46,298 nucleotides of DNA from Actinomycetes bacterium (GTDB lineage Bacteria; Actinomycetota; Thermoleophilia; Gaiellales; Gaiellaceae). The position numbers and the translations under genes were made by a program. Numbering within the stretch: the stretch's first letter is position 1; each line of letters opens with the position of its first letter. Under the pieces are notes generated by a model. That model made no database searches and was not told the origin of the DNA. It saw only the letters and a list, made by a program, of their open reading frames with translations. Positions 1-46,298 of the stretch are shown here, one piece after another. The DNA is taken from the NCBI GenBank assembly GCA_025964395.1, contig JAOPYY010000058.1, positions 1 through 46,298 on the forward strand, written 5' to 3'.

Positions 1-2
1 CG

Positions 3-1202
3 TGCCCCGCGACGCGGCTCCAGGTCGGGGACAGCGCGCAAGCGACCTTTACCGCATCCGACGTCGGGTCCGGTCTCGCCACGCCGTCGAGCGGCACGGT
101 CGCGCTTGTCACTGCGGCTCCCGGTCATTTCACGGCCACGACGTCCGCTCGCGACAAGGTGGGTCACGTCACGGTCGCAACCTGCAGCTACGTGGTGAAC
201 GCGCCGCCGACCGCCCCCGGTGCTCCGGAGCTCGCGGCCGGCTCCTCGTCTCCGAACGACGGTCGCTTCACGCTGCGGTGGGCGGCTGCGACCGACGCAG
301 ACGGCGACCCGCTGGTCTCCACGCTGCTGCACGCGAACGGCGGCGCGTACAGCGTGGTCGCCGCGGCGACGACGACACCCGTGTCGCACACCTTCACGCT
401 TGCCGCCCCCGAGGCAGCCGGCACGTGGACCTATGAGGTGCGCGTTGACGACGGCACACGCACGACGCTTTCCGCTCCGTCGGCCGCGGTGGTCGTCGAC
501 CGCACGCCGCCGGTGCTGACGCTGCCGGGCGCGATCACGGTGGACGCCACGACCGCTGCGGGTGTCGCCGTCAGCTACGCGGCCACCGCAACCGACGCGG
601 TCGACGGACCGGCCACGGTGACGTGCGTGCCGGCTTCCGGTTCGGTGTTCGCCATTGGCTCGACCGTCGTTCCGTGCAGCGCCACTGACCGTGCGGGCAA
701 CGTGGGCACGGGGTACTTCGTCGTCACGGTTCGCCAGTACCGCGAGCAGATCAGCGCCCTGCAGGCGCAGATCGCGGCCGCCGCCGCGACCGCAACGGCG
801 CCGACCTCGACGCGGCTGCGCCTTGCGGCTGCCGCGCTCGCCGACGCGAACAAGCCGATCTACTGGGTCGACTCGCTCCGGCTCCAGCCGCCGACCGGGG
901 GACTCGTCTTCCTCGATCTCGAGGGAGCGGTCACCGCGCTCGGGGTCGCCCGTGGCGGCAGCGTTCCGAACGCCACGCTCGACGGCTGGGCCGCAGCCGC
1001 GGCGCGCATCGCCGACGCACTCGCACGGACGGCGGTGGCGGACGCGGTTGCCGGACACGGCGTCGCGGCGAAGATCGCGTTGGCGCAGACGGCGCTTGGA
1101 CATGCACAGTCGTCGCTCGCGTCGGGCAACAACTTCGCCGCGATCGTGTACGACGCCACCGCCTGGGTGCTGGCCGAGCAGGCCATGAAGAAGCTCCCCT
1201 AG
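3..1202 (+). CDS. Secreted repeat protein with HYR domain, 5' end missing
   Basis: The reading frame is open to the left edge, so only the C-terminal part (about 400 residues) is seen. It reads as a chain of beta-sandwich modules: a fibronectin/cadherin-like stretch (DADGDPLVSTLL, TWTYEVRVDDG), then a clear HYR (hyalin repeat) domain starting at DRTPPVLTLPG with the paired cysteines TCVPASG and VPCSATDRAGN typical of that family. After it comes an Ala-rich helical tail of about 160 residues ending at KKLP. HYR and Fn3 modules are known from extracellular adhesion or hydrolase proteins, so an exported location is inferred; the signal peptide would lie outside the window. No sortase motif or C-terminal membrane segment is visible. 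The substrate or partner cannot be inferred. Confidence 0.8.
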   Translation, partial: CPATRLQVGDSAQATFTASDVGSGLATPSSGTVALVTAAPGHFTATTSARDKVGHVTVATCSYVVNAPPTAPGAPELAAGSSSPNDGRFTLRWAAATDADGDPLVSTLLHANGGAYSVVAAATTTPVSHTFTLAAPEAAGTWTYEVRVDDGTRTTLSAPSAAVVVDRTPPVLTLPGAITVDATTAAGVAVSYAATATDAVDGPATVTCVPASGSVFAIGSTVVPCSATDRAGNVGTGYFVVTVRQYREQISALQAQIAAAAATATAPTSTRLRLAAAALADANKPIYWVDSLRLQPPTGGLVFLDLEGAVTALGVARGGSVPNATLDGWAAAAARIADALARTAVADAVAGHGVAAKIALAQTALGHAQSSLASGNNFAAIVYDATAWVLAEQAMKKLP

Positions 1203-1245
1203 CCAGTCCTCCTCGCGGACGACGACAGGAGCTCACGGCTCTGGC

Positions 1246-1251
1246 TAGCGT
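1246..1251 (+). promoter_or_regulatory. Possible -10 box (TAGCGT) for the ABC-F gene
   Basis: TAGCGT lies 9 nt before the ATG at 1261 and fits the actinobacterial TANNNT pattern. No purine-rich ribosome binding site stands immediately before the ATG, so a very short or absent leader is plausible. The -35 region is not convincing. Confidence 0.3.
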
Positions 1252-1260
1252 GACCGCGTC

Positions 1261-2898
1261 ATGTCTCTTCTCCAGGCACGCGGGATCGCCAAGAGCTTCG
1301 GCTCGCGGCTGATCCTCGACGGGCTCGACTTCGACATCGAGCCGGGCGTCCGCATGGGCGTGATCGGACCGAACGGCGGCGGCAAGTCGACGCTGCTCCG
1401 CATCCTTGCCGGGGAAGAGCAGGCCGATGCGGGCGAAGTAACGCAGCGCCGCGGGCTGACGGTCGCCTTTCTCCCGCAGCAGCTCGAGGGCGACGAGCGT
1501 CACGCGCTCGAGACGTTGCGTGCCGCACGTCCCGACCTCGACGACCTCGAGCGGGAGCTCGCGACCGTTGAGCGCGCGCTCGGGGAGACGGGGGAGGACC
1601 TCGAGAAGCTGACGAAGCTGCTCAATCGCCAGGAGGGGCTGCTCGAGCGGTGGACCGCTGAAGGCGGCCCGGGCTTCGACGGTCGCGCCCGCGCGCTGCT
1701 CGTCGACGTCGGCCTGGAGGACGGCGACCTGGCGAAGGCAACGCGGGTGTTGTCGGGCGGACAGCGAAAGCTGGTCGGTCTCGCCGCGTGCCTGCTCCGT
1801 GACCCGGACGTGCTGCTGCTCGACGAGCCGGAGGCGCACCTCGACGTCGAGGCGCGCGAGCGGATGGAGCTGCTGATGCGCTCCTTCGACGGCGCGGTCA
1901 TCGCCGTCTCGCACGACCGGTATCTGCTCGACGAGACCGTTGCGGAGATCGCGGAGCTCAATGGCGGGAAGGTGCGCATGTGGCCGGGGAACTACTCCGC
2001 CTACACGGTCGCGCGCGAGCTCGAGCTGCAGCGCCAGCAGCAGATGTACGTGACGCAGCAGAAGGAGATCGCGCGGCTCGAGGAGGCGATCCGCCGCTTC
2101 AAGGACTGGGCGAGCCGCGTCGTCGACGAGCGTCACATCAAGCAGGCGCGCAACAAGCAGCGCCAGATCGACCGCATGGACAAGGTCGATCGTCCCGTGC
2201 TCGAACGCCGCAAGATCGCGCTCGAGCTACGCCCGCACGCCCGCGGCGGCGAGCGCGTGGTCGAGCTCACCTCCGTCGGCGTTGAGCTCGGCGGCCGGCC
2301 GATCCTGGTCGACGTCGACCTCACGGTCCTGCGCGGCGAGCGCGTCGGGGTGGTCGGTGACAACGGCGCCGGCAAGTCGGTGCTCCTCCATCTGCTTGCC
2401 GGAGACCTTGCCCCGACCGAGGGCGACCGCAAGGCAGGGCCGTCGATCCGCTTCGGCGTGCTCGAACAGGACCGCCGTCCCGACGATCCCAGGGCGACGC
2501 CGCTCGAGCTCGTCCGCCGCACCGCGCCGATCTCCGAGGGAGAGGCTGTCTCGCGCCTGATGAAGTTCCTGTTCAACTACGAGCAGGTGCGGCGGCCGCT
2601 CGACTCGCTCTCCGGCGGCGAATGGACGCGCCTGCAGCTGCTCCTGCTGATGCTTCAGGGTGCGAACTGCCTGCTGCTCGACGAGCCGACGAACCACCTC
2701 GACATCGAGTCCGTCGAGATGCTCGAGAGCGCGCTCGAGAGCTTCGAGGGCACGGCGATCTTCGTGTCGCACGACCGCTACTTCCTCGACCGGATCGCCG
2801 ACCGCATCCTCGAGGTCAAGGGCGGAGCTGTGCGCTCGTACGAAGGTGGCTGGTCTAGCTGGCGGCAGGCCGCAGCACTGCCCGCAGGAGTGGCCTAG
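1261..2898 (+). CDS. ABC-F family ATPase (ribosome-associated type)
   Basis: A 545-aa soluble protein with two complete ABC domains and no membrane segment. Domain 1 has Walker A GPNGGGKST (residues 36-44), signature LSGGQRKL and Walker B LLLDEPEAHLD. Domain 2 has Walker A GDNGAGKS (near residue 365), signature LSGGEWTRLQ and LLLDEPTNHLD. A charged helical linker (QQQMYVTQQKEIARLEEAIR and onwards) separates them. This is the plan of ABC-F proteins, which bind the ribosomal E site and act in translation or in antibiotic protection. Which subfamily is not clear from sequence alone; the first-domain ending EAHLD instead of TNHLD is a small deviation. Its last 44 bp overlap the 3' end of the convergent PAS/GAF gene. 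Confidence 0.93.
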   Translation: MSLLQARGIAKSFGSRLILDGLDFDIEPGVRMGVIGPNGGGKSTLLRILAGEEQADAGEVTQRRGLTVAFLPQQLEGDERHALETLRAARPDLDDLERELATVERALGETGEDLEKLTKLLNRQEGLLERWTAEGGPGFDGRARALLVDVGLEDGDLAKATRVLSGGQRKLVGLAACLLRDPDVLLLDEPEAHLDVEARERMELLMRSFDGAVIAVSHDRYLLDETVAEIAELNGGKVRMWPGNYSAYTVARELELQRQQQMYVTQQKEIARLEEAIRRFKDWASRVVDERHIKQARNKQRQIDRMDKVDRPVLERRKIALELRPHARGGERVVELTSVGVELGGRPILVDVDLTVLRGERVGVVGDNGAGKSVLLHLLAGDLAPTEGDRKAGPSIRFGVLEQDRRPDDPRATPLELVRRTAPISEGEAVSRLMKFLFNYEQVRRPLDSLSGGEWTRLQLLLLMLQGANCLLLDEPTNHLDIESVEMLESALESFEGTAIFVSHDRYFLDRIADRILEVKGGAVRSYEGGWSSWRQAAALPAGVA

Positions 2899-5482
2899 AG
2901 ACGCCGACGAAGCCGGTGATCGTTCCGTCCGGCGCGCGCGTCGGCGACAGCGACCCCTCGAGCGCGACCCACGAGCCGCTCTTGTGCCGGACGCGCACGC
3001 CGAGCGGCGGCACCTCGCCGCCTGCCTGGCGGCTCTTGAAGTAGGCGTTCACCGCGTCCACATCGTCGGGGTGCACGTCGTCCGCCCACTTGCGCCCGTG
3101 GATGTCTTCTGCCTGCCAGCCGAGGATCGTCTCGACGGCGGGTGACGCGTAGCGCACCCTGCCGGACGGGTCGAGGAGCGTGATCAGGTCACGCGAGCCT
3201 TCGACCACGAGGCGATGGAGCTCTTCGCTCTGGCGCAACGCGTCGTCGGAGGCGCGGCGATCGGTGACGTCGACGAGGAAGCCCTGGAGGAAGATCGGGC
3301 GGTACTCCTCGTCGCGCACCGCGACCGTCTCGTCGAGCACCCACACGGCGTGGCCGTCGGCGCCGATCAAGCGGTACTCGCAGCGGAAGTCCTGACCGGA
3401 GTTGTGCGTCCGTTCGACTTCGGCGAGCACGCGGTCGTGGTCCTCCGGGTGCAGGCGGGTGAGGAAGAAGTTGGGCTGCAGCCAGTCGGAGACCGGGAAG
3501 CCGAGCATGGTCTCGATCTGCGGGCTCATGTACTTCGTGTGCACGGGCATGCCGGTGTCGTTGATGTACGTCGCGAGCGGGATCTGCTCGACGAGCGTGC
3601 GGTACTTCGCCTCTGCTTCCTTCAGACGCTCCTCGCGCTCGCGGCGCTTCGTCACATCGCGCAGCGACACGGCGAAGAGGAGCGGCCCAGGCACGTCGAC
3701 TCGGGTGATCGCGACCTCGGCGGGGAACGAGCGGTGGTCCGAGCGGAGGGCGTTGATCTCGAGCCGCGCGCCGATGAGCGGTCCGGTTCCGGTCTTCAGG
3801 ACTTCGGCGAGCTCCTCGCGGTGCTCGGGTGCCACGACGAGCTCGAGGAAGGGCTTGCCGACTGCGTCGGGGCGCGTCCAGCCGAAGGTCTCCTCGGTCG
3901 CAGGATTGACCTCGGTGACGAGGCCTTCGTGGTCGACGATGATCGCGCAGTCGAGCGACGCGCGGAGCACGGCGTCCTTGCGCCCTTCGCTGGCCAGCAG
4001 CGCGCGCTCGGAGCGCTTGCGCGCCGTGACGTCGATCAACAGGGCGATCGCCCCGATCACGACGCCGTGCGCGTCTTGAACCGGGCCGGCGGAGATGCTG
4101 ACGTCGATCAGCGATCCGTCGCGGTGAAGACGGCGCACGTCGATGTCGCGCATCGTCTCTCCCTCGCCGATCCGCACCATGTTGGCGAGGAAGAACGGCA
4201 GGTCTTCCTCCGGCACGGTCGGGTTGATCCGGCCGATCGCCTCGTCGGGGGTCCAGCCGAAGATCTCGGTCGCGCCGCTGTTCCACGCGCGGACCCGGCC
4301 GTCGAGCTCGAAGTCGACGATCGCCACTGGCGACGCGTCGATCAGCGCGCGGTGGTGCTCGTACGCGTTCTGGATCTCTTCAAACTGCGATGCCTGCTCG
4401 AGCGCGGTGGTCGCCTGGTTCGCGAACGCGCGCAGGATCTGCAGGCGCTCGGGGTCCGGGCGCAAGCGGTCAACCGGATCGTCGGCCCAGATGTAGCCGA
4501 TGCGCCGTCCGCGGCGGTCGTGCAACGGCACGAACAGCCAGTCGTTGTGCCAGGCGTTCGGGCCGCGGCCGTCGCGCTGCGAGCGGTAGCCGACCGGGCG
4601 GTCCGGGAGCAGTCTGCGCGCCTCCTCGTGCGGGATGAGGAAGCACCCCGAGACGTCGAACTCGGGCTGGAGCAGCCGCTCCAGCTGATCTGCGTTCATC
4701 GGCGCGCCGACGTTCTCGTCGACGTCGAAGCCGACGGCGGCAGCCGTCTTGTGCAGGCCTTCGTCGGTGAGCAGTTGCACCGCAACCGTTTCGAAGCTGA
4801 GCGCTTCGGAGATCGCTGCGCAGACGTGCTGGAGCAGCTCCGTCGTGTCCGACGATTCATTGAGTGAGGCGGAGACGGCGAGCAGCCGCTCGAGCGAGTC
4901 GCGGTTGGCCTGGGCGCGCGTCGCTTCCTGCGCCGCCTGAACGGCCAGCGCTGCGTGCTCGGAGACCGCGACGAGGACGTCGATCTCGTCGCCGCTTGGC
5001 TTGCGGCCAGAGATCGGTTCGTCGACCGAGAGGATGCCGAGCAGCCGGCCGTCAGAGCCGCGCATCGGGGCGAAGAGCGCGTCGTCGGGGTGCCAGGCGT
5101 TCGGGTCGTCGCTGACGGGGAGATCGGGGGTGTAGGTCGCGAGGGCTTCCCAGTTGAACTCGCCGTACGGCACGAGATAGGCGCCGCGCTGCAGGAAACG
5201 CTGGTCGAGCAGGGGCTCCCAGTCGCCCACCTGGCGCACCTGGCCGAGCAGCGCCTCGCGTGCTTCCTCGCTGCCGTAGACCGTGGTGACGACGAAATCG
5301 TCCCACTCCTGGCGGTAGAGGTTGACCACGACGGTGCGGAATGCGAGCGAGTCCGAAACGGTGCGCGCAATGGCCGCGAGCAGCTCGGGCAGCTCTTCGC
5401 CGGTGCGCACCAGGCGCGTGACTTCGAGGAGGCCTCGAAGCCGCGAAAAGATCGTGGATTGCCGCACGTCAAGAGTCGCCAC
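2855..5482 (-). CDS. GAF-GAF-PAS-PAS-PAS-PAS sensor protein without output domain
   Basis: An 875-aa cytoplasmic protein starting at GTG. Two GAF-like modules (about residues 15-190 and 200-365, each with the NAWH motif before a hydrophobic strand) are followed by four PAS/PAC repeats (about 375-495, 500-620, 630-750, 755-865); PAC endings are visible as IDVTARKRSE, LRDVTKRRERE and LVDVTDRRASD. No histidine kinase, GGDEF, EAL, phosphatase or DNA-binding domain follows. The last PAC breaks off as GFVGVSRPLLRAVLRPAAS, where relatives continue with a DVTERK-type connector to an effector. The stop codon lies inside the convergent ABC-F gene, which suggests a truncated multi-sensor kinase or cyclase, or a stand-alone sensor. 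Ligands cannot be read from sequence. Confidence 0.88.
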   Translation of the reverse strand: MATLDVRQSTIFSRLRGLLEVTRLVRTGEELPELLAAIARTVSDSLAFRTVVVNLYRQEWDDFVVTTVYGSEEAREALLGQVRQVGDWEPLLDQRFLQRGAYLVPYGEFNWEALATYTPDLPVSDDPNAWHPDDALFAPMRGSDGRLLGILSVDEPISGRKPSGDEIDVLVAVSEHAALAVQAAQEATRAQANRDSLERLLAVSASLNESSDTTELLQHVCAAISEALSFETVAVQLLTDEGLHKTAAAVGFDVDENVGAPMNADQLERLLQPEFDVSGCFLIPHEEARRLLPDRPVGYRSQRDGRGPNAWHNDWLFVPLHDRRGRRIGYIWADDPVDRLRPDPERLQILRAFANQATTALEQASQFEEIQNAYEHHRALIDASPVAIVDFELDGRVRAWNSGATEIFGWTPDEAIGRINPTVPEEDLPFFLANMVRIGEGETMRDIDVRRLHRDGSLIDVSISAGPVQDAHGVVIGAIALLIDVTARKRSERALLASEGRKDAVLRASLDCAIIVDHEGLVTEVNPATEETFGWTRPDAVGKPFLELVVAPEHREELAEVLKTGTGPLIGARLEINALRSDHRSFPAEVAITRVDVPGPLLFAVSLRDVTKRREREERLKEAEAKYRTLVEQIPLATYINDTGMPVHTKYMSPQIETMLGFPVSDWLQPNFFLTRLHPEDHDRVLAEVERTHNSGQDFRCEYRLIGADGHAVWVLDETVAVRDEEYRPIFLQGFLVDVTDRRASDDALRQSEELHRLVVEGSRDLITLLDPSGRVRYASPAVETILGWQAEDIHGRKWADDVHPDDVDAVNAYFKSRQAGGEVPPLGVRVRHKSGSWVALEGSLSPTRAPDGTITGFVGVSRPLLRAVLRPAAS

Positions 5483-5510
5483 CGCACTACGAAGTGTCGG
5501 TTGACTTTGG

Positions 5511-5541
5511 GTAGCGCCCCTCCCCCAAAAGAGGGAGCTAC
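5511..5541 (-). terminator. Hairpin after the double ABC ATPase gene
   Basis: The stop codon TAG of the ATPase gene lies in a stem: GTAGC pairs with GCTAC, and inside it CTCCC can pair with GGGAG around an A/T-rich loop. No U-run follows, so it may act as an RNA-stability element or weak terminator before the sensor gene 29 bp further on. Confidence 0.3.
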
Positions 5542-7073
5542 GAAAGTGAGATTTGGCTGTCCGCCTGCTCGATCACGAGCGGATCGTGGGTCGCGCAGGC
5601 GACCGCGGCGCCCGTGTCGCGCGCCAGGCGGGCGAGGAGGATGGCGACGGAGATCGCGTTCGCGCCGTCGAGCCGGGAGGTCGGCTCGTCGGCGAGGAGC
5701 AGCCTTGGCTTCGAGACGACAGCACGCGCGATCGCGACCCGCGCCCGTTCGCCCTGTGAGAGTCGGGCGACGCGCTGGGTCGCGCGCTCGCCGAGGCCGA
5801 CGGATTCGAGCGCGGCGAGCGCCGCGAGCCGGCCCCCGTCCCCGCCACCGCTCTTGATTCCACGTAGCGCGAGGACGAGCTCGACGTTCTCGAGCGCGGA
5901 CAGGTGCGGCACGAGCCCGGCCTGCTGGCCGACGTAGGCGATCTGCGCGCGTCGCAGCGCTGCGCGCGCTGTTCGATCGAGCGAGGTCAGCTCGACCCCG
6001 CCGACGGTGATCGTCCCCGCGTCGGGCAGCTCGAGCCCGGCGAGCAGGTGCAGGAGCGTCGTCTTCCCGGACCCGGACGGGCCGGTGATCGCGTGCAGCC
6101 GACCGGCGTGCAGCTCGAGGTCGACAGGACGCAGCGCGACCGTCTCGACGTAGCGGCGCGTGAGGCCCTTCGCAGAGGCGAGCACCGGGCCCGAAGGGGT
6201 GTCTGACACACGAGCGGTGTCAGACACTTGTTGCGGTCCTTCGCCGACGGGGGTGACGACCACGCCCCCGTCCTCGAAGCGGGCCGTCGCCTTGGCGCCG
6301 ATGCCGGCGCGCAGGAGCAGCTCCTCCGGCAGGCGCAGCCAGCCGCCGCGGCCGACGACGATCGTGTCGCTCGATTCGCCATCGCGGGCCCACTCCTCGG
6401 ACACGCGCCCGTCGCGGATGCGCACGATGCGATCCGCGATGCGCGCCGACTCCGGATCGTGGCTGACGATCACCGTCGTGCACCGGTGCTCGCGCACGAG
6501 CTCGTTCAGCATCGCGTAGACCTGGTCGGCGGTCGCCGCATCCAGCTCGCCCGTCGGCTCGTCCGCGAGGAACACCTTCGGCCGGTGCGCGAGCGCGGCA
6601 CACAGTGCGACGCGCTGCTGCTCGCCGCCCGAGAGCTCCGTCGGATGGCGGTCGCGCTTCGCGGCGAGCCCCACGCGTTCGAGCAGCTCGTCCGCACGCG
6701 CGAACCGTTCGGTGCGGGACGTGCCGCGTAGCCCGAGCTGCAGCGCGACGAGATCGCGTGCCGTCAGCTCGGGTGCGAGCGCACGCGCGTAGTGCTGGTC
6801 GGCGTATCCGAGCAGGGTCGAGCGATAGCGCGCGAGGCGACGCGACGGCAGCTTGCCGACGTCCTCGCCGTAGACGCGCACGACGCCCGCGGACGGACGG
6901 TCGAGGCCGGCGAGCAACCGCAACAGCGTCGACTTCCCAGAGCCGCTCGGGCCGAGCACCGTCAGCACTTCGCCGTCGGCGACCTGCAGCGACAGGCCCT
7001 GCAGCGCTGCCGCGTCGCCCTCCGGCGTGGAATGGACGCGGAACACGTCACGCAGCTCGATTGCGGCGCTCAC
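5538..7073 (-). CDS. Double ABC ATPase of a MacB/LolD-type exporter
   Basis: A 511-aa protein with two fused nucleotide-binding domains. The first has Walker A GPSGSGKST (residues 41-49), signature LSGGEQQRVALC and FLADEPTGELD; the second has GPSGSGKTT, signature LSQGERARVAIA and LLADEPTSRLD. Both are closest in style to the LolD/MacB group that energises FtsX-type permeases. Between them a short segment, GWLRLPEELLLRAGIGAKA and following, resembles an AbrB/SpoVT-type swapped-hairpin module; then comes a linker containing a palindrome. The GTG start overlaps the stop of the upstream permease gene (GTGA), so the two are translationally coupled. The likely role is ATP supply for outward transport or extraction of a membrane-associated substrate. 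Separate NBD genes or one gene used twice are more usual than this fusion. Confidence 0.9.
   Translation of the reverse strand: MSAAIELRDVFRVHSTPEGDAAALQGLSLQVADGEVLTVLGPSGSGKSTLLRLLAGLDRPSAGVVRVYGEDVGKLPSRRLARYRSTLLGYADQHYARALAPELTARDLVALQLGLRGTSRTERFARADELLERVGLAAKRDRHPTELSGGEQQRVALCAALAHRPKVFLADEPTGELDAATADQVYAMLNELVREHRCTTVIVSHDPESARIADRIVRIRDGRVSEEWARDGESSDTIVVGRGGWLRLPEELLLRAGIGAKATARFEDGGVVVTPVGEGPQQVSDTARVSDTPSGPVLASAKGLTRRYVETVALRPVDLELHAGRLHAITGPSGSGKTTLLHLLAGLELPDAGTITVGGVELTSLDRTARAALRRAQIAYVGQQAGLVPHLSALENVELVLALRGIKSGGGDGGRLAALAALESVGLGERATQRVARLSQGERARVAIARAVVSKPRLLLADEPTSRLDGANAISVAILLARLARDTGAAVACATHDPLVIEQADSQISLS
6199..6227. repeat. Perfect 11-bp palindromic element inside the ABC ATPase gene
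   Basis: GTGTCTGACAC and GTGTCAGACAC are exact inverted repeats separated by 7 nt (ACGAGCG). On the coding strand the element is read in frame as QVSDTARVSDTP, forming part of the linker between the two ATPase domains. The 11/7/11 geometry equals that of the palindrome at 12156-12184, although the sequence is different. Confidence 0.7.
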
Positions 7074-10069
7074 GCTGCCACCTCGGCTGCGCGTGCCGGC
7101 GCACGGCCGCGCAGTGCGGTCGCGGCGAAGACGAGCAGCGCCGCGACCAGGACGTAGGCCGCTGCGGCGGCCGCGAGCAGCGGCAGGTCGAGCGACAGCA
7201 GCAGCGGCGGCTCGGGCTTGGCGGAGCCCGCGGTCACGGAGACGAGCGAGATCACGAGCGCGGAGAGCAGCGCGCCGAGCGCCACGCCGCCGAGGATCCC
7301 GAAGACCGCGACGAGCAGCGCACGCAGACGCAGGTGGGCGCGGATCGTCGCCGGCGATGCGCCCTGCGCCTCGAGGTCGAAGAGCTCGCCGCGGTCGTCC
7401 CGCACGTCCCCGACGACGGCGAGCAGCAGGCCGACGAGCGCGAGCAGCAGCGCGACGGCGGCGGTTCCGGCGAGCGTGAGCAGTGCGCCGCGCGCGAGCG
7501 GATCGGCTTGCAGTTGCGCGAGCGTGTCGGCGCGTGACTGCACTGCGAGTTGCGGCACCGAGGGACGCCGCTGCGTGTTCAGCCACAGCTCGTCGGTCGT
7601 GCCGAGACCGGGTGAGCGCGTATCGAGCGTCGTCGCCGCGGTGACGCGGTCCGCGATCACCGCGTCCCCCACGATCGACGGGAAGCGCTTGACCACTCCG
7701 ACGATGCGCGCCGCCACCAGCTCGCCCTCGATCTGCAGCGGGATGATCCCGTGCGGTCCAGCCGCCGCCGCGACGCGCGGCGTCGCGAGCACGCGGAGCA
7801 CCGTCCCGTCGGTCGGCTGCCGTGGGCGGAACCGGCTCGTGCGGTCGGGGGTCAGGACGTAGCCGAGCCGCGTCGAGGTACCGCTGATCCCGCCGGTACC
7901 GGTCCATGCTGCGAACGCCTTCGCAACAGAGCGGCCGTCGACGCGCGGTGTCCCGAGCGTGAGCACGCCTTTCGCGGCCGGCTGCAGCCCGGTGCCCGCG
8001 TTGGCGGAGTTGCGGCCGCCGTTCAGCAAGTCGAGCTCGACCTGCGCGAGCGATGCGTGCGCGAACGGGATCCGCCCGCGTAACACGACGGTGTGCCGGC
8101 CCTTCGTCTGGCCGAGCGGGATGCTCTCGTAGTCGCCGAGCGACGAACGGAAGATCGCGCGCACGGCGACGTCGTCGCCCTGCGTCCTCGCGCTGACGGT
8201 GAACCGCCGGCCGCGCGGCAGCGCTGTCGTGCGCAGGGCGCTGTCCGAGTGCGGAGCGATCGCCGCACCGAGCGCCTGCACCGGTTGCGTCGCGAAGTCC
8301 GAGCGCCAGCCGCCGACGTTGTTGAGGCTGCCGAGCCCGAGGAACGAGAACGTCGTCCCCGACGAGACGTTGCCGGAGAGCCGCAGCACCTGGGCCGACC
8401 CTGCGGGCGGCGGCCCGTGCAGCACTGGTACGAGCTGCGAGAGATCCTCGCTGAGCACGTACGACGCCGGCACCGCGTACGCCGCCTCGTCGTGCTGCCC
8501 GCGCTGGAGCGTCGAGCGGTAAGCGACGGCGAAGAGCGCAAGACCGAGGCTCGCGACGAGGAACGTCGCGGCGATTGCCGCGTGCCCGGGATTGCGCGCG
8601 AGGGATGCGGCCGCGAGTCGCACCGCGATCGGTCCGCGCCGCCCCGCGCGACCGACGGCGCGCAACGTCGGGGCCAGCAGGCGCGCGGCGAGGACGGCGG
8701 CCGCGAACACGATCAGTGCGGGAACGAGCAGCAGGAACGCACTCGTTCCGCCGCTCGCCGCGAGTTGCTGCGCGTCGACGGAGCCGCGCGCCCAGCCGAC
8801 GAGCACGACCGCGATGGCACCGAGCGCCGCCGCATCGAGCGGGGTGAACTTGAGCCGGCCGACCTGCACCGCCGGAGCGCGCACGGTCGCAAAAAGGAGC
8901 AGCCCCGCAACGAGTGCGACACCGAGCGCACCGAGGATCCCCCCGCGCGCGAGCAACGCGTGCGAGACGACGTCTCCGGCCGGTGAGCCGGCGCGATTTG
9001 CAATGAACGCGGCAACGGCGCCGCCGAGCACCCAGCCGACGAGCGTCCCGACCGCGGCGAGCGCGGTCGACTCCGCGAGCGTGAACAGCTCGACCTGCCA
9101 GCGGGTCGCACCGAACCAGGTCAGACGACGCCGTGCGTCGGACGCGTCGCGACGGAGCGCGGCCGCGGCGAGGATTGTGAACGCAAGGAGCAGCGCGCCG
9201 CCCTCGCCCCCGAGCAGGAGGAGCCGGCGCGCCGCGGCGCGCGACGCACCGGCTGCATTCGTGAGCGCCTCCGTCGGCGCGGTGACCTGGAAGCCGTCCG
9301 AGCTCGCCTCGATCTCGGAGGACAGCCGTTGCACGCGCGACTGGAACGCGTCGATCTCCCAGGGGTGCACGTCCCCGCTCGCGATCGGCAGGAACCACGC
9401 GTAGGAGCGGTAGAACGTCTCGAGCTCCGGCGTCTGCGAGAGACCGGCGACGCCGTTCGCGATCACGACCGGCGACGGTTGCGGCGTGTGGTACCGGACC
9501 GCGCGCGCGACCATCTCGGTGGGCGGCGTGGGGAGCACGAACGGCGCGAACGGCGCGCCCGGCTTCAGCACCGCGCGCCCGACCTCGATCAAGCGCAGCA
9601 CCTTCGTCGACGGGATCGGCCCGCGGCCCTCGAGGCGCAGCACCTCGCAGTGCGACGGCACGCAGACCGCGGGCAGGCGGCCCGAGACGAGGTTCACCCA
9701 GTGCCCCAGGTCGTCGGCGGCGCGCAGGTTGACGAGGCGCCGCTGGATCGACGCCTCGCGGAAGAGCATCGCCGCTGCCGGACGGTTGCCCGTCAGCGCG
9801 CGGACCGTCGGCACGACGAACGCGTTCAGCCGGACGAAGTCGTTGGTCGCGCCGCTCCACGTCACCTGCACCTGACGGTCCCCGGGGGCGAGTTGCGCGG
9901 TCGCTTGCGCGAGCGCGCGGTCCTGCATTACAAGTCGGCCTGCGAGCACCGCCGCGAGCACCGCCGCTCCGGCGATCACGCCGAGCAGAACCAGACCCAG
10001 CCGGCTGCCGCCGCCGCGTAGCCTGGCCGCGACGAGCCCGAGTGGATAGACGATTCGGCGCAGGAACAC
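7070..10069 (-). CDS. FtsX-like ABC transporter permease, large
   Basis: A 999-aa membrane protein. It opens with a membrane helix near the N-terminus (SRLGLVLLGVIAGAAVLAAV), then a large extracytoplasmic region, then a bank of helices around residues 300-520, a second large outer domain, and three C-terminal helices (for example LLLSLDLPLLAAAAAAYVLV). Two FtsX-type blocks flanking big periplasm-side domains fit the MacB/FtsX permease superfamily used for export or lipoprotein-like extraction rather than import. The stop overlaps the ATPase start by 4 bp. Start choice: GTG at 10069 (VFLRRIVYPLGL), giving a short basic segment before the first helix; the frame stays open much further upstream but runs antisense through the CGNR and MFS genes and loses coding character. 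The substrate is unknown. Confidence 0.87.
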   Translation of the reverse strand: MFLRRIVYPLGLVAARLRGGGSRLGLVLLGVIAGAAVLAAVLAGRLVMQDRALAQATAQLAPGDRQVQVTWSGATNDFVRLNAFVVPTVRALTGNRPAAAMLFREASIQRRLVNLRAADDLGHWVNLVSGRLPAVCVPSHCEVLRLEGRGPIPSTKVLRLIEVGRAVLKPGAPFAPFVLPTPPTEMVARAVRYHTPQPSPVVIANGVAGLSQTPELETFYRSYAWFLPIASGDVHPWEIDAFQSRVQRLSSEIEASSDGFQVTAPTEALTNAAGASRAAARRLLLLGGEGGALLLAFTILAAAALRRDASDARRRLTWFGATRWQVELFTLAESTALAAVGTLVGWVLGGAVAAFIANRAGSPAGDVVSHALLARGGILGALGVALVAGLLLFATVRAPAVQVGRLKFTPLDAAALGAIAVVLVGWARGSVDAQQLAASGGTSAFLLLVPALIVFAAAVLAARLLAPTLRAVGRAGRRGPIAVRLAAASLARNPGHAAIAATFLVASLGLALFAVAYRSTLQRGQHDEAAYAVPASYVLSEDLSQLVPVLHGPPPAGSAQVLRLSGNVSSGTTFSFLGLGSLNNVGGWRSDFATQPVQALGAAIAPHSDSALRTTALPRGRRFTVSARTQGDDVAVRAIFRSSLGDYESIPLGQTKGRHTVVLRGRIPFAHASLAQVELDLLNGGRNSANAGTGLQPAAKGVLTLGTPRVDGRSVAKAFAAWTGTGGISGTSTRLGYVLTPDRTSRFRPRQPTDGTVLRVLATPRVAAAAGPHGIIPLQIEGELVAARIVGVVKRFPSIVGDAVIADRVTAATTLDTRSPGLGTTDELWLNTQRRPSVPQLAVQSRADTLAQLQADPLARGALLTLAGTAAVALLLALVGLLLAVVGDVRDDRGELFDLEAQGASPATIRAHLRLRALLVAVFGILGGVALGALLSALVISLVSVTAGSAKPEPPLLLSLDLPLLAAAAAAYVLVAALLVFAATALRGRAPARAAEVAA

Positions 10070-10091
10070 CAGTACTCGGACTCTACTGGTG
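10067..10091. repeat. Short palindrome at the permease start codon
   Basis: CACCAGTA and TACTGGTG are an exact 8-bp inverted repeat with a 9-nt spacer. It covers the permease GTG and sits between the divergent permease and CGNR genes, so it could be an operator for the CGNR regulator or a structured leader. Confidence 0.4.
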
Positions 10092-10110
10092 TCTAGACTG
10101 TCGAGCAACC

Positions 10111-10611
10111 GTGAGCCCCCGCTACGACGTGCCGAAGGCCGCGCCCGAGCCCCTGCGGGAGGTGCAGCAGTTCGTGAACAGCGTCGACCTCGAGCACGAG
10201 CTCGACTGGCTGCCCGACTGGCTCGACGAGCGCGGGCTCGGCGGTGCGCTCGAGCGCGCCCGCTCACTCCGCGAGGCGCTGCGCGCGCTCGCGCTTGCGA
10301 ACAACGGCGCCGCAGTCGATCAGCCCGCGCTCGAGCTGGTGAACAGCGCGGCCGCGCGCCTGCCGCTGCAGCTCGGACCCGACGGGCAGTTGCGTGTCGG
10401 CGAAGGGCGCGACGCGCTCGACGCCGTTGTTGCGATCGCGCTTGGCGCGATGCTCGACGGGAGCTGGCCGCGCCTGAAGGCGTGTCGCAACTGCTGCTGG
10501 TCGTTCTACGACTACTCGCCGAACCGCTCGGCGACCTGGTGCTCGATGCAGCTCTGCGGAAACCGGAAGAAGACCCGCGCGTACCGGAGCCGCCGGCGGC
10601 GGGAGGCTTGA
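10111..10611 (+). CDS. CGNR zinc-finger (ABATE-type) regulator
   Basis: A 166-aa protein with a helical N-terminal region (REVQQFVNSVDLEHELDWL) and a C-terminal CGNR zinc finger: CRNCCWSFYDYS, then WCSMQLCGNRKKTRAYRSR. The two CxxC-type pairs and the CGNR signature define the family, which is common in Actinobacteria and thought to bind nucleic acid, probably as transcription regulators. GTG at 10111 is chosen because it begins the family-like N-terminus; an in-frame upstream GTG at 10042 would extend into the divergent permease gene. The gene faces the exporter, so regulation of that exporter is a reasonable inference. Its TGA stop is inside a 44-bp palindrome. Confidence 0.82.
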   Translation: MSPRYDVPKAAPEPLREVQQFVNSVDLEHELDWLPDWLDERGLGGALERARSLREALRALALANNGAAVDQPALELVNSAAARLPLQLGPDGQLRVGEGRDALDAVVAIALGAMLDGSWPRLKACRNCCWSFYDYSPNRSATWCSMQLCGNRKKTRAYRSRRRREA

Positions 10612-10645
10612 TGTGGAATTGCGTGCAATTCCACATCAAGCCTCC
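10602..10645. repeat. 44-bp near-perfect palindrome over the CGNR stop codon
   Basis: GGAGGCTTGATGTGGAATT (10602-10620) is repeated as its exact reverse complement at 10627-10645, with GCGTGC in between. The 19-bp arms are perfect. The TGA of the CGNR gene (10609-10611) lies in the left arm, and the MFS -10 box begins 4 nt after the right arm. No U-run follows, so it resembles a REP-type or mRNA-stability element more than a classical terminator. Confidence 0.75.
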
Positions 10646-10648
10646 ATG

Positions 10649-10654
10649 TAGCGT
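10649..10654 (+). promoter_or_regulatory. Possible -10 box (TAGCGT) of the MFS gene, leaderless spacing
   Basis: TAGCGT is followed by exactly 6 nt (CGCGCG) and the ATG at 10661, so a transcript would start at or next to the A of the start codon. There is no Shine-Dalgarno sequence. A -35 element would have to lie within the preceding palindrome. Confidence 0.4.
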
Positions 10655-10660
10655 CGCGCG

Positions 10661-11755
10661 ATGCGGATTCGGGCTGCCCTCGGCGCCTTTGCGCTGGCGT
10701 TCACACCCGGCTTCAACGTCGCCAATGTCGGTGCGGTGGCCGATCAGGTCGCGCACGCCTACGGCATCGGGCTCGCGGTCGTCGGCCTCTTCACGACCGG
10801 GCTGTTCGTCACGCACGCGGCGCTGCAGGTCCCGATGGGCAGGTTGTGCGATCGCTTCGGCGCGCGCGTCGTCGGCGGCAGCGGGCTTCTGATCGTCGCG
10901 TGCGCGTCGGCGGCGGCGCTCAGCTGGAAGGTAGCGTGGTTCGCGATCGGAATGCGTCTCGTGGCGGGCATTGGCACCGCGGCCTCGTTCGTCGCAGGCG
11001 CCGAGTACACGCGCGCGACGATCGGCTCGGCGGTCGCGCAAGGGATGTACGGCGCGGTCAGCATGGCCGGGGGCGGGCTCGCGCTCGCGCTCGTGCCGTT
11101 GTGGGGCAGCTGGCGTGCGCCGTTCGTGACAGCTGCGCTCGTCGCGGCGGCCGGTGTCGTGCTCGTCGCGCTCGCGGCGCCGGAGCCGGCGCGTGCGCCG
11201 GTGCAGCGCGGGCTGCCGACCGTCGTCGACCGGCGGCTGCTGCCGCTTGCCGCGATGCACGCGGCGTCGTTCGGGCTCGCCGTCGTGATCGGCAACTGGG
11301 TCGTGACGCTGTTGCACCGCGCCGGCGGCGAGCCGGAGCACGTTGCCGGCTTCGCGGGCGGACTCGTGCTCTTCCTCGGCGTGATCTCGCGGCCACTTGG
11401 CGGCCGGTTGCTGGATCGGCCCGGAGTGATCCGGGCGAGCTTCGTGGTGTCCGGCCTCGGTATCGCCGCGCTCGCGATTGCGAAGCCCCTGCCGCTCGCG
11501 ATCGCGGCTGCGGCGGTCGTCGGAATCGCTACGGGCATTCCCTTTGCGCCTGCGTTCGCCGGCGCACAGCGCTTGCGCCCCGACGCGCCAGGCGCGGCAG
11601 TGGGATTCGTGAACATGATGGCGGCGGTGACGATCCTCGTCGGGACGCCGTTGCTCGGTCTCACGTTCTCGCTGCCGGGAGACGGGCGCATAGGCTTCCT
11701 GGTCGTGGCCGCCCTCTGCTGTGCAACCGCCGCCGTGGCGCGATCCCGTGTCTGA
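10661..11755 (+). CDS. MFS transporter
   Basis: A 364-aa membrane protein with about 11-12 hydrophobic segments. The loop after helix 2 carries the family motif A (PMGRLCDRFGARVVGG). Helix-rich halves are joined by a short central loop (PEPARAPVQRGLPTVVDRR), and the second half has a weaker equivalent loop (ISRPLGGRLLDRPG). This is a single-polypeptide secondary transporter of the major facilitator superfamily, but nothing identifies the substrate. It starts at ATG with a -10-like box 6 nt upstream. Its 3' end overlaps the next gene by 8 bp, implying co-transcription. It is slightly shorter than the usual 400 residues. Confidence 0.85.
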   Translation: MRIRAALGAFALAFTPGFNVANVGAVADQVAHAYGIGLAVVGLFTTGLFVTHAALQVPMGRLCDRFGARVVGGSGLLIVACASAAALSWKVAWFAIGMRLVAGIGTAASFVAGAEYTRATIGSAVAQGMYGAVSMAGGGLALALVPLWGSWRAPFVTAALVAAAGVVLVALAAPEPARAPVQRGLPTVVDRRLLPLAAMHAASFGLAVVIGNWVVTLLHRAGGEPEHVAGFAGGLVLFLGVISRPLGGRLLDRPGVIRASFVVSGLGIAALAIAKPLPLAIAAAAVVGIATGIPFAPAFAGAQRLRPDAPGAAVGFVNMMAAVTILVGTPLLGLTFSLPGDGRIGFLVVAALCCATAAVARSRV

Positions 11756-12137
11756 CCGGCACCGGTTGCTGATCGCCGTGGCGCTGGTGCTGACGGCGGT
11801 CGATCTCGGCCAGAAGGCGAGCGCCCCGGTGTACGGCCACCCGCGCGGCGTCATCTATCTCATCGGCGCCGCGGCCTTGACCATTCTGCTCGTCCTTTTC
11901 GTTCCGCGCGTGCCCTCGCGTCCGCTGGCGGTCGCCGGTGGAGTCGGGGCCGCGGGTGCCTTCGGCAACTTCATCTCCGCGCTCGCCTGGCGTGGCGGGA
12001 TTCCGAACCCGATCGTCGCGGGAGCCGTTGCGTTCAACGTCGCGGATCTCTGCGCGGTCGGTGGGGCGATCGCACTCGTGCTCGGCTGTGCGCTGTTCGC
12101 CGTGCGTAACCCCGCGCTCTTGCGGCAGCCGATCTGA
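11748..12137 (+). CDS. LspA (signal peptidase II)-like membrane protein, probably inactive
   Basis: A 129-aa protein with four predicted membrane helices, the size and topology of signal peptidase II. The C-terminal region GNFISALAWRGGIPNP...AFNVADLCAVGGAI lines up with the LspA motifs GN-IDR and FN-AD. The second catalytic Asp (FNVAD) is present, but the first (D in GNxIDR) is replaced by Ser in GNFISAL, so aspartic-protease activity is unlikely. Known LspA enzymes need both residues. The start is GTG at 11748, overlapping the MFS stop; GTG 11721 is a possible earlier start. It is probably co-transcribed with the MFS gene. The role is unknown; a divergent paralogue with a binding function is an inference. 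Confidence 0.6.
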   Translation: MSDRHRLLIAVALVLTAVDLGQKASAPVYGHPRGVIYLIGAAALTILLVLFVPRVPSRPLAVAGGVGAAGAFGNFISALAWRGGIPNPIVAGAVAFNVADLCAVGGAIALVLGCALFAVRNPALLRQPI

Positions 12138-12155
12138 CCGGGTTCGGAAACTCGT

Positions 12156-12184
12156 GAACCTGGTTCAAAGGGCGAACCAGGTTC
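12156..12184. repeat. Dispersed palindromic repeat, copy 1
   Basis: GAACCTGGTTC and GAACCAGGTTC form an exact 11-bp inverted repeat around AAAGGGC. The core is almost identical (one base different) to the element at 45221-45251, 33 kb away. It lies between the convergent ends of the LspA-like gene and the GspE-like gene, in a 78-bp gap that holds no other signal. Confidence 0.75.
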
Positions 12185-12215
12185 TTCTCTGTATGGAACC
12201 TTGGCCCGAGTTCGC

Positions 12216-13856
12216 CTACGCCAGCAGGCGGCGGTCGCCGGTGATCCGGCGGACTTCCTCGAGCGTCGTCACACCGGCGAGCGACTGGCGGACGCCGTCC
12301 TCGCGGAGCGTGCGCATCCCGGCGGCGACGGCGGCGTCGAAGATCTCGTCGGTCGAGCCGTCGAGGAGGACGCGGCCGAGACCGTGCACGGGCATCAACT
12401 CGTAGAGCGCGACGCGGCCCGAGTAGCCCGTGTTGCCGCACTGCAGGCAGCCCTTTGCGCGGTAGAGCGTCGGGGTGGTGCCCGTCGAGATGAGGTTCAT
12501 CGCCTGCTGCTGCTCCTGTGACGGCTCGTACGCTTCGCGGCAGTGCATGCAGATGCGGCGCGCGAGGCGCTGCGAGACGATGCAGTTGATCGATCCGGCC
12601 AGCAGGTCGGGATCGACGCCGAGCGTGCGCATGCGGGAAATCGCGCTCGCAGCATCGTTCGTGTGCAGGGTCGTCAGCACGAGGTGGCCGGTCATCGCCG
12701 CCTGGATGGCGATCTTCGCCGTCTCCTCGTCGCGGATCTCGCCGACGAGGATCACCTCGGGGTCTGCGCGCAGGATCGTGCGCAGTCCGCGGCCGAAGCT
12801 GAGGTTGATCTTGGTGTGCACTTCCATCTGCATCACACCGGGCAACTGGTACTCGACCGGATCCTCGATCGTCGCGATCGACCGGAAGCCGTCGTTCAGC
12901 CGGTCGAGGGCGGCGTACAGCGTCGTCGTCTTGCCGGAGCCTGTCGGGCCGCAGCTGATCACAGCGCCGTGAGGCTGTTCGATCGCGCGCATGAAGATGC
13001 CTTCCATCTCGGGGCTCATGCCGAGCTGCGGCAGTTCGAGCTTCGTCTCGCGCTGCAGCACGCGGAGCACGACCTGCTCGCCGTGCTTCGTCGGCAAGAT
13101 CGCCGCCCGCACGTCGACGGCGTTCCCGCCGATGTAGACCACGAACGAGCCGTCCTGTGGCAGGCGCTTCTCGGCAATGTCGAGCTGCGCCATCACCTTC
13201 ACACGCGCGGCCGTGGCGTTCTGCAGCCGCTTGTCGATCGGCGTCTCGTCACGCAGGACGCCGTCGACGCGAAAGCGCACCATCATGTCGCGCGGCTGCG
13301 GGTTGAGATGGATGTCGGATGCGCCGGCATTCACTGCGCGGCCGATCAAATCGTTGACGAGGTCGAGCGCGCCGTCGGCCATGCTCTCGTCGTCGACAGC
13401 TTCGATTTCAGGCGCCTTGTCAGTGACCGAGATCGTGAGGCGGTAGTTGCGCTGGATCGTCGAGGCGAGCGCGTCGGAGGCGGCAACCGCAAGCGTGCAG
13501 TTGACGCCGAGCGCGAGCCGGAGCTCGTCGGTGGTGTGCAAGTTCGTCGGATCGGCAACCGCGACCTGCACGTGGTTGTCCTCGAGGAAGCAGACCGGCA
13601 CGACCTGATGGCCGATCGCAAAGCCTTCCTGGAGGAGGCCGGTGGCCTTCGGATCGACGGCGACCTGTGAGAGGTCGACGAACTCGAGGCCGTACTGCTC
13701 GGCGAGCGCTTCTCCGACAGCTTTCGGGGTCGACCAGCGCTTCTCGACGAGGATCTCGCCGAGGCGCTTGTGCAGCAGTGGCTGTACCTCGAGCGCCTGG
13801 TTGATCTGCTCCTGCGTCGCGTTACCCGCGCGCACGAGTAGCTCGCCGAGGCGCAT
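12216..13856 (-). CDS. GspE/PilB-family secretion ATPase
   Basis: A 546-aa hexameric-type ATPase for type II secretion or type IV pili. An N-terminal T2SSE_N/MshEN-like region (MRLGELLVRAGNATQEQINQ, about residues 1-140) precedes the motor core: Walker A GPTGSGKTT (near residue 305), the Asp box, Walker B ILVGEIRDEETAKIA, the His box TGHLVLTTLHTNDA, and a tetracysteine zinc site (CMHCREAY ... CLQCGNTG). All catalytic elements are intact. The ATG at 13856 starts the conserved domain; an ATG/GTG-type start 60 nt earlier is possible. No pilin, inner-membrane platform or prepilin peptidase gene is nearby. It lies 84 bp downstream of argF on the same strand, so it may be read from the arg operon or from its own promoter. 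Confidence 0.93.
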   Translation of the reverse strand: MRLGELLVRAGNATQEQINQALEVQPLLHKRLGEILVEKRWSTPKAVGEALAEQYGLEFVDLSQVAVDPKATGLLQEGFAIGHQVVPVCFLEDNHVQVAVADPTNLHTTDELRLALGVNCTLAVAASDALASTIQRNYRLTISVTDKAPEIEAVDDESMADGALDLVNDLIGRAVNAGASDIHLNPQPRDMMVRFRVDGVLRDETPIDKRLQNATAARVKVMAQLDIAEKRLPQDGSFVVYIGGNAVDVRAAILPTKHGEQVVLRVLQRETKLELPQLGMSPEMEGIFMRAIEQPHGAVISCGPTGSGKTTTLYAALDRLNDGFRSIATIEDPVEYQLPGVMQMEVHTKINLSFGRGLRTILRADPEVILVGEIRDEETAKIAIQAAMTGHLVLTTLHTNDAASAISRMRTLGVDPDLLAGSINCIVSQRLARRICMHCREAYEPSQEQQQAMNLISTGTTPTLYRAKGCLQCGNTGYSGRVALYELMPVHGLGRVLLDGSTDEIFDAAVAAGMRTLREDGVRQSLAGVTTLEEVRRITGDRRLLA

Positions 13857-13940
13857 AGCGGTGCTCGCTTGCGGGGCGGATGCGGCTTCCACGGGCCATC
13901 TATCGGCCAGAACCACCCCGGACCTGAGGGTCGAGGCCCT

Positions 13941-14834
13941 CTACGTACCGAGCAGCAGCGCGAGCAGCGCTTTCTGCACGTGCAGGCGGTTCTCCGCTTC
14001 GTCCCAGATCGCCGAGCGGTCTCCGTAGAGCACGTCCGCGGTGATCTCCTCGCCCGGGTGCGCGGGCAGGCAGTGCATGACGAAGGCGTCCTTCGATGCA
14101 TGCCCGAGCAGGGTGTCGTCGAGGCGATAGGTCTCGAGGTCGCGCACCCGCTGGTCGTGCTCGGCCTCCTGGCCCATGCTCACCCACGTATCGGTGACGA
14201 TCACGTCCGCAGCGCTCACGGCCTCGCGCGGATCGCGCACGAGTTGCACGTCCACCGCTGGCTCGTAGCCCTCCGGGCAGGCCGCGACCACTTCGTAGCC
14301 GAGCAACAGGCCGAGCCGTGCGAGCGACGTGCAGACATTAGAGCCGTCGCCGACCCACGCAACGCGCACGCCGTCGAGCGAGCCGAGCCGGTCGCGCATC
14401 GTGAGCGCGTCGGCGAGCGCCTGGCACGGATGCTCCTCCGCGGTCAGTGCGTTGATCACCGGGATCGACGCCCAGTGCGCCCACTCTTCGAGCTCCTCGT
14501 GCGAGTGCACGCGTACCGCAAGCGCGTCGAGGTAACCCGAGAGTGCGCGAGCCGTGTCGGGCAGCGACTCGCCGCGCGAAAGCTGCAGCTCCTCCGGTGC
14601 GAGGTGGATCGCGGCGCCGCCGAGCTGCGCCATCCCTGCTGAGAACGACACGCGGGTGCGGGTGGAGTGCTTCGCGAAGTAGAGGCCGAGCGTCGCGCCC
14701 GGCAGCAACGGCTGCTTCGGGTTGAGCCGCAGCTCGACCGCCCGATCCAGGATTGCTTCCGCCTCCGCAGGGACGAGGTCCGAGATGCGCAGGAAGTCGC
14801 GCCCGGTCAACGAGATCTCGAGTGGTGTGGTCAC
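13941..14834 (-). CDS. argF: Ornithine carbamoyltransferase
   Basis: A 297-aa enzyme converting ornithine and carbamoyl phosphate to citrulline. It shows the carbamoyl-phosphate motif STRTRVSFS, the HPCQALAD motif, a DGSNVCTSL segment, and the ornithine loop HCLPAHPGEE with the catalytic Cys. Length fits the family (300-330). GTG at 14834 overlaps the argH stop (GTGA), indicating translational coupling. In many actinobacteria the order is argCJBDFRGH; here argF has moved to the operon's end. The anabolic role is inferred from this context. Confidence 0.95.
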   Translation of the reverse strand: MTTPLEISLTGRDFLRISDLVPAEAEAILDRAVELRLNPKQPLLPGATLGLYFAKHSTRTRVSFSAGMAQLGGAAIHLAPEELQLSRGESLPDTARALSGYLDALAVRVHSHEELEEWAHWASIPVINALTAEEHPCQALADALTMRDRLGSLDGVRVAWVGDGSNVCTSLARLGLLLGYEVVAACPEGYEPAVDVQLVRDPREAVSAADVIVTDTWVSMGQEAEHDQRVRDLETYRLDDTLLGHASKDAFVMHCLPAHPGEEITADVLYGDRSAIWDEAENRLHVQKALLALLLGT

Positions 14835-16027
14835 GACCAACGCTCCTTTGCGGCGGCAACCGCTGCTGAGACATCGCCGAGCCGGTCGCCGGCCGGTGGC
14901 GCTTCGAACGTGCCTGCGCGAACCTGGCTCGCGATTTGCTCGTGCGCGTCGCGGAACGGAACGCCGTCGGCGACGAGCGCCTCGGCCGCGTCCGTTGCGC
15001 GCAGAAGGGGATCGGAGCTCGCAGCTGCGAGGCGATCCCGGTCGAAGTCGATCCCCCGGACGAGAACGGTCAGCGCGCCGAGCGCGCCGGCCACGTCTTT
15101 GCGTGCGGCGAACACCGGCGGCTTGTCCTCTTGCAGGTCGCGGTCGTAGGCGAGCGCGAGCGACTTGACCGTCGCGAGCAGGCCGGTGAGCCGGCCGATC
15201 GCGGTGCCGGCCTTGCCGCGGGCGAGTTCGGCGACGTCGGGATTCAGTTTCTGGGGCATGATCGACGAGCCGGTCGCAGCCTCCTCGGGCAGGCGCGCGA
15301 AGCCGAACTCCGTCGTCGTCCAGAGCACGAGCTCCTCGCCGATGCGCGAGAGGTGCGTGAAGAGCACGGCGGCGGCGTAGAGATAATCGAGCGCGAAGTC
15401 GCGATCCGCGACCGCGTCGATCGAGTTGCGCATCTGGTTCGGCGGCGGCGGGATCTTGAGCGTCGAACCGGCGAGCGCGCCCGAGCCGAGCGGCGACGGA
15501 GCAGCCTGTGCGGCGGCGAACGCGAAGCGGGCGCGGTCGCGCTCGAGCATCTCGACCCAGGCGAGCAGGTGGTGGCCAAGGGTGACGGGCTGCGCGCGCT
15601 GCAGATGGGTGTAGCCGGGCATCGGACTCGTCGCGTCGCCATCTGCGCGCTCGAGCACAGCGCGTGCGAACGCGACGATAGCTGCGTCGGCTTGAGTGCA
15701 CGCATCTGCCACGTAGAGGCGAAATGCGGCGGCGACCTGGTCGTTGCGCGAGCGGCCGGCGTGGATCTTCCGCCCGACGTCGCCGAGTTGGCGCTCGATC
15801 GAGGAGTGGACGTCCTCATCGCTCTCGTCGATCTCCTCGATCGCGGCGAGCTTCTCCATCACCTCGGCGAGCTCTGCGTCGTCGAGAATTCCCGCGGCGT
15901 GAAGCCGCTGCGCATGCAGGAGCGTCGCCTGCAGGTCATAGGGGAGGAGCTCCGCGTCGTCTGCGTGCAGGAAGTCCCAAACCTCCGGCGCGAGTTCCCC
16001 GCCGACCCGCCCTGACCAAAGCTTCAT
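14831..16027 (-). CDS. argH: Argininosuccinate lyase
   Basis: A 398-aa enzyme releasing fumarate from argininosuccinate to give arginine. The superfamily signature GSSIMPQKLNP is present, as are the N-terminal HAGRSRNDQVA block and the HLQRAQPVTLGHHLLAW region carrying the catalytic His/Thr. It is somewhat shorter than the usual 450-470 residues, the difference lying in the C-terminal helices. ATG at 16027 is chosen because GGAG stands 6 nt upstream; a TTG two codons earlier is less likely. There is a 13-bp gap from argG and a 4-bp overlap with argF. Confidence 0.95.
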   Translation of the reverse strand: MKLWSGRVGGELAPEVWDFLHADDAELLPYDLQATLLHAQRLHAAGILDDAELAEVMEKLAAIEEIDESDEDVHSSIERQLGDVGRKIHAGRSRNDQVAAAFRLYVADACTQADAAIVAFARAVLERADGDATSPMPGYTHLQRAQPVTLGHHLLAWVEMLERDRARFAFAAAQAAPSPLGSGALAGSTLKIPPPPNQMRNSIDAVADRDFALDYLYAAAVLFTHLSRIGEELVLWTTTEFGFARLPEEAATGSSIMPQKLNPDVAELARGKAGTAIGRLTGLLATVKSLALAYDRDLQEDKPPVFAARKDVAGALGALTVLVRGIDFDRDRLAAASSDPLLRATDAAEALVADGVPFRDAHEQIASQVRAGTFEAPPAGDRLGDVSAAVAAAKERWS

Positions 16028-16040
16028 AAACAACTCCGTT

Positions 16041-18977
<2,937 letters not shown>

Positions 18978-18981
<4 letters not shown>

Positions 18982-19667
18982 GCGACGACCACCGTGCTGC
19001 CGATCTGCGCAGCGATGCCATTGCCCGCTGCGAGTGCCGCGGCGCGCAGCTTCGGGACGATGCCGCCGTCGAACGCGCCGTCGTCGAGCATCTGCGTGGC
19101 GCGGCCGACACCGATGCTGTCGACGAGGTCACCCTCGACGTACAGCCCGAGGACGTCAGTGAGGAACACGAGGCGCTTCGCGCCGAGGCCGAGTGCGAGC
19201 GCGGCGGCCGCGTCGTCGGCGTTCACGTTCAGCGGGCCGACGGCGAGCGGCGCCACGACCGGCACGAGGCCGGCGTGGAGCGCAGCCACGATCTGCTTCG
19301 GGCGGCACGGCAGCGGGTCGCCGACCCAGCCGAGCGGCGGCACGGGCACGGCGAGGAACCCGGCGCGGTCGCCGAACACCGGCACCGCGATGTCGCCGAG
19401 CGCGGCGCACAGCTCCGCGTTGACTGTCTCCATCGACTCGCGAACGACGTCGAGCGCGGCACGCGTGGTCCGCCTGCGGCCGGCCACGAACTCGACCGGG
19501 ATGCCGCGGCGCTTCATCTCGTCGGTGATCTGCGGGCCGGCGCCGTGCACGACGACGACCTCGTGCCCTTCTTCACGCAGACCGAGGATGCGGTCCGCGG
19601 ACTCCGCGGCGACGGCGCCGCCGACTTTCACGACGAGACGTAGGCCCGACCGACCGCGAGCCGCCAT
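18978..19667 (-). CDS. argB: Acetylglutamate kinase-family protein
   Basis: A 229-aa amino-acid kinase phosphorylating N-acetylglutamate. It has the N-terminal LVVKVGGAVAAE nucleotide motif, VVVHGAGPQITDEMKRRGI, EFVAGRRRTT (the RxT substrate region), and the C-terminal LNVNADDAAAALALGL motif; FLTDVLGLY follows. It is shorter than typical ArgB (280-300), mainly in the middle. Some LysZ-type kinases of this size phosphorylate carrier-bound substrates, but the arg context favours ArgB. ATG at 19667 is preferred because it abuts the conserved domain. A GTG at 19808 overlapping the argJ stop, with GGAG upstream, would add 47 residues rich in rare codons (AGA, AGG, ATA). Confidence 0.88.
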
Positions 19668-19804
19668 GTCGCCTGGCCGCGCTGGACGCCGCGATAGTGC
19701 GTCCTCGGTCGAACCGATAGAACCCACTATGGATTCTCCCTGCGTCCTTCTCTCGCGACGACCATCGCACCCAGTCGACGGGCTCACGCGCTCGGTCGGG
19801 CCTC
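19668..19804 (-). other. 137-bp gap between argJ and argB with hairpin
   Basis: This is the only real gap in the upstream half of the arg operon. On the minus strand it contains ATAGTG...CACTAT (19694-19730) enclosing TCGGTTCGACCGA, a nested hairpin. It also reads in frame with argB (IVGSIGSTED), reminiscent of the VGSTES peptide encoded by the repeats in argG. It could be a degenerate copy of that repeat or an RNA element setting argB translation. Confidence 0.4.
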
Positions 19805-20968
19805 TCACGAGCGGTACTCCGCATTGATGCGCACGTAGTCATAGGAAAGGTCGCTCGTCAGATAGCCGGCGCGGCCATCTCCGAGCCCGAGGTCGAGGTC
19901 GATCGTGCAGACCGCTCCGTCGACGTTCGGCTCGACGTCCTGTGGCGCGCCGCCGACGAGCACCGCGGTGCCGTTGTACGACAGCGAGACGAGCGCGGGG
20001 TCGAGCTGCGCGTAGCCGCCGTTGAACGGCGCCGAGCCGGCGGCCATCAGCACGCGGCCCCAGTTCGGGTCGTGGCCGAACAGCGCGGTCTTGACGAGCG
20101 GTGACGTTGCGATGCGCTGCGCGATCGCGCGCGCCTCGGCTGCGTTGACCGCGCCGCTGACGTTGATCTCGGCGACGAGCGTCGCCCCTTCGCCGTCGAC
20201 GACGATCTGGTGTGAGAGCTCGCTGCAGACGGTGCGCAGCGCGAGCACGAAGGCTTCGTCGGTCGCGGGCGTGCGCTGGATCGCCGCAGCGCGTGAGGAG
20301 AGCAGGATGACCGCGTCGTTCGTCGAGCATTCGCCGTCGACGGTGATCGAGTTGAAGCTCACGTCGACCGCGGGGCGCAGAAACTCGAGCGCCTCGCCGG
20401 GCTCGAGCGGATAGTCGGTCGTGACGACGGCGAGCATCGTCGCGAGGTTCGGATGGATCATCCCCGAGCCCTTGGCCATGCCGCCGACCGTGAAGCCGCC
20501 GCCGTGGGAGACGGCGGTCTTCGCATGCGTGTCGGTCGTGAGGATCGCGTCCGCCGCTTCGTCTCCGCCGTGCGGCGAGAGCGCCGCAGCCGCCGCGTCG
20601 ACGCCGGCGAGCACGCGGTCCATCGGCATCGGCGCGCCGATCACGCCGGTCGAGAGGACGAGCACCTGCTCCGGCGCGAGGCCGAGCAACCCGGCTGCGC
20701 GATCGGCGGTCGCGATCGCGTCGGTCTCGCCCTGCGCACCGGTCGCGGCGTTCGCAATGCCCGAGTTGATGACGATTGCCTGCGGTTCGGCGGTCTCGAG
20801 ATGGCGTTTCGACACGACGACCGGAGCAGCGAGGACGCGGTTCTGCGTCCACATCGCCGCGCCCGTCGCGAGTGGCACCGAGCGCACGATCGCGAGGTCG
20901 CGCTTCTCCTTGCGGATGTGCGCGTGCACGCCCGACGCGACGAAGCCCAGCGCAGCTGTAACGCTCAA
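19805..20968 (-). CDS. argJ: Glutamate N-acetyltransferase / ornithine acetyltransferase
   Basis: A 387-aa enzyme that recycles the acetyl group from N-acetylornithine to glutamate. It is made as one chain and self-cleaves before the conserved Thr of the LATMLAVVTTDY block, preceded by MAKGSGMIHPN, all present here. Other landmarks: TGVIGAPMPMDRVLAG, VDGECSTNDAVILLSS, and HDPNWGRVLMAAG. The start is TTG at 20968 overlapping the argC stop (TTGA); it gives MSVTAALGFVASGV, the normal ArgJ N-terminus. Length is in the family range. Whether it is mono- or bifunctional cannot be decided, and no separate argA is in view. Confidence 0.95.
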   Translation of the reverse strand: MSVTAALGFVASGVHAHIRKEKRDLAIVRSVPLATGAAMWTQNRVLAAPVVVSKRHLETAEPQAIVINSGIANAATGAQGETDAIATADRAAGLLGLAPEQVLVLSTGVIGAPMPMDRVLAGVDAAAAALSPHGGDEAADAILTTDTHAKTAVSHGGGFTVGGMAKGSGMIHPNLATMLAVVTTDYPLEPGEALEFLRPAVDVSFNSITVDGECSTNDAVILLSSRAAAIQRTPATDEAFVLALRTVCSELSHQIVVDGEGATLVAEINVSGAVNAAEARAIAQRIATSPLVKTALFGHDPNWGRVLMAAGSAPFNGGYAQLDPALVSLSYNGTAVLVGGAPQDVEPNVDGAVCTIDLDLGLGDGRAGYLTSDLSYDYVRINAEYRS

Positions 20969-21924
20969 ACCAGGATCCCCGTCAGCCTCAGCCCGGCCGT
21001 TTCGTCGAGACCGAGCGCGAGGTTCGCGTTCTGCACCGCCTGGCCGGCCGCGCCCTTGCCGAGGTTGTCGATCGCGCAGATCACGATCGCGGTGCCGGTC
21101 GCGGCGTCGGCGAAGACACCGATCTCGGCCGCGTCCGTGCCCTGCACGCGCGCGAGCTCGGGCGTCACACCCTCCGGCAGCACCCGCACGACCGCGCTCC
21201 CGGCGTATGCCTGTTCGAGCAGCGAGCGGACGTCGGCGTCCGTGTGCAGGTAGCAGGTTGCAAGCAGGCCGCGGCGCACGGGAAGCAGGTGCGGTACGAA
21301 GCAGATCGGGAAGCCGAGCTGCTGTGCGATCTCGGGCGCGTGCCGGTGCTCGCCGACTGCGTAAGGCGAAACGTTTTCGAGCACCGACCCCGCGTGCGAG
21401 CTCTGCTTGAGCGTCCGGCCGGCACCGGAGACGCCCGACTTGCCGTCCACGACGACCGGGCCGGTCGCCACGTGGGCGAGCGGAGCGAGCGCGAGCAGCG
21501 CAGCGGTCGCGTAGCAACCGGGGTTCGCGATCAGCAGGCCGTCGGCGGGGAAGAGCTCGGGTAGCCCGTAGCTCCACGCGCCGGGCGCCGTGCCGTACCA
21601 GCCGCGCGCAAGCTCGTCGTCGACGAGCCGATGCGCACCCGAGAGGTCGACGACCACGGTGTCTGCGGGCGGCTCGAAGGCCGCGGCCGCCTCGTTGTCG
21701 AGGCAGAGAAAGAAGACGTCTGCGCCGCTCGCCGCCGCCTCGTCATTCGAGACGAAGGAGGGCAGCGACCCGTTCAGCCGGGGGTCGAGCGCCGAGGCTC
21801 CCCGGCCGGCGAGCGAGTTGGAGCCCAGCGCCAGCACCTCGAGTTCGGGGTGCACGAGCACCCGGTCGAGGGTCTCCTGGCCGGAATACCCGGCGCAGCC
21901 AAGGATCGCAACGGAGCGCTTCAA
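20965..21924 (-). CDS. argC: N-acetyl-gamma-glutamyl-phosphate reductase
   Basis: A 319-aa NADPH-dependent dehydrogenase giving N-acetylglutamate semialdehyde. The N-terminal Rossmann motif is VAILGCAGYSGQE, the catalytic Cys lies in IANPGCYATAALLAL, and the loop VDGKSGVSGAGR follows. The conserved His is in the FVPHLLPVRRGL block. It is a little shorter than the usual 340-350. The TTG at 21924 gives MKRSVAILGCAGYSG; no better start is seen. It is the first gene of the arg operon, with a TATAGT box 7 nt before the start codon, so the operon mRNA may be leaderless. Confidence 0.94.
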   Translation of the reverse strand: MKRSVAILGCAGYSGQETLDRVLVHPELEVLALGSNSLAGRGASALDPRLNGSLPSFVSNDEAAASGADVFFLCLDNEAAAAFEPPADTVVVDLSGAHRLVDDELARGWYGTAPGAWSYGLPELFPADGLLIANPGCYATAALLALAPLAHVATGPVVVDGKSGVSGAGRTLKQSSHAGSVLENVSPYAVGEHRHAPEIAQQLGFPICFVPHLLPVRRGLLATCYLHTDADVRSLLEQAYAGSAVVRVLPEGVTPELARVQGTDAAEIGVFADAATGTAIVICAIDNLGKGAAGQAVQNANLALGLDETAGLRLTGILV

Positions 21925-21931
21925 GTTGAGA

Positions 21932-21937
21932 ACTATA
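21932..21937 (-). promoter_or_regulatory. Probable -10 box of the arg operon (TATAGT)
   Basis: On the minus strand TATAGT is followed by 7 nt and the TTG start of argC, placing the transcription start at or within a few bases of the start codon. There is no Shine-Dalgarno sequence. Upstream, TGAAAT and TGAATA (plus strand, 21948-21968) resemble single ARG-box half-sites but do not form a good palindrome. Confidence 0.45.
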
Positions 21938-21952
21938 CACAAGACGGTGAAA

Positions 21953-22537
21953 TTATGCTGTCTGAATAGTGATCGTTGCTCCAGTCCGCAATTGCACCAA
22001 GAGGCTGCGAAGCTCGCTCCGCGGCAGTGAGACACAGCCGTTCGTGGCCCGGCCGGTGTCGACGTGGAGGAAGATCGCCGAGCCGACTCCCGGCACGACC
22101 GGCGCAACGTTGTACTGGACCAACGCGAACAGCCGATAGGCCGGGGTGATCCGCCAGAGCGCCTCGCTGCCGCCGCCGAAGGGCGGGCTCGAACCGCACG
22201 CGACGTGGCGGAAGGTGTTGTAGCTCGGCGAGCGCGAGTCCTCGTCCCACCAATCGCCGCAGACGAGCCGGTGGTAGCGCAACCGCAAACCGGGATCCGG
22301 GTCGACCCCATAGACGACCGGTCCGATCCCATACGTGCCCGTTGGGGTCGTCCCGTCGCCCTCCCGGTGGTGGGCCGAGAGCCCATTGCGGCCGACTCGC
22401 GCGCGCCACGGCCCGAACACGCGCTTCCCGCACTCGCGCATGGTGAGCGCCGCCATCGTCGAGCGTGCGCTCGGCGCGACGACCTCGATCCGCTGCGGGC
22501 AACCACTCAGGGCGAGCGCCAAAGCGAGGGTGAGCAT
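21953..22537 (-). CDS. L,D-transpeptidase (YkuD)-like lipoprotein
   Basis: A 194-aa exported protein. The N-terminus MLTLALALALSGC is a lipoprotein signal with lipobox LSGC, so Cys13 would be lipidated and the protein anchored outside the membrane. The C-terminal half has the YkuD active-site pattern IFLHVDTGRATNGCVSLPRSEL: a His, then the Cys of TNGCVSLP as nucleophile. GLSAHHREGDGTTPTGTYGIG is the matching strand-loop found early in the domain. Family members cross-link peptidoglycan or act as carboxypeptidases. The adjacent divergent M15 peptidase gene supports a cell-wall role. ATG at 22537 faces the next gene closely, with only 19 bp between the chosen starts. Confidence 0.85.
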   Translation of the reverse strand: MLTLALALALSGCPQRIEVVAPSARSTMAALTMRECGKRVFGPWRARVGRNGLSAHHREGDGTTPTGTYGIGPVVYGVDPDPGLRLRYHRLVCGDWWDEDSRSPSYNTFRHVACGSSPPFGGGSEALWRITPAYRLFALVQYNVAPVVPGVGSAIFLHVDTGRATNGCVSLPRSELRSLLVQLRTGATITIQTA

Positions 22538-22542
22538 GCGCG

Positions 22543-22548
22543 TACTCT
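22543..22548 (+). promoter_or_regulatory. Possible -10 box (TACTCT) of the M15 peptidase gene
   Basis: TACTCT is followed by 8 nt and the ATG at 22557. The same hexamer stands before the aldo/keto reductase gene. There is no Shine-Dalgarno site, consistent with a leaderless or near-leaderless message. Confidence 0.35.
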
Positions 22549-22556
22549 GCCGGGTG

Positions 22557-23138
22557 ATGGCCGCGCTCCCGCCGTTTCACGTTGCGGTCGCCCCCGTGAC
22601 GGCCGCCGAGCTCGGAGCCTCGTGGCACCAGGGCTGCCCCGTCGGTCCCGCCCAGCTCCGCACGGTGCACGTCTCCTTCGTCGGCTTCGACGGCCGCGCC
22701 CACGCCGGAGCGATCGTCGTGCACAGAGACGTCGCCGGTGAGGCGACGACCATCTTCCGGCGGCTGTACGCCGCGCGCTTCCCGATCCGGCGGATGGAGC
22801 CGATCGCCAAGTACGGCGGAAGCGACCGGCGTTCGATGGCCGCCGACAACACCTCCGGCTTCAACTGCCGCTACGCGGTGGGTGCGGGCCCGAGACGTTG
22901 GTCGGCGCACGCATATGGCCAGGCGATCGACGTGAACACGATCGAGAACCCGTACGTGCAAGGCCAAGACGTCAGTCCCTCAGCGGGCCGCGCGTACCTC
23001 GACCGCTCGCGGTATCGGCGCGGGATGGCTGTCGCGGGCGGCACGCTTGTGCGAGCGTTCGCGTCAGTCGGCTGGCGCTGGGGCGGCCGCTGGGCCGGCA
23101 CCCCCGACTACCAGCACTTCTCCCGCACCGGCGGCTAG
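22557..23138 (+). CDS. M15-family D-Ala-D-Ala carboxypeptidase-like protein
   Basis: A 193-aa protein with the VanY/M15 zinc-peptidase pattern: SAHAYGQAIDVN (His and Asp ligands) and the C-terminal PDYQHFS (third His). The region KYGGSDRRSMAADNTSGFNCRY matches the loop that precedes the active site in this group. Such enzymes trim peptidoglycan side chains or cut cross-links. No clear signal peptide is seen from ATG 22557; starting at ATG 22536 adds only MRVLCRV, so the export route is uncertain. The last 75 bp overlap the convergent MFS gene, and the overlapped part encodes the third zinc ligand, so this gene's end is the constrained one. Confidence 0.82.
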   Translation: MAALPPFHVAVAPVTAAELGASWHQGCPVGPAQLRTVHVSFVGFDGRAHAGAIVVHRDVAGEATTIFRRLYAARFPIRRMEPIAKYGGSDRRSMAADNTSGFNCRYAVGAGPRRWSAHAYGQAIDVNTIENPYVQGQDVSPSAGRAYLDRSRYRRGMAVAGGTLVRAFASVGWRWGGRWAGTPDYQHFSRTGG

Positions 23139-24377
23139 TAGGACGGGCTTCAAATCCTCGAGCCGGTCGATGTGCGACAGATCGGGGAAGACCTTCGGCC
23201 AGACGAGCGCCAGGGCGATCGTCAACGCGCCGCCCGCGACAACTGCGGGAACTGCGCCGAGCAGCGCCGCGGCGGCACCCGACTCGAACGCGCCGAGCTC
23301 GTTCGACGCGCCGATGAACACGCCCTCGACCGCGTTGACGCGTCCGAGCAACTCGTTCGGCGTCGCGAGCGCGACCGCCGTTGCACGGATGTTCATCGAG
23401 ATCATGTCGACGAACCCGCTGACCGCCAGCGCGAGCGCGGAGAGCCAGAACCACCGCGAGAGGCCGAAGACGATCATGCTCGCGCCGAACGCGCCGACGA
23501 CGAACAGCAGCGTGCGGCCGGCGTGTGAGCCGAGCGGCTTGCGCGCGAGCCGGACGGCCGCGATCAACGCGCCGACGGCGACGGCGCTGCGGAGCACGCC
23601 GAGCCCGAACGGTCCCGTGTGGAGGATCGACTGCGCGAAGAGCGGCAGCAGCGCGACTGCACCGCCGAAGAGCACCGCGAACAGGTCGAGCGTGATCGCA
23701 CCGAGGATCACCGGGCTCGAGCGGATGAAGCGAATGCCGCCGAGGAGGCTGTCGAGCTTCGGCGGCGGCGGCTCGAGGCGCTCGACGATCTCGGGGCGGG
23801 AGATCGGGAACAGCAGCACCGACGAGCCGACGAGCAACACGATCGCGACGCTGTAGACCGCTTCCGGACGGAGCGCGAACAGCAGTCCGCCCACGGCCGG
23901 GCCGCCGATCGTCGTGATCTGCCCCGCGATCGAGCGCAACGCGATCGCGCTGGTCAGCAGCTCCGCCGGTACGAGCTCCGGTACGAGCGACCGGCCTGCG
24001 GGGTTGCCGATCGCGGCGAGGACGCCGGTCAGCGCGGCGAGGGCGACGAACTGCCAGAGGGCGTGCGCGCCGCTGATCGTCACGTACAGGAGCAACGCCA
24101 TCACCATCGCATCGGCAAAGCCCCACACGGTGACGACGGCGATCCGCGGGAGGCGGTCCGCGAGCTGGCCCGCAGGCAGCGCGAGCAGGGGTACCGGGGC
24201 GAACTCGGCGAGGCCGATCAAGCCCAGGTCGAAGGCGCTGTGGTGAATTGAGTAGACCTGCCAGCCGATTGCGACCGCGGCCATTTGCATCGCCAGGCCC
24301 GAGCTGAGGATCGAGACCCACAGCCTGCGGAAGTCGCGGTGCAGCATTGCGGGAGGCGGCGTGAACACGGCCGACAC
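23064..24377 (-). CDS. MFS transporter (MFS_3/EntS-like)
   Basis: A 437-aa membrane protein with about 12 helices. It begins HRDFRRLWVSILSSGLAMQM, the usual start of the MFS_3 exporter group, and motif A is ALPAGQLADRLPRIAV. A proline-rich central loop (RLEPPPPKLDSLLGGIRFI) joins the halves. Members export siderophores, macrolides or other small molecules; no substrate is inferable. GTG at 24377 with AAGG upstream is chosen; ATG 24347 is an alternative. The C-terminus is an Ala/Pro/Gly-rich tail antisense to the end of the M15 gene. The gene starts just beside the direct-repeat operator before htrA, so both genes may share a regulator. Confidence 0.87.
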   Translation of the reverse strand: MSAVFTPPPAMLHRDFRRLWVSILSSGLAMQMAAVAIGWQVYSIHHSAFDLGLIGLAEFAPVPLLALPAGQLADRLPRIAVVTVWGFADAMVMALLLYVTISGAHALWQFVALAALTGVLAAIGNPAGRSLVPELVPAELLTSAIALRSIAGQITTIGGPAVGGLLFALRPEAVYSVAIVLLVGSSVLLFPISRPEIVERLEPPPPKLDSLLGGIRFIRSSPVILGAITLDLFAVLFGGAVALLPLFAQSILHTGPFGLGVLRSAVAVGALIAAVRLARKPLGSHAGRTLLFVVGAFGASMIVFGLSRWFWLSALALAVSGFVDMISMNIRATAVALATPNELLGRVNAVEGVFIGASNELGAFESGAAAALLGAVPAVVAGGALTIALALVWPKVFPDLSHIDRLEDLKPVLLAAGAGEVLVVGGAGPAAAPAPAD

Positions 24378-24383
24378 TGTGCC

Positions 24384-24413
24384 TTCTCAGGCACTTCTTA
24401 GGTTCCGCTCAGC
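24384..24413. promoter_or_regulatory. Three 11-bp-spaced direct repeats upstream of the HtrA-like gene
   Basis: TTCTCAGG (24384), TTCTTAGG (24395) and CGCTCAGC (24406) start exactly 11 bp apart, one helical turn. This arrangement is typical of OmpR/PhoB-type response regulators bound in tandem. It lies between the divergent MFS and protease genes; the first box also supplies the AAGG before the MFS start. The cognate regulator is not in this window. Confidence 0.5.
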
Positions 24414-24470
24414 ATCAGCACAGTGGTCCCTGGTCTCCTAGTTGAACGACAACGAGGAGGAGCGAAACGC

Positions 24471-25538
24471 ATGGCCAGGAACAGAAATCGTCTCGCCGCC
24501 GTCGTCACGGTGGCTGCGCTCGCAGGAGGAGGCGCCGGCGCCGGGGCGGTGGCGCTCACGCACAGCTCGTCCCACATCACCCCGACCGCGGTGGCGTCGC
24601 CCAGCGTCGCCAGCGTCTCGACTGCCGCGCTCTCCGTCGGGCAGATCGCAAAGAACTCGATCCCGAGCGTGGTGGAAATCGATGCGGCGCAGACTGCAAC
24701 CCAGTCGCCGTTCCCCGGTGGCGGGCAGGGCGGCGGCACCGCGCAGGGCACCGGCTTCATCTATGACACGAAGGGCGACATCGTCACGAACGACCATGTG
24801 ATCAGCGGTTCGACGTCCGTCAGCGTCAAGCTCTCCGACGGATCGGTCTACAAGGCGACCGTCGTTGGCAGCGACCCGAGCACCGACCTCGCCGTTCTGC
24901 ACATCGACGCGCCGTCGTCCAAGCTCGTGCCGCTCTCAGTTGCCGACTCGAGCAAGGTGTCGATCGGTGACGGTGTCGTCGCGATCGGTAACCCGTTCGG
25001 GCTCGACGGTACGGTCACGAGCGGCATCGTCAGCGCGCTCAACCGGGAGATCGTGGCGCCCGACAACACCCCGATCGAAGGCGCGATCCAGACGGACGCC
25101 GCGATCAACCACGGCAACTCGGGCGGCCCGCTGCTCGACCTGCAGGGGAACGTGATCGGGGTCACCTCCCAGATCCAGAGCGACTCGGGCGGCAACGACG
25201 GTGTCGGCTTCGCAGTGCCCTCGAATACCGTGACCTCGATCGTCACGCAGTTGATCTCGACGGGGAAGGCACAGCACGCGTTGCTTGGTGTCAGCGTCCA
25301 GACGGCCACCTCCGGTAGCGGCGTGACCGTCGGCCAGGTGAGCGCGGGTAGCGCCGCCGCCTCGGCGGGCGTGAAGACAGGAGACGTGATCACCGCCGTC
25401 GACGGGACGAAGGTCGCAACCGCGGAGAAGCTCCGGGCGATCATCGCCGGCCACAAGCCGGGCGACTCGGTCACCCTGACGATCCAGCGGGGCGGCTCCT
25501 CGAAGACCCTTACTGCAACTCTTGGCACGAAGGCCTGA
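24471..25538 (+). CDS. HtrA/DegP-like S1C serine protease with PDZ domain
   Basis: A 355-aa exported protease. A signal-anchor helix (LAAVVTVAALAGGGAGAGAVAL, about residues 8-29) is followed by a Ser/Thr-rich linker, then a trypsin-like domain with the catalytic triad: His in VTNDHVI, Asp in STDLAVLHI, Ser in NHGNSGGPLLD. The C-terminal PDZ domain (about 265-350) starts at ALLGVSVQTA and includes GVKTGDVITAVDGTKV. Family members degrade or refold misfolded envelope proteins under stress. Start: ATG 24471, preceded by a strong GAGGAGG about 8 nt upstream. The 11-bp-repeat operator upstream suggests two-component control, as known for envelope-stress genes. Confidence 0.94.
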   Translation: MARNRNRLAAVVTVAALAGGGAGAGAVALTHSSSHITPTAVASPSVASVSTAALSVGQIAKNSIPSVVEIDAAQTATQSPFPGGGQGGGTAQGTGFIYDTKGDIVTNDHVISGSTSVSVKLSDGSVYKATVVGSDPSTDLAVLHIDAPSSKLVPLSVADSSKVSIGDGVVAIGNPFGLDGTVTSGIVSALNREIVAPDNTPIEGAIQTDAAINHGNSGGPLLDLQGNVIGVTSQIQSDSGGNDGVGFAVPSNTVTSIVTQLISTGKAQHALLGVSVQTATSGSGVTVGQVSAGSAAASAGVKTGDVITAVDGTKVATAEKLRAIIAGHKPGDSVTLTIQRGGSSKTLTATLGTKA

Positions 25539-25564
25539 CGAAACCTCGTGCAAGTTCGCGGCCG

Positions 25565-25599
25565 GTTTCATAGTCGGTTCATCAAATGCCTCCTACCCT
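25565..25599 (+). promoter_or_regulatory. Promoter region of the flavin electron-transfer operon with two direct repeats
   Basis: GTTTCAT (25565) and GGTTCAT (25576) are spaced 11 bp, again a response-regulator pattern, similar in wording to the GTTCAC-type PHO boxes of Streptomyces. TACCCT (25594-25599) could be the -10 box, 9 nt before the ATG at 25609; no ribosome binding site is present. Confidence 0.38.
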
Positions 25600-25608
25600 G
25601 CCTCCGAC

Positions 25609-26994
25609 ATGACTGAGGTTGCCCTGGACCAGCTCCACGCGCGGGCGCACGCCTGCGCGTGGGACCGCGTGCGCCGGAACACCGCCGGCACCGTGGTCGG
25701 GCTCGTGATCCTGGGGAACGCGGCCTTCATCACGTGGCTGTGGGTGCACGGCGGCAACGTCACGAAGGTGCACACGACCGGCGAGATCCTGACGAGCATC
25801 GCGCGGCTGACCGGCCTCTGGAGCGCGTATCTCGCGCTGATCCAGGTCGTCCTCCTGGCGCGCCTGCCCGCACTCGAGCGGGCCGTCGGCTTCGACCGCC
25901 TCAGCCGCTGGCACCGCTGGAACGGGCACGTGTGCATCGACCTCGTGATCGCGCACGTCGTGTTCAGCGTCTGGGGCTACGCGCTGATGGACAAGCTGCC
26001 GATCGCGAAGGAGATCTCCACGATGATCTGGGGCGGCGTCTATCCCGGCATGATCACCGCGACCGTCGGGACGGCCTTCCTGCTCGGTGTCGTCGCCACC
26101 TCGCTCGTGATCGTCCGGCGCCGGCTCAGCTACGAGTGGTGGTATGTCGTGCACCTGTTGGCGTATGCGGGGATCGCGCTCGCGTGGTTCCACCAGATCC
26201 CGACGGGTAACGAGCTCGTGCTCGACCACACCGCCGCGAACTACTGGCGCGGGCTCTACGTCGCGACGATCGTCGTGCTTGTTCTGTTCCGCGTGCTGGC
26301 ACCGCTTGTCAGCGCAATGCGCTATCGCCTGCGTGTCGCCGAGGTGACGGCGGAAGCTCCGGGCGTGGTCTCGCTGCGCATCACCGGACGCAACCTCGAC
26401 CGGCTGCGTGCACATGCCGGACAGTTCTTCGTCTGGCGCTTCCTCGACGGCAAGCGCTGGCGCTCCGCGCATCCGTTCTCGCTCTCAGCGGCGCCCGACG
26501 GCCGGTCGCTGCGGATCACCGTCAAGGCGCTCGGCGACCACACCGCGCGGCTCGGCGAGCTGCGACCCGGGACGCGCGTGCTCGCGGAGGGACCGTTCGG
26601 CGTGTTCACCGACCGGGCGCGCCGGCGCGAGAAGGCCGTGCTGATCGCCGGCGGCATTGGCATAACGCCGGTGCGCGCGCTGCTCGAGACCATGCGCGGA
26701 GACATCGTCGTGCTCTACCGCGCGATCTCCGAGGCGGACGTGATCTTCCGCGAGGAGCTCGACCGCATCGCGGCGGCTCGTCGCGCGACCGTCCACTACG
26801 TGCTCGGCGATCACCGCGGCGACGGCGCCGACCTGCTCTCGGCCGCTCATCTCAAAGAGCTCGTTCCGGACATCGAAGATCGCGACGTCTTCCTCTGCGG
26901 CCCGCCGGCCATGACGGAGGTCCTCGAACAAAACGTCCGTGGCGCGCGTGTCCCGCGCCGTCACATCCACACCGAACGCTTCGCACTCACCTAA
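25609..26994 (+). CDS. Ferric-reductase-like membrane flavoprotein with FAD/NAD(P)H domain
   Basis: A 461-aa protein. The N-terminal half (to about residue 235) has six membrane helices with His residues suited to heme (RWHRWNGHVCIDLVIAHVVF and YEWWYVVHLLAYAGIALAWFHQ), as in the ferric reductase-like transmembrane domain. The cytoplasmic half is a ferredoxin-reductase module: FAD-binding AHPFSLSAAP (RxYS-like), GPFGVFT, NAD(P)-binding LIAGGIGITPVRALL, and the C-terminal FLCGPPAMTEVL. It would pass electrons from NAD(P)H through FAD and heme across the membrane. The two following genes encode an FMN-carrying protein and its flavin transferase, so it probably feeds the exported flavoprotein. 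ATG 25609 follows a TACCCT box by 9 nt. Confidence 0.9.
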   Translation: MTEVALDQLHARAHACAWDRVRRNTAGTVVGLVILGNAAFITWLWVHGGNVTKVHTTGEILTSIARLTGLWSAYLALIQVVLLARLPALERAVGFDRLSRWHRWNGHVCIDLVIAHVVFSVWGYALMDKLPIAKEISTMIWGGVYPGMITATVGTAFLLGVVATSLVIVRRRLSYEWWYVVHLLAYAGIALAWFHQIPTGNELVLDHTAANYWRGLYVATIVVLVLFRVLAPLVSAMRYRLRVAEVTAEAPGVVSLRITGRNLDRLRAHAGQFFVWRFLDGKRWRSAHPFSLSAAPDGRSLRITVKALGDHTARLGELRPGTRVLAEGPFGVFTDRARRREKAVLIAGGIGITPVRALLETMRGDIVVLYRAISEADVIFREELDRIAAARRATVHYVLGDHRGDGADLLSAAHLKELVPDIEDRDVFLCGPPAMTEVLEQNVRGARVPRRHIHTERFALT

Positions 26995-27009
26995 GGAGAA
27001 CAGCAACCA

Positions 27010-27450
27010 ATGCGCAAATCCATCATCGTTGGCGTCAGCACACTCGCGCTCGCCGTCCCGAGCGTCGACGCTTGGGCGGCCTCTCACGCGACGGTCGCGA
27101 AGACCGCCGTCAAGAAGAAGGTCGTCGTCGCGACCAAGTCCTTCACGGGCCCGGCTATGCAGGCCTCCGAATGGGGCCCGCTTCAGGTGACGATCGTCGT
27201 CAAGCGGACGACGACGACCGTCGGCACGAAGAAGACCGTTGCCAAGAAGATCACCGCGGTGAAGGTTCCGGTGTCCCCGGATCACACCAACCGCTCGATC
27301 TACATCAACAAGCAGGCGCTGCCGTACCTCATCCAGGAGACGCTCAAGGCGCAGGGCTCGGGGATCAACATGGTCTCGGGTGCATCGGATTCGAGTGACG
27401 CCTTCATTCAGTCGCTGAATTCAGCGGTCTTGCACGCCAAGGCCTGGTAG
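27010..27450 (+). CDS. Exported FMN-binding domain protein
   Basis: A 146-aa protein with a signal peptide (residues 1-23, ending DAWA) followed by a Lys/Thr-rich stretch and an FMN_bind domain. The C-terminal motif MVSGASDSSDAFIQSLNSAV matches the flavin-attachment signature (S-G-A-T/S) of NqrC/RnfG-type proteins; Ser126 would take the place of the usual Thr acceptor of the phosphoester-linked FMN. Start: ATG 27010 with AAGGAGA upstream, 15 bp after the reductase stop. It is followed after 11 bp by the ApbE gene, whose product attaches the FMN. It is likely an extracytoplasmic electron carrier; the final acceptor is unknown. Confidence 0.88.
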   Translation: MRKSIIVGVSTLALAVPSVDAWAASHATVAKTAVKKKVVVATKSFTGPAMQASEWGPLQVTIVVKRTTTTVGTKKTVAKKITAVKVPVSPDHTNRSIYINKQALPYLIQETLKAQGSGINMVSGASDSSDAFIQSLNSAVLHAKAW

Positions 27451-27461
27451 CCCTCCCGACC

Positions 27462-28199
27462 TTGCAGCGCGTCGAGCACGTGATGGGGATGCCCGTCATC
27501 GTCGACGTTCGTGACCCGGACGTCGACGACGGGACCCTCGACCGGATGTTCGAGTGGCTGCGCTTCGTCGACGCGACGTTCAGCACCTACAAGGAGGACA
27601 GCGAGATCAGCCTCATCAATCGCGGCGAGCTGTCGATCGAGGCTGCGCACCCCGATGTTCGTGAGGTGCTCGACCGGTGCGAAGCGCTGCGCCACGAGAC
27701 GAGCGGGTACTTCGACGCGCGTCCGGTGTCCGAGGACGTGCTCGACCCGTCAGGCCTCGTCAAGGGCTGGTCGGTCGACCGTGCCGCGGCGATCCTCGAC
27801 GAGGCTGGGGCGCGGAACTACGCGGTCAACGTCGCGGGGGACATGCTCCTGCGCGGACGGGCGATCCCCGACGATTCCTGGCGCGTGGGGATCCAGCATC
27901 CCATCGAGCGCGACAAGATCGCGAAGGTCGTCGCCGCCAACGACCTCGCGGTCGCGACGTCCGGCGCCTATGCCCGTGGCGACCACGTGCTCGACCCGCA
28001 CACCCGCCGCCCGCCGGAGGGCGTCCTCTCGGTGACGATCACCGGGCCGGTGCTGGCAACGGCGGACGCTTATGCGACGGCAGCGTTTGCGATGGGTGTC
28101 GAAGGCCCGAAGTGGACGGCGCGGCTGCGCGGCTACGAGGCGATGACGATCCTCGCCGACGAGACCGTGCTCTCGACGCCCGGCTTCCCTGCGGTCTAA
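27462..28199 (+). CDS. apbE: FAD:protein FMN transferase (ApbE family)
   Basis: A 245-aa Mg-dependent transferase that splits FAD and attaches FMN to Thr or Ser of a target protein. Family blocks: HVMGMPVIVDV (start), SGLVKGWSVDRAAAIL, YAVNVAGDMLLRG (usually N-x-G-G-D; here one Gly is Ala), LAVATSGAYARGDHVLDPHTRRPPEG, and ATADAYATAAFAMG (Mg-binding). No signal peptide or lipobox is visible, unlike many ApbE proteins, so it may act in the cytoplasm or be exported differently. Start: TTG 27462, which gives the family N-terminus RVEHVMG; ATG 27483 is a shorter alternative. The target is almost certainly the preceding FMN-binding protein. Confidence 0.9.
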   Translation: MQRVEHVMGMPVIVDVRDPDVDDGTLDRMFEWLRFVDATFSTYKEDSEISLINRGELSIEAAHPDVREVLDRCEALRHETSGYFDARPVSEDVLDPSGLVKGWSVDRAAAILDEAGARNYAVNVAGDMLLRGRAIPDDSWRVGIQHPIERDKIAKVVAANDLAVATSGAYARGDHVLDPHTRRPPEGVLSVTITGPVLATADAYATAAFAMGVEGPKWTARLRGYEAMTILADETVLSTPGFPAV

Positions 28200-28206
28200 A
28201 AAGGGC

Positions 28207-28361
28207 AAAAAAATCCCGCGGGGCCGGTGGCGCTTTCGTCCACCTCCCGACCAACCGATCCGGGCTTGCGCCCTTCACGACCGCTCGGGAGGCTTCGACC
28301 TACTTGCGCTCCGTGCCCTGCGGGATCCGGAATGTAGGCCACCCGAGCCACGGCGCGCAAG
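28207..28361 (-). ncRNA. Highly structured RNA candidate ending in a U-run, class unknown
   Basis: Read on the minus strand: (A) CTTGCGC-G-CCGTG (28361-28349) pairs with CACGG-A-GCGCAAG (28315-28303), 12 bp with one mismatch. (B) ATCCCGCAGGGC (28326-28315), in the loop of A, pairs with GCCCCGCGGGAT (28224-28213), 12 bp with one G-U, immediately followed by seven U (28213-28207). (C) GGCCTAC (28340-28334), also in the loop of A, pairs with GTAGGTC (28303-28297), a pseudoknot. (D) CCTCCCGA (28292-28285) pairs with TCGGGAGG (28250-28243), enclosing GGGC-GCAA-GCCC, a GNRA tetraloop hairpin. (E) GGTGG...CCACC (28244-28226). The GNRA loop and U-run fix the strand. No riboswitch, 6S, tmRNA, SRP or RNase P signature was recognised. 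A possible 5' extension to about 28400 contains GGGG/CCCC. Confidence 0.6.
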
Positions 28362-28404
28362 GGGGCTCCGAGACAAAACCCCGCACGTTGCGAGAGAAGC
28401 GTCT

Positions 28405-28509
28405 TCAGGACGCGTCGAGGACGACGATGCCGTCGTCGTCACCGCGGAAGGGGAGCGAACTGACCGCCGCGTCCGGGTGCTCGTCGAGGAGGTCTGCGGT
28501 CGCGGTCAC
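28405..28509 (-). CDS. 34-aa ORF resembling the N-terminus of RraA
   Basis: The GTG start overlaps the methyltransferase stop (GTGA), the coupling used throughout this region. The peptide runs ATADLLDEHPDAAVSSLPFR and then GDDDGIVVLDAS. The first part resembles the start of RraA/RraA-like proteins (TADLxDEH...LPFRDFGG), and the end resembles their GRVLVVDGGGS strand, as if the middle had been deleted. RraA binds RNase E and helicases in E. coli; most of that fold is missing, so this is either a remnant or a separate microprotein. Similarity is from memory of the family only. Confidence 0.45.
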   Translation of the reverse strand: MTATADLLDEHPDAAVSSLPFRGDDDGIVVLDAS

Positions 28510-29852
28510 GAGCGGAGATCGAGCATGCCGAGCTCCAGCAGTTCCTGGATGTCCGCGAGCGTCGAGCGCCGCCGTGGAACACGGGCGCGGTCGATCGCCT
28601 CCGCGAGCGTGGCTCGGCCATCGAGCTCGACGAGCACGTCGACCGTCTCGTCGTCGACCTCGAGCTCGTGCCACGTGCCCTCTTCGAGGATCACGGTCGC
28701 GCCTTCCTCGCCCGCCGACTGCTGGATACGCGCGTCCTCGACCAGTGCAAGCCGCTCGTCGAGCAGCTCCACCGGATCGTCGATCCCTGCGACGCGCTCG
28801 AGCGCCCTGAACACGCGCTCGACCTGGTCGCCCGCGTACTCGAGTTCGTCCTCGTCGACGGGATCGGTGCGGATCATGTGCACCTCGCCGGGCCGCTTGT
28901 GCAGTAGCACCGCGCCTTCCGTGATCCAGCCGACGCCGAGCTCCTCGAAGTACGCGGTCCACTTGTCGAGTGCTGCGCCGTAGACCTCTGCGTCGACCGA
29001 GAGATGCTCGTTCCAGCCGGCGGCGTGGTCGAGCGGGTCGGCTCCGCTGAGGCCGAGCACCCACGCATCGCACCCGTTGTCCTGTAGCCACTGATCGACG
29101 CGGACATCCGGGTCCTCGTCGGATTCCGCGAGCCAGCTGACCAGCATGCAGCCGAAACCGTTCTGGTTCAGGTGCTTCGGCACCTCGGTGACGACGGTCT
29201 GCGAGAGCTGGTCTGCTTCGAAGCCCGCTGCGTCGCGGTACTGCCAGCGGTCCTCGGGCGAGACGACGTAGGGGGCGTTGCAGGTGATGAGGTCGAAGGT
29301 CTCGCCGGCGACCGGCTCGAAGAGGCTGCCGAGCCGCACCTCGAGGTTGTCGATGCCGTTCAGCGACGCGTTCAGCGCGGTGAACGCGACCGCGCGCGGG
29401 TTCAGGTCGGTGGCGATCACGTGCTCGCTGTGCCGCGCCGCGAGCAGCGCCTGCGCGCCGCTGCCGGTGCCGATGTCGAGCGCGCGCCCGAAGCGTCGCC
29501 GCGGGGTGAGCGCTGCGAGCCACGAAGCCGTCGGGGTGTAGCTCGCGACGTACCCGTGCGGGTCGTCGTGGCCGACAGCGAACCCGTCGAAGGACATGAG
29601 CAGCCCTTCGGCTGGGACGATGCGGCCGCGCATCGCGATCCGGTCGCCGTCCTCGTGCGCCAGGCCCGTCGTGAGCAGCGCGTCGAGGCCGTCTCGCCCC
29701 AGAGCGGCAGTCGCGTCGTCGCGGGCGATCGGAACCTGCAAGAGGAGAAGCCGGATTGCGTTGCCGAGCGGCGTGTCGGGCAACCGACGGTCGAAGACGG
29801 CGACATCCGAGAGGCCCGCGGACGGTCCGTCGTCGCCGAGCAGGTCGGTCAC
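28506..29852 (-). CDS. Class I SAM-dependent methyltransferase (HemK/RsmC-like core)
   Basis: A 448-aa protein. The central methyltransferase domain (about residues 115-245) shows motif I RALDIGTGSGAQALLAA, the acidic end of strand 2 IATDLNPRAV, and the catalytic-type motif NAPYVVSPEDRW, where N-P-P-Y is usual; N-A-P-Y keeps the Asn and Tyr that hold a planar amino substrate. This fits the group that methylates glutamine, or guanine or adenine in RNA. Residues 1-110 (winged-helix-like) and the acidic C-terminal 190 residues are extra domains seen in actinobacterial relatives. The start at 29852 has GAGGAG just upstream. Whether the substrate is protein or RNA is not decidable. Confidence 0.82.
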   Translation of the reverse strand: MTDLLGDDGPSAGLSDVAVFDRRLPDTPLGNAIRLLLLQVPIARDDATAALGRDGLDALLTTGLAHEDGDRIAMRGRIVPAEGLLMSFDGFAVGHDDPHGYVASYTPTASWLAALTPRRRFGRALDIGTGSGAQALLAARHSEHVIATDLNPRAVAFTALNASLNGIDNLEVRLGSLFEPVAGETFDLITCNAPYVVSPEDRWQYRDAAGFEADQLSQTVVTEVPKHLNQNGFGCMLVSWLAESDEDPDVRVDQWLQDNGCDAWVLGLSGADPLDHAAGWNEHLSVDAEVYGAALDKWTAYFEELGVGWITEGAVLLHKRPGEVHMIRTDPVDEDELEYAGDQVERVFRALERVAGIDDPVELLDERLALVEDARIQQSAGEEGATVILEEGTWHELEVDDETVDVLVELDGRATLAEAIDRARVPRRRSTLADIQELLELGMLDLRS

Positions 29853-29985
29853 CGACTCCTCGGTATACGGCAGCGCACGGAGCGCGCGTCCGATCGTGTC
29901 TCCGGCACGTGTGTCCGGAACGGGATCCCAGTTCTCAGCGATCGTGCATCCTGCCTGCGCTTCTCACGTTCGGCTGGATGAACCG

Positions 29986-30408
29986 TTAGCGACAGGTGTC
30001 GCAGGCGCCTTGCAGAACGACGTCGTGCTGCTCGACGGCGTACCCGCTCTTTGCTTCGACGCGGCGGATCGCGCGCTCGAGCGCGGGGTCGTCGAACGCC
30101 TCGACCTTGCCGCACTCGGTGCAAACGAGATGGTGGTGGTGCTCGCCCGACTCGCGTAGGGGCTCGTAGCGTGCGATCCCGTCGCCGACGTCGACGCGGC
30201 GTACGAGGCCGGCCGCGTGAAGCGACTCGAGCACGCGGTAGACGCTCGCGAGCCCGACGCGCTCGTTGAGCGACGCGTGCACGTCTGCGGCCGAGACGCA
30301 GCAGTTCTCCGCGTCGAGCAGCTCGATCACCGCGATGCGGACCGGCCCGTTGCGGTAGCCCGCCTCCCGGAGCCGGTGCTGCGCGTCCTCTGCCCAGGTC
30401 TTCGGCAT
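29986..30408 (-). CDS. Fur-family metalloregulator, probably Zur
   Basis: A 140-aa regulator. The winged helix covers residues 1-80 (VSAADVHASLNERVGLASVYRVLESLHAAGLVRRV). The dimerisation domain starts HHHHLVCTECGKVEAF, with the metal-binding His cluster and first CxxC; the second CxxC is at the very end (CDTC). Both structural-zinc cysteines pairs are therefore intact. It is transcribed away from a zinc-type ABC transporter operon across a 56-bp gap, which points to zinc (Zur) rather than iron. The start at ATG 30408 is 6 nt after a TACCAT -10 box, i.e. leaderless spacing. Family and context support zinc-dependent repression; direct metal preference cannot be read. Confidence 0.88.
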   Translation of the reverse strand: MPKTWAEDAQHRLREAGYRNGPVRIAVIELLDAENCCVSAADVHASLNERVGLASVYRVLESLHAAGLVRRVDVGDGIARYEPLRESGEHHHHLVCTECGKVEAFDDPALERAIRRVEAKSGYAVEQHDVVLQGACDTCR

Positions 30409-30414
30409 GGCTAG

Positions 30415-30458
30415 ATGGTAACGGTTCTCGACAAGCTTGACGAGAATCGGTATCGTCA
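30415..30458. promoter_or_regulatory. Divergent promoters and operator candidates between fur/zur and znuA
   Basis: Minus strand: TACCAT (30420-30415) is 6 nt from the fur ATG. Plus strand: TCGACA (30428-30433), a 17-bp spacer, and TATCGT (30451-30456), 8 nt from the znuA ATG. Overlapping them are two inverted repeats: TTCTCG...CGAGAA (30425-30446) and TGACGA...TCGTCA (30438-30458). Either would block both promoters when bound, so this is the likely Zur operator region. Confidence 0.5.
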
Positions 30459-30464
30459 GCCGCC

Positions 30465-31337
30465 ATGACAAGAATAGTTCTCATTTGTGCGGTGCTGGCG
30501 GTGCTCGCCGGGTGCGGGGGCGGGACCAAGAGCTCGACCCTGCCGGTCGTCGCCTCCACGAACGTCTACGGCGACATCGCCCGCCAGATTGGCGGCTCGC
30601 ACGTTGACGTCACCTCGATCCTGACCGACCCGAACGCCGACCCCCACCTGTTCGAGCCGGGAACGGCGAACGGGCTTGCCGTTGCCCACGCGCGGGTCGT
30701 GATCCAGAACGGGCTCGGCTACGACGCGTTCATGTCGCGGCTCGAGAGCGCGGCGCCGAGCAGCTCGCGGAGCGTCGTGACGATCAGCGACGTGCTCGGT
30801 GTCCACGGCCACGACGCGAACCCGCACCTCTGGTACGACGTGCCCGCGCTGCCGAGAATCGCAGCGGCGATCGAGCAGGCGCTTGCCGGAGCAGACCCGG
30901 CTCATGCGTCGGACTACCGCAGCGGCCTGCGCACGTTCGTGGCGGGCCTCGCCCCGCTGCAGGCCACCGTCGCAAGGATCCGAGCCGGGCACGCGGGAGC
31001 GCCCGTCGCGTACACCGAGCCCGTGCCCGGCTACCTCGTCGAGGCCGCCGGACTGCGCAATCTCTCGCTGTCCTCGTTCACGCTTCCGATCGAGGAAGGC
31101 AGTGAGCCGTCGGCGTCGGCCGTCTCGGCGATGACGGCGCTCGCAACCGGCCACCGCATCAAGGCCCTCTTCTACAACAATCAGGCCGTGTCTCCGATCA
31201 CGCAGCGTGTCCGCGCGGCGGCGAAGGCCGCGGGTGTTCCCGTGATCGGCGTCTCGGAGACAGTGCCCGCGGGCTCGACCTTCCAGGCGTGGCAACTGAA
31301 GCAGGCGCGCGAGTTGCAGCAGGCGCTCGGCGGGTGA
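30465..31337 (+). CDS. znuA: Zinc/manganese-type ABC transporter substrate-binding lipoprotein
   Basis: A 290-aa cluster-9 (TroA/ZnuA) binding protein. Lipoprotein signal: VLICAVLAVLAGCGGG, with Cys17 of LAGC as the lipidation site. Metal ligands follow the family pattern: the first His in NADPHLFEP, the second in HGHDANPHLWYDVPALPRI, and an acidic residue near the C-terminus. The His-rich flexible loop of many ZnuA proteins is reduced to HGHD. The divergent Fur-type regulator supports zinc, though manganese cannot be excluded from the ligands alone. The stop overlaps the ATPase start (GTGA). Confidence 0.9.
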   Translation: MTRIVLICAVLAVLAGCGGGTKSSTLPVVASTNVYGDIARQIGGSHVDVTSILTDPNADPHLFEPGTANGLAVAHARVVIQNGLGYDAFMSRLESAAPSSSRSVVTISDVLGVHGHDANPHLWYDVPALPRIAAAIEQALAGADPAHASDYRSGLRTFVAGLAPLQATVARIRAGHAGAPVAYTEPVPGYLVEAAGLRNLSLSSFTLPIEEGSEPSASAVSAMTALATGHRIKALFYNNQAVSPITQRVRAAAKAAGVPVIGVSETVPAGSTFQAWQLKQARELQQALGG

Positions 31338-32104
31338 CGCAGCCGGTCATCACCGTCGAGGGCCTCGGGCTGCGCTTCGGCGACCGCGAGCTCTTGCGCG
31401 ACCTGACGTTCGAGATCCAGCGCGGCGAGTTCCTCGCCGTACTCGGTCCGAACGGTGCGGGCAAGACGTCGCTGCTGCGCATCCTGCTCGGGCAGCTCGA
31501 GTCGAGCTCAGGCCGTGTCGTGCTCGACCGCAGCCGCATCGGCTACGTGCCGCAGCAGCGTGTGTTCGATCGCGATCTGCCGTTGCGTGGCCGGGACCTG
31601 GTGCGCTTCGGCCTCGACGGCAACCGTTGGGGAGTTGGCCGCCTGAGCGCGTCCGATCGCCGGCGCATCGACGACGTGATCGCGTCGGTCGGCGCTGCTG
31701 CGCTCGCGGACGCGCCGCTCGGCCTGTTGTCCGGTGGTGAGCAGCAGCGACTGCGGGTCGCGCAGGCGCTCGTCTCCGACCCCAGTGTGCTGCTCGCCGA
31801 CGAGCCATTGCTCTCCCTCGACCTCGCCTACCAGCAGGTGATCGTGCGCCTGCTCGACGAGCGGCGCCGCAGCGCCGGCACGCCGGTCGTCTTCGTCACG
31901 CACGACGTCAACCCGATCCTCGACGTCGTCGACCGCGTCCTCTATCTCGGGCCGGACGGCTGGGCGATCGGCTCCGTCGACGACGTGCTCAACACCGAGA
32001 CCCTTTCCCGCCTCTACGGCATCGACGTCGACGTGCTCCGCGTCCGCGGGCGTGTCGTCGTCGTCGGCACACCGGACGCCGAGCACGTCCACCACGTCCA
32101 CTGA
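31334..32104 (+). CDS. znuC: Zinc-type ABC transporter ATPase
   Basis: A 256-aa ABC ATPase. Walker A is GPNGAGKTS, Q-loop YVPQQRVFDRDLPL, signature LSGGEQQRLRVA, Walker B VLLADEPLLSLD, and the switch His FVTHDVNPIL. This is the metal-uptake (ZnuC/MntB) ATPase type. After the NBD come about 40 residues ending DAEHVHHVH, a His-rich tail that may bind metal. Start: GTG 31334 overlapping znuA's stop; an in-frame upstream start would run back into znuA. The stop shares one base with the permease ATG. Confidence 0.92.
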   Translation: MTQPVITVEGLGLRFGDRELLRDLTFEIQRGEFLAVLGPNGAGKTSLLRILLGQLESSSGRVVLDRSRIGYVPQQRVFDRDLPLRGRDLVRFGLDGNRWGVGRLSASDRRRIDDVIASVGAAALADAPLGLLSGGEQQRLRVAQALVSDPSVLLADEPLLSLDLAYQQVIVRLLDERRRSAGTPVVFVTHDVNPILDVVDRVLYLGPDGWAIGSVDDVLNTETLSRLYGIDVDVLRVRGRVVVVGTPDAEHVHHVH

Positions 32105-32913
32105 TGTTCACCACCCTGCTTGGCGAGCACTTCGTGCACACGGCGCTCCTCGCCGGCGCCGTCGTCGCGATCGTTTCCGGTGCAATCGGCGTCTTCGTCG
32201 TGATGCGCGGCCTGAGCTTTGCCGTGCACGCGATCTCCGAGCTCGGGTTCACCGGCGCGACCGGCGCGCTCGTGATCGGTCTCAATCCCGTAGCGGGGAT
32301 GATCGGCGGCTCGCTCGCGATCGGCGCGACACTCGGCGTGCTCTCGCTGCGCGGCCGCGAACGCGATAGCGCGATCGGGGCGGTGCTCGCATTCGGTCTC
32401 GGGCTCGGCGTGCTCTTTCTCTCCCTCTACCAGGGCTACGCGACCGCCGCGACCAACATCCTGTTCGGCAGCATCGTCGGCGTCGACGACGCACAGCTCG
32501 GCGTCCTCGCGGCCGTGGCGGCGCTCGTGCTCATCGCGCTGGCCGTGCTCTACCGGCCCCTCTACTTCGCGGCGATCGACCCGGAGGTCGCAGCAGCGCG
32601 GCGCGTGCCCGTGCGGATGCTCTCGGTCGCGATCTTCCTGCTCGTCGCGCTGACCACCGCCGAAGCGATCCAGGTCGTTGGCGTGCTGCTTGTGCTGACC
32701 CTCGTGATCACGCCCGCGGCGGCTGCGCAACGGCTCACCGTGCGACCGGGCTTGACGCTGCTCTTGAGCATCGGGATCGCACTCGTCTCGACCGAGGGCG
32801 GCATCCTGCTCTCGCTCGCGAAGGCCTGGCCCACTAGCTTCTTCATCAGCTCGATCTCGTTCGCGTTCTACGTTGCCGCCCGCATCGCCTCGTATGCTCG
32901 GAGCCGTGGATGA
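32104..32913 (+). CDS. znuB: Zinc-type ABC transporter permease
   Basis: A 269-aa membrane protein with about eight helices of the ABC-3 family (ZnuB/TroC): it begins FTTLLGEHFVHTALLAGAVVAI and contains GVFVVMRGLSFAVHAISELGFTGA, the conserved cytoplasmic contact loop for the ATPase, followed by a bank of helices through SSISFAFYVAARIASYARS. Together with the binding protein and ATPase it completes the transporter. ATG 32104 shares its A with the preceding TGA. The 3' end overlaps the next ORF by about 20 bp, suggesting a four-gene transcript. Confidence 0.9.
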   Translation: MFTTLLGEHFVHTALLAGAVVAIVSGAIGVFVVMRGLSFAVHAISELGFTGATGALVIGLNPVAGMIGGSLAIGATLGVLSLRGRERDSAIGAVLAFGLGLGVLFLSLYQGYATAATNILFGSIVGVDDAQLGVLAAVAALVLIALAVLYRPLYFAAIDPEVAAARRVPVRMLSVAIFLLVALTTAEAIQVVGVLLVLTLVITPAAAAQRLTVRPGLTLLLSIGIALVSTEGGILLSLAKAWPTSFFISSISFAFYVAARIASYARSRG

Positions 32914-34093
32914 CGACGTTCGCGCGCGGCTGATCGTCTTCGCGCTCATCACGCTGTTTGCGATCCTCGTCGGCACGACGGTGCTCGGGATCGCGACCAA
33001 CTGGCCGCGGCACCGCACGGTGCCGGGCGTCAGCTCGTACCAGCACCCGAAGACGATCGACGCCACCGTCACCGGCCTGGCCGCGGTTCGGTGCCAGGTG
33101 CCGGCGGCGCACAATTGCAGCAACGTGACGATCCGCCTCGACAGCGGTCGCAACAAGGGAACGAGCGCGACGATCCGCTTCGGCGACACCGGCAGCGACG
33201 CCAAGGTGTCGCTCGGCGACAAGCTGCTCGTCTACAAGAACCCACTACCGCCTGGCGCGCGACTCGCCGGCGTGAAGGTCCCGCCGTATTCGTTCTCGGA
33301 CTTCCAGCGGCAGCAACCGATGCTTTGGCTGCTCGCGTTCTTCGCTGTCGTCGTGGTCGCGGCCGGCCGCTTCCACGGCCTGCGTGCCCTGGTCGGCCTC
33401 GCGGCAAGCCTCGCGACAGTGATCTTCTTCGTCGTCCCCGCGATCACCGACGGCAGGCCGCCGCTGCAGGTGGCCGCGTTCGGCGCGCTCGGCGTCATGC
33501 TCGCGACGATCCCGCTCGTGCACGGCGGTGGCGCGAAATCGCTCGCGGCCTGCCTCGGGACGGCATTTGCGCTGCTCCTCACGCTGGGACTGGCCGACCT
33601 CTTCACGTCACTCGCGCACCTGAGCGGCCTGACGACCGATGAGGCGGTCTACCTTCAGTCGACCTCGCACGTTTCGATCAAAGGGCTGCTGCTCGCCGGG
33701 ATGGTGATCGGCTCCCTCGGCGTCCTCGGCGACACGACTGTCACACAGGCCTCGACGGTGATCGCGTTGCGCCGCGCCAACCCCACCCTTGGCTGGAAGG
33801 AGCTCGTGACGCATGCGACGAGTGTCGGTCGCGACCACATCGCCGCGACGGTGAACACGCTCGTGCTCGCCTACACGGGCGCCGCGTTGCCCGTGCTGAT
33901 CATCTTCAGCCTTGGAGGCACCTCGTTCGGGAGCGCGCTGAACGGCGAGGTTGTCGCCGCCCCGGTGATCGCCACGCTCGTCGGCTCGATCGGCCTGATC
34001 GCGGCGGTACCGGTGACGACGGCGCTCGCCGCCCTGCTCGCGCTCCAGCTGCCCGAACGACGGCTCCGCGCGGAGCACGTGCACGTTCATTAG
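32894..34093 (+). CDS. YibE/F-family membrane protein
   Basis: A 399-aa protein with one N-terminal helix (LIVFALITLFAILVGTTVLGI), an outside domain of about 110 residues (with a Cys pair, RCQVPAAHNCSN), then seven or more helices. The block DTTVTQASTVIALRRANPTLGWKELVTHATSVGRDHIAATVNTLVLAYTG matches the YibE/F family, whose biochemical role is not known. The His-ending tail (RAEHVHVH) recalls that of the neighbouring ATPase, and position after znuB suggests a link to metal transport; both are inference. ATG 32894 overlaps znuB; GTG 32906 is an alternative with GGAG very close. Confidence 0.8.
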   Translation: MLGAVDDDVRARLIVFALITLFAILVGTTVLGIATNWPRHRTVPGVSSYQHPKTIDATVTGLAAVRCQVPAAHNCSNVTIRLDSGRNKGTSATIRFGDTGSDAKVSLGDKLLVYKNPLPPGARLAGVKVPPYSFSDFQRQQPMLWLLAFFAVVVVAAGRFHGLRALVGLAASLATVIFFVVPAITDGRPPLQVAAFGALGVMLATIPLVHGGGAKSLAACLGTAFALLLTLGLADLFTSLAHLSGLTTDEAVYLQSTSHVSIKGLLLAGMVIGSLGVLGDTTVTQASTVIALRRANPTLGWKELVTHATSVGRDHIAATVNTLVLAYTGAALPVLIIFSLGGTSFGSALNGEVVAAPVIATLVGSIGLIAAVPVTTALAALLALQLPERRLRAEHVHVH

Positions 34094-34203
34094 GTCCCTC
34101 TTAGTCAGGCGGCATTAAGGCGCGCACTGGTGTCCTGTGTCTGGGCGGTGCCGGGCCCGCATGCCTGCCGCGGTTCGTCGCCGCCCTCCCTCCGTTCTAC
34201 CCA

Positions 34204-34239
34204 CTGTGATGGCGAAGCGCGTGTTGCTCGCCATCACAG
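34204..34239. repeat. 12-bp perfect inverted repeat in the 227-bp gap after the YibE/F gene
   Basis: CTGTGATGGCGA (34204-34215) and TCGCCATCACAG (34228-34239) pair perfectly around a 12-nt loop. It lacks a U-run. The rest of the gap (34094-34320) has a CTTAGTCAGG...ATTAAGG stretch just after the YibE/F stop and no other clear signal except the small ORF and promoter listed separately. Confidence 0.6.
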
Positions 34240-34280
34240 CGCTGCCCGCGAAGCTCCTGCCGTACCTCGCGCGCGCCTAG
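34209..34280 (+). CDS. Possible 23-aa hydrophobic/basic peptide
   Basis: ATG inside the inverted repeat opens MAKRVLLAITALPAKLLPYLARA and ends at TAG. The composition (Lys/Arg plus Leu/Ala) would suit a small amphipathic or membrane peptide. There is no Shine-Dalgarno site, and the hairpin would cover the start codon. It may be chance in GC-rich DNA. Confidence 0.2.
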   Translation: MAKRVLLAITALPAKLLPYLARA

Positions 34281-34309
34281 ACCAGACATGAGTCAGGTCA
34301 CTGTCGCCA

Positions 34310-34315
34310 TACTCT
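34310..34315 (+). promoter_or_regulatory. Possible -10 box (TACTCT) of the aldo/keto reductase gene
   Basis: TACTCT followed by 5 nt and ATG 34321. Identical hexamer and similar spacing to the M15 peptidase promoter. No ribosome binding site, so leaderless initiation is likely and supports the 34321 start over 34288. Confidence 0.4.
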
Positions 34316-34320
34316 CCTCA

Positions 34321-35346
34321 ATGAGCTACGTCCCGGCAGAAGACCGCTACGGCGACATGCAGTACCGCCACACGGGCCGCTGGGGGCTGAAGCTCCCGGT
34401 GATCTCGCTCGGCCTCTGGCACAACTTCGGCGGCGACCGTCCGCTCGAATCGGGCCGCGCGATCCTGCGGCGCGCGTTCGACCGCGGAGTGACGCACCTC
34501 GATCTCGCGAACAACTACGGCCCGCCCTACGGCTCGGCCGAGGAGACGTTCGGCCGCATTCTCGAGAAGGATTTTCGCCCGTACCGCGACGAGCTCGTGA
34601 TCTCGACGAAGGCCGGCTACGACATGTGGCCGGGGCCGTACGGCGAGTGGGGCTCCCGCAAGTACCTGCTCTCCTCGCTCGACCAGTCGCTCGGCCGCAT
34701 GGGCCTCGAGTACGTCGACATCTTCTACTCACACCGCTTCGATCCCGAGACGCCCCTCGAGGAGACGATGGGCGCGCTGCACACCGCGGTGCAGCAGGGC
34801 AAGGCGCTGTACGTCGGCATCTCCTCCTATTCCGCCGAGAAGACGCGCGAGGCCGCCGCGATCCTGCGCGACCTCGGGACGCCGCTCCTCATCCACCAAC
34901 CGTCGTACTCGCTGCTCAACCGCTGGATCGAGCCGGATTTGCTCGACGCGCTCGAGGAGGTGGGCGCCGGCTGCATCACGTTCTCGCCGCTTGCGCAGGG
35001 GATGCTGACCGACAAGTACCTGAACGGCATCCCCGAGGGCTCGCGCGCGACGCAGAACACGTCGCTGTCGCCCGACCTGCTGACCGACGAGGCACTGGAA
35101 AAGATCCGCGCGTTGAACGAGATCGCGAAGCGTCGCGGTCAGTCGCTCGCACAGCTCGCGCTCGCCTGGACGTTGCGCGACCCGCGCGTCACGTCGACGC
35201 TCATCGGTGCGTCGAGCGTCGGCCAACTCGAGGACTCACTCGGCGCGCTCGGCAGGCTCGACTTCTCCGCCGACGAGCTCGAGGAGATCGACCGCTACGC
35301 GACAGAGAGCGACATCAATCTCTGGCAGCGCTCCAGCGCCGAATAG
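34321..35346 (+). CDS. Aldo/keto reductase, YghZ/GpR (L-glyceraldehyde 3-phosphate reductase) type
   Basis: A 341-aa NADPH-dependent reductase. It follows E. coli YghZ almost block by block: RYGDMQYRHTGRWGLKLPV, SLGLWHNFG, THLDLANNYGPPYGSAEETFGR (catalytic Asp and Tyr), VISTKAGYDMWPGPYGEWGS (catalytic Lys), DIFYSHRFDPETPLEETM, LLIHQPSYSLLNRW, FSPLAQGMLTDKYLNGIP, and ending INLWQRSS. The family reduces aldehydes such as glyceraldehyde-3-phosphate or methylglyoxal, often as detoxification. It is a single gene with its own promoter. The ATG at 34321 gives the same N-terminus as the family; an upstream ATG at 34288 would add 11 unusual residues. Confidence 0.93.
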   Translation: MSYVPAEDRYGDMQYRHTGRWGLKLPVISLGLWHNFGGDRPLESGRAILRRAFDRGVTHLDLANNYGPPYGSAEETFGRILEKDFRPYRDELVISTKAGYDMWPGPYGEWGSRKYLLSSLDQSLGRMGLEYVDIFYSHRFDPETPLEETMGALHTAVQQGKALYVGISSYSAEKTREAAAILRDLGTPLLIHQPSYSLLNRWIEPDLLDALEEVGAGCITFSPLAQGMLTDKYLNGIPEGSRATQNTSLSPDLLTDEALEKIRALNEIAKRRGQSLAQLALAWTLRDPRVTSTLIGASSVGQLEDSLGALGRLDFSADELEEIDRYATESDINLWQRSSAE

Positions 35347-35357
35347 AGGCTGAGGAG

Positions 35358-35507
35358 TTACTGGGCGGTGCCGGCGACGATGCGGTCGTAGGCGCGGCGG
35401 ACCGGCGAATTCGGATCGGGAACCTGTGGGGCATCGCGGCGGTTCTGCTCGACGATGAACTTGTCGAGGGCGCGCACAGCCTGTCCGAAGGATCTCCCAT
35501 CTCCCAT
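35358..35507 (-). CDS. Small hypothetical protein (49 aa)
   Basis: Begins MGDGRSFGQAVRALDKFIVE and ends VRRAYDRIVAGTAQ, a plausible small helical soluble protein with charged and hydrophobic residues in helical phase. It was not recognised as a known family. The codons look native (GAC, CGC, GTC, ATC rich) and the frame stays open far upstream without another ATG, GTG or TTG, so 35507 is the only standard start. There is no Shine-Dalgarno site; a long structured leader precedes it. Convergent with the aldo/keto reductase, 11 bp apart. Confidence 0.5.
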   Translation of the reverse strand: MGDGRSFGQAVRALDKFIVEQNRRDAPQVPDPNSPVRRAYDRIVAGTAQ

Positions 35508-35539
35508 GCCACAGTCGTCGGGGATCCGGGCCTCGGACG

Positions 35540-35660
35540 CGATCCCTGAGACGAGTGAGCGCAGTGGTACCGACTCCCCGAAAAGGGGGACGCAGCGCTC
35601 CGCAAGCCTTCTATGTTCAGAGCCTGCGCTTTTGAGAGTTCATAGCCTCGCGGCGAGGCA
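35540..35660. other. Structured intergenic segment between two small divergent genes
   Basis: Part of the 186-bp gap between the 49-aa gene (minus) and the 108-aa gene (plus). Stems seen: GAGCGC (35557-35562) with GCGCTC (35595-35600), enclosing CCCC-GAAAA-GGGG (35576-35588); CTATG (35611-35615) with CATAG (35641-35645); GCCTCG-CGG-CGAGGC (35645-35659). It could be the 5' leader of either gene. TGGTACC inside it recalls a T-box bulge, but no specifier stem was found. Confidence 0.35.
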
Positions 35661-35693
35661 GCTTGTCCCGTCGAACTGAGGAGACTCGATCGC

Positions 35694-36020
35694 ATGCTCG
35701 CCGCAGAAGACTTTTTCTCGTGGGACGCCCGAGAGAACAAGGCAATCGCACACCTGTGCGCCGCACTCGACGACGTGCTGAGGACCGGCAAGCCGGCTCA
35801 CGTCGAATGCTTTCCGGAGTCGCTCACCAACCGCGAGTTCGTCGCGATCGCGGTCGACCTGTGCAAGCGCACCGGGATGAACGTCGCGGTGCTCGGGAAC
35901 CAAACTGCGAACATGCTCACGCTCGTTCCGCTCTTGGCCGTCGTCCCGCGCCGCGCAGCACGCGGCAAGACGTTCGGCTCGCTCGCGGGGGCCGGAGCTT
36001 CGGGCGATATCTTCATCTGA
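35694..36020 (+). CDS. Hypothetical protein (108 aa)
   Basis: Not recognised. It is a small soluble alpha/beta-looking protein: an N-terminal helix with KAIAHLCAALDDVLRTG, a strand HVECFPESL, a helix FVAIAVDLCKRTG, a strand MNVAVLGNQ, then TLVPLLAVVPRRAARGKTFG and a Gly/Ala-rich end ASGDIFI. Two Cys residues (LC, EC) and a third (DLCK) lie outside any CxxC pattern. ATG 35694 has GAGGAG 11 nt upstream. It may be co-transcribed with the CoA-transferase 62 bp downstream, although that gene has its own -10-like box. Confidence 0.65.
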   Translation: MLAAEDFFSWDARENKAIAHLCAALDDVLRTGKPAHVECFPESLTNREFVAIAVDLCKRTGMNVAVLGNQTANMLTLVPLLAVVPRRAARGKTFGSLAGAGASGDIFI

Positions 36021-36068
36021 GGTACGGATCGATTGGCGCCGGCCGCTCGGGCGTCGGCGATCGCTGCC

Positions 36069-36074
36069 TATTCT
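36069..36074 (+). promoter_or_regulatory. Possible -10 box (TATTCT) of the CoA-transferase gene
   Basis: TATTCT stands 8 nt before ATG 36083, with no Shine-Dalgarno sequence. The upstream -35 region is weak. The arrangement is the same as at several other leaderless-type starts in this window. Confidence 0.4.
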
Positions 36075-36082
36075 CTGTTGCG

Positions 36083-37201
36083 ATGACCAAGGCTGCCCTC
36101 GACGGCATCGTTGTTGTCGACTTCTCACGCGTCCTCGCCGGGCCGCTCGTCGGGATGACACTCGGCGACCTGGGCGCGGACGTGATCAAGGTCGAGGCGC
36201 CCGGCGGTGACGACACGCGCCGGTGGCAGCCGCCGACTGATGCGCAGGGCCGCGCGTCGTACCACCACGTCGCGAATCGCAACAAGCGGTCGATCGTGCT
36301 CGACCTCAACGTCGAACCGGACCTCGAGCTCGCACGGCAGTTGTGCGAGCGCGCCGACGTCGTCGTCTCGAACTTCAAGCCGGGAACGCTCGAACGCTTC
36401 GGGCTGGACTACGAGCGCATCGCAGCCGCGAACCCGCAGGTCGTCTACTGCGAGATCAGCGGCTTCGGCGAGCGGGGTGGACGCGACCTGCCGGGCTACG
36501 ACCCGCTCGTGCAGGCGGTCGGCGGCCTGATGAGCATCACCGGCCCGCCCGGTGTGCCCTCCAAGGCCGGTGTCGCGATCGTCGACGTCGTCACCGCGCT
36601 CTACGCGACGGTCGCGGTGCTCGCCGCGCTCTACGCGCGGCGCGACCTCGGCAAGGGGCAGCGCATCACGATCGACCTGCTGCACGCGAACCTCGCGATG
36701 CTGGCGAACCAGTCCACGGGCTGGCTCGCGAGCGGCCGCGTGCCGCAGGCGCTCGGGAACGTCCATCCGAGTATCGAGCCGTTCGCGACGTACCGGGCCG
36801 GGGACGGCGACCTGATGATCGGCGCGGGGAACGACGCGCAGTTCGCGCGCCTCGTCACTGCGCTCGGCGTTCCGGAGCTCGCGACCGATGCAGGCTTCAG
36901 CACGAACGAGCAGCGCGTCGCGAATCGTGACGAGCTGCGCGGCGCGCTCGAAGCGAGGCTCCAGACGCGCACGCGCGGGGAATGGCGCGACGTGCTGCTC
37001 GAGGCGGGCGTGCCCGCAGGCCCCGTGCAGACGATCGACGAAGCCTTCTCACTCGCCGAGGCGCTCGGGCTCGACGCGGTCGACGAGACGGACGGCGTGC
37101 GCACCGTCAGCTTCCCGGCTCACCTGTCGGAGACGCCGGCGAACGTTCGCCGGCGGCCGCCCGACCTGGACGAGCACGGTGACGAACTCAGGCGCGTTTG
37201 A
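36083..37201 (+). CDS. Class III (CaiB/BaiF) CoA-transferase
   Basis: A 372-aa family III CoA-transferase, moving CoA between carboxylic acids. Landmarks: VVDFSRVLAGPLVGMTLGDLGADVIKVEAPGGDDTR (N-terminal CoA-binding block), NRNKRSIVLDL, YCEISGFGERGGRDLPGYDPLVQAVGGLMSITG, and SKAGVAIVDVVTALYATV, in which the Asp of IVD is the catalytic nucleophile. ANQSTGWLASGRVP and PAGPVQTIDEAF are also typical. Length is normal (about 400). The substrate (carnitine, succinate, formyl, bile acid or other) is not inferable. The 3' end overlaps the convergent OsmC gene by 14 bp. Confidence 0.9.
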   Translation: MTKAALDGIVVVDFSRVLAGPLVGMTLGDLGADVIKVEAPGGDDTRRWQPPTDAQGRASYHHVANRNKRSIVLDLNVEPDLELARQLCERADVVVSNFKPGTLERFGLDYERIAAANPQVVYCEISGFGERGGRDLPGYDPLVQAVGGLMSITGPPGVPSKAGVAIVDVVTALYATVAVLAALYARRDLGKGQRITIDLLHANLAMLANQSTGWLASGRVPQALGNVHPSIEPFATYRAGDGDLMIGAGNDAQFARLVTALGVPELATDAGFSTNEQRVANRDELRGALEARLQTRTRGEWRDVLLEAGVPAGPVQTIDEAFSLAEALGLDAVDETDGVRTVSFPAHLSETPANVRRRPPDLDEHGDELRRV

Positions 37202-37628
37202 CGGTCACGGTGGCGCCGGCCCGTCGGAGCAGCGACGAGAACGGGCAACCCTCGTCGGCGCGCTCGATCGCGGCCGCGAGTGCTTCCTCCGACGTGCCTT
37301 CGACCTCCACGTGCACGGTGATCTCCGCGCCGACGATCTGGTGACCCTGGTCGGGAACCTCGTCCATCACGATTAGGCAGTGGATCTCCATCCGGGTGGG
37401 AGGCGTCTTGTCGCGTGCGAGCTCGCTGCCGAGCGACGTCGTGAAGCAGCCGGCGGTCGCGGCGGCAAGCAGCTCCTCCGGGCTCGTCTTGCCCTCCGGG
37501 TCGCCCAACCGCGACGCGAGGGTGTAGGGCAGCCCGCTGAAGGCGCCCGTGTCGCCGGTGATCGTTCCCGCGCCGCGGGAGACGCTGCCTTCCCACTCGA
37601 CCTTCGCACTGCGTTCGATTCTCGGCAC
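37188..37628 (-). CDS. OsmC/Ohr-family peroxiredoxin-like protein
   Basis: A 146-aa protein of the OsmC group: EWEGSVSRGAGTITGDTG and RLGDPEGKTSPEELLAAATAGCFTTSLGSEL with the first redox Cys, then ERADEGCPFSSLLRRAG with the second. These two Cys reduce organic hydroperoxides in characterised OsmC/Ohr enzymes. GTG 37628 is chosen because AAGGAG stands 8 nt upstream; a TTG two codons earlier would overlap the cupin stop (TTGA) but is too close to that site. It is co-transcribed with the cupin gene. Confidence 0.9.
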   Translation of the reverse strand: MPRIERSAKVEWEGSVSRGAGTITGDTGAFSGLPYTLASRLGDPEGKTSPEELLAAATAGCFTTSLGSELARDKTPPTRMEIHCLIVMDEVPDQGHQIVGAEITVHVEVEGTSEEALAAAIERADEGCPFSSLLRRAGATVTVKRA

Positions 37629-37630
37629 GC

Positions 37631-38296
37631 TCAATTCTCCTTGTCGGTCGGCAGCACGGCGAGCGTGCCGTCGGGGTAATAGGCCTCGGCTGGCGAGCCC
37701 GCCGGCCGGAAGACGCCGAGGAGCCGCAGCTCCGAGTCGCCGGTGTTCGCGAGGCAGTGCACCAGCTTCGCGGGAAGGTGGACGCACGACCCCGCGTGGA
37801 GCGGCGCCTGCTCGCCGTCGATCTCGAGGAAGCCCTCGCCTTCGAGGACGTAGATCACCTCGTCGTAGGTGTGGAAATGGTCCGGAGCGCGCCCGGGGGG
37901 CACCAGCCCGACGAACTGGGTGACCGATGCGCAGCCGACCTCGGGGGTCGCGCCGAGCAGGAACGCGCGGCCGGCGGTCGCCGTGCCGGACTCGACGTCG
38001 TTCAGGTCGAGAACGGCGTGCCCGGTCGATGGCTCCGGGTCGTGGATCAGGACCGAAACGGCACGCGCGTCGCCGTCGGCCGACCAGGGCGTGCCGCGCG
38101 AGACGAAGACCGAGACGCCCTCGCGCACCCCATGCGTCTCGCCGCCGACGGTCACCCGGGCCGCGCCCTCGAGCACGTAGACGACCTCGTCGGCTGCCGC
38201 CTCGTGGTGGTCTCCGGCCAGCGGGCCGACGCGTTGCGTGAACGGCTCGGTCTCGAAGAACGTCCCATCGGCGCGTGCATCCATGGCGTATTTCAT
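37631..38296 (-). CDS. Two-domain cupin protein
   Basis: A 221-aa bicupin. Each half has one cupin barrel: the first with DHHEAAADEVVYVLEGAARVTVGGE, the second with PDHFHTYDEVIYVLEGEGFLEIDGE followed by VHLPAKLVHCLANTG. His and Glu residues of the metal-binding cupin motif 1 are intact in both. Family members include dioxygenases, isomerases and sensors; no specific reaction can be assigned. ATG 38296 is 19 bp from the divergent SnoaL-like ATG, and both share a symmetric -10 element. The OsmC gene follows after 2 bp. Confidence 0.85.
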   Translation of the reverse strand: MKYAMDARADGTFFETEPFTQRVGPLAGDHHEAAADEVVYVLEGAARVTVGGETHGVREGVSVFVSRGTPWSADGDARAVSVLIHDPEPSTGHAVLDLNDVESGTATAGRAFLLGATPEVGCASVTQFVGLVPPGRAPDHFHTYDEVIYVLEGEGFLEIDGEQAPLHAGSCVHLPAKLVHCLANTGDSELRLLGVFRPAGSPAEAYYPDGTLAVLPTDKEN

Positions 38297-38303
38297 CGCT
38301 ACG

Positions 38304-38310
38304 TAACCTA
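38304..38310. promoter_or_regulatory. Symmetric -10 element TAACCTA shared by two divergent genes
   Basis: On the plus strand TAACCT (38304-38309) is followed by exactly 6 nt and the ATG of the SnoaL-like gene. On the minus strand TAGGTT (38310-38305) is followed by 8 nt and the ATG of the cupin gene. Both satisfy TANNNT, so one 7-bp box could serve both directions. The start codons leave only 19 bp between them, so leaders are absent or 1-2 nt and each -35 region lies in the opposite gene. Confidence 0.5.
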
Positions 38311-38315
38311 CGCGC

Positions 38316-38708
38316 ATGAGCAACGTCGAGATCGTCAAGCGCTCCTACGAGGCGTTCGCCCGCGATGACCTGGAAGGCGTCATGGGCGACATGGACCCGG
38401 AAATCGTGTGGCACCAGGCCCAGGGACTGCCGCACGGCGGCACCTATCGCGGGCTCGATGAGGTGAAGCGGAACATCTTCGACCCTCTCGACGAGGAATG
38501 GTGGAACGAGTTCACCGCCGACCCGGACGAGTTCCTCGACGCGGGCCAGAACGTGGTCGTGATCGGCCGCTATCGGGGCACTGCGAAAGAAACCGGCAAA
38601 CAACTGGACGTTCCGTTCGTCCATATCTGGACTCTGGAGGGCGACAAGGCAGTCCAGTTCCGCCAGTACCTCGATACCGCAGGGTGGGTGGGCGCTCTCC
38701 AGGGCTGA
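38316..38708 (+). CDS. SnoaL-like (NTF2-fold) protein
   Basis: A 130-aa protein with the SnoaL/NTF2-like cone fold: start VEIVKRSYEAFARDDLEGVMGDMDPEIVWH, then GGTYRGLDEVKRNIFDPL, DEFLDAGQNVVVIGRYRGTAKETGKQLDVPFVHIWTLEGDKAVQFRQYLDTAGW. The family includes polyketide cyclases, epoxide hydrolases and many uncharacterised stress-related proteins; the reaction is unknown. It is divergent from the cupin-OsmC pair. Leaderless promoter spacing (6 nt) and no Shine-Dalgarno site. Confidence 0.85.
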   Translation: MSNVEIVKRSYEAFARDDLEGVMGDMDPEIVWHQAQGLPHGGTYRGLDEVKRNIFDPLDEEWWNEFTADPDEFLDAGQNVVVIGRYRGTAKETGKQLDVPFVHIWTLEGDKAVQFRQYLDTAGWVGALQG

Positions 38709-38722
38709 ACGAGATTTGATCA

Positions 38723-38751
38723 TTGACACTGGCCCCGGCAGTGGTGAGACT
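38723..38751 (+). promoter_or_regulatory. Probable promoter of the Liv-type transporter operon
   Basis: A perfect TTGACA (38723-38728), a 17-bp spacer and GAGACT (38746-38751) as a weak -10 box. It lies about 50 bp before the binding-protein ATG, giving a normal leader with AAGGAGG. This is the only consensus -35 hexamer noted in the window. Confidence 0.45.
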
Positions 38752-38799
38752 CGGCAATCCCCCGGAAGCGACAAGTGTTCCCATGCAAGGAGGAACCAC

Positions 38800-39978
38800 A
38801 TGAAGAAGGCGATCGGTCTCGCCCTCGCGGTACTCGCCACGTCCGTCGTGGCTGCGAGCGCGCAGGGTAGTAACAGGATCGCAGCGGTCTCGGCCGCAGG
38901 CGTGAACTGCAAGAGCACGATCACGCTCCCCCTCGTCACCCCGGTGACCGGCGGTGCCGGCTTCCTCGGCGCCGAGCAGGGCTCGTGGTCCAAGTACGCG
39001 GTCAAGACGCTCGCGAAGCCGCTCGGACTGAAGGTCAAGTTCGTGCTCGGCGACACACCGGTCGAGCAGGGCCCGGCTCCGGCACAGGCTCTGGCTCAGA
39101 AGTACGTTGCGGACAAGAGCGTCCTCGTGGTGCTCGGCCCGTCCACGTCCGGCGCCGTCGCGGCGTCGAGCTCGACGTACTACGCGGCGAAGATCGCGCA
39201 CATCTCCCCGTCGGCTACCCGCACGTCGCTGACCCAGGGATCCTCGAAGGAAGCGACTCCGGCGTTCTTCCGGGTCGTCCCCGGTGACTACATCCAGGGC
39301 CCTTCGGACGCGAACTTCATGATCAAGACGCTGAAGGTCAAGAAGGTCGTCCTCCTCGACTTCCAGGAGCCGTATTCGACCGGCCTCTCGGACTCGGTCG
39401 AGGGAGTGCTGAAGAAGGCCGGCGTTTCGACGACCCGTCTCTCGGCGCCGAACACGACGACCGACTACTCGGCATACGTGACCAAGGTGCCGAGCGATGC
39501 CGACATCGTGTTCTTCCCGACGCAGAAGCCGGGCGACGCTCAGACGTTCGCCCAGCAGCTCGTCGAGCAGGGCAAGAAGGCGAAGGTGTTCGGCGGTGAC
39601 GGCTCGAACGACCCGTCCGCGTTCAAGGCGGGCGGCTCGTACGTGTCGAACTTCGCCCCGGACATCACGGGCATCAAGGCCGACGCGGCGATCGTCGCCG
39701 GTTGGAAGAAGGAGAACCCCGGCAAGGCCGTGGGCTCCTTCGGCCCGCCGAGCTACGGCGCAACGCAGGTCGCGCTCAATGCGATCGCTCTCGCGTGCAA
39801 GGCCGGCCACGGCACGACGACCCGCCAGGCCGTGCTCAGCAGCATCAAGAAGGTGAAGATCAAGAACTGGATCCTCGGTGGGGATCTCCGTTGGTCGACC
39901 AAGTCCAACGACCCGCTGAACGCGAAGTTCTACATCTTCCAGATTCAGTCGAACGGCGCGTACAAGCTCGTCGGCTAA
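38800..39978 (+). CDS. livJ: Branched-chain amino acid-type ABC transporter substrate-binding protein
   Basis: A 392-aa periplasmic-binding protein of the LivJ/amide group. Signal peptide KKAIGLALAVLATSVVAASAQ with a likely cut after ASA; no lipobox. The mature part opens STITLPLVTPVTGGAGFLGAEQG, and the ligand-site segments VLVVLGPSTSGAVAASSSTYYA and HISPSATRTSLT are in place; PSYGATQVALNAIALAC lies near the end. Binding proteins of this fold take branched-chain amino acids, urea, amides or aromatic acids, so the substrate is open. The ATG at 38800 has AAGGAGG upstream. It has a strong hairpin between its stop and the permease gene, which usually keeps the binding protein in excess. Confidence 0.9.
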   Translation: MKKAIGLALAVLATSVVAASAQGSNRIAAVSAAGVNCKSTITLPLVTPVTGGAGFLGAEQGSWSKYAVKTLAKPLGLKVKFVLGDTPVEQGPAPAQALAQKYVADKSVLVVLGPSTSGAVAASSSTYYAAKIAHISPSATRTSLTQGSSKEATPAFFRVVPGDYIQGPSDANFMIKTLKVKKVVLLDFQEPYSTGLSDSVEGVLKKAGVSTTRLSAPNTTTDYSAYVTKVPSDADIVFFPTQKPGDAQTFAQQLVEQGKKAKVFGGDGSNDPSAFKAGGSYVSNFAPDITGIKADAAIVAGWKKENPGKAVGSFGPPSYGATQVALNAIALACKAGHGTTTRQAVLSSIKKVKIKNWILGGDLRWSTKSNDPLNAKFYIFQIQSNGAYKLVG

Positions 39979-39997
39979 CGACGAAGAGATCGACCTT

Positions 39998-40029
39998 CGA
40001 GGGCGGCTCGGCTGACCGAGCCGCCCTCG
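39998..40029 (+). terminator. Strong hairpin between livJ and livH (attenuator-like)
   Basis: CGAGGGCGGCTCGG and CCGAGCCGCCCTCG form a perfect 14-bp stem with a CTGA loop. It is followed by ATCTCTATAAAAA rather than a U-run, so read-through is expected: partial termination or protection of the livJ mRNA 3' end. TATAAA (40035-40040), 8 nt before the livH GTG, with CTGACC 17 bp further up in the loop, could be a second promoter. Confidence 0.55.
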
Positions 40030-40048
40030 ATCTCTATAAAAACCCCCT

Positions 40049-40972
40049 GTGGACACGTTCCTCCAGCTCACCGTCGATGCCCTGACGCTCGGCAGCGTCT
40101 ACGCGCTGATCGCGCTCGGGTACACGCTCGTCTACGGCGTGCTGAAGCTGCTGAACTTTGCACACGGCGACGTCTTCATGGTCGGCTCGTTCATCGGGTT
40201 CGGCGTTCTGCAGTTGCTCGGCGGCACCTCGAAGCCCGTCGTGCCGGTTTGGCTGCTGCTCGTCCTGATGGTCCTCGCCGCGATGGTCGGCTGCGCGGTG
40301 CTCGGCGTCGTGATCGAGCGCTTCGCGTACAGGCCGCTCCGAGACGCGCCGCGCATCGCACCGCTGATCAGCGCTCTCGGGGTCTCGTTCTTCCTCGCGA
40401 ACTCGATGCAGCTGCTCTTTGGCGCGACGCCACGCAACTACAACATCTTCGATCTCGCAAACGCCTCGCTCTACACCAAGGGCTTCAACGTCGGGAACGT
40501 CCACGTGGCGCTGCTTCGGATCATCACCGTGGTGGCGGCCTTCGTGTTGATGGTGCTGCTCTGGTTCCTCGTCAACCGGACGCGCACGGGCAAGGCGATG
40601 CGCGCGACGTCATACGACCGCGAGGCCGCGGCGATGATGGGGATCGACATCGACAAGGTGATCGTCTTCACGTTCGTGCTCGGCTCGGCCCTTGCGGGAG
40701 CGGGGGGCGTCCTCCAATCACTCAGGGTGCCGACGACGGTCGCGATCGGCTTCGTCGTCGGCCTCAAGGGCTTCACGGCGGCGGTGATCGGCGGCATCGG
40801 CTCGATCCCGGGCGCGATGGCGGGCGGGCTGATCCTCGGGTTCGCCGAGTCGTTCTCCCAGGGCTACATCTCGACCAAGTGGTCCGATCTGATCGTCTTC
40901 TCGATCCTCATCGCCTTCATGATCTTCCGGCCGCAGGGCCTCCTCGGCCGCGCCGACATCAGGAAGGTGTGA
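40049..40972 (+). CDS. livH: Branched-chain amino acid-type ABC permease (LivH)
   Basis: A 307-aa membrane protein with eight or so helices. The LivH family start LTVDALTLGSVYALIALGYTLVYGVLKLLNFAHGDVFM is exact in style, as is the conserved EAA-like loop TGKAMRATSYDREAAAMMGID. The C-terminus GLILGFAESFSQGYISTKWSDLIVFSILIAFMIFRPQGLLG completes the pattern. It pairs with LivM to form the channel. The GTG at 40049 has no good Shine-Dalgarno site; a TATAAA box 8 nt upstream may allow a near-leaderless message besides read-through from livJ. It is separated by 45 bp from livM. Confidence 0.92.
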   Translation: MDTFLQLTVDALTLGSVYALIALGYTLVYGVLKLLNFAHGDVFMVGSFIGFGVLQLLGGTSKPVVPVWLLLVLMVLAAMVGCAVLGVVIERFAYRPLRDAPRIAPLISALGVSFFLANSMQLLFGATPRNYNIFDLANASLYTKGFNVGNVHVALLRIITVVAAFVLMVLLWFLVNRTRTGKAMRATSYDREAAAMMGIDIDKVIVFTFVLGSALAGAGGVLQSLRVPTTVAIGFVVGLKGFTAAVIGGIGSIPGAMAGGLILGFAESFSQGYISTKWSDLIVFSILIAFMIFRPQGLLGRADIRKV

Positions 40973-41017
40973 GCATGGGTTTGAAGGTACAGCCTTGATG
41001 GAGCGGAGGAGCGCGGT

Positions 41018-42490
41018 ATGAGCGACTCGACGCCACACGGTTCGCACGTCCCCGCCGAAGGGCCGGCGGTCGGGCAGGACGAGTGGGTCGCGCGCCACGC
41101 CGAGCAGCGGTTCATGCCGGGCGGCCCGCTCGGGGCGCTCGAGGACCGCATCCGCCGCGTCCCGTGGTGGGCCTGGCTGATCCTGTTCCTCGCCGCGGCG
41201 TCGACGCTGCCGGTGTTCGAGCACAGCGGCTACGTGCGGTACGTCGCGTTCAGCACGGTGCTCTACATGCTGCTGGCGCTCGGCCTGAACGTCGTCGTCG
41301 GCTGGGGCGGGCTGCTCGATCTCGGGTACGTCGCGTTCTACGGGATCGGTGCGTACGCCTACGCGATGCTCGACTCCGACAAGTTCGGCATCCACCTTCC
41401 GACGATCGTGTCGGTGCCGCTGGTCGTCGCGATCGGGGCGATCGGCGGCTTCCTGCTCGGCCTACCGTCGAGGCGCTTGACCGGCGACTACCTCGCGATC
41501 GTGACGCTGTTCTTCCTGCAGTTGTTCCAGACGATCACGACGAACGGCGACGCGGCGTTCGGACACAACCTGACGGGCGGCCCCAACGGGATCCTCAACG
41601 TCGACCCGTTCCATCTCGGGAAGCACGACCTCGTCGTGCAGCACGAGGGCATCTTCGCCGTCTCGTACTTCTACGTCGCCCTCGCGGTCTTCGCCGTCGT
41701 CTTCGTCGCACTTCGGTTCGTCAACCAGTCGCGGACCGGGCGCGCTTGGCGATCGCAGCGCGAGGACCCGCTCGCGGCGGAGGCAATGGGCATGCCGGTC
41801 AACTGGCTGAAGCTGTTGAGCTTCTCGTTCGGTGCGGCCGTCGCCGCGCTCACCGGCACGCTGTTTGCCGCACAGTCGGCGAGCGTCTTCCCGCTCACCT
41901 TCTACTTCGTGCTCTTGATCATCGTCTACACGATGGTCATCCTCGGCGGCTCGGGCAGTCAGGCAGGCGTTGTCGCCGGCGCGGTGATCGTCAGCCCGCT
42001 GCTCGAGCTGCTGCGCGACCCGGGGAAGTCGCGCGTGATCTTCTTCCTCGCGCTCGTCGGCGGCCTGCTGCTGATGTCGCGCCGCTCGCGTGCGCTCGGG
42101 ATCGTCGCGATCGTCACGCTCGCGTTCGGCTTCGCCGTGCACGAAATCCTGGGCGCGATCGACAAGTCATGGATTGCCGGCGAGCATCAGGGCGGCTTCG
42201 CAGGCGTTACCGATCACTGGGTCGTCGCGCCGGCGCACATGGCGCGCTGGATCGCGCCCACGTCGTACATCGGGCTGATCGCCGCCGTGCTGCTCGTGAC
42301 GATGGTGCGCGGACGGCTGCGGCTCGCCCTGCTCGTGCCGACGGTCTACCTCACGGCGTTCGTGTGGGAGAACGTGATGCTCGCGAAGCCCGAGCCGGCT
42401 CGGTACATCGTGCTCGGCGTGATCCTGATCGCGCTGATGATCCTGCGTCCGAACGGCCTGCTCGGCGAGCGCAGGGTGGAGATCGTCTAA
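41018..42490 (+). CDS. livM: Branched-chain amino acid-type ABC permease (LivM), long form
   Basis: A 490-aa membrane protein, longer than most LivM (320-420). The conserved core includes LNVVVGWGGLLDLGYVAFYGIGAYAYAML, PSRRLTGDYLAIVTLFFLQL, and SRTGRAWRSQREDPLAAEAMGM. An N-terminal soluble stretch of about 45 residues (STPHGSHVPAEGPAVGQ) and a C-terminal block of extra helices interrupted by a soluble loop (SWIAGEHQGGFAGVTDH) account for the length. Start: ATG 41018 with GGAGGAG upstream. The TAA overlaps the livG ATG (TAATG). It forms the second half of the membrane channel. Confidence 0.9.
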   Translation: MSDSTPHGSHVPAEGPAVGQDEWVARHAEQRFMPGGPLGALEDRIRRVPWWAWLILFLAAASTLPVFEHSGYVRYVAFSTVLYMLLALGLNVVVGWGGLLDLGYVAFYGIGAYAYAMLDSDKFGIHLPTIVSVPLVVAIGAIGGFLLGLPSRRLTGDYLAIVTLFFLQLFQTITTNGDAAFGHNLTGGPNGILNVDPFHLGKHDLVVQHEGIFAVSYFYVALAVFAVVFVALRFVNQSRTGRAWRSQREDPLAAEAMGMPVNWLKLLSFSFGAAVAALTGTLFAAQSASVFPLTFYFVLLIIVYTMVILGGSGSQAGVVAGAVIVSPLLELLRDPGKSRVIFFLALVGGLLLMSRRSRALGIVAIVTLAFGFAVHEILGAIDKSWIAGEHQGGFAGVTDHWVVAPAHMARWIAPTSYIGLIAAVLLVTMVRGRLRLALLVPTVYLTAFVWENVMLAKPEPARYIVLGVILIALMILRPNGLLGERRVEIV

Positions 42491-43275
42491 TGGCCATCCT
42501 CGACATCAACGGCGTCTCGCTGTCGTTCGGCGGGCTGAAGGTCGTGGACGGGCTCGACCTGCACGTCAACGAAGGCGAGATCGTCTCGGTGATCGGCCCG
42601 AATGGCGCGGGCAAGACGACGCTCTTCAACCTGATCACCGGCATCTACCGGCCCGACGAGGGTGACATCACGCTCGACGACCAGAGCATCGTCGGCCTCC
42701 AGCCGCACGTGATCAGCCAGCGTGGTGTGTCGCGCACGTTCCAGACGCTGCGCCTCTTCTTGAACATGTCGGTCAAGGAGAACGTGATGGCCGCCGCGTA
42801 CGGCCACACGCGCGCCGGCGTCTTTCGCTCGATGCTGCGCACGCCGGGCATGCGGCGTGAGGAGCGGGAGATCGAGCGGCTGGCGCAGGAGCGGCTCGCG
42901 TTCTTCGGCAAGCGGCTGATGGGCTACCGGTGGGACCAGCCCGCGTACTCGCTCTCCTACGCGAATCGGCGCCGTCTCGAGATCGCGCGTGCGACCGCGA
43001 CGAACCCGCGCATCCTGCTGCTCGACGAGCCGGCGGCCGGCATGAACCCCTCCGAGACGCACGAGATCACGGAGCTGATCGGCGAGCTTCGGACCGAGGG
43101 CGGCTACACGATCCTCGTGATCGAGCACGACATGCACGTCGTCGAGGGGATCTCCGACCGGGTCGTCGCGCTCGACCACGGCGTCAAGATCGCCGAAGGC
43201 TCGTTCGACGCTGTCGCGACGAATGCGAAGGTCGTTGAGGCGTACCTCGGCCTGCAGACGGCGGCGACCAAATGA
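42490..43275 (+). CDS. livG: Branched-chain amino acid-type ABC ATPase (LivG)
   Basis: A 261-aa ATPase: Walker A GPNGAGKTTLFNLITG, Q-loop SRTFQTLRLF, Walker B ILLLDEPAAGMNPSE, and His in VIEHDMHVV, all of LivG type. The signature region reads YSLSYANRRRLEIARA; most LivG have LSYGQQRRLEIARA, so the signature Gly is replaced by Ala. Since ATP at each site is completed by the partner's signature, hydrolysis at one of the two sites may be weaker. Its ATG overlaps livM's stop, and its stop overlaps livF's start (ATGA). Confidence 0.92.
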   Translation: MAILDINGVSLSFGGLKVVDGLDLHVNEGEIVSVIGPNGAGKTTLFNLITGIYRPDEGDITLDDQSIVGLQPHVISQRGVSRTFQTLRLFLNMSVKENVMAAAYGHTRAGVFRSMLRTPGMRREEREIERLAQERLAFFGKRLMGYRWDQPAYSLSYANRRRLEIARATATNPRILLLDEPAAGMNPSETHEITELIGELRTEGGYTILVIEHDMHVVEGISDRVVALDHGVKIAEGSFDAVATNAKVVEAYLGLQTAATK

Positions 43276-44009
43276 CCAACGTAGGCTCGACGGAGTTGTC
43301 CGGAAAATCGCTGCTCGAGCTCGACCGTGTCGACACCTACTACGGGCAGATCCACATCCTGCAGGGGCTGTCGATCCGCATTGAGGCAGGCGAGCTCGTC
43401 TGCCTGCTCGGCGGCAACGCATCGGGCAAGTCGACGACGCTGAAGACGATCCTCGGGATCGTCCGGCCCCGCAACGGCGTCGTGCGCGTCGACGGCGAGG
43501 ACGTGACGAAGCGTCCGACGAGCTACCGGATCGGCCGCGGGCTCGCGATCGTGCCGGAGAACCGGCGCCTGTTCGCGCCGATGACCGTGCTCGAGAACCT
43601 CGAAATGGGCGCATACCTGCGCGGCGGCGGCGCGAAGGAAGACTTCGAGCGCGTCTACGAGCTCTTCCCGCTGCTCTACGAGCGCCGCTCGCAGCTCGCG
43701 GGCACGTTGTCGGGCGGCGAGCAGCAGATGGTCGCGATGGGCCGCGCGCTCATGTCGCGCCCGAAGCTCCTGCTGATGGACGAGCCGTCCATGGGCCTCG
43801 CGCCGATCCTCGTCGAGAAGAACTTCGAGATCATCAAGCAGGTGCACGAGTCGGGGGTGGCGATGCTGATCGTCGAGCAGAACGCGAACGTCTCGCTGTC
43901 GATCGCAGACCGCGGGTATGTCCTCTCGACGGGGCGGCTCGTGCTAGAAGGGCCGGCGGCGATGTTGCGCGAGAATGAAGAGCTGCGGAAGGCGTACCTT
44001 GGCCGTTAG
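43272..44009 (+). CDS. livF: Branched-chain amino acid-type ABC ATPase (LivF)
   Basis: A 245-aa ATPase: Walker A LLGGNASGKSTTLKTI (LivF-type GxNxxGKST), Q-loop IVPENRRLF, signature LSGGEQQMVAMG, Walker B LLLMDEPSMGLAP and LIVEQNANVS in place of the switch His region, which is normal for LivF. The first 12 residues (MTNVGSTELSGK) are an addition: they are encoded by 18 nt identical to the repeat unit that extends argG. ATG overlaps livG's stop. It pairs with LivG as the motor. Confidence 0.93.
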   Translation: MTNVGSTELSGKSLLELDRVDTYYGQIHILQGLSIRIEAGELVCLLGGNASGKSTTLKTILGIVRPRNGVVRVDGEDVTKRPTSYRIGRGLAIVPENRRLFAPMTVLENLEMGAYLRGGGAKEDFERVYELFPLLYERRSQLAGTLSGGEQQMVAMGRALMSRPKLLLMDEPSMGLAPILVEKNFEIIKQVHESGVAMLIVEQNANVSLSIADRGYVLSTGRLVLEGPAAMLRENEELRKAYLGR

Positions 44010-45150
44010 AGCCGACGTCGCTGCGTGCCGCGCGCGCTTCCCGATCTTCGAGCGGCTCGTCTACATCAACTCGTGCTCACAGGGCGCGCTCTCTGACTCG
44101 GTGCGCGCCGCCTACGACGAGTACCTCACCGGCTGGGACGAGCGCGGCGCGCCCTGGGACTACTGGGTCGAGCGCACGGAAGCCGCACGCGGCGCGTTCG
44201 CGCGGCTCGTGAATGGCGAGCCCGACGACGTGGCGGTGACGACGTCGCTCTCGGCAGGCGTGAGCCCGCTCGCCAGCGCGATCGACTTCGGCAAGCGGTC
44301 GAAGGTCGTGATCAGCGACTTCGAGTTCCCGACGATCGGCCAGATCTGGCACGCGCAGGAGCTGCGCGGTGCGCAGGTCGTGCACATCCCGGCCGACGGC
44401 TCAGAGATCAGAGTCGAGCGCTTCGAGGAGGCGATCGACGAGCAGACGGCGGTCGTCTCGATCGCGGCCGTGTGTTACCGCAACGGCTCGCGCCTTCCGG
44501 TCGAGGAGATCGCGCGCATCGCGCACGAGCGCGGCGCGCTCGTCGTGCTCGACGCCTACCAGGCGATCGGCACGTATCCGCTCGACGTGACCGAGCTCGG
44601 CGTCGACGTCGTCGCGGCGGGTGTCCTCAAGTACCTCCTCGGCTCGGCCGGGCTCGGGTTCATGTGGACGAGGCCGGGCCTCTCGGAGGAGCTGCTGCCC
44701 ACGCAGACCGGCTGGTTCGCGGACAAGAACATCTTCGAGATGGACATCAGCGACTACTCGCCGTCCCCGACGGCGCGCCGCTTCCAGTCCGGAACGCCGC
44801 CGGTCCCCGCGATCTACGCCGGGATCGCCGGCATCGAGCTGATGGAGGAGATCGGGGTCGCCGACACCCGCGAGCACGTGACCGCGCTCAACGAGCGGCT
44901 GATCGCGGGCGTGGACGAGCTGAGCGGCACCCTCGTCACCCCGCGCGACCCCGAGAAGCGCGGCGCGCTCGTCTGCATCGCGTCAACGGACGCGCCTGGA
45001 CTGGTCGCTGCGCTCGAGCAGGACGGGATCGTCACCTCGGAGCGCGACAGCAACCTCCGCGTCTCCGCGCACGCCTACAACACGGTCGAGGACATCGACG
45101 CCGTCCTCGCGGCGCTCAAGCGCCACCGAACGTATCTCCTCACCCCATGA
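43999..45150 (+). CDS. Class V PLP-dependent enzyme (cysteine desulfurase/epimerase-like)
   Basis: A 383-aa fold-type I PLP enzyme of aminotransferase class V. Family blocks: RLVYINSCSQGALSDSVRAAYDEYL, AVTTSLSAGVSPLASAIDF, ISDFEFPTIGQIWHAQ, the PLP Asp in ALVVLDAYQAIGTYPLD, and VVAAGVLKYLLGSAGLGFMW with the Schiff-base Lys. The Cys loop needed by SufS-type desulfurases is not obvious, so epimerase, lyase or transaminase activity is more likely. TTG 43999 with GGAAGG 6 nt upstream is preferred; ATG 43975 would overlap livF by 35 bp. Being the last gene of the transporter operon, it probably works on the imported compound. Its stop lies in a palindromic repeat. Confidence 0.83.
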   Translation: MAVRADVAACRARFPIFERLVYINSCSQGALSDSVRAAYDEYLTGWDERGAPWDYWVERTEAARGAFARLVNGEPDDVAVTTSLSAGVSPLASAIDFGKRSKVVISDFEFPTIGQIWHAQELRGAQVVHIPADGSEIRVERFEEAIDEQTAVVSIAAVCYRNGSRLPVEEIARIAHERGALVVLDAYQAIGTYPLDVTELGVDVVAAGVLKYLLGSAGLGFMWTRPGLSEELLPTQTGWFADKNIFEMDISDYSPSPTARRFQSGTPPVPAIYAGIAGIELMEEIGVADTREHVTALNERLIAGVDELSGTLVTPRDPEKRGALVCIASTDAPGLVAALEQDGIVTSERDSNLRVSAHAYNTVEDIDAVLAALKRHRTYLLTP

Positions 45151-45251
45151 ACCTGGTTTGCTCGGGTGAACCTGGTTCGTTCTTTAACCAGGTTCGAGAG
45201 TTCCGCCCGACTGAAACGCTCCAACCTGGTTCAAAAGGCGAACCAGGTTGG
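45149..45251. repeat. Cluster of palindromic repeats (AACCTGGTT family), copies 2 and 3
   Basis: A half copy GAACCTGGTTT (45149-45159) starts in the stop codon of the class V enzyme. A full copy follows with GAACCTGGTT (45168-45177) and AACCAGGTTC (45186-45195). A second full copy has CCAACCTGGTTC (45221-45232) and GAACCAGGTTGG (45240-45251) around AAAAGGC, nearly identical to the element at 12156-12184. Confidence 0.75.
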
Positions 45252-45281
45252 GTTCTTGGTGCTGTTTTTGACGGTAGGCAC

Positions 45282-45311
45282 TTGCATTCCGCCCCTCTGA
45301 CATTTTATAAG
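45282..45311 (+). promoter_or_regulatory. Probable promoter of the molybdenum-hydroxylase operon
   Basis: TTGCAT (45282-45287), an 18-bp spacer and TATAAG (45306-45311). The ATG of the first gene is 10 nt downstream, so the leader would be only a few nucleotides. It lies in an AT-richer stretch after the repeat cluster. Confidence 0.45.
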
Positions 45312-45321
45312 ATGCACTGAG

Positions 45322-46128
45322 ATGCTTCTCCGTGAGGTCGGATATGCGCGGCCGGGATCGCTTGAAGAAGCGCTCGAGCTGCTGCGCTCCGATGACGGCG
45401 CCCGGGCGCTCGCGGGCGGTCAGACGCTGATCAACGTGATGAAGGCGCGCGCCGGGTCACCGGACGGGCTCGTCGATCTCAGCCGAATCGAGGAGCTGAA
45501 GGGGATCGAGCTCGGCGGCAACGGGATGCTCGAGATCGGCGCGATGGCGACCTACACGGAGATCATGGAGTCGGGCGAGGCACGTGCCCGGCCGATCCTC
45601 GGCGCGGTCTGCGCACAGATCGCCGACGTGCAGGTGCGTAACCGGGGCACGATCGGCGGCAACGTCTGCACGAACGACCCGACGAACCACCTGCCGCCGC
45701 TGCTCGCCGCGCTCGGCGCGCAGTTTGTGATCGCGGGCGCAGACGGCATGCGCACGGTCTCGGCGGACGAGTTCTTCCTCGGCGTGTACATGACCGCGGT
45801 GGGGACCGGCGAGCTGCTGACCACGATTCGCATCCCCGCCGGGCGCGCCGACGGCTTCTCGGCCGTCACGCTCGGCGCCGAGGGCACGTGCATCGTCAGC
45901 GCCGCTGCGTCTCTCAACGGCGGTCTCAAGATTGCGCTCGGTTGCGTCGACGCCGTCCCGGTCGTCCTGCATCCCGCCTCGGCGGATGCCGACGCCGTGC
46001 GCGCCGCCGTCGAGGGCGCGAACCTCGATCCACCTTCCGACGTGCACGCTTCGAGCGAGTACCGGGCGCACCTCGCCCAGGTCGTCGCGGTGCGCGCCGT
46101 CAACCAGGCCTCCGAAAACAGGAGCTGA
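45322..46128 (+). CDS. FAD-binding medium subunit of a CO/xanthine dehydrogenase-family hydroxylase
   Basis: A 268-aa protein of the CoxM/CutM/XdhB type, carrying FAD between the iron-sulfur subunit and the final electron acceptor. FAD contacts: ARALAGGQTLINVMKAR (AGGxSL-type pyrophosphate loop) and the second motif RNRGTIGGNVCTNDPTNHLPPLLAALGA (TIGGN). It is typical in length (about 290) and has the expected C-terminal alpha/beta domain. The following gene encodes the 2Fe-2S small subunit, so a large molybdenum subunit should lie beyond the right edge. Whether the substrate is CO, xanthine, nicotinate or another heterocycle depends on that subunit. Confidence 0.9.
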   Translation: MLLREVGYARPGSLEEALELLRSDDGARALAGGQTLINVMKARAGSPDGLVDLSRIEELKGIELGGNGMLEIGAMATYTEIMESGEARARPILGAVCAQIADVQVRNRGTIGGNVCTNDPTNHLPPLLAALGAQFVIAGADGMRTVSADEFFLGVYMTAVGTGELLTTIRIPAGRADGFSAVTLGAEGTCIVSAAASLNGGLKIALGCVDAVPVVLHPASADADAVRAAVEGANLDPPSDVHASSEYRAHLAQVVAVRAVNQASENRS

Positions 46129-46135
46129 CACAGAC

Positions 46136-46298
46136 GTGGAAGCCGGCACCTTCTCGAAAGAACGGACGGTTACCGTCACCGTCAACGGCACGACCTACGA
46201 GCGCGAGGTGGAAGCGCGCAAGCTGCTCATCCACTTCATCCGCGACGACCTCGACCTGACCGGCAGCCACATCGGCTGCGACACGGGCAACTGCGGCG
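46136..46298 (+). CDS. 2Fe-2S small subunit of the same hydroxylase, 3' end missing
   Basis: 54 residues are visible before the window ends. VTVTVNGTTYEREVEARKLL and IHFIRDDLDLTGSHIGCDTGNCG match the N-terminus of CoxS/XdhC-type small subunits; GCDTGNCG holds the first cysteines of the plant-ferredoxin-like 2Fe-2S cluster. GTG 46136, 7 bp after the medium-subunit stop, has GGAG about 11 nt upstream. A second, all-helical 2Fe-2S domain is expected outside the window. Confidence 0.88.
   Translation, partial: MEAGTFSKERTVTVTVNGTTYEREVEARKLLIHFIRDDLDLTGSHIGCDTGNCG

Follow-up and report, generated by a model that had tools for sequence, protein, structure and literature searches.

The Qrr RNAs of Vibrio and the CsrB/RsmZ-type RNAs are multicopy, co-regulated small RNAs (sRNAs), and the glutamine riboswitch (RF01739) has an AAGUAGG loop-E-like element, which recurs in the RNA described here. 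The Gaiellales are a widespread group of soil bacteria whose molecular biology is little studied. A literature search, with most subscription journals outside its scope, returned no sRNA described for Gaiella, Thermoleophilia, or Gaiellales, and the main text of two large noncoding RNA discovery studies makes no mention of these taxa. Here we analyzed a window of 46,298 nt (the whole stretch of DNA under study) from a Gaiellaceae genome, in which an earlier note, made from the letters alone, had described positions 28207–28404 as a structured, pseudoknotted minus-strand RNA. The transcribed unit that we predict is shorter, a type B member of the family defined below with a length of ca. 120 nt (from ca. 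28326 to 28207, minus strand), and 28327–28404, which precedes the predicted start, consists of promoter and regulatory DNA.

The minus-strand fold of 28207–28362 had a free energy of −79.7 kcal/mol (z = −2.57; 1 of 200 shuffled sequences folded equally well), and the fold of the plus strand was unremarkable (z = −0.65). The predicted 120-nt RNA alone folded as a single rod (−69.6 kcal/mol). Since the z value from shuffled folds alone is weak evidence, the claim of more structure than expected by chance was judged from homology and covariation, which bore it out decisively. Two covariance models were used, one at family level (R1) and one from a wider set (R2). R1 matched the window copy at 28207–28327 on the minus strand with 93.6 bits (E = 5.6e-22), and R2 scored it at 82.6 bits; the window copy belongs to the model training set, and BLAST had found the family before any model existed. 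The copy shows the match to both models, the promoter, and the P1/U-run by which members of the family are recognized. Judging from these sequence comparisons, the stretch almost certainly encodes a real, previously unlisted structured RNA gene. The coordinates of its predicted features are collected in Table 1.

Table 1 Predicted features of the RNA gene and its upstream DNA in the window.
Feature	Positions	Strand	Basis or remark
Predicted small RNA, type B	28207..28326	−	5′ end near 28326, 3′ end in the U-run; R1 and fold
U7 run, predicted intrinsic terminator tail	28207..28213	−	Sequence; first U also pairs in P1
P1 3′ arm GCGGGAU, terminator stem before the U-run	28213..28219	−	Fold, covariation
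Opposite core strand GGACGAAAG, GAA half of the loop	28233..28241	−	Near-invariant; kept in f2
P4 3′ arm UCGGGAGGU	28242..28250	−	Covariation
P5 apical hairpin GGGC-GCAA-GCCC, GNRA tetraloop	28262..28273	−	3/3 modelled pairs covary
P4 5′ arm GCCUCCCGA	28285..28293	−	Pairs with 28242–28250
Conserved core strand AAGUAGGUCGAA: AGUA loop half, then P3 and GAA bulge	28294..28305	−	Invariance among copies
P2 5′ side GGGCACGGAGCGC	28306..28318	−	Pairs with 28221–28233; fold, covariation
P1 5′ arm AUCCCGC	28320..28326	−	Pairs with 28213–28219; fold
−10 hexamer TACATT	28331..28336	−	TA...T hexamer at equal distance from the RNA core in other copies
−35 element CTTGCG (TTGCGC)	28356..28361	−	TTGAC-like hexamer in other copies
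Regulator-binding-site candidate CGCAACGTGCG (consensus CGCAAATTGCG)	28382..28392	−	Centre ca. 61 bp 5′ of the start

The plus-strand gene apbE, whose stop lies at 28199, converges on the RNA gene, and the upstream neighbour is a minus-strand gene for a 448-aa methyltransferase (28506–29852; Pfam MTS/Methyltransf_25/DUF7059). The RNA had been placed between the convergent ends of apbE and a short ORF; the converging apbE and a minus-strand gene upstream agree with this, whereas the upstream neighbour is the methyltransferase gene and not a short ORF. The methyltransferase frame stops at 28506, and in 28405–28510 of the minus strand another frame, reaching 28405, looks coding (EHPDAAVSSLPFRGDDDGIVVLDAS); this coding-looking piece had no match in Pfam. 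The change of frame is possibly a frameshift or an assembly error at the 3′ end of the methyltransferase gene.

BLAST matched the stretch 28207–28404 to four other places in its own genome with 76–82% identity, giving five copies in all, two of which stand in tandem 255 bp apart. Of 61 relatives, 43 gave a match, although part of the weaker matches covered just the flanking coding DNA. A search of GTDB genomes with the core pattern gave 53 contigs, whose titles name almost exclusively Gaiellaceae, Gaiella, Thermoleophilia, or unnamed actinobacterial MAGs. Two of the 53 contigs (RNA copies L070 and L075) come from a MAG titled Burkholderiales (HEB_FP_1_bin.11), which is probably a mislabelled or mixed bin. 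From the core-pattern contigs we extracted 72 distinct copies, 56 of which were aligned (alignment A1). R1 matched 97 of 103 genomes of the window's family, including all 35 good ones, with 1–6 copies each, and in a sample of the class its matches outside the family were ten genomes, all of the same order. Among 129 Gaiellales genomes, R2 matched 108, and when 396 genomes sampled from the phylum were searched, it matched just five, every one of them from Gaiellales. No copies were found in the phage and plasmid collections searched or in IMG/VR. The best reading of this distribution is that the RNA represents a new family confined to the order Gaiellales. In tandem copies, the RNAs were 85–99% identical and the promoters 55–76%; the greater likeness of the RNA bodies suggests that the RNA itself is under selection or undergoes conversion.

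The conserved, covarying structure is one irregular rod free of pseudoknots. From base to tip, the consensus comprises P1, in which the 5′ and 3′ ends pair and after which come U residues; then P2 and a near-invariant loop; and above the loop P3, P4, and the apical P5, with a GAA bulge between P3 and P4. In the window, the closing helix GGAUCCCGC/GCGGGAUUU lies immediately 5′ of seven U on the minus strand, in keeping with the structured minus-strand RNA with a terminal U-run that had been proposed, and a T-rich tail is present in most copies. The GNRA-capped hairpin with further helices inside was also recovered: the GCAA hairpin is present in the fold, and a GNRA-like apical loop ends most copies. 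The near-invariant internal loop AGUAGGWYGAA/GGACGAAAG is located mid-rod. U, A, and G of AGUAG and the GAA bulge were invariant among the 56 aligned sequences; the window copy (type B) is without AGUA in the upper loop. AGUA opposite GAA matches the sequence of a G-bulged (loop E/sarcin-ricin) module, from which we infer that it may adopt this three-dimensional motif.

Compensatory changes were found in 7 of 8 pairs of the outer helix P1 and double changes in 12 of 13 pairs of P4. In A1, 92.6% of the cells were in standard pairs, compared with 26–34% when the 3′ partners were slid, and double-sided changes occurred at 20 of 34 pairs; A1 was not fitted to a model, but the structure used with it had been derived from these very sequences as their RNAalifold consensus, which likewise gives it an advantage over the slid versions. 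In a wider alignment across families (A2), which was fitted to the covariance model and is therefore biased toward the structure, 91.4% of the cells were paired (32–39% when slid), double compensatory changes were observed at 28 of 34 pairs, and none of 500 shuffles reached any of the measures. In family f2 of the order, the sequence of P1 is replaced, and both the pairing and the core are retained. The number of double changes and the replacement of P1 in f2 provide structural support independent of the alignment-fitting bias.

The window copy has the promoter CTTGCG-N19-TACATT (28361–28331, minus strand), a −35/−10 pair too weak for a standard consensus scan. A TTGAC-like hexamer was located 46–49 nt 5′ of the GGAGCG core in 70 of the 72 copies, and the spacer to the TA...T hexamer, counted from TTG, was mostly 17; this spacing places the predicted start at the foot of P1. 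Further upstream, the palindrome CGCAAATTGCG was recognizable in 63 of the 72 copies, located at −78 to −81 relative to the core, and it was exact in 35. Its counterpart in the window, CGCAACGTGCG, is weaker, with the outer letters kept. In eight genomes, an RNA copy lay at that fixed distance from 14 of the 23 exact palindromes; the control in the backward direction gave none. The position ca. 61 bp 5′ of the start is where a class I activator would bind. The palindrome was also considered as the terminator of the upstream gene and rejected; 28 copies have a divergent gene upstream, and the palindrome keeps a constant distance from the −35 element. As far as comparison of the copies can show, the putative sigma70-type promoter, the RNA, and the terminator form one conserved unit.

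Two kinds of palindrome site deviate from this arrangement. At L139 (G099:C1:2752286), nothing but a P1-like hairpin and a T-rich tail stands 3′ of the palindrome and promoter; this locus may be a minimal or decayed member of the family or another target of the same regulator. At L125 and L137 (G084:C42:5774 and G099:C1:1940171), the palindrome adjoins a common stretch GGGGCACCCC...CCACCACCCAC where the RNA is absent; the regulator may have a second target there.

The promoter also bears on the regulatory switch suggested in the earlier note, in which hairpin A, a pseudoknot, and the terminator helix would compete within one loop and so control the RNA's own termination. The complementary letters do exist in the window sequence taken alone. 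However, the pseudoknot GGCCTAC/GTAGGTC kept a median of 4 of 7 pairs in the 72 copies, and GGCCTAC runs into the −10 hexamer TACATT; hairpin A kept a median of 2 to 3 of 7 pairs, and its CTTGCGC is the −35 region. Because their 5′ arms are promoter DNA upstream of the predicted start and their pairings are not maintained in the homologues, both hairpin A and the pseudoknot were rejected. With its 5′ segments in promoter DNA and a pseudoknot-free rod as the conserved structure, the self-terminating switch is hardly credible.

Type A is the main form of the family. Its loci often include genes encoding sigma70 (regions 1.2–4), uppP/bacA, a DUF4015 protein, and a membrane protein of 70–80 aa, and at the main type A locus the small membrane-protein gene is often the next gene on the same strand. 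Type B includes the window copy; all the copies of this type that were seen are from the window's genus, and they sit next to apbE (at the corresponding position in G008/L074), an acyl-CoA dehydrogenase gene, or a glycoside-hydrolase-like gene. Type C was seen in the genera g19 and g35. At the f2 loci L149, L151, and L168, a response-regulator gene (MPRVLIAEDDRVIANAMA...) lies 3′ of the RNA on the same strand, an arrangement found in several f2 genomes.

Several dispersed copies per genome would also fit a mobile DNA repeat (a REP/MITE-like or attC-like hairpin) instead of an RNA gene. We consider this highly improbable, in view of the orthologous positions across species (e.g., beside apbE, L074), the lack of viral and plasmid copies in the collections named above, the spaced promoter, the U-run on one strand only, the covariation in standard pairs including G-U, and the asymmetric bulged core.

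For the 58 copies with a gene within 400 bp (called from ORFs and codon positions by a simple rule), the next gene was in the same orientation in 33 and convergent in 25. Since next genes occur in either orientation, a leader function is not general. The earlier idea of a stable small RNA that does not serve as a leader for a minus-strand gene downstream is supported. A cis-acting attenuator or riboswitch, in which a ligand at the core would stabilize P1 as the terminator stem and stop transcription into the next gene, is nevertheless suggested by P1 and the U-run, which form a terminator and close the core as in transcription-terminating riboswitches, and by the same-strand genes for the 70–80-aa membrane protein at the main type A locus and for acyl-CoA dehydrogenase at one type B locus. 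We regard it as unlikely as a general explanation: the 25 convergent next genes include apbE of the window, each tandem copy has a full promoter, and the neighbours differ among copies. At the main type A locus, however, read-through may regulate the membrane-protein gene in cis.

The reading we prefer, with a probability of roughly 0.6, is that these genes encode a free-standing, trans-acting small structured RNA of ca. 120 nt that forms a new Gaiellales family. A dedicated regulator, either an activator or a repressor, would act at ca. −61 and switch on all copies together; the several promoters would raise the dose of the RNA, which would end at its own P1/U-run terminator. The RNA would then bind and sequester, or steer, a protein via the conserved AGUA/GAA loop and the rod, like 6S/Ms1 or CsrB-type RNAs. 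We propose this protein-binding mechanism only tentatively. It is favoured over long antisense pairing because almost all conserved bases are in helices or the compact loop.

A family of base-pairing sRNAs, with paralogues like those of Qrr acting via the 5′ end, the apical loop, or a GGUCC tail, would account for several co-regulated copies with a promoter and terminator and also for the GGUCC (GGTCC in DNA) that stands 3′ of the U-run in 43 of the 72 copies (e.g., L046, L013, and L002). Such a mode of action appears rather doubtful for an RNA with a short apical loop and no long conserved unpaired segment, whose conservation is strongest in the helices and the compact internal loop. GGTCC is found 5–8 bases 3′ of P1; in some copies it is more conserved than the U-run, and it could pair with the core GGAC or extend the RNA. 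Its conservation counts against our preferred reading of a free-standing, trans-acting RNA because a plain terminator would not need GGUCC. In the window copy, the weaker palindrome, the upper loop lacking AGUA, and the faint −35/−10 pair also speak against that reading.

The RNA is very likely important for the cell, since it is kept in all 35 good genomes of the family in up to six copies, with a common regulatory site and compensation at 28 of 34 pairs. More speculatively, and with a rather low likelihood, it could be the central output, and a dose-dependent one, of a regulator with a regulon made up largely of these genes, and could control a core machine, representing a new class of global riboregulator. 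The machine would be RNA polymerase, the ribosome, or replication, a choice based on the sigma70 neighbours and DnaA-box-like sites. DnaA-box-like sites were observed ca. 95–150 bp upstream of the RNA core in many type A copies, and a cluster of them (TTATCCACA ... TGTGGAAATGTGGATAA) precedes the first main-locus copy in L036, L050, L055, L064, L068, L072, L084, and others; this cluster could serve to titrate DnaA or connect the RNA with replication. A location at oriC, suggested by these sites, was rejected, as dnaA lies elsewhere (in G030, dnaA at 56 kb and the RNA at 0.66, 1.50, and 1.70 Mb).

We compared the RNA with known families. At the gathering score, no Rfam family covered the RNA in a search of the whole window, and at E ≤ 10 the stretch and types A, C, and f2 gave only chance-level matches, in accordance with the absence of a recognized family reported before. 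A search for compensatory changes and for an Rfam match had been proposed as checks, and the RNA passed both, with double changes at 28 of 34 pairs in A2 and a negative Rfam result. ARAGORN found no tmRNA or tRNA genes in the window. A coding origin was considered because a GUG-GAC-GAA frame is readable at the 3′ end of some copies; it was rejected, since the U-run varies in length by single bases and no reading frame is kept. The alignments and the two covariance models now give the family a definition with which soil metatranscriptomes can be searched.

The new RNA resembles the bacterial small SRP RNA (RF00169) as a rod of ca. 100 nt with a GNRA-type apical loop; SRP RNA was rejected as its identity, the RF00169 model not matching it and SRP RNA being found elsewhere in six of eight genomes tested. 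Similarly, it shares a small size, paired ends, a bulge, and a U-run with the Y RNAs of Rsr RNPs, an identity rejected since, of 61 genomes from the order, no more than 2 encode the Ro/Rsr (Rsr/Ro60) TROVE protein. The glutamine riboswitch model matched a type A copy with 12.8 bits (E = 2.8), far below its cut-off of 35 bits, and the new RNA differs from this riboswitch in that no pseudoknot was seen and it is not a leader. Like the Vibrio Qrr and CsrB/RsmZ-type RNAs, it is multicopy, and every copy comes with a terminator and an apparently regulated promoter, but it lacks a sigma54-type promoter and repeated GGA hairpins. A role as a CsrA decoy was likewise rejected: GGA is not conserved in the apical loop, which is of the GNRA type, with GCAA in type B.

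With 6S RNA and the actinobacterial Ms1, the new RNA has in common a free-standing gene, paired ends, and a rod with an internal loop, and many copies lie near a sigma70 gene, which we counted as a further likeness. These traits, the gene neighbourhood being that of many type A copies, suggest a 6S- or Ms1-like RNA binding RNA polymerase. However, 6S RNA is ca. 160 nt or more with a large central bubble resembling an open promoter, whereas the new RNA is 120 nt with small internal loops only, and it occurs in 1–6 copies with separate 6S RNA in the same genomes. The 6S model (RF00013) matched neither the window copy nor types A, C, and f2, and 6S RNA was rejected as its identity, with separate 6S loci found in these genomes (in G030, 6S RNA at 1585988 and the new RNA at 1501782). 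Ms1 is longer and shows a synteny with HAD-hydrolase that was not seen for the new RNA. We therefore consider a 6S- or Ms1-like function quite improbable. If, on the other hand, the global-riboregulator role holds true, the RNA would be comparable in importance to 6S RNA, across an entire bacterial order.

Follow-up and report, generated by a model that had tools for sequence, protein, structure and literature searches.

Bidirectional bacterial promoters with a symmetric -10 element are said to have been described by Warman et al. 2021. In the excerpts of two further papers that we drew on, one such element is read on both strands, with -7T and -11A reciprocally paired (PMC12825309, PMC10268837), and at E. 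coli bidirectional promoters the commonest separation of transcription start sites is 18 bp, 10 and 23 bp being also common, and opposing polymerases exclude each other, with no simultaneous binding (PMC12825309). Leaderless genes of Actinobacteria carry TANNNT about 12 bp upstream, according to the passages used of PMC3160421, PMC3898074 and PMC4633059; those of M. tuberculosis do so without a conserved -35 element (PMC3898074), and in mycobacteria leaderless translation begins at ATG or GTG only (PMC4633059). Closely juxtaposed divergent promoters of two leaderless genes occur at prpD/Rv1129c of M. tuberculosis (PMC3898074, in the section cited), a likeness to the locus reported here, where both genes are predicted to be leaderless; however, the starts listed for that pair, 1254630 and 1254510, are 120 bp apart, and therefore it has no common box. 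The symmetric -10 principle and leaderless genes are already known, and what seems new is the combination of both with one box. The quoted passages of the three papers on actinobacterial leaderless genes do not mention one box serving two of them, and among open-access papers we recognised no description of a pair of leaderless genes served by a single symmetric box, a prior account remaining conceivable. Divergent prokaryotic gene pairs are spaced by 273 bp on average with a mode of 135 bp (PMC2784483, in the part consulted), so that gaps of about 20 bp are unusual.

The locus lies in a stretch of 46,298 nucleotides (the window), which is one entire contig of a draft genome. A first-pass annotation of this DNA had named a SnoaL-like gene, a cupin gene and an OsmC-like gene, identities with which Pfam agreed, and the features are:

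37188-37628, minus strand: OsmC-like gene downstream of the cupin gene, likely start GTG 37628 as read from the sequence (Pfam E 1.8e-15)
37631-38296, minus strand: bicupin gene, 221 aa, with Cupin_2 found in two stretches (Pfam E 3.4e-28), its message predicted to have no leader or one of 1-2 nt
38297-38315, no strand: entire intergenic region, 19 bp, read from the sequence and of equal length in the genomes G071 and G079
38302-38312, no strand: palindrome CGTA-ACC-TACG, 11 bp, with the box at its centre, kept in three genomes
38304-38310, no strand: putative symmetric -10 box TAACCTA, invariant in 3/3 same-genus genomes with the pair, among them the window's own
38304-38309, plus strand: TAACCT, predicted -10 hexamer for the SnoaL-like gene, with 6 nt to the ATG
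38305-38310, minus strand: TAGGTT, predicted -10 hexamer for the cupin-OsmC unit, with 8 nt to the ATG
38316-38708, plus strand: SnoaL-like (SnoaL_2) gene, 130 aa, predicted leaderless (Pfam E 1.2e-14)

The divergent start codons of the bicupin and SnoaL-like genes (38296 minus and 38316 plus, 20 bp apart) enclose the gap CGCTACGTAACCTACGCGC. The first-pass annotation had proposed that TAACCTA reads as TANNNT on both strands, 6 and 8 nt from the two ATGs, and that 19 bp make up the whole region between the genes; its coordinates agree exactly with ours, the minus-strand reading of the box is TAGGTTA, and the length was confirmed from the sequence. The full geometry, CAT-N7-TANNNTA-N5-ATG, has one match in the window. 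A SnoaL-like start further upstream is impossible because the box itself supplies an in-frame stop, TAA (T*PTRM). The bicupin frame is open upstream of its ATG as far as a TTG at 38338, but the alignment of the bicupin orthologues begins at the proposed ATG (MKYAM, MQYAM, MRYAM and MRWCV); the alternative starts TTG 38338 and ATG 38317 were rejected, the latter being not conserved in L008. Read by eye, the gap has no Shine-Dalgarno-like purine tract near either ATG, and a weak TAGG on the minus strand, about 10 nt from the bicupin ATG, falls within the box itself. A consensus scan of 37900-38820 found no promoter of the TTGACA/TATAAT type; the same interval holds one terminator-like site, close to the shuffle mean of 0.6, and Rfam gave no match at gathering score anywhere in the window. 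TTGACG at 38338-38333 was considered as a -35 element of the minus-strand box and rejected, as it is 22 bp from the box, which is too far, and differs in relatives. Like the symmetric -10 promoters described above, the gap has one -10 element that fits the consensus on both strands, and the link to that promoter type drawn by the first-pass annotation is supported by the excerpts of PMC12825309 and PMC10268837. It differs from them in that the predicted starts lie at or beside the start codons and that box and spacers are the entire intergenic region.

Spacings between TANNNT and start codons were counted in 846 kb, composed of 400, 200 and 200 kb of three relatives plus the window. At 6, 7, 8 and 9 nt before ATG the counts were 33, 38, 27 and 29 (other spacings 0-12), and before GTG 56, 35, 34 and 28 (other spacings 5-21); TTG gave no peak in this sample, with 3-10 throughout. 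When a coding ORF was required, 73, 64, 47 and 45 cases were obtained at 6-9 nt versus 2-18 elsewhere, and no conserved -35 element was seen upstream of these boxes. TANNNT 6-9 nt before ATG or GTG, but not TTG, is by this sequence evidence the signature of putatively leaderless genes in the lineage, which resemble the actinobacterial leaderless genes of the excerpts cited above in the TANNNT, in having no conserved -35 and in using ATG or GTG and not TTG. Both spacings of the window, 6 and 8 nt, are within the 6-9 nt peak, and the prediction that both messages are leaderless or nearly so is well supported; the 8-nt spacing allows a leader of 1-2 nt on the minus side. Offsets between boxes in this sample peaked at -1 (TANNNTA, five counts from four sites) and at +4 (ANNNTANNNT, seven counts), with 0-3 at other offsets and, in four shifted-spacing controls, 0-1 at -1 and 0-2 at +4, both offsets being also cheaper by chance owing to shared letters. 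With 6-nt spacing the two starts would lie 18 bp apart at the first offset and 23 bp apart at the second, both distances being common in E. coli (PMC12825309, in the portion used). Among the predicted leaderless boxes of the sample, those followed by A had a mirrored coding divergent start in 8/15 cases (gene sides, that is four pairs, the window's included), versus 7/211 of those not followed by A.

A search of 103 family genomes gave a SnoaL match in 28, mostly distant, and the four named relatives of the window's SnoaL gene are labelled Thermoleophilia (three) and Actinomycetota (one). The cupin/SnoaL pair is found in 3/13 same-genus genomes (G000, G071 and G079, the window's own among them), and in all three the gap is 19 bp and TAACCTA invariant, 14 of the 19 columns being identical and 11 of these contiguous; third codon positions of the two genes are the same in all three genomes in 44% of columns. 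The conservation of box and gap is thereby borne out within the genus, in 3/3 genomes holding it, and the claim that the two genes have their -10 element in common holds by sequence. A pair in the more distant G084 has a 26-bp gap with two back-to-back boxes, TACATT-6-GTG and TAGAGT-6-ATG; these are separate, and sharing is therefore not obligatory.

Each gene was also followed apart from its partner. Upstream regions were read at 11 SnoaL loci, of which L016 (36% identity) and L034 (a broken fragment) were left out of the counts; at loci with at least 59% identity and an intact start, TANNNT stands 6-7 nt before the start in 8/9 (window included). This holds for four of the five SnoaL genes without a cupin partner (L007, L011, L012 and L013, before ATG or GTG), L014 having no such box. 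Among the cupin loci, where the N-terminus was in several cases extrapolated and a locus could have more than one candidate start codon, TANNNT precedes a candidate start by 6-9 nt in 11/12 (window included; L201 is without it), and it is near the start in 8/9 of those without a SnoaL partner. The cupin box is followed by A at the three shared pairs and at L193 (G077, where no SnoaL turned up upstream), and by G or C at the remaining seven loci. Each gene alone thus usually has a predicted box of its own, and where the two stand head to head in this genus the boxes appear to be merged. At L007 and L011 another divergent gene, methyltransferase-like on reading, lies beside SnoaL and has its own TANNNT 6 nt from ATG or GTG; the partner differs there, yet both sides look leaderless.

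The layout was then sought across the 103 family genomes as CAY-N5-8-TANNNTA-N5-8-RTG. This pattern gave 1220 matches and is present in 103/103 genomes; controls with one side shifted to 12-15 nt gave 253 (forward) and 273 (reverse), and with both sides shifted 91, the variable gaps letting one site count repeatedly, equally in test and controls. The half-shift expectation is 435, which leaves an excess of 785, or 7.6 per genome, with 99 genomes above expectation and 1 below (Wilcoxon p 5e-18, which overstates independence, since the genomes are related). We quote 435 because the both-sides-shifted control is too lenient, the real count being inflated by single leaderless genes; a backwards-pattern control (591 matches) was judged poor, as TA and AT frequencies differ. 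Boxes placed back to back without overlap, counted at a single fixed offset, gave 94 matches. When the first match per genome was taken from G001-G030, 16/30 loci had convincing coding ORFs at both start codons; coding on both sides was unconfirmed in the other 14/30, and a lone pattern match is therefore not proof. In the window's own genome there are 16 sites, and 10 of the 15 loci read have convincing coding ORFs on both sides. Pfam identified five other members of these pairs, namely UPF0047, Abhydrolase_2, thymidylate kinase, a CAF17/GCV_T-type protein and a formiminotransferase, the UPF0047 partner giving only a weak M3 peptidase match below the cut-off; further partners were recognised from sequence and are presumably a glutamyl-tRNA synthetase and an epimerase. 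The predicted shared-box layout is, on this count, a class with several sites per genome in the family, which goes beyond the single case of the first-pass annotation and differs from E. coli-type symmetric -10 promoters in recurring at several gene pairs per genome. Outside the family, chosen groups of a 246-genome phylum sample were compared with their forward/reverse half-shift controls: 137 vs 93/88 in 19 genomes of the same order or class, 47 vs 12/12 in the 11 of these with low background, 117 vs 53/36 in family f8 (16 genomes), 33 vs 21/23 in f25 (7 genomes) and 1390 vs 1454/1449 in f11 (19 genomes, with many chance matches). Among the groups summed, some lineages outside the family have a weak excess or none, or one that is masked.

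Pairs were also collected by protein similarity. UPF0047 orthologues are found in 100/103 family genomes, and the best locus was examined in 87 of the 100 (30 + 40 + 17; L121-L190 and L233-L249), 13 with partial, edge or weaker matches being left out. An M3-like peptidase homologue lies divergently upstream in 69 (56/70 and 13/17), and TANNNTA is kept in 68 of these 69 pairs (55 and 13, L170 being the exception); the query came from a genome in which the pattern had found the box, which biases the choice of pair and not the box state of the others, and the loci are related by descent. Loci without the M3-like partner have TANNNTA in 0/18, three having TANNNT minus the final A; at two loci with no divergent partner, L233 and L237, the box reads TAGGATG. 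The box is TAGGATA, with the central triplet GGA, in 65/68; it stands 6-10 nt from the UPF0047 start, and an ATG or GTG follows at 6-10 nt on the partner side in 66/68, the exceptions being L159 and L174. The first 55 of these boxes show a sharply bounded conserved block, CNTAGGATA, with no -35 element and no palindromic extension, and their triplet is conserved at 96-100% per position, though TANNNT usually leaves it free. The conserved triplet may set the balance of directions; direction-setting and contact with a regulator are both possible for GGA.

For thymidylate kinase/epimerase, a partner is present in 25/30 loci; a shared box at most 10 nt from the kinase start with ATG or GTG opposite was found in 13/25 pairs, several of the remaining pairs show longer spacings or a second, separate box, and the loci without a partner have TANNNTA in 0/5. 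At L211, L219, L228 and L232 two well separated inverted boxes, CATCCTACG ... CGTAGGAT, replace the shared one, and these are possibly split or fusion intermediates, like G084 for the window pair.

The geometry, the leaderless signature, the conservation and the recurrence of the class are all read from sequence, and we consider it probable (about 0.82) that TAACCTA is a bidirectional sigma-70-type promoter with both starts at or beside the start codons. The housekeeping RNA polymerase would read TANNNT either way, as TAACCT on the plus and TAGGTT on the minus strand, with no -35 element needed. Rightward transcription would begin at the A of the SnoaL ATG (38316) and leftward transcription at 38296, the A of the cupin ATG, or 1-2 nt earlier; if it began at 38298, the two starts would be 18 bp apart, the canonical distance for bidirectional promoters. 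Both mRNAs would be translated leaderless or nearly so. The box would hold one polymerase at a time, and the two units would draw on one initiation site and may be co-regulated.

The palindrome CGTAACCTACG might instead be mainly an operator for a dimeric regulator of both genes, with promoters elsewhere. It is a perfect 11-bp palindrome conserved in three genomes and could be a regulator site, but at least one such palindrome arises in 14/100 shuffles, about one window in seven, so that by itself it is unremarkable; moreover, partner-less orthologues keep TANNNT at leaderless spacing without it, the 55 UPF0047-pair boxes conserve their block without palindromic extension, and no sigma-70-like two-hexamer promoter was found in 37900-38820. 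We regard a mainly operator role as unlikely. It is quite improbable that the box serves one gene, the other being transcribed from inside the opposite gene with a longer leader: the minus frame is indeed open upstream and 8 nt is not the commonest spacing, but this value is within the lineage-wide peak, TANNNT is near a candidate start at nearly all cupin loci (11/12), the upstream interval has no consensus promoter, and neither ATG has a nearby Shine-Dalgarno-like purine tract, unlike the gene at 38800. That AT-rich letters merely happen to lie between two starts of a GC-rich genome is hardly credible, since, although 435 of the 1220 pattern matches are expected by chance, the box is invariant in the genus, its geometry arose in 0/100 dinucleotide shuffles, 785 matches exceed the half-shift controls, and 68/69 UPF0047/M3-like pairs collected by protein similarity keep the box.

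If TAACCTA is a bidirectional promoter of two leaderless genes, a symmetric -10 element combined with leaderless mRNAs would make a divergent promoter that could hardly be more compact, its outer limits being set by the start codons. Tentatively, zero-leader bidirectional promoters could be a distinct selected architecture in this family. The 7-bp symmetric box would then be the core of all the DNA between two leaderless genes and would be retained because it makes units such as UPF0047/M3-like take turns at a common initiation event, with the central triplet tuning the balance of directions; any such regulatory benefit is conjectural, and the shared box may merely be what a short gap can accommodate at least cost. 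Since the layout is found repeatedly and one pair conserves it strongly, it offers a natural set for testing two-gene polymerase competition by single base changes. It also aids the placement of start codons in genes without Shine-Dalgarno sites. In the window, the gene 3′ of SnoaL, which encodes a Peripla_BP_6 binding protein (domain by Pfam), begins at ATG 38800 behind a strong Shine-Dalgarno sequence, AAGGAGGA, in contrast to the predicted leaderless pair next door, and the interval 38800-42490 also has two long membrane-protein-like ORFs, permease-like on reading the sequence.
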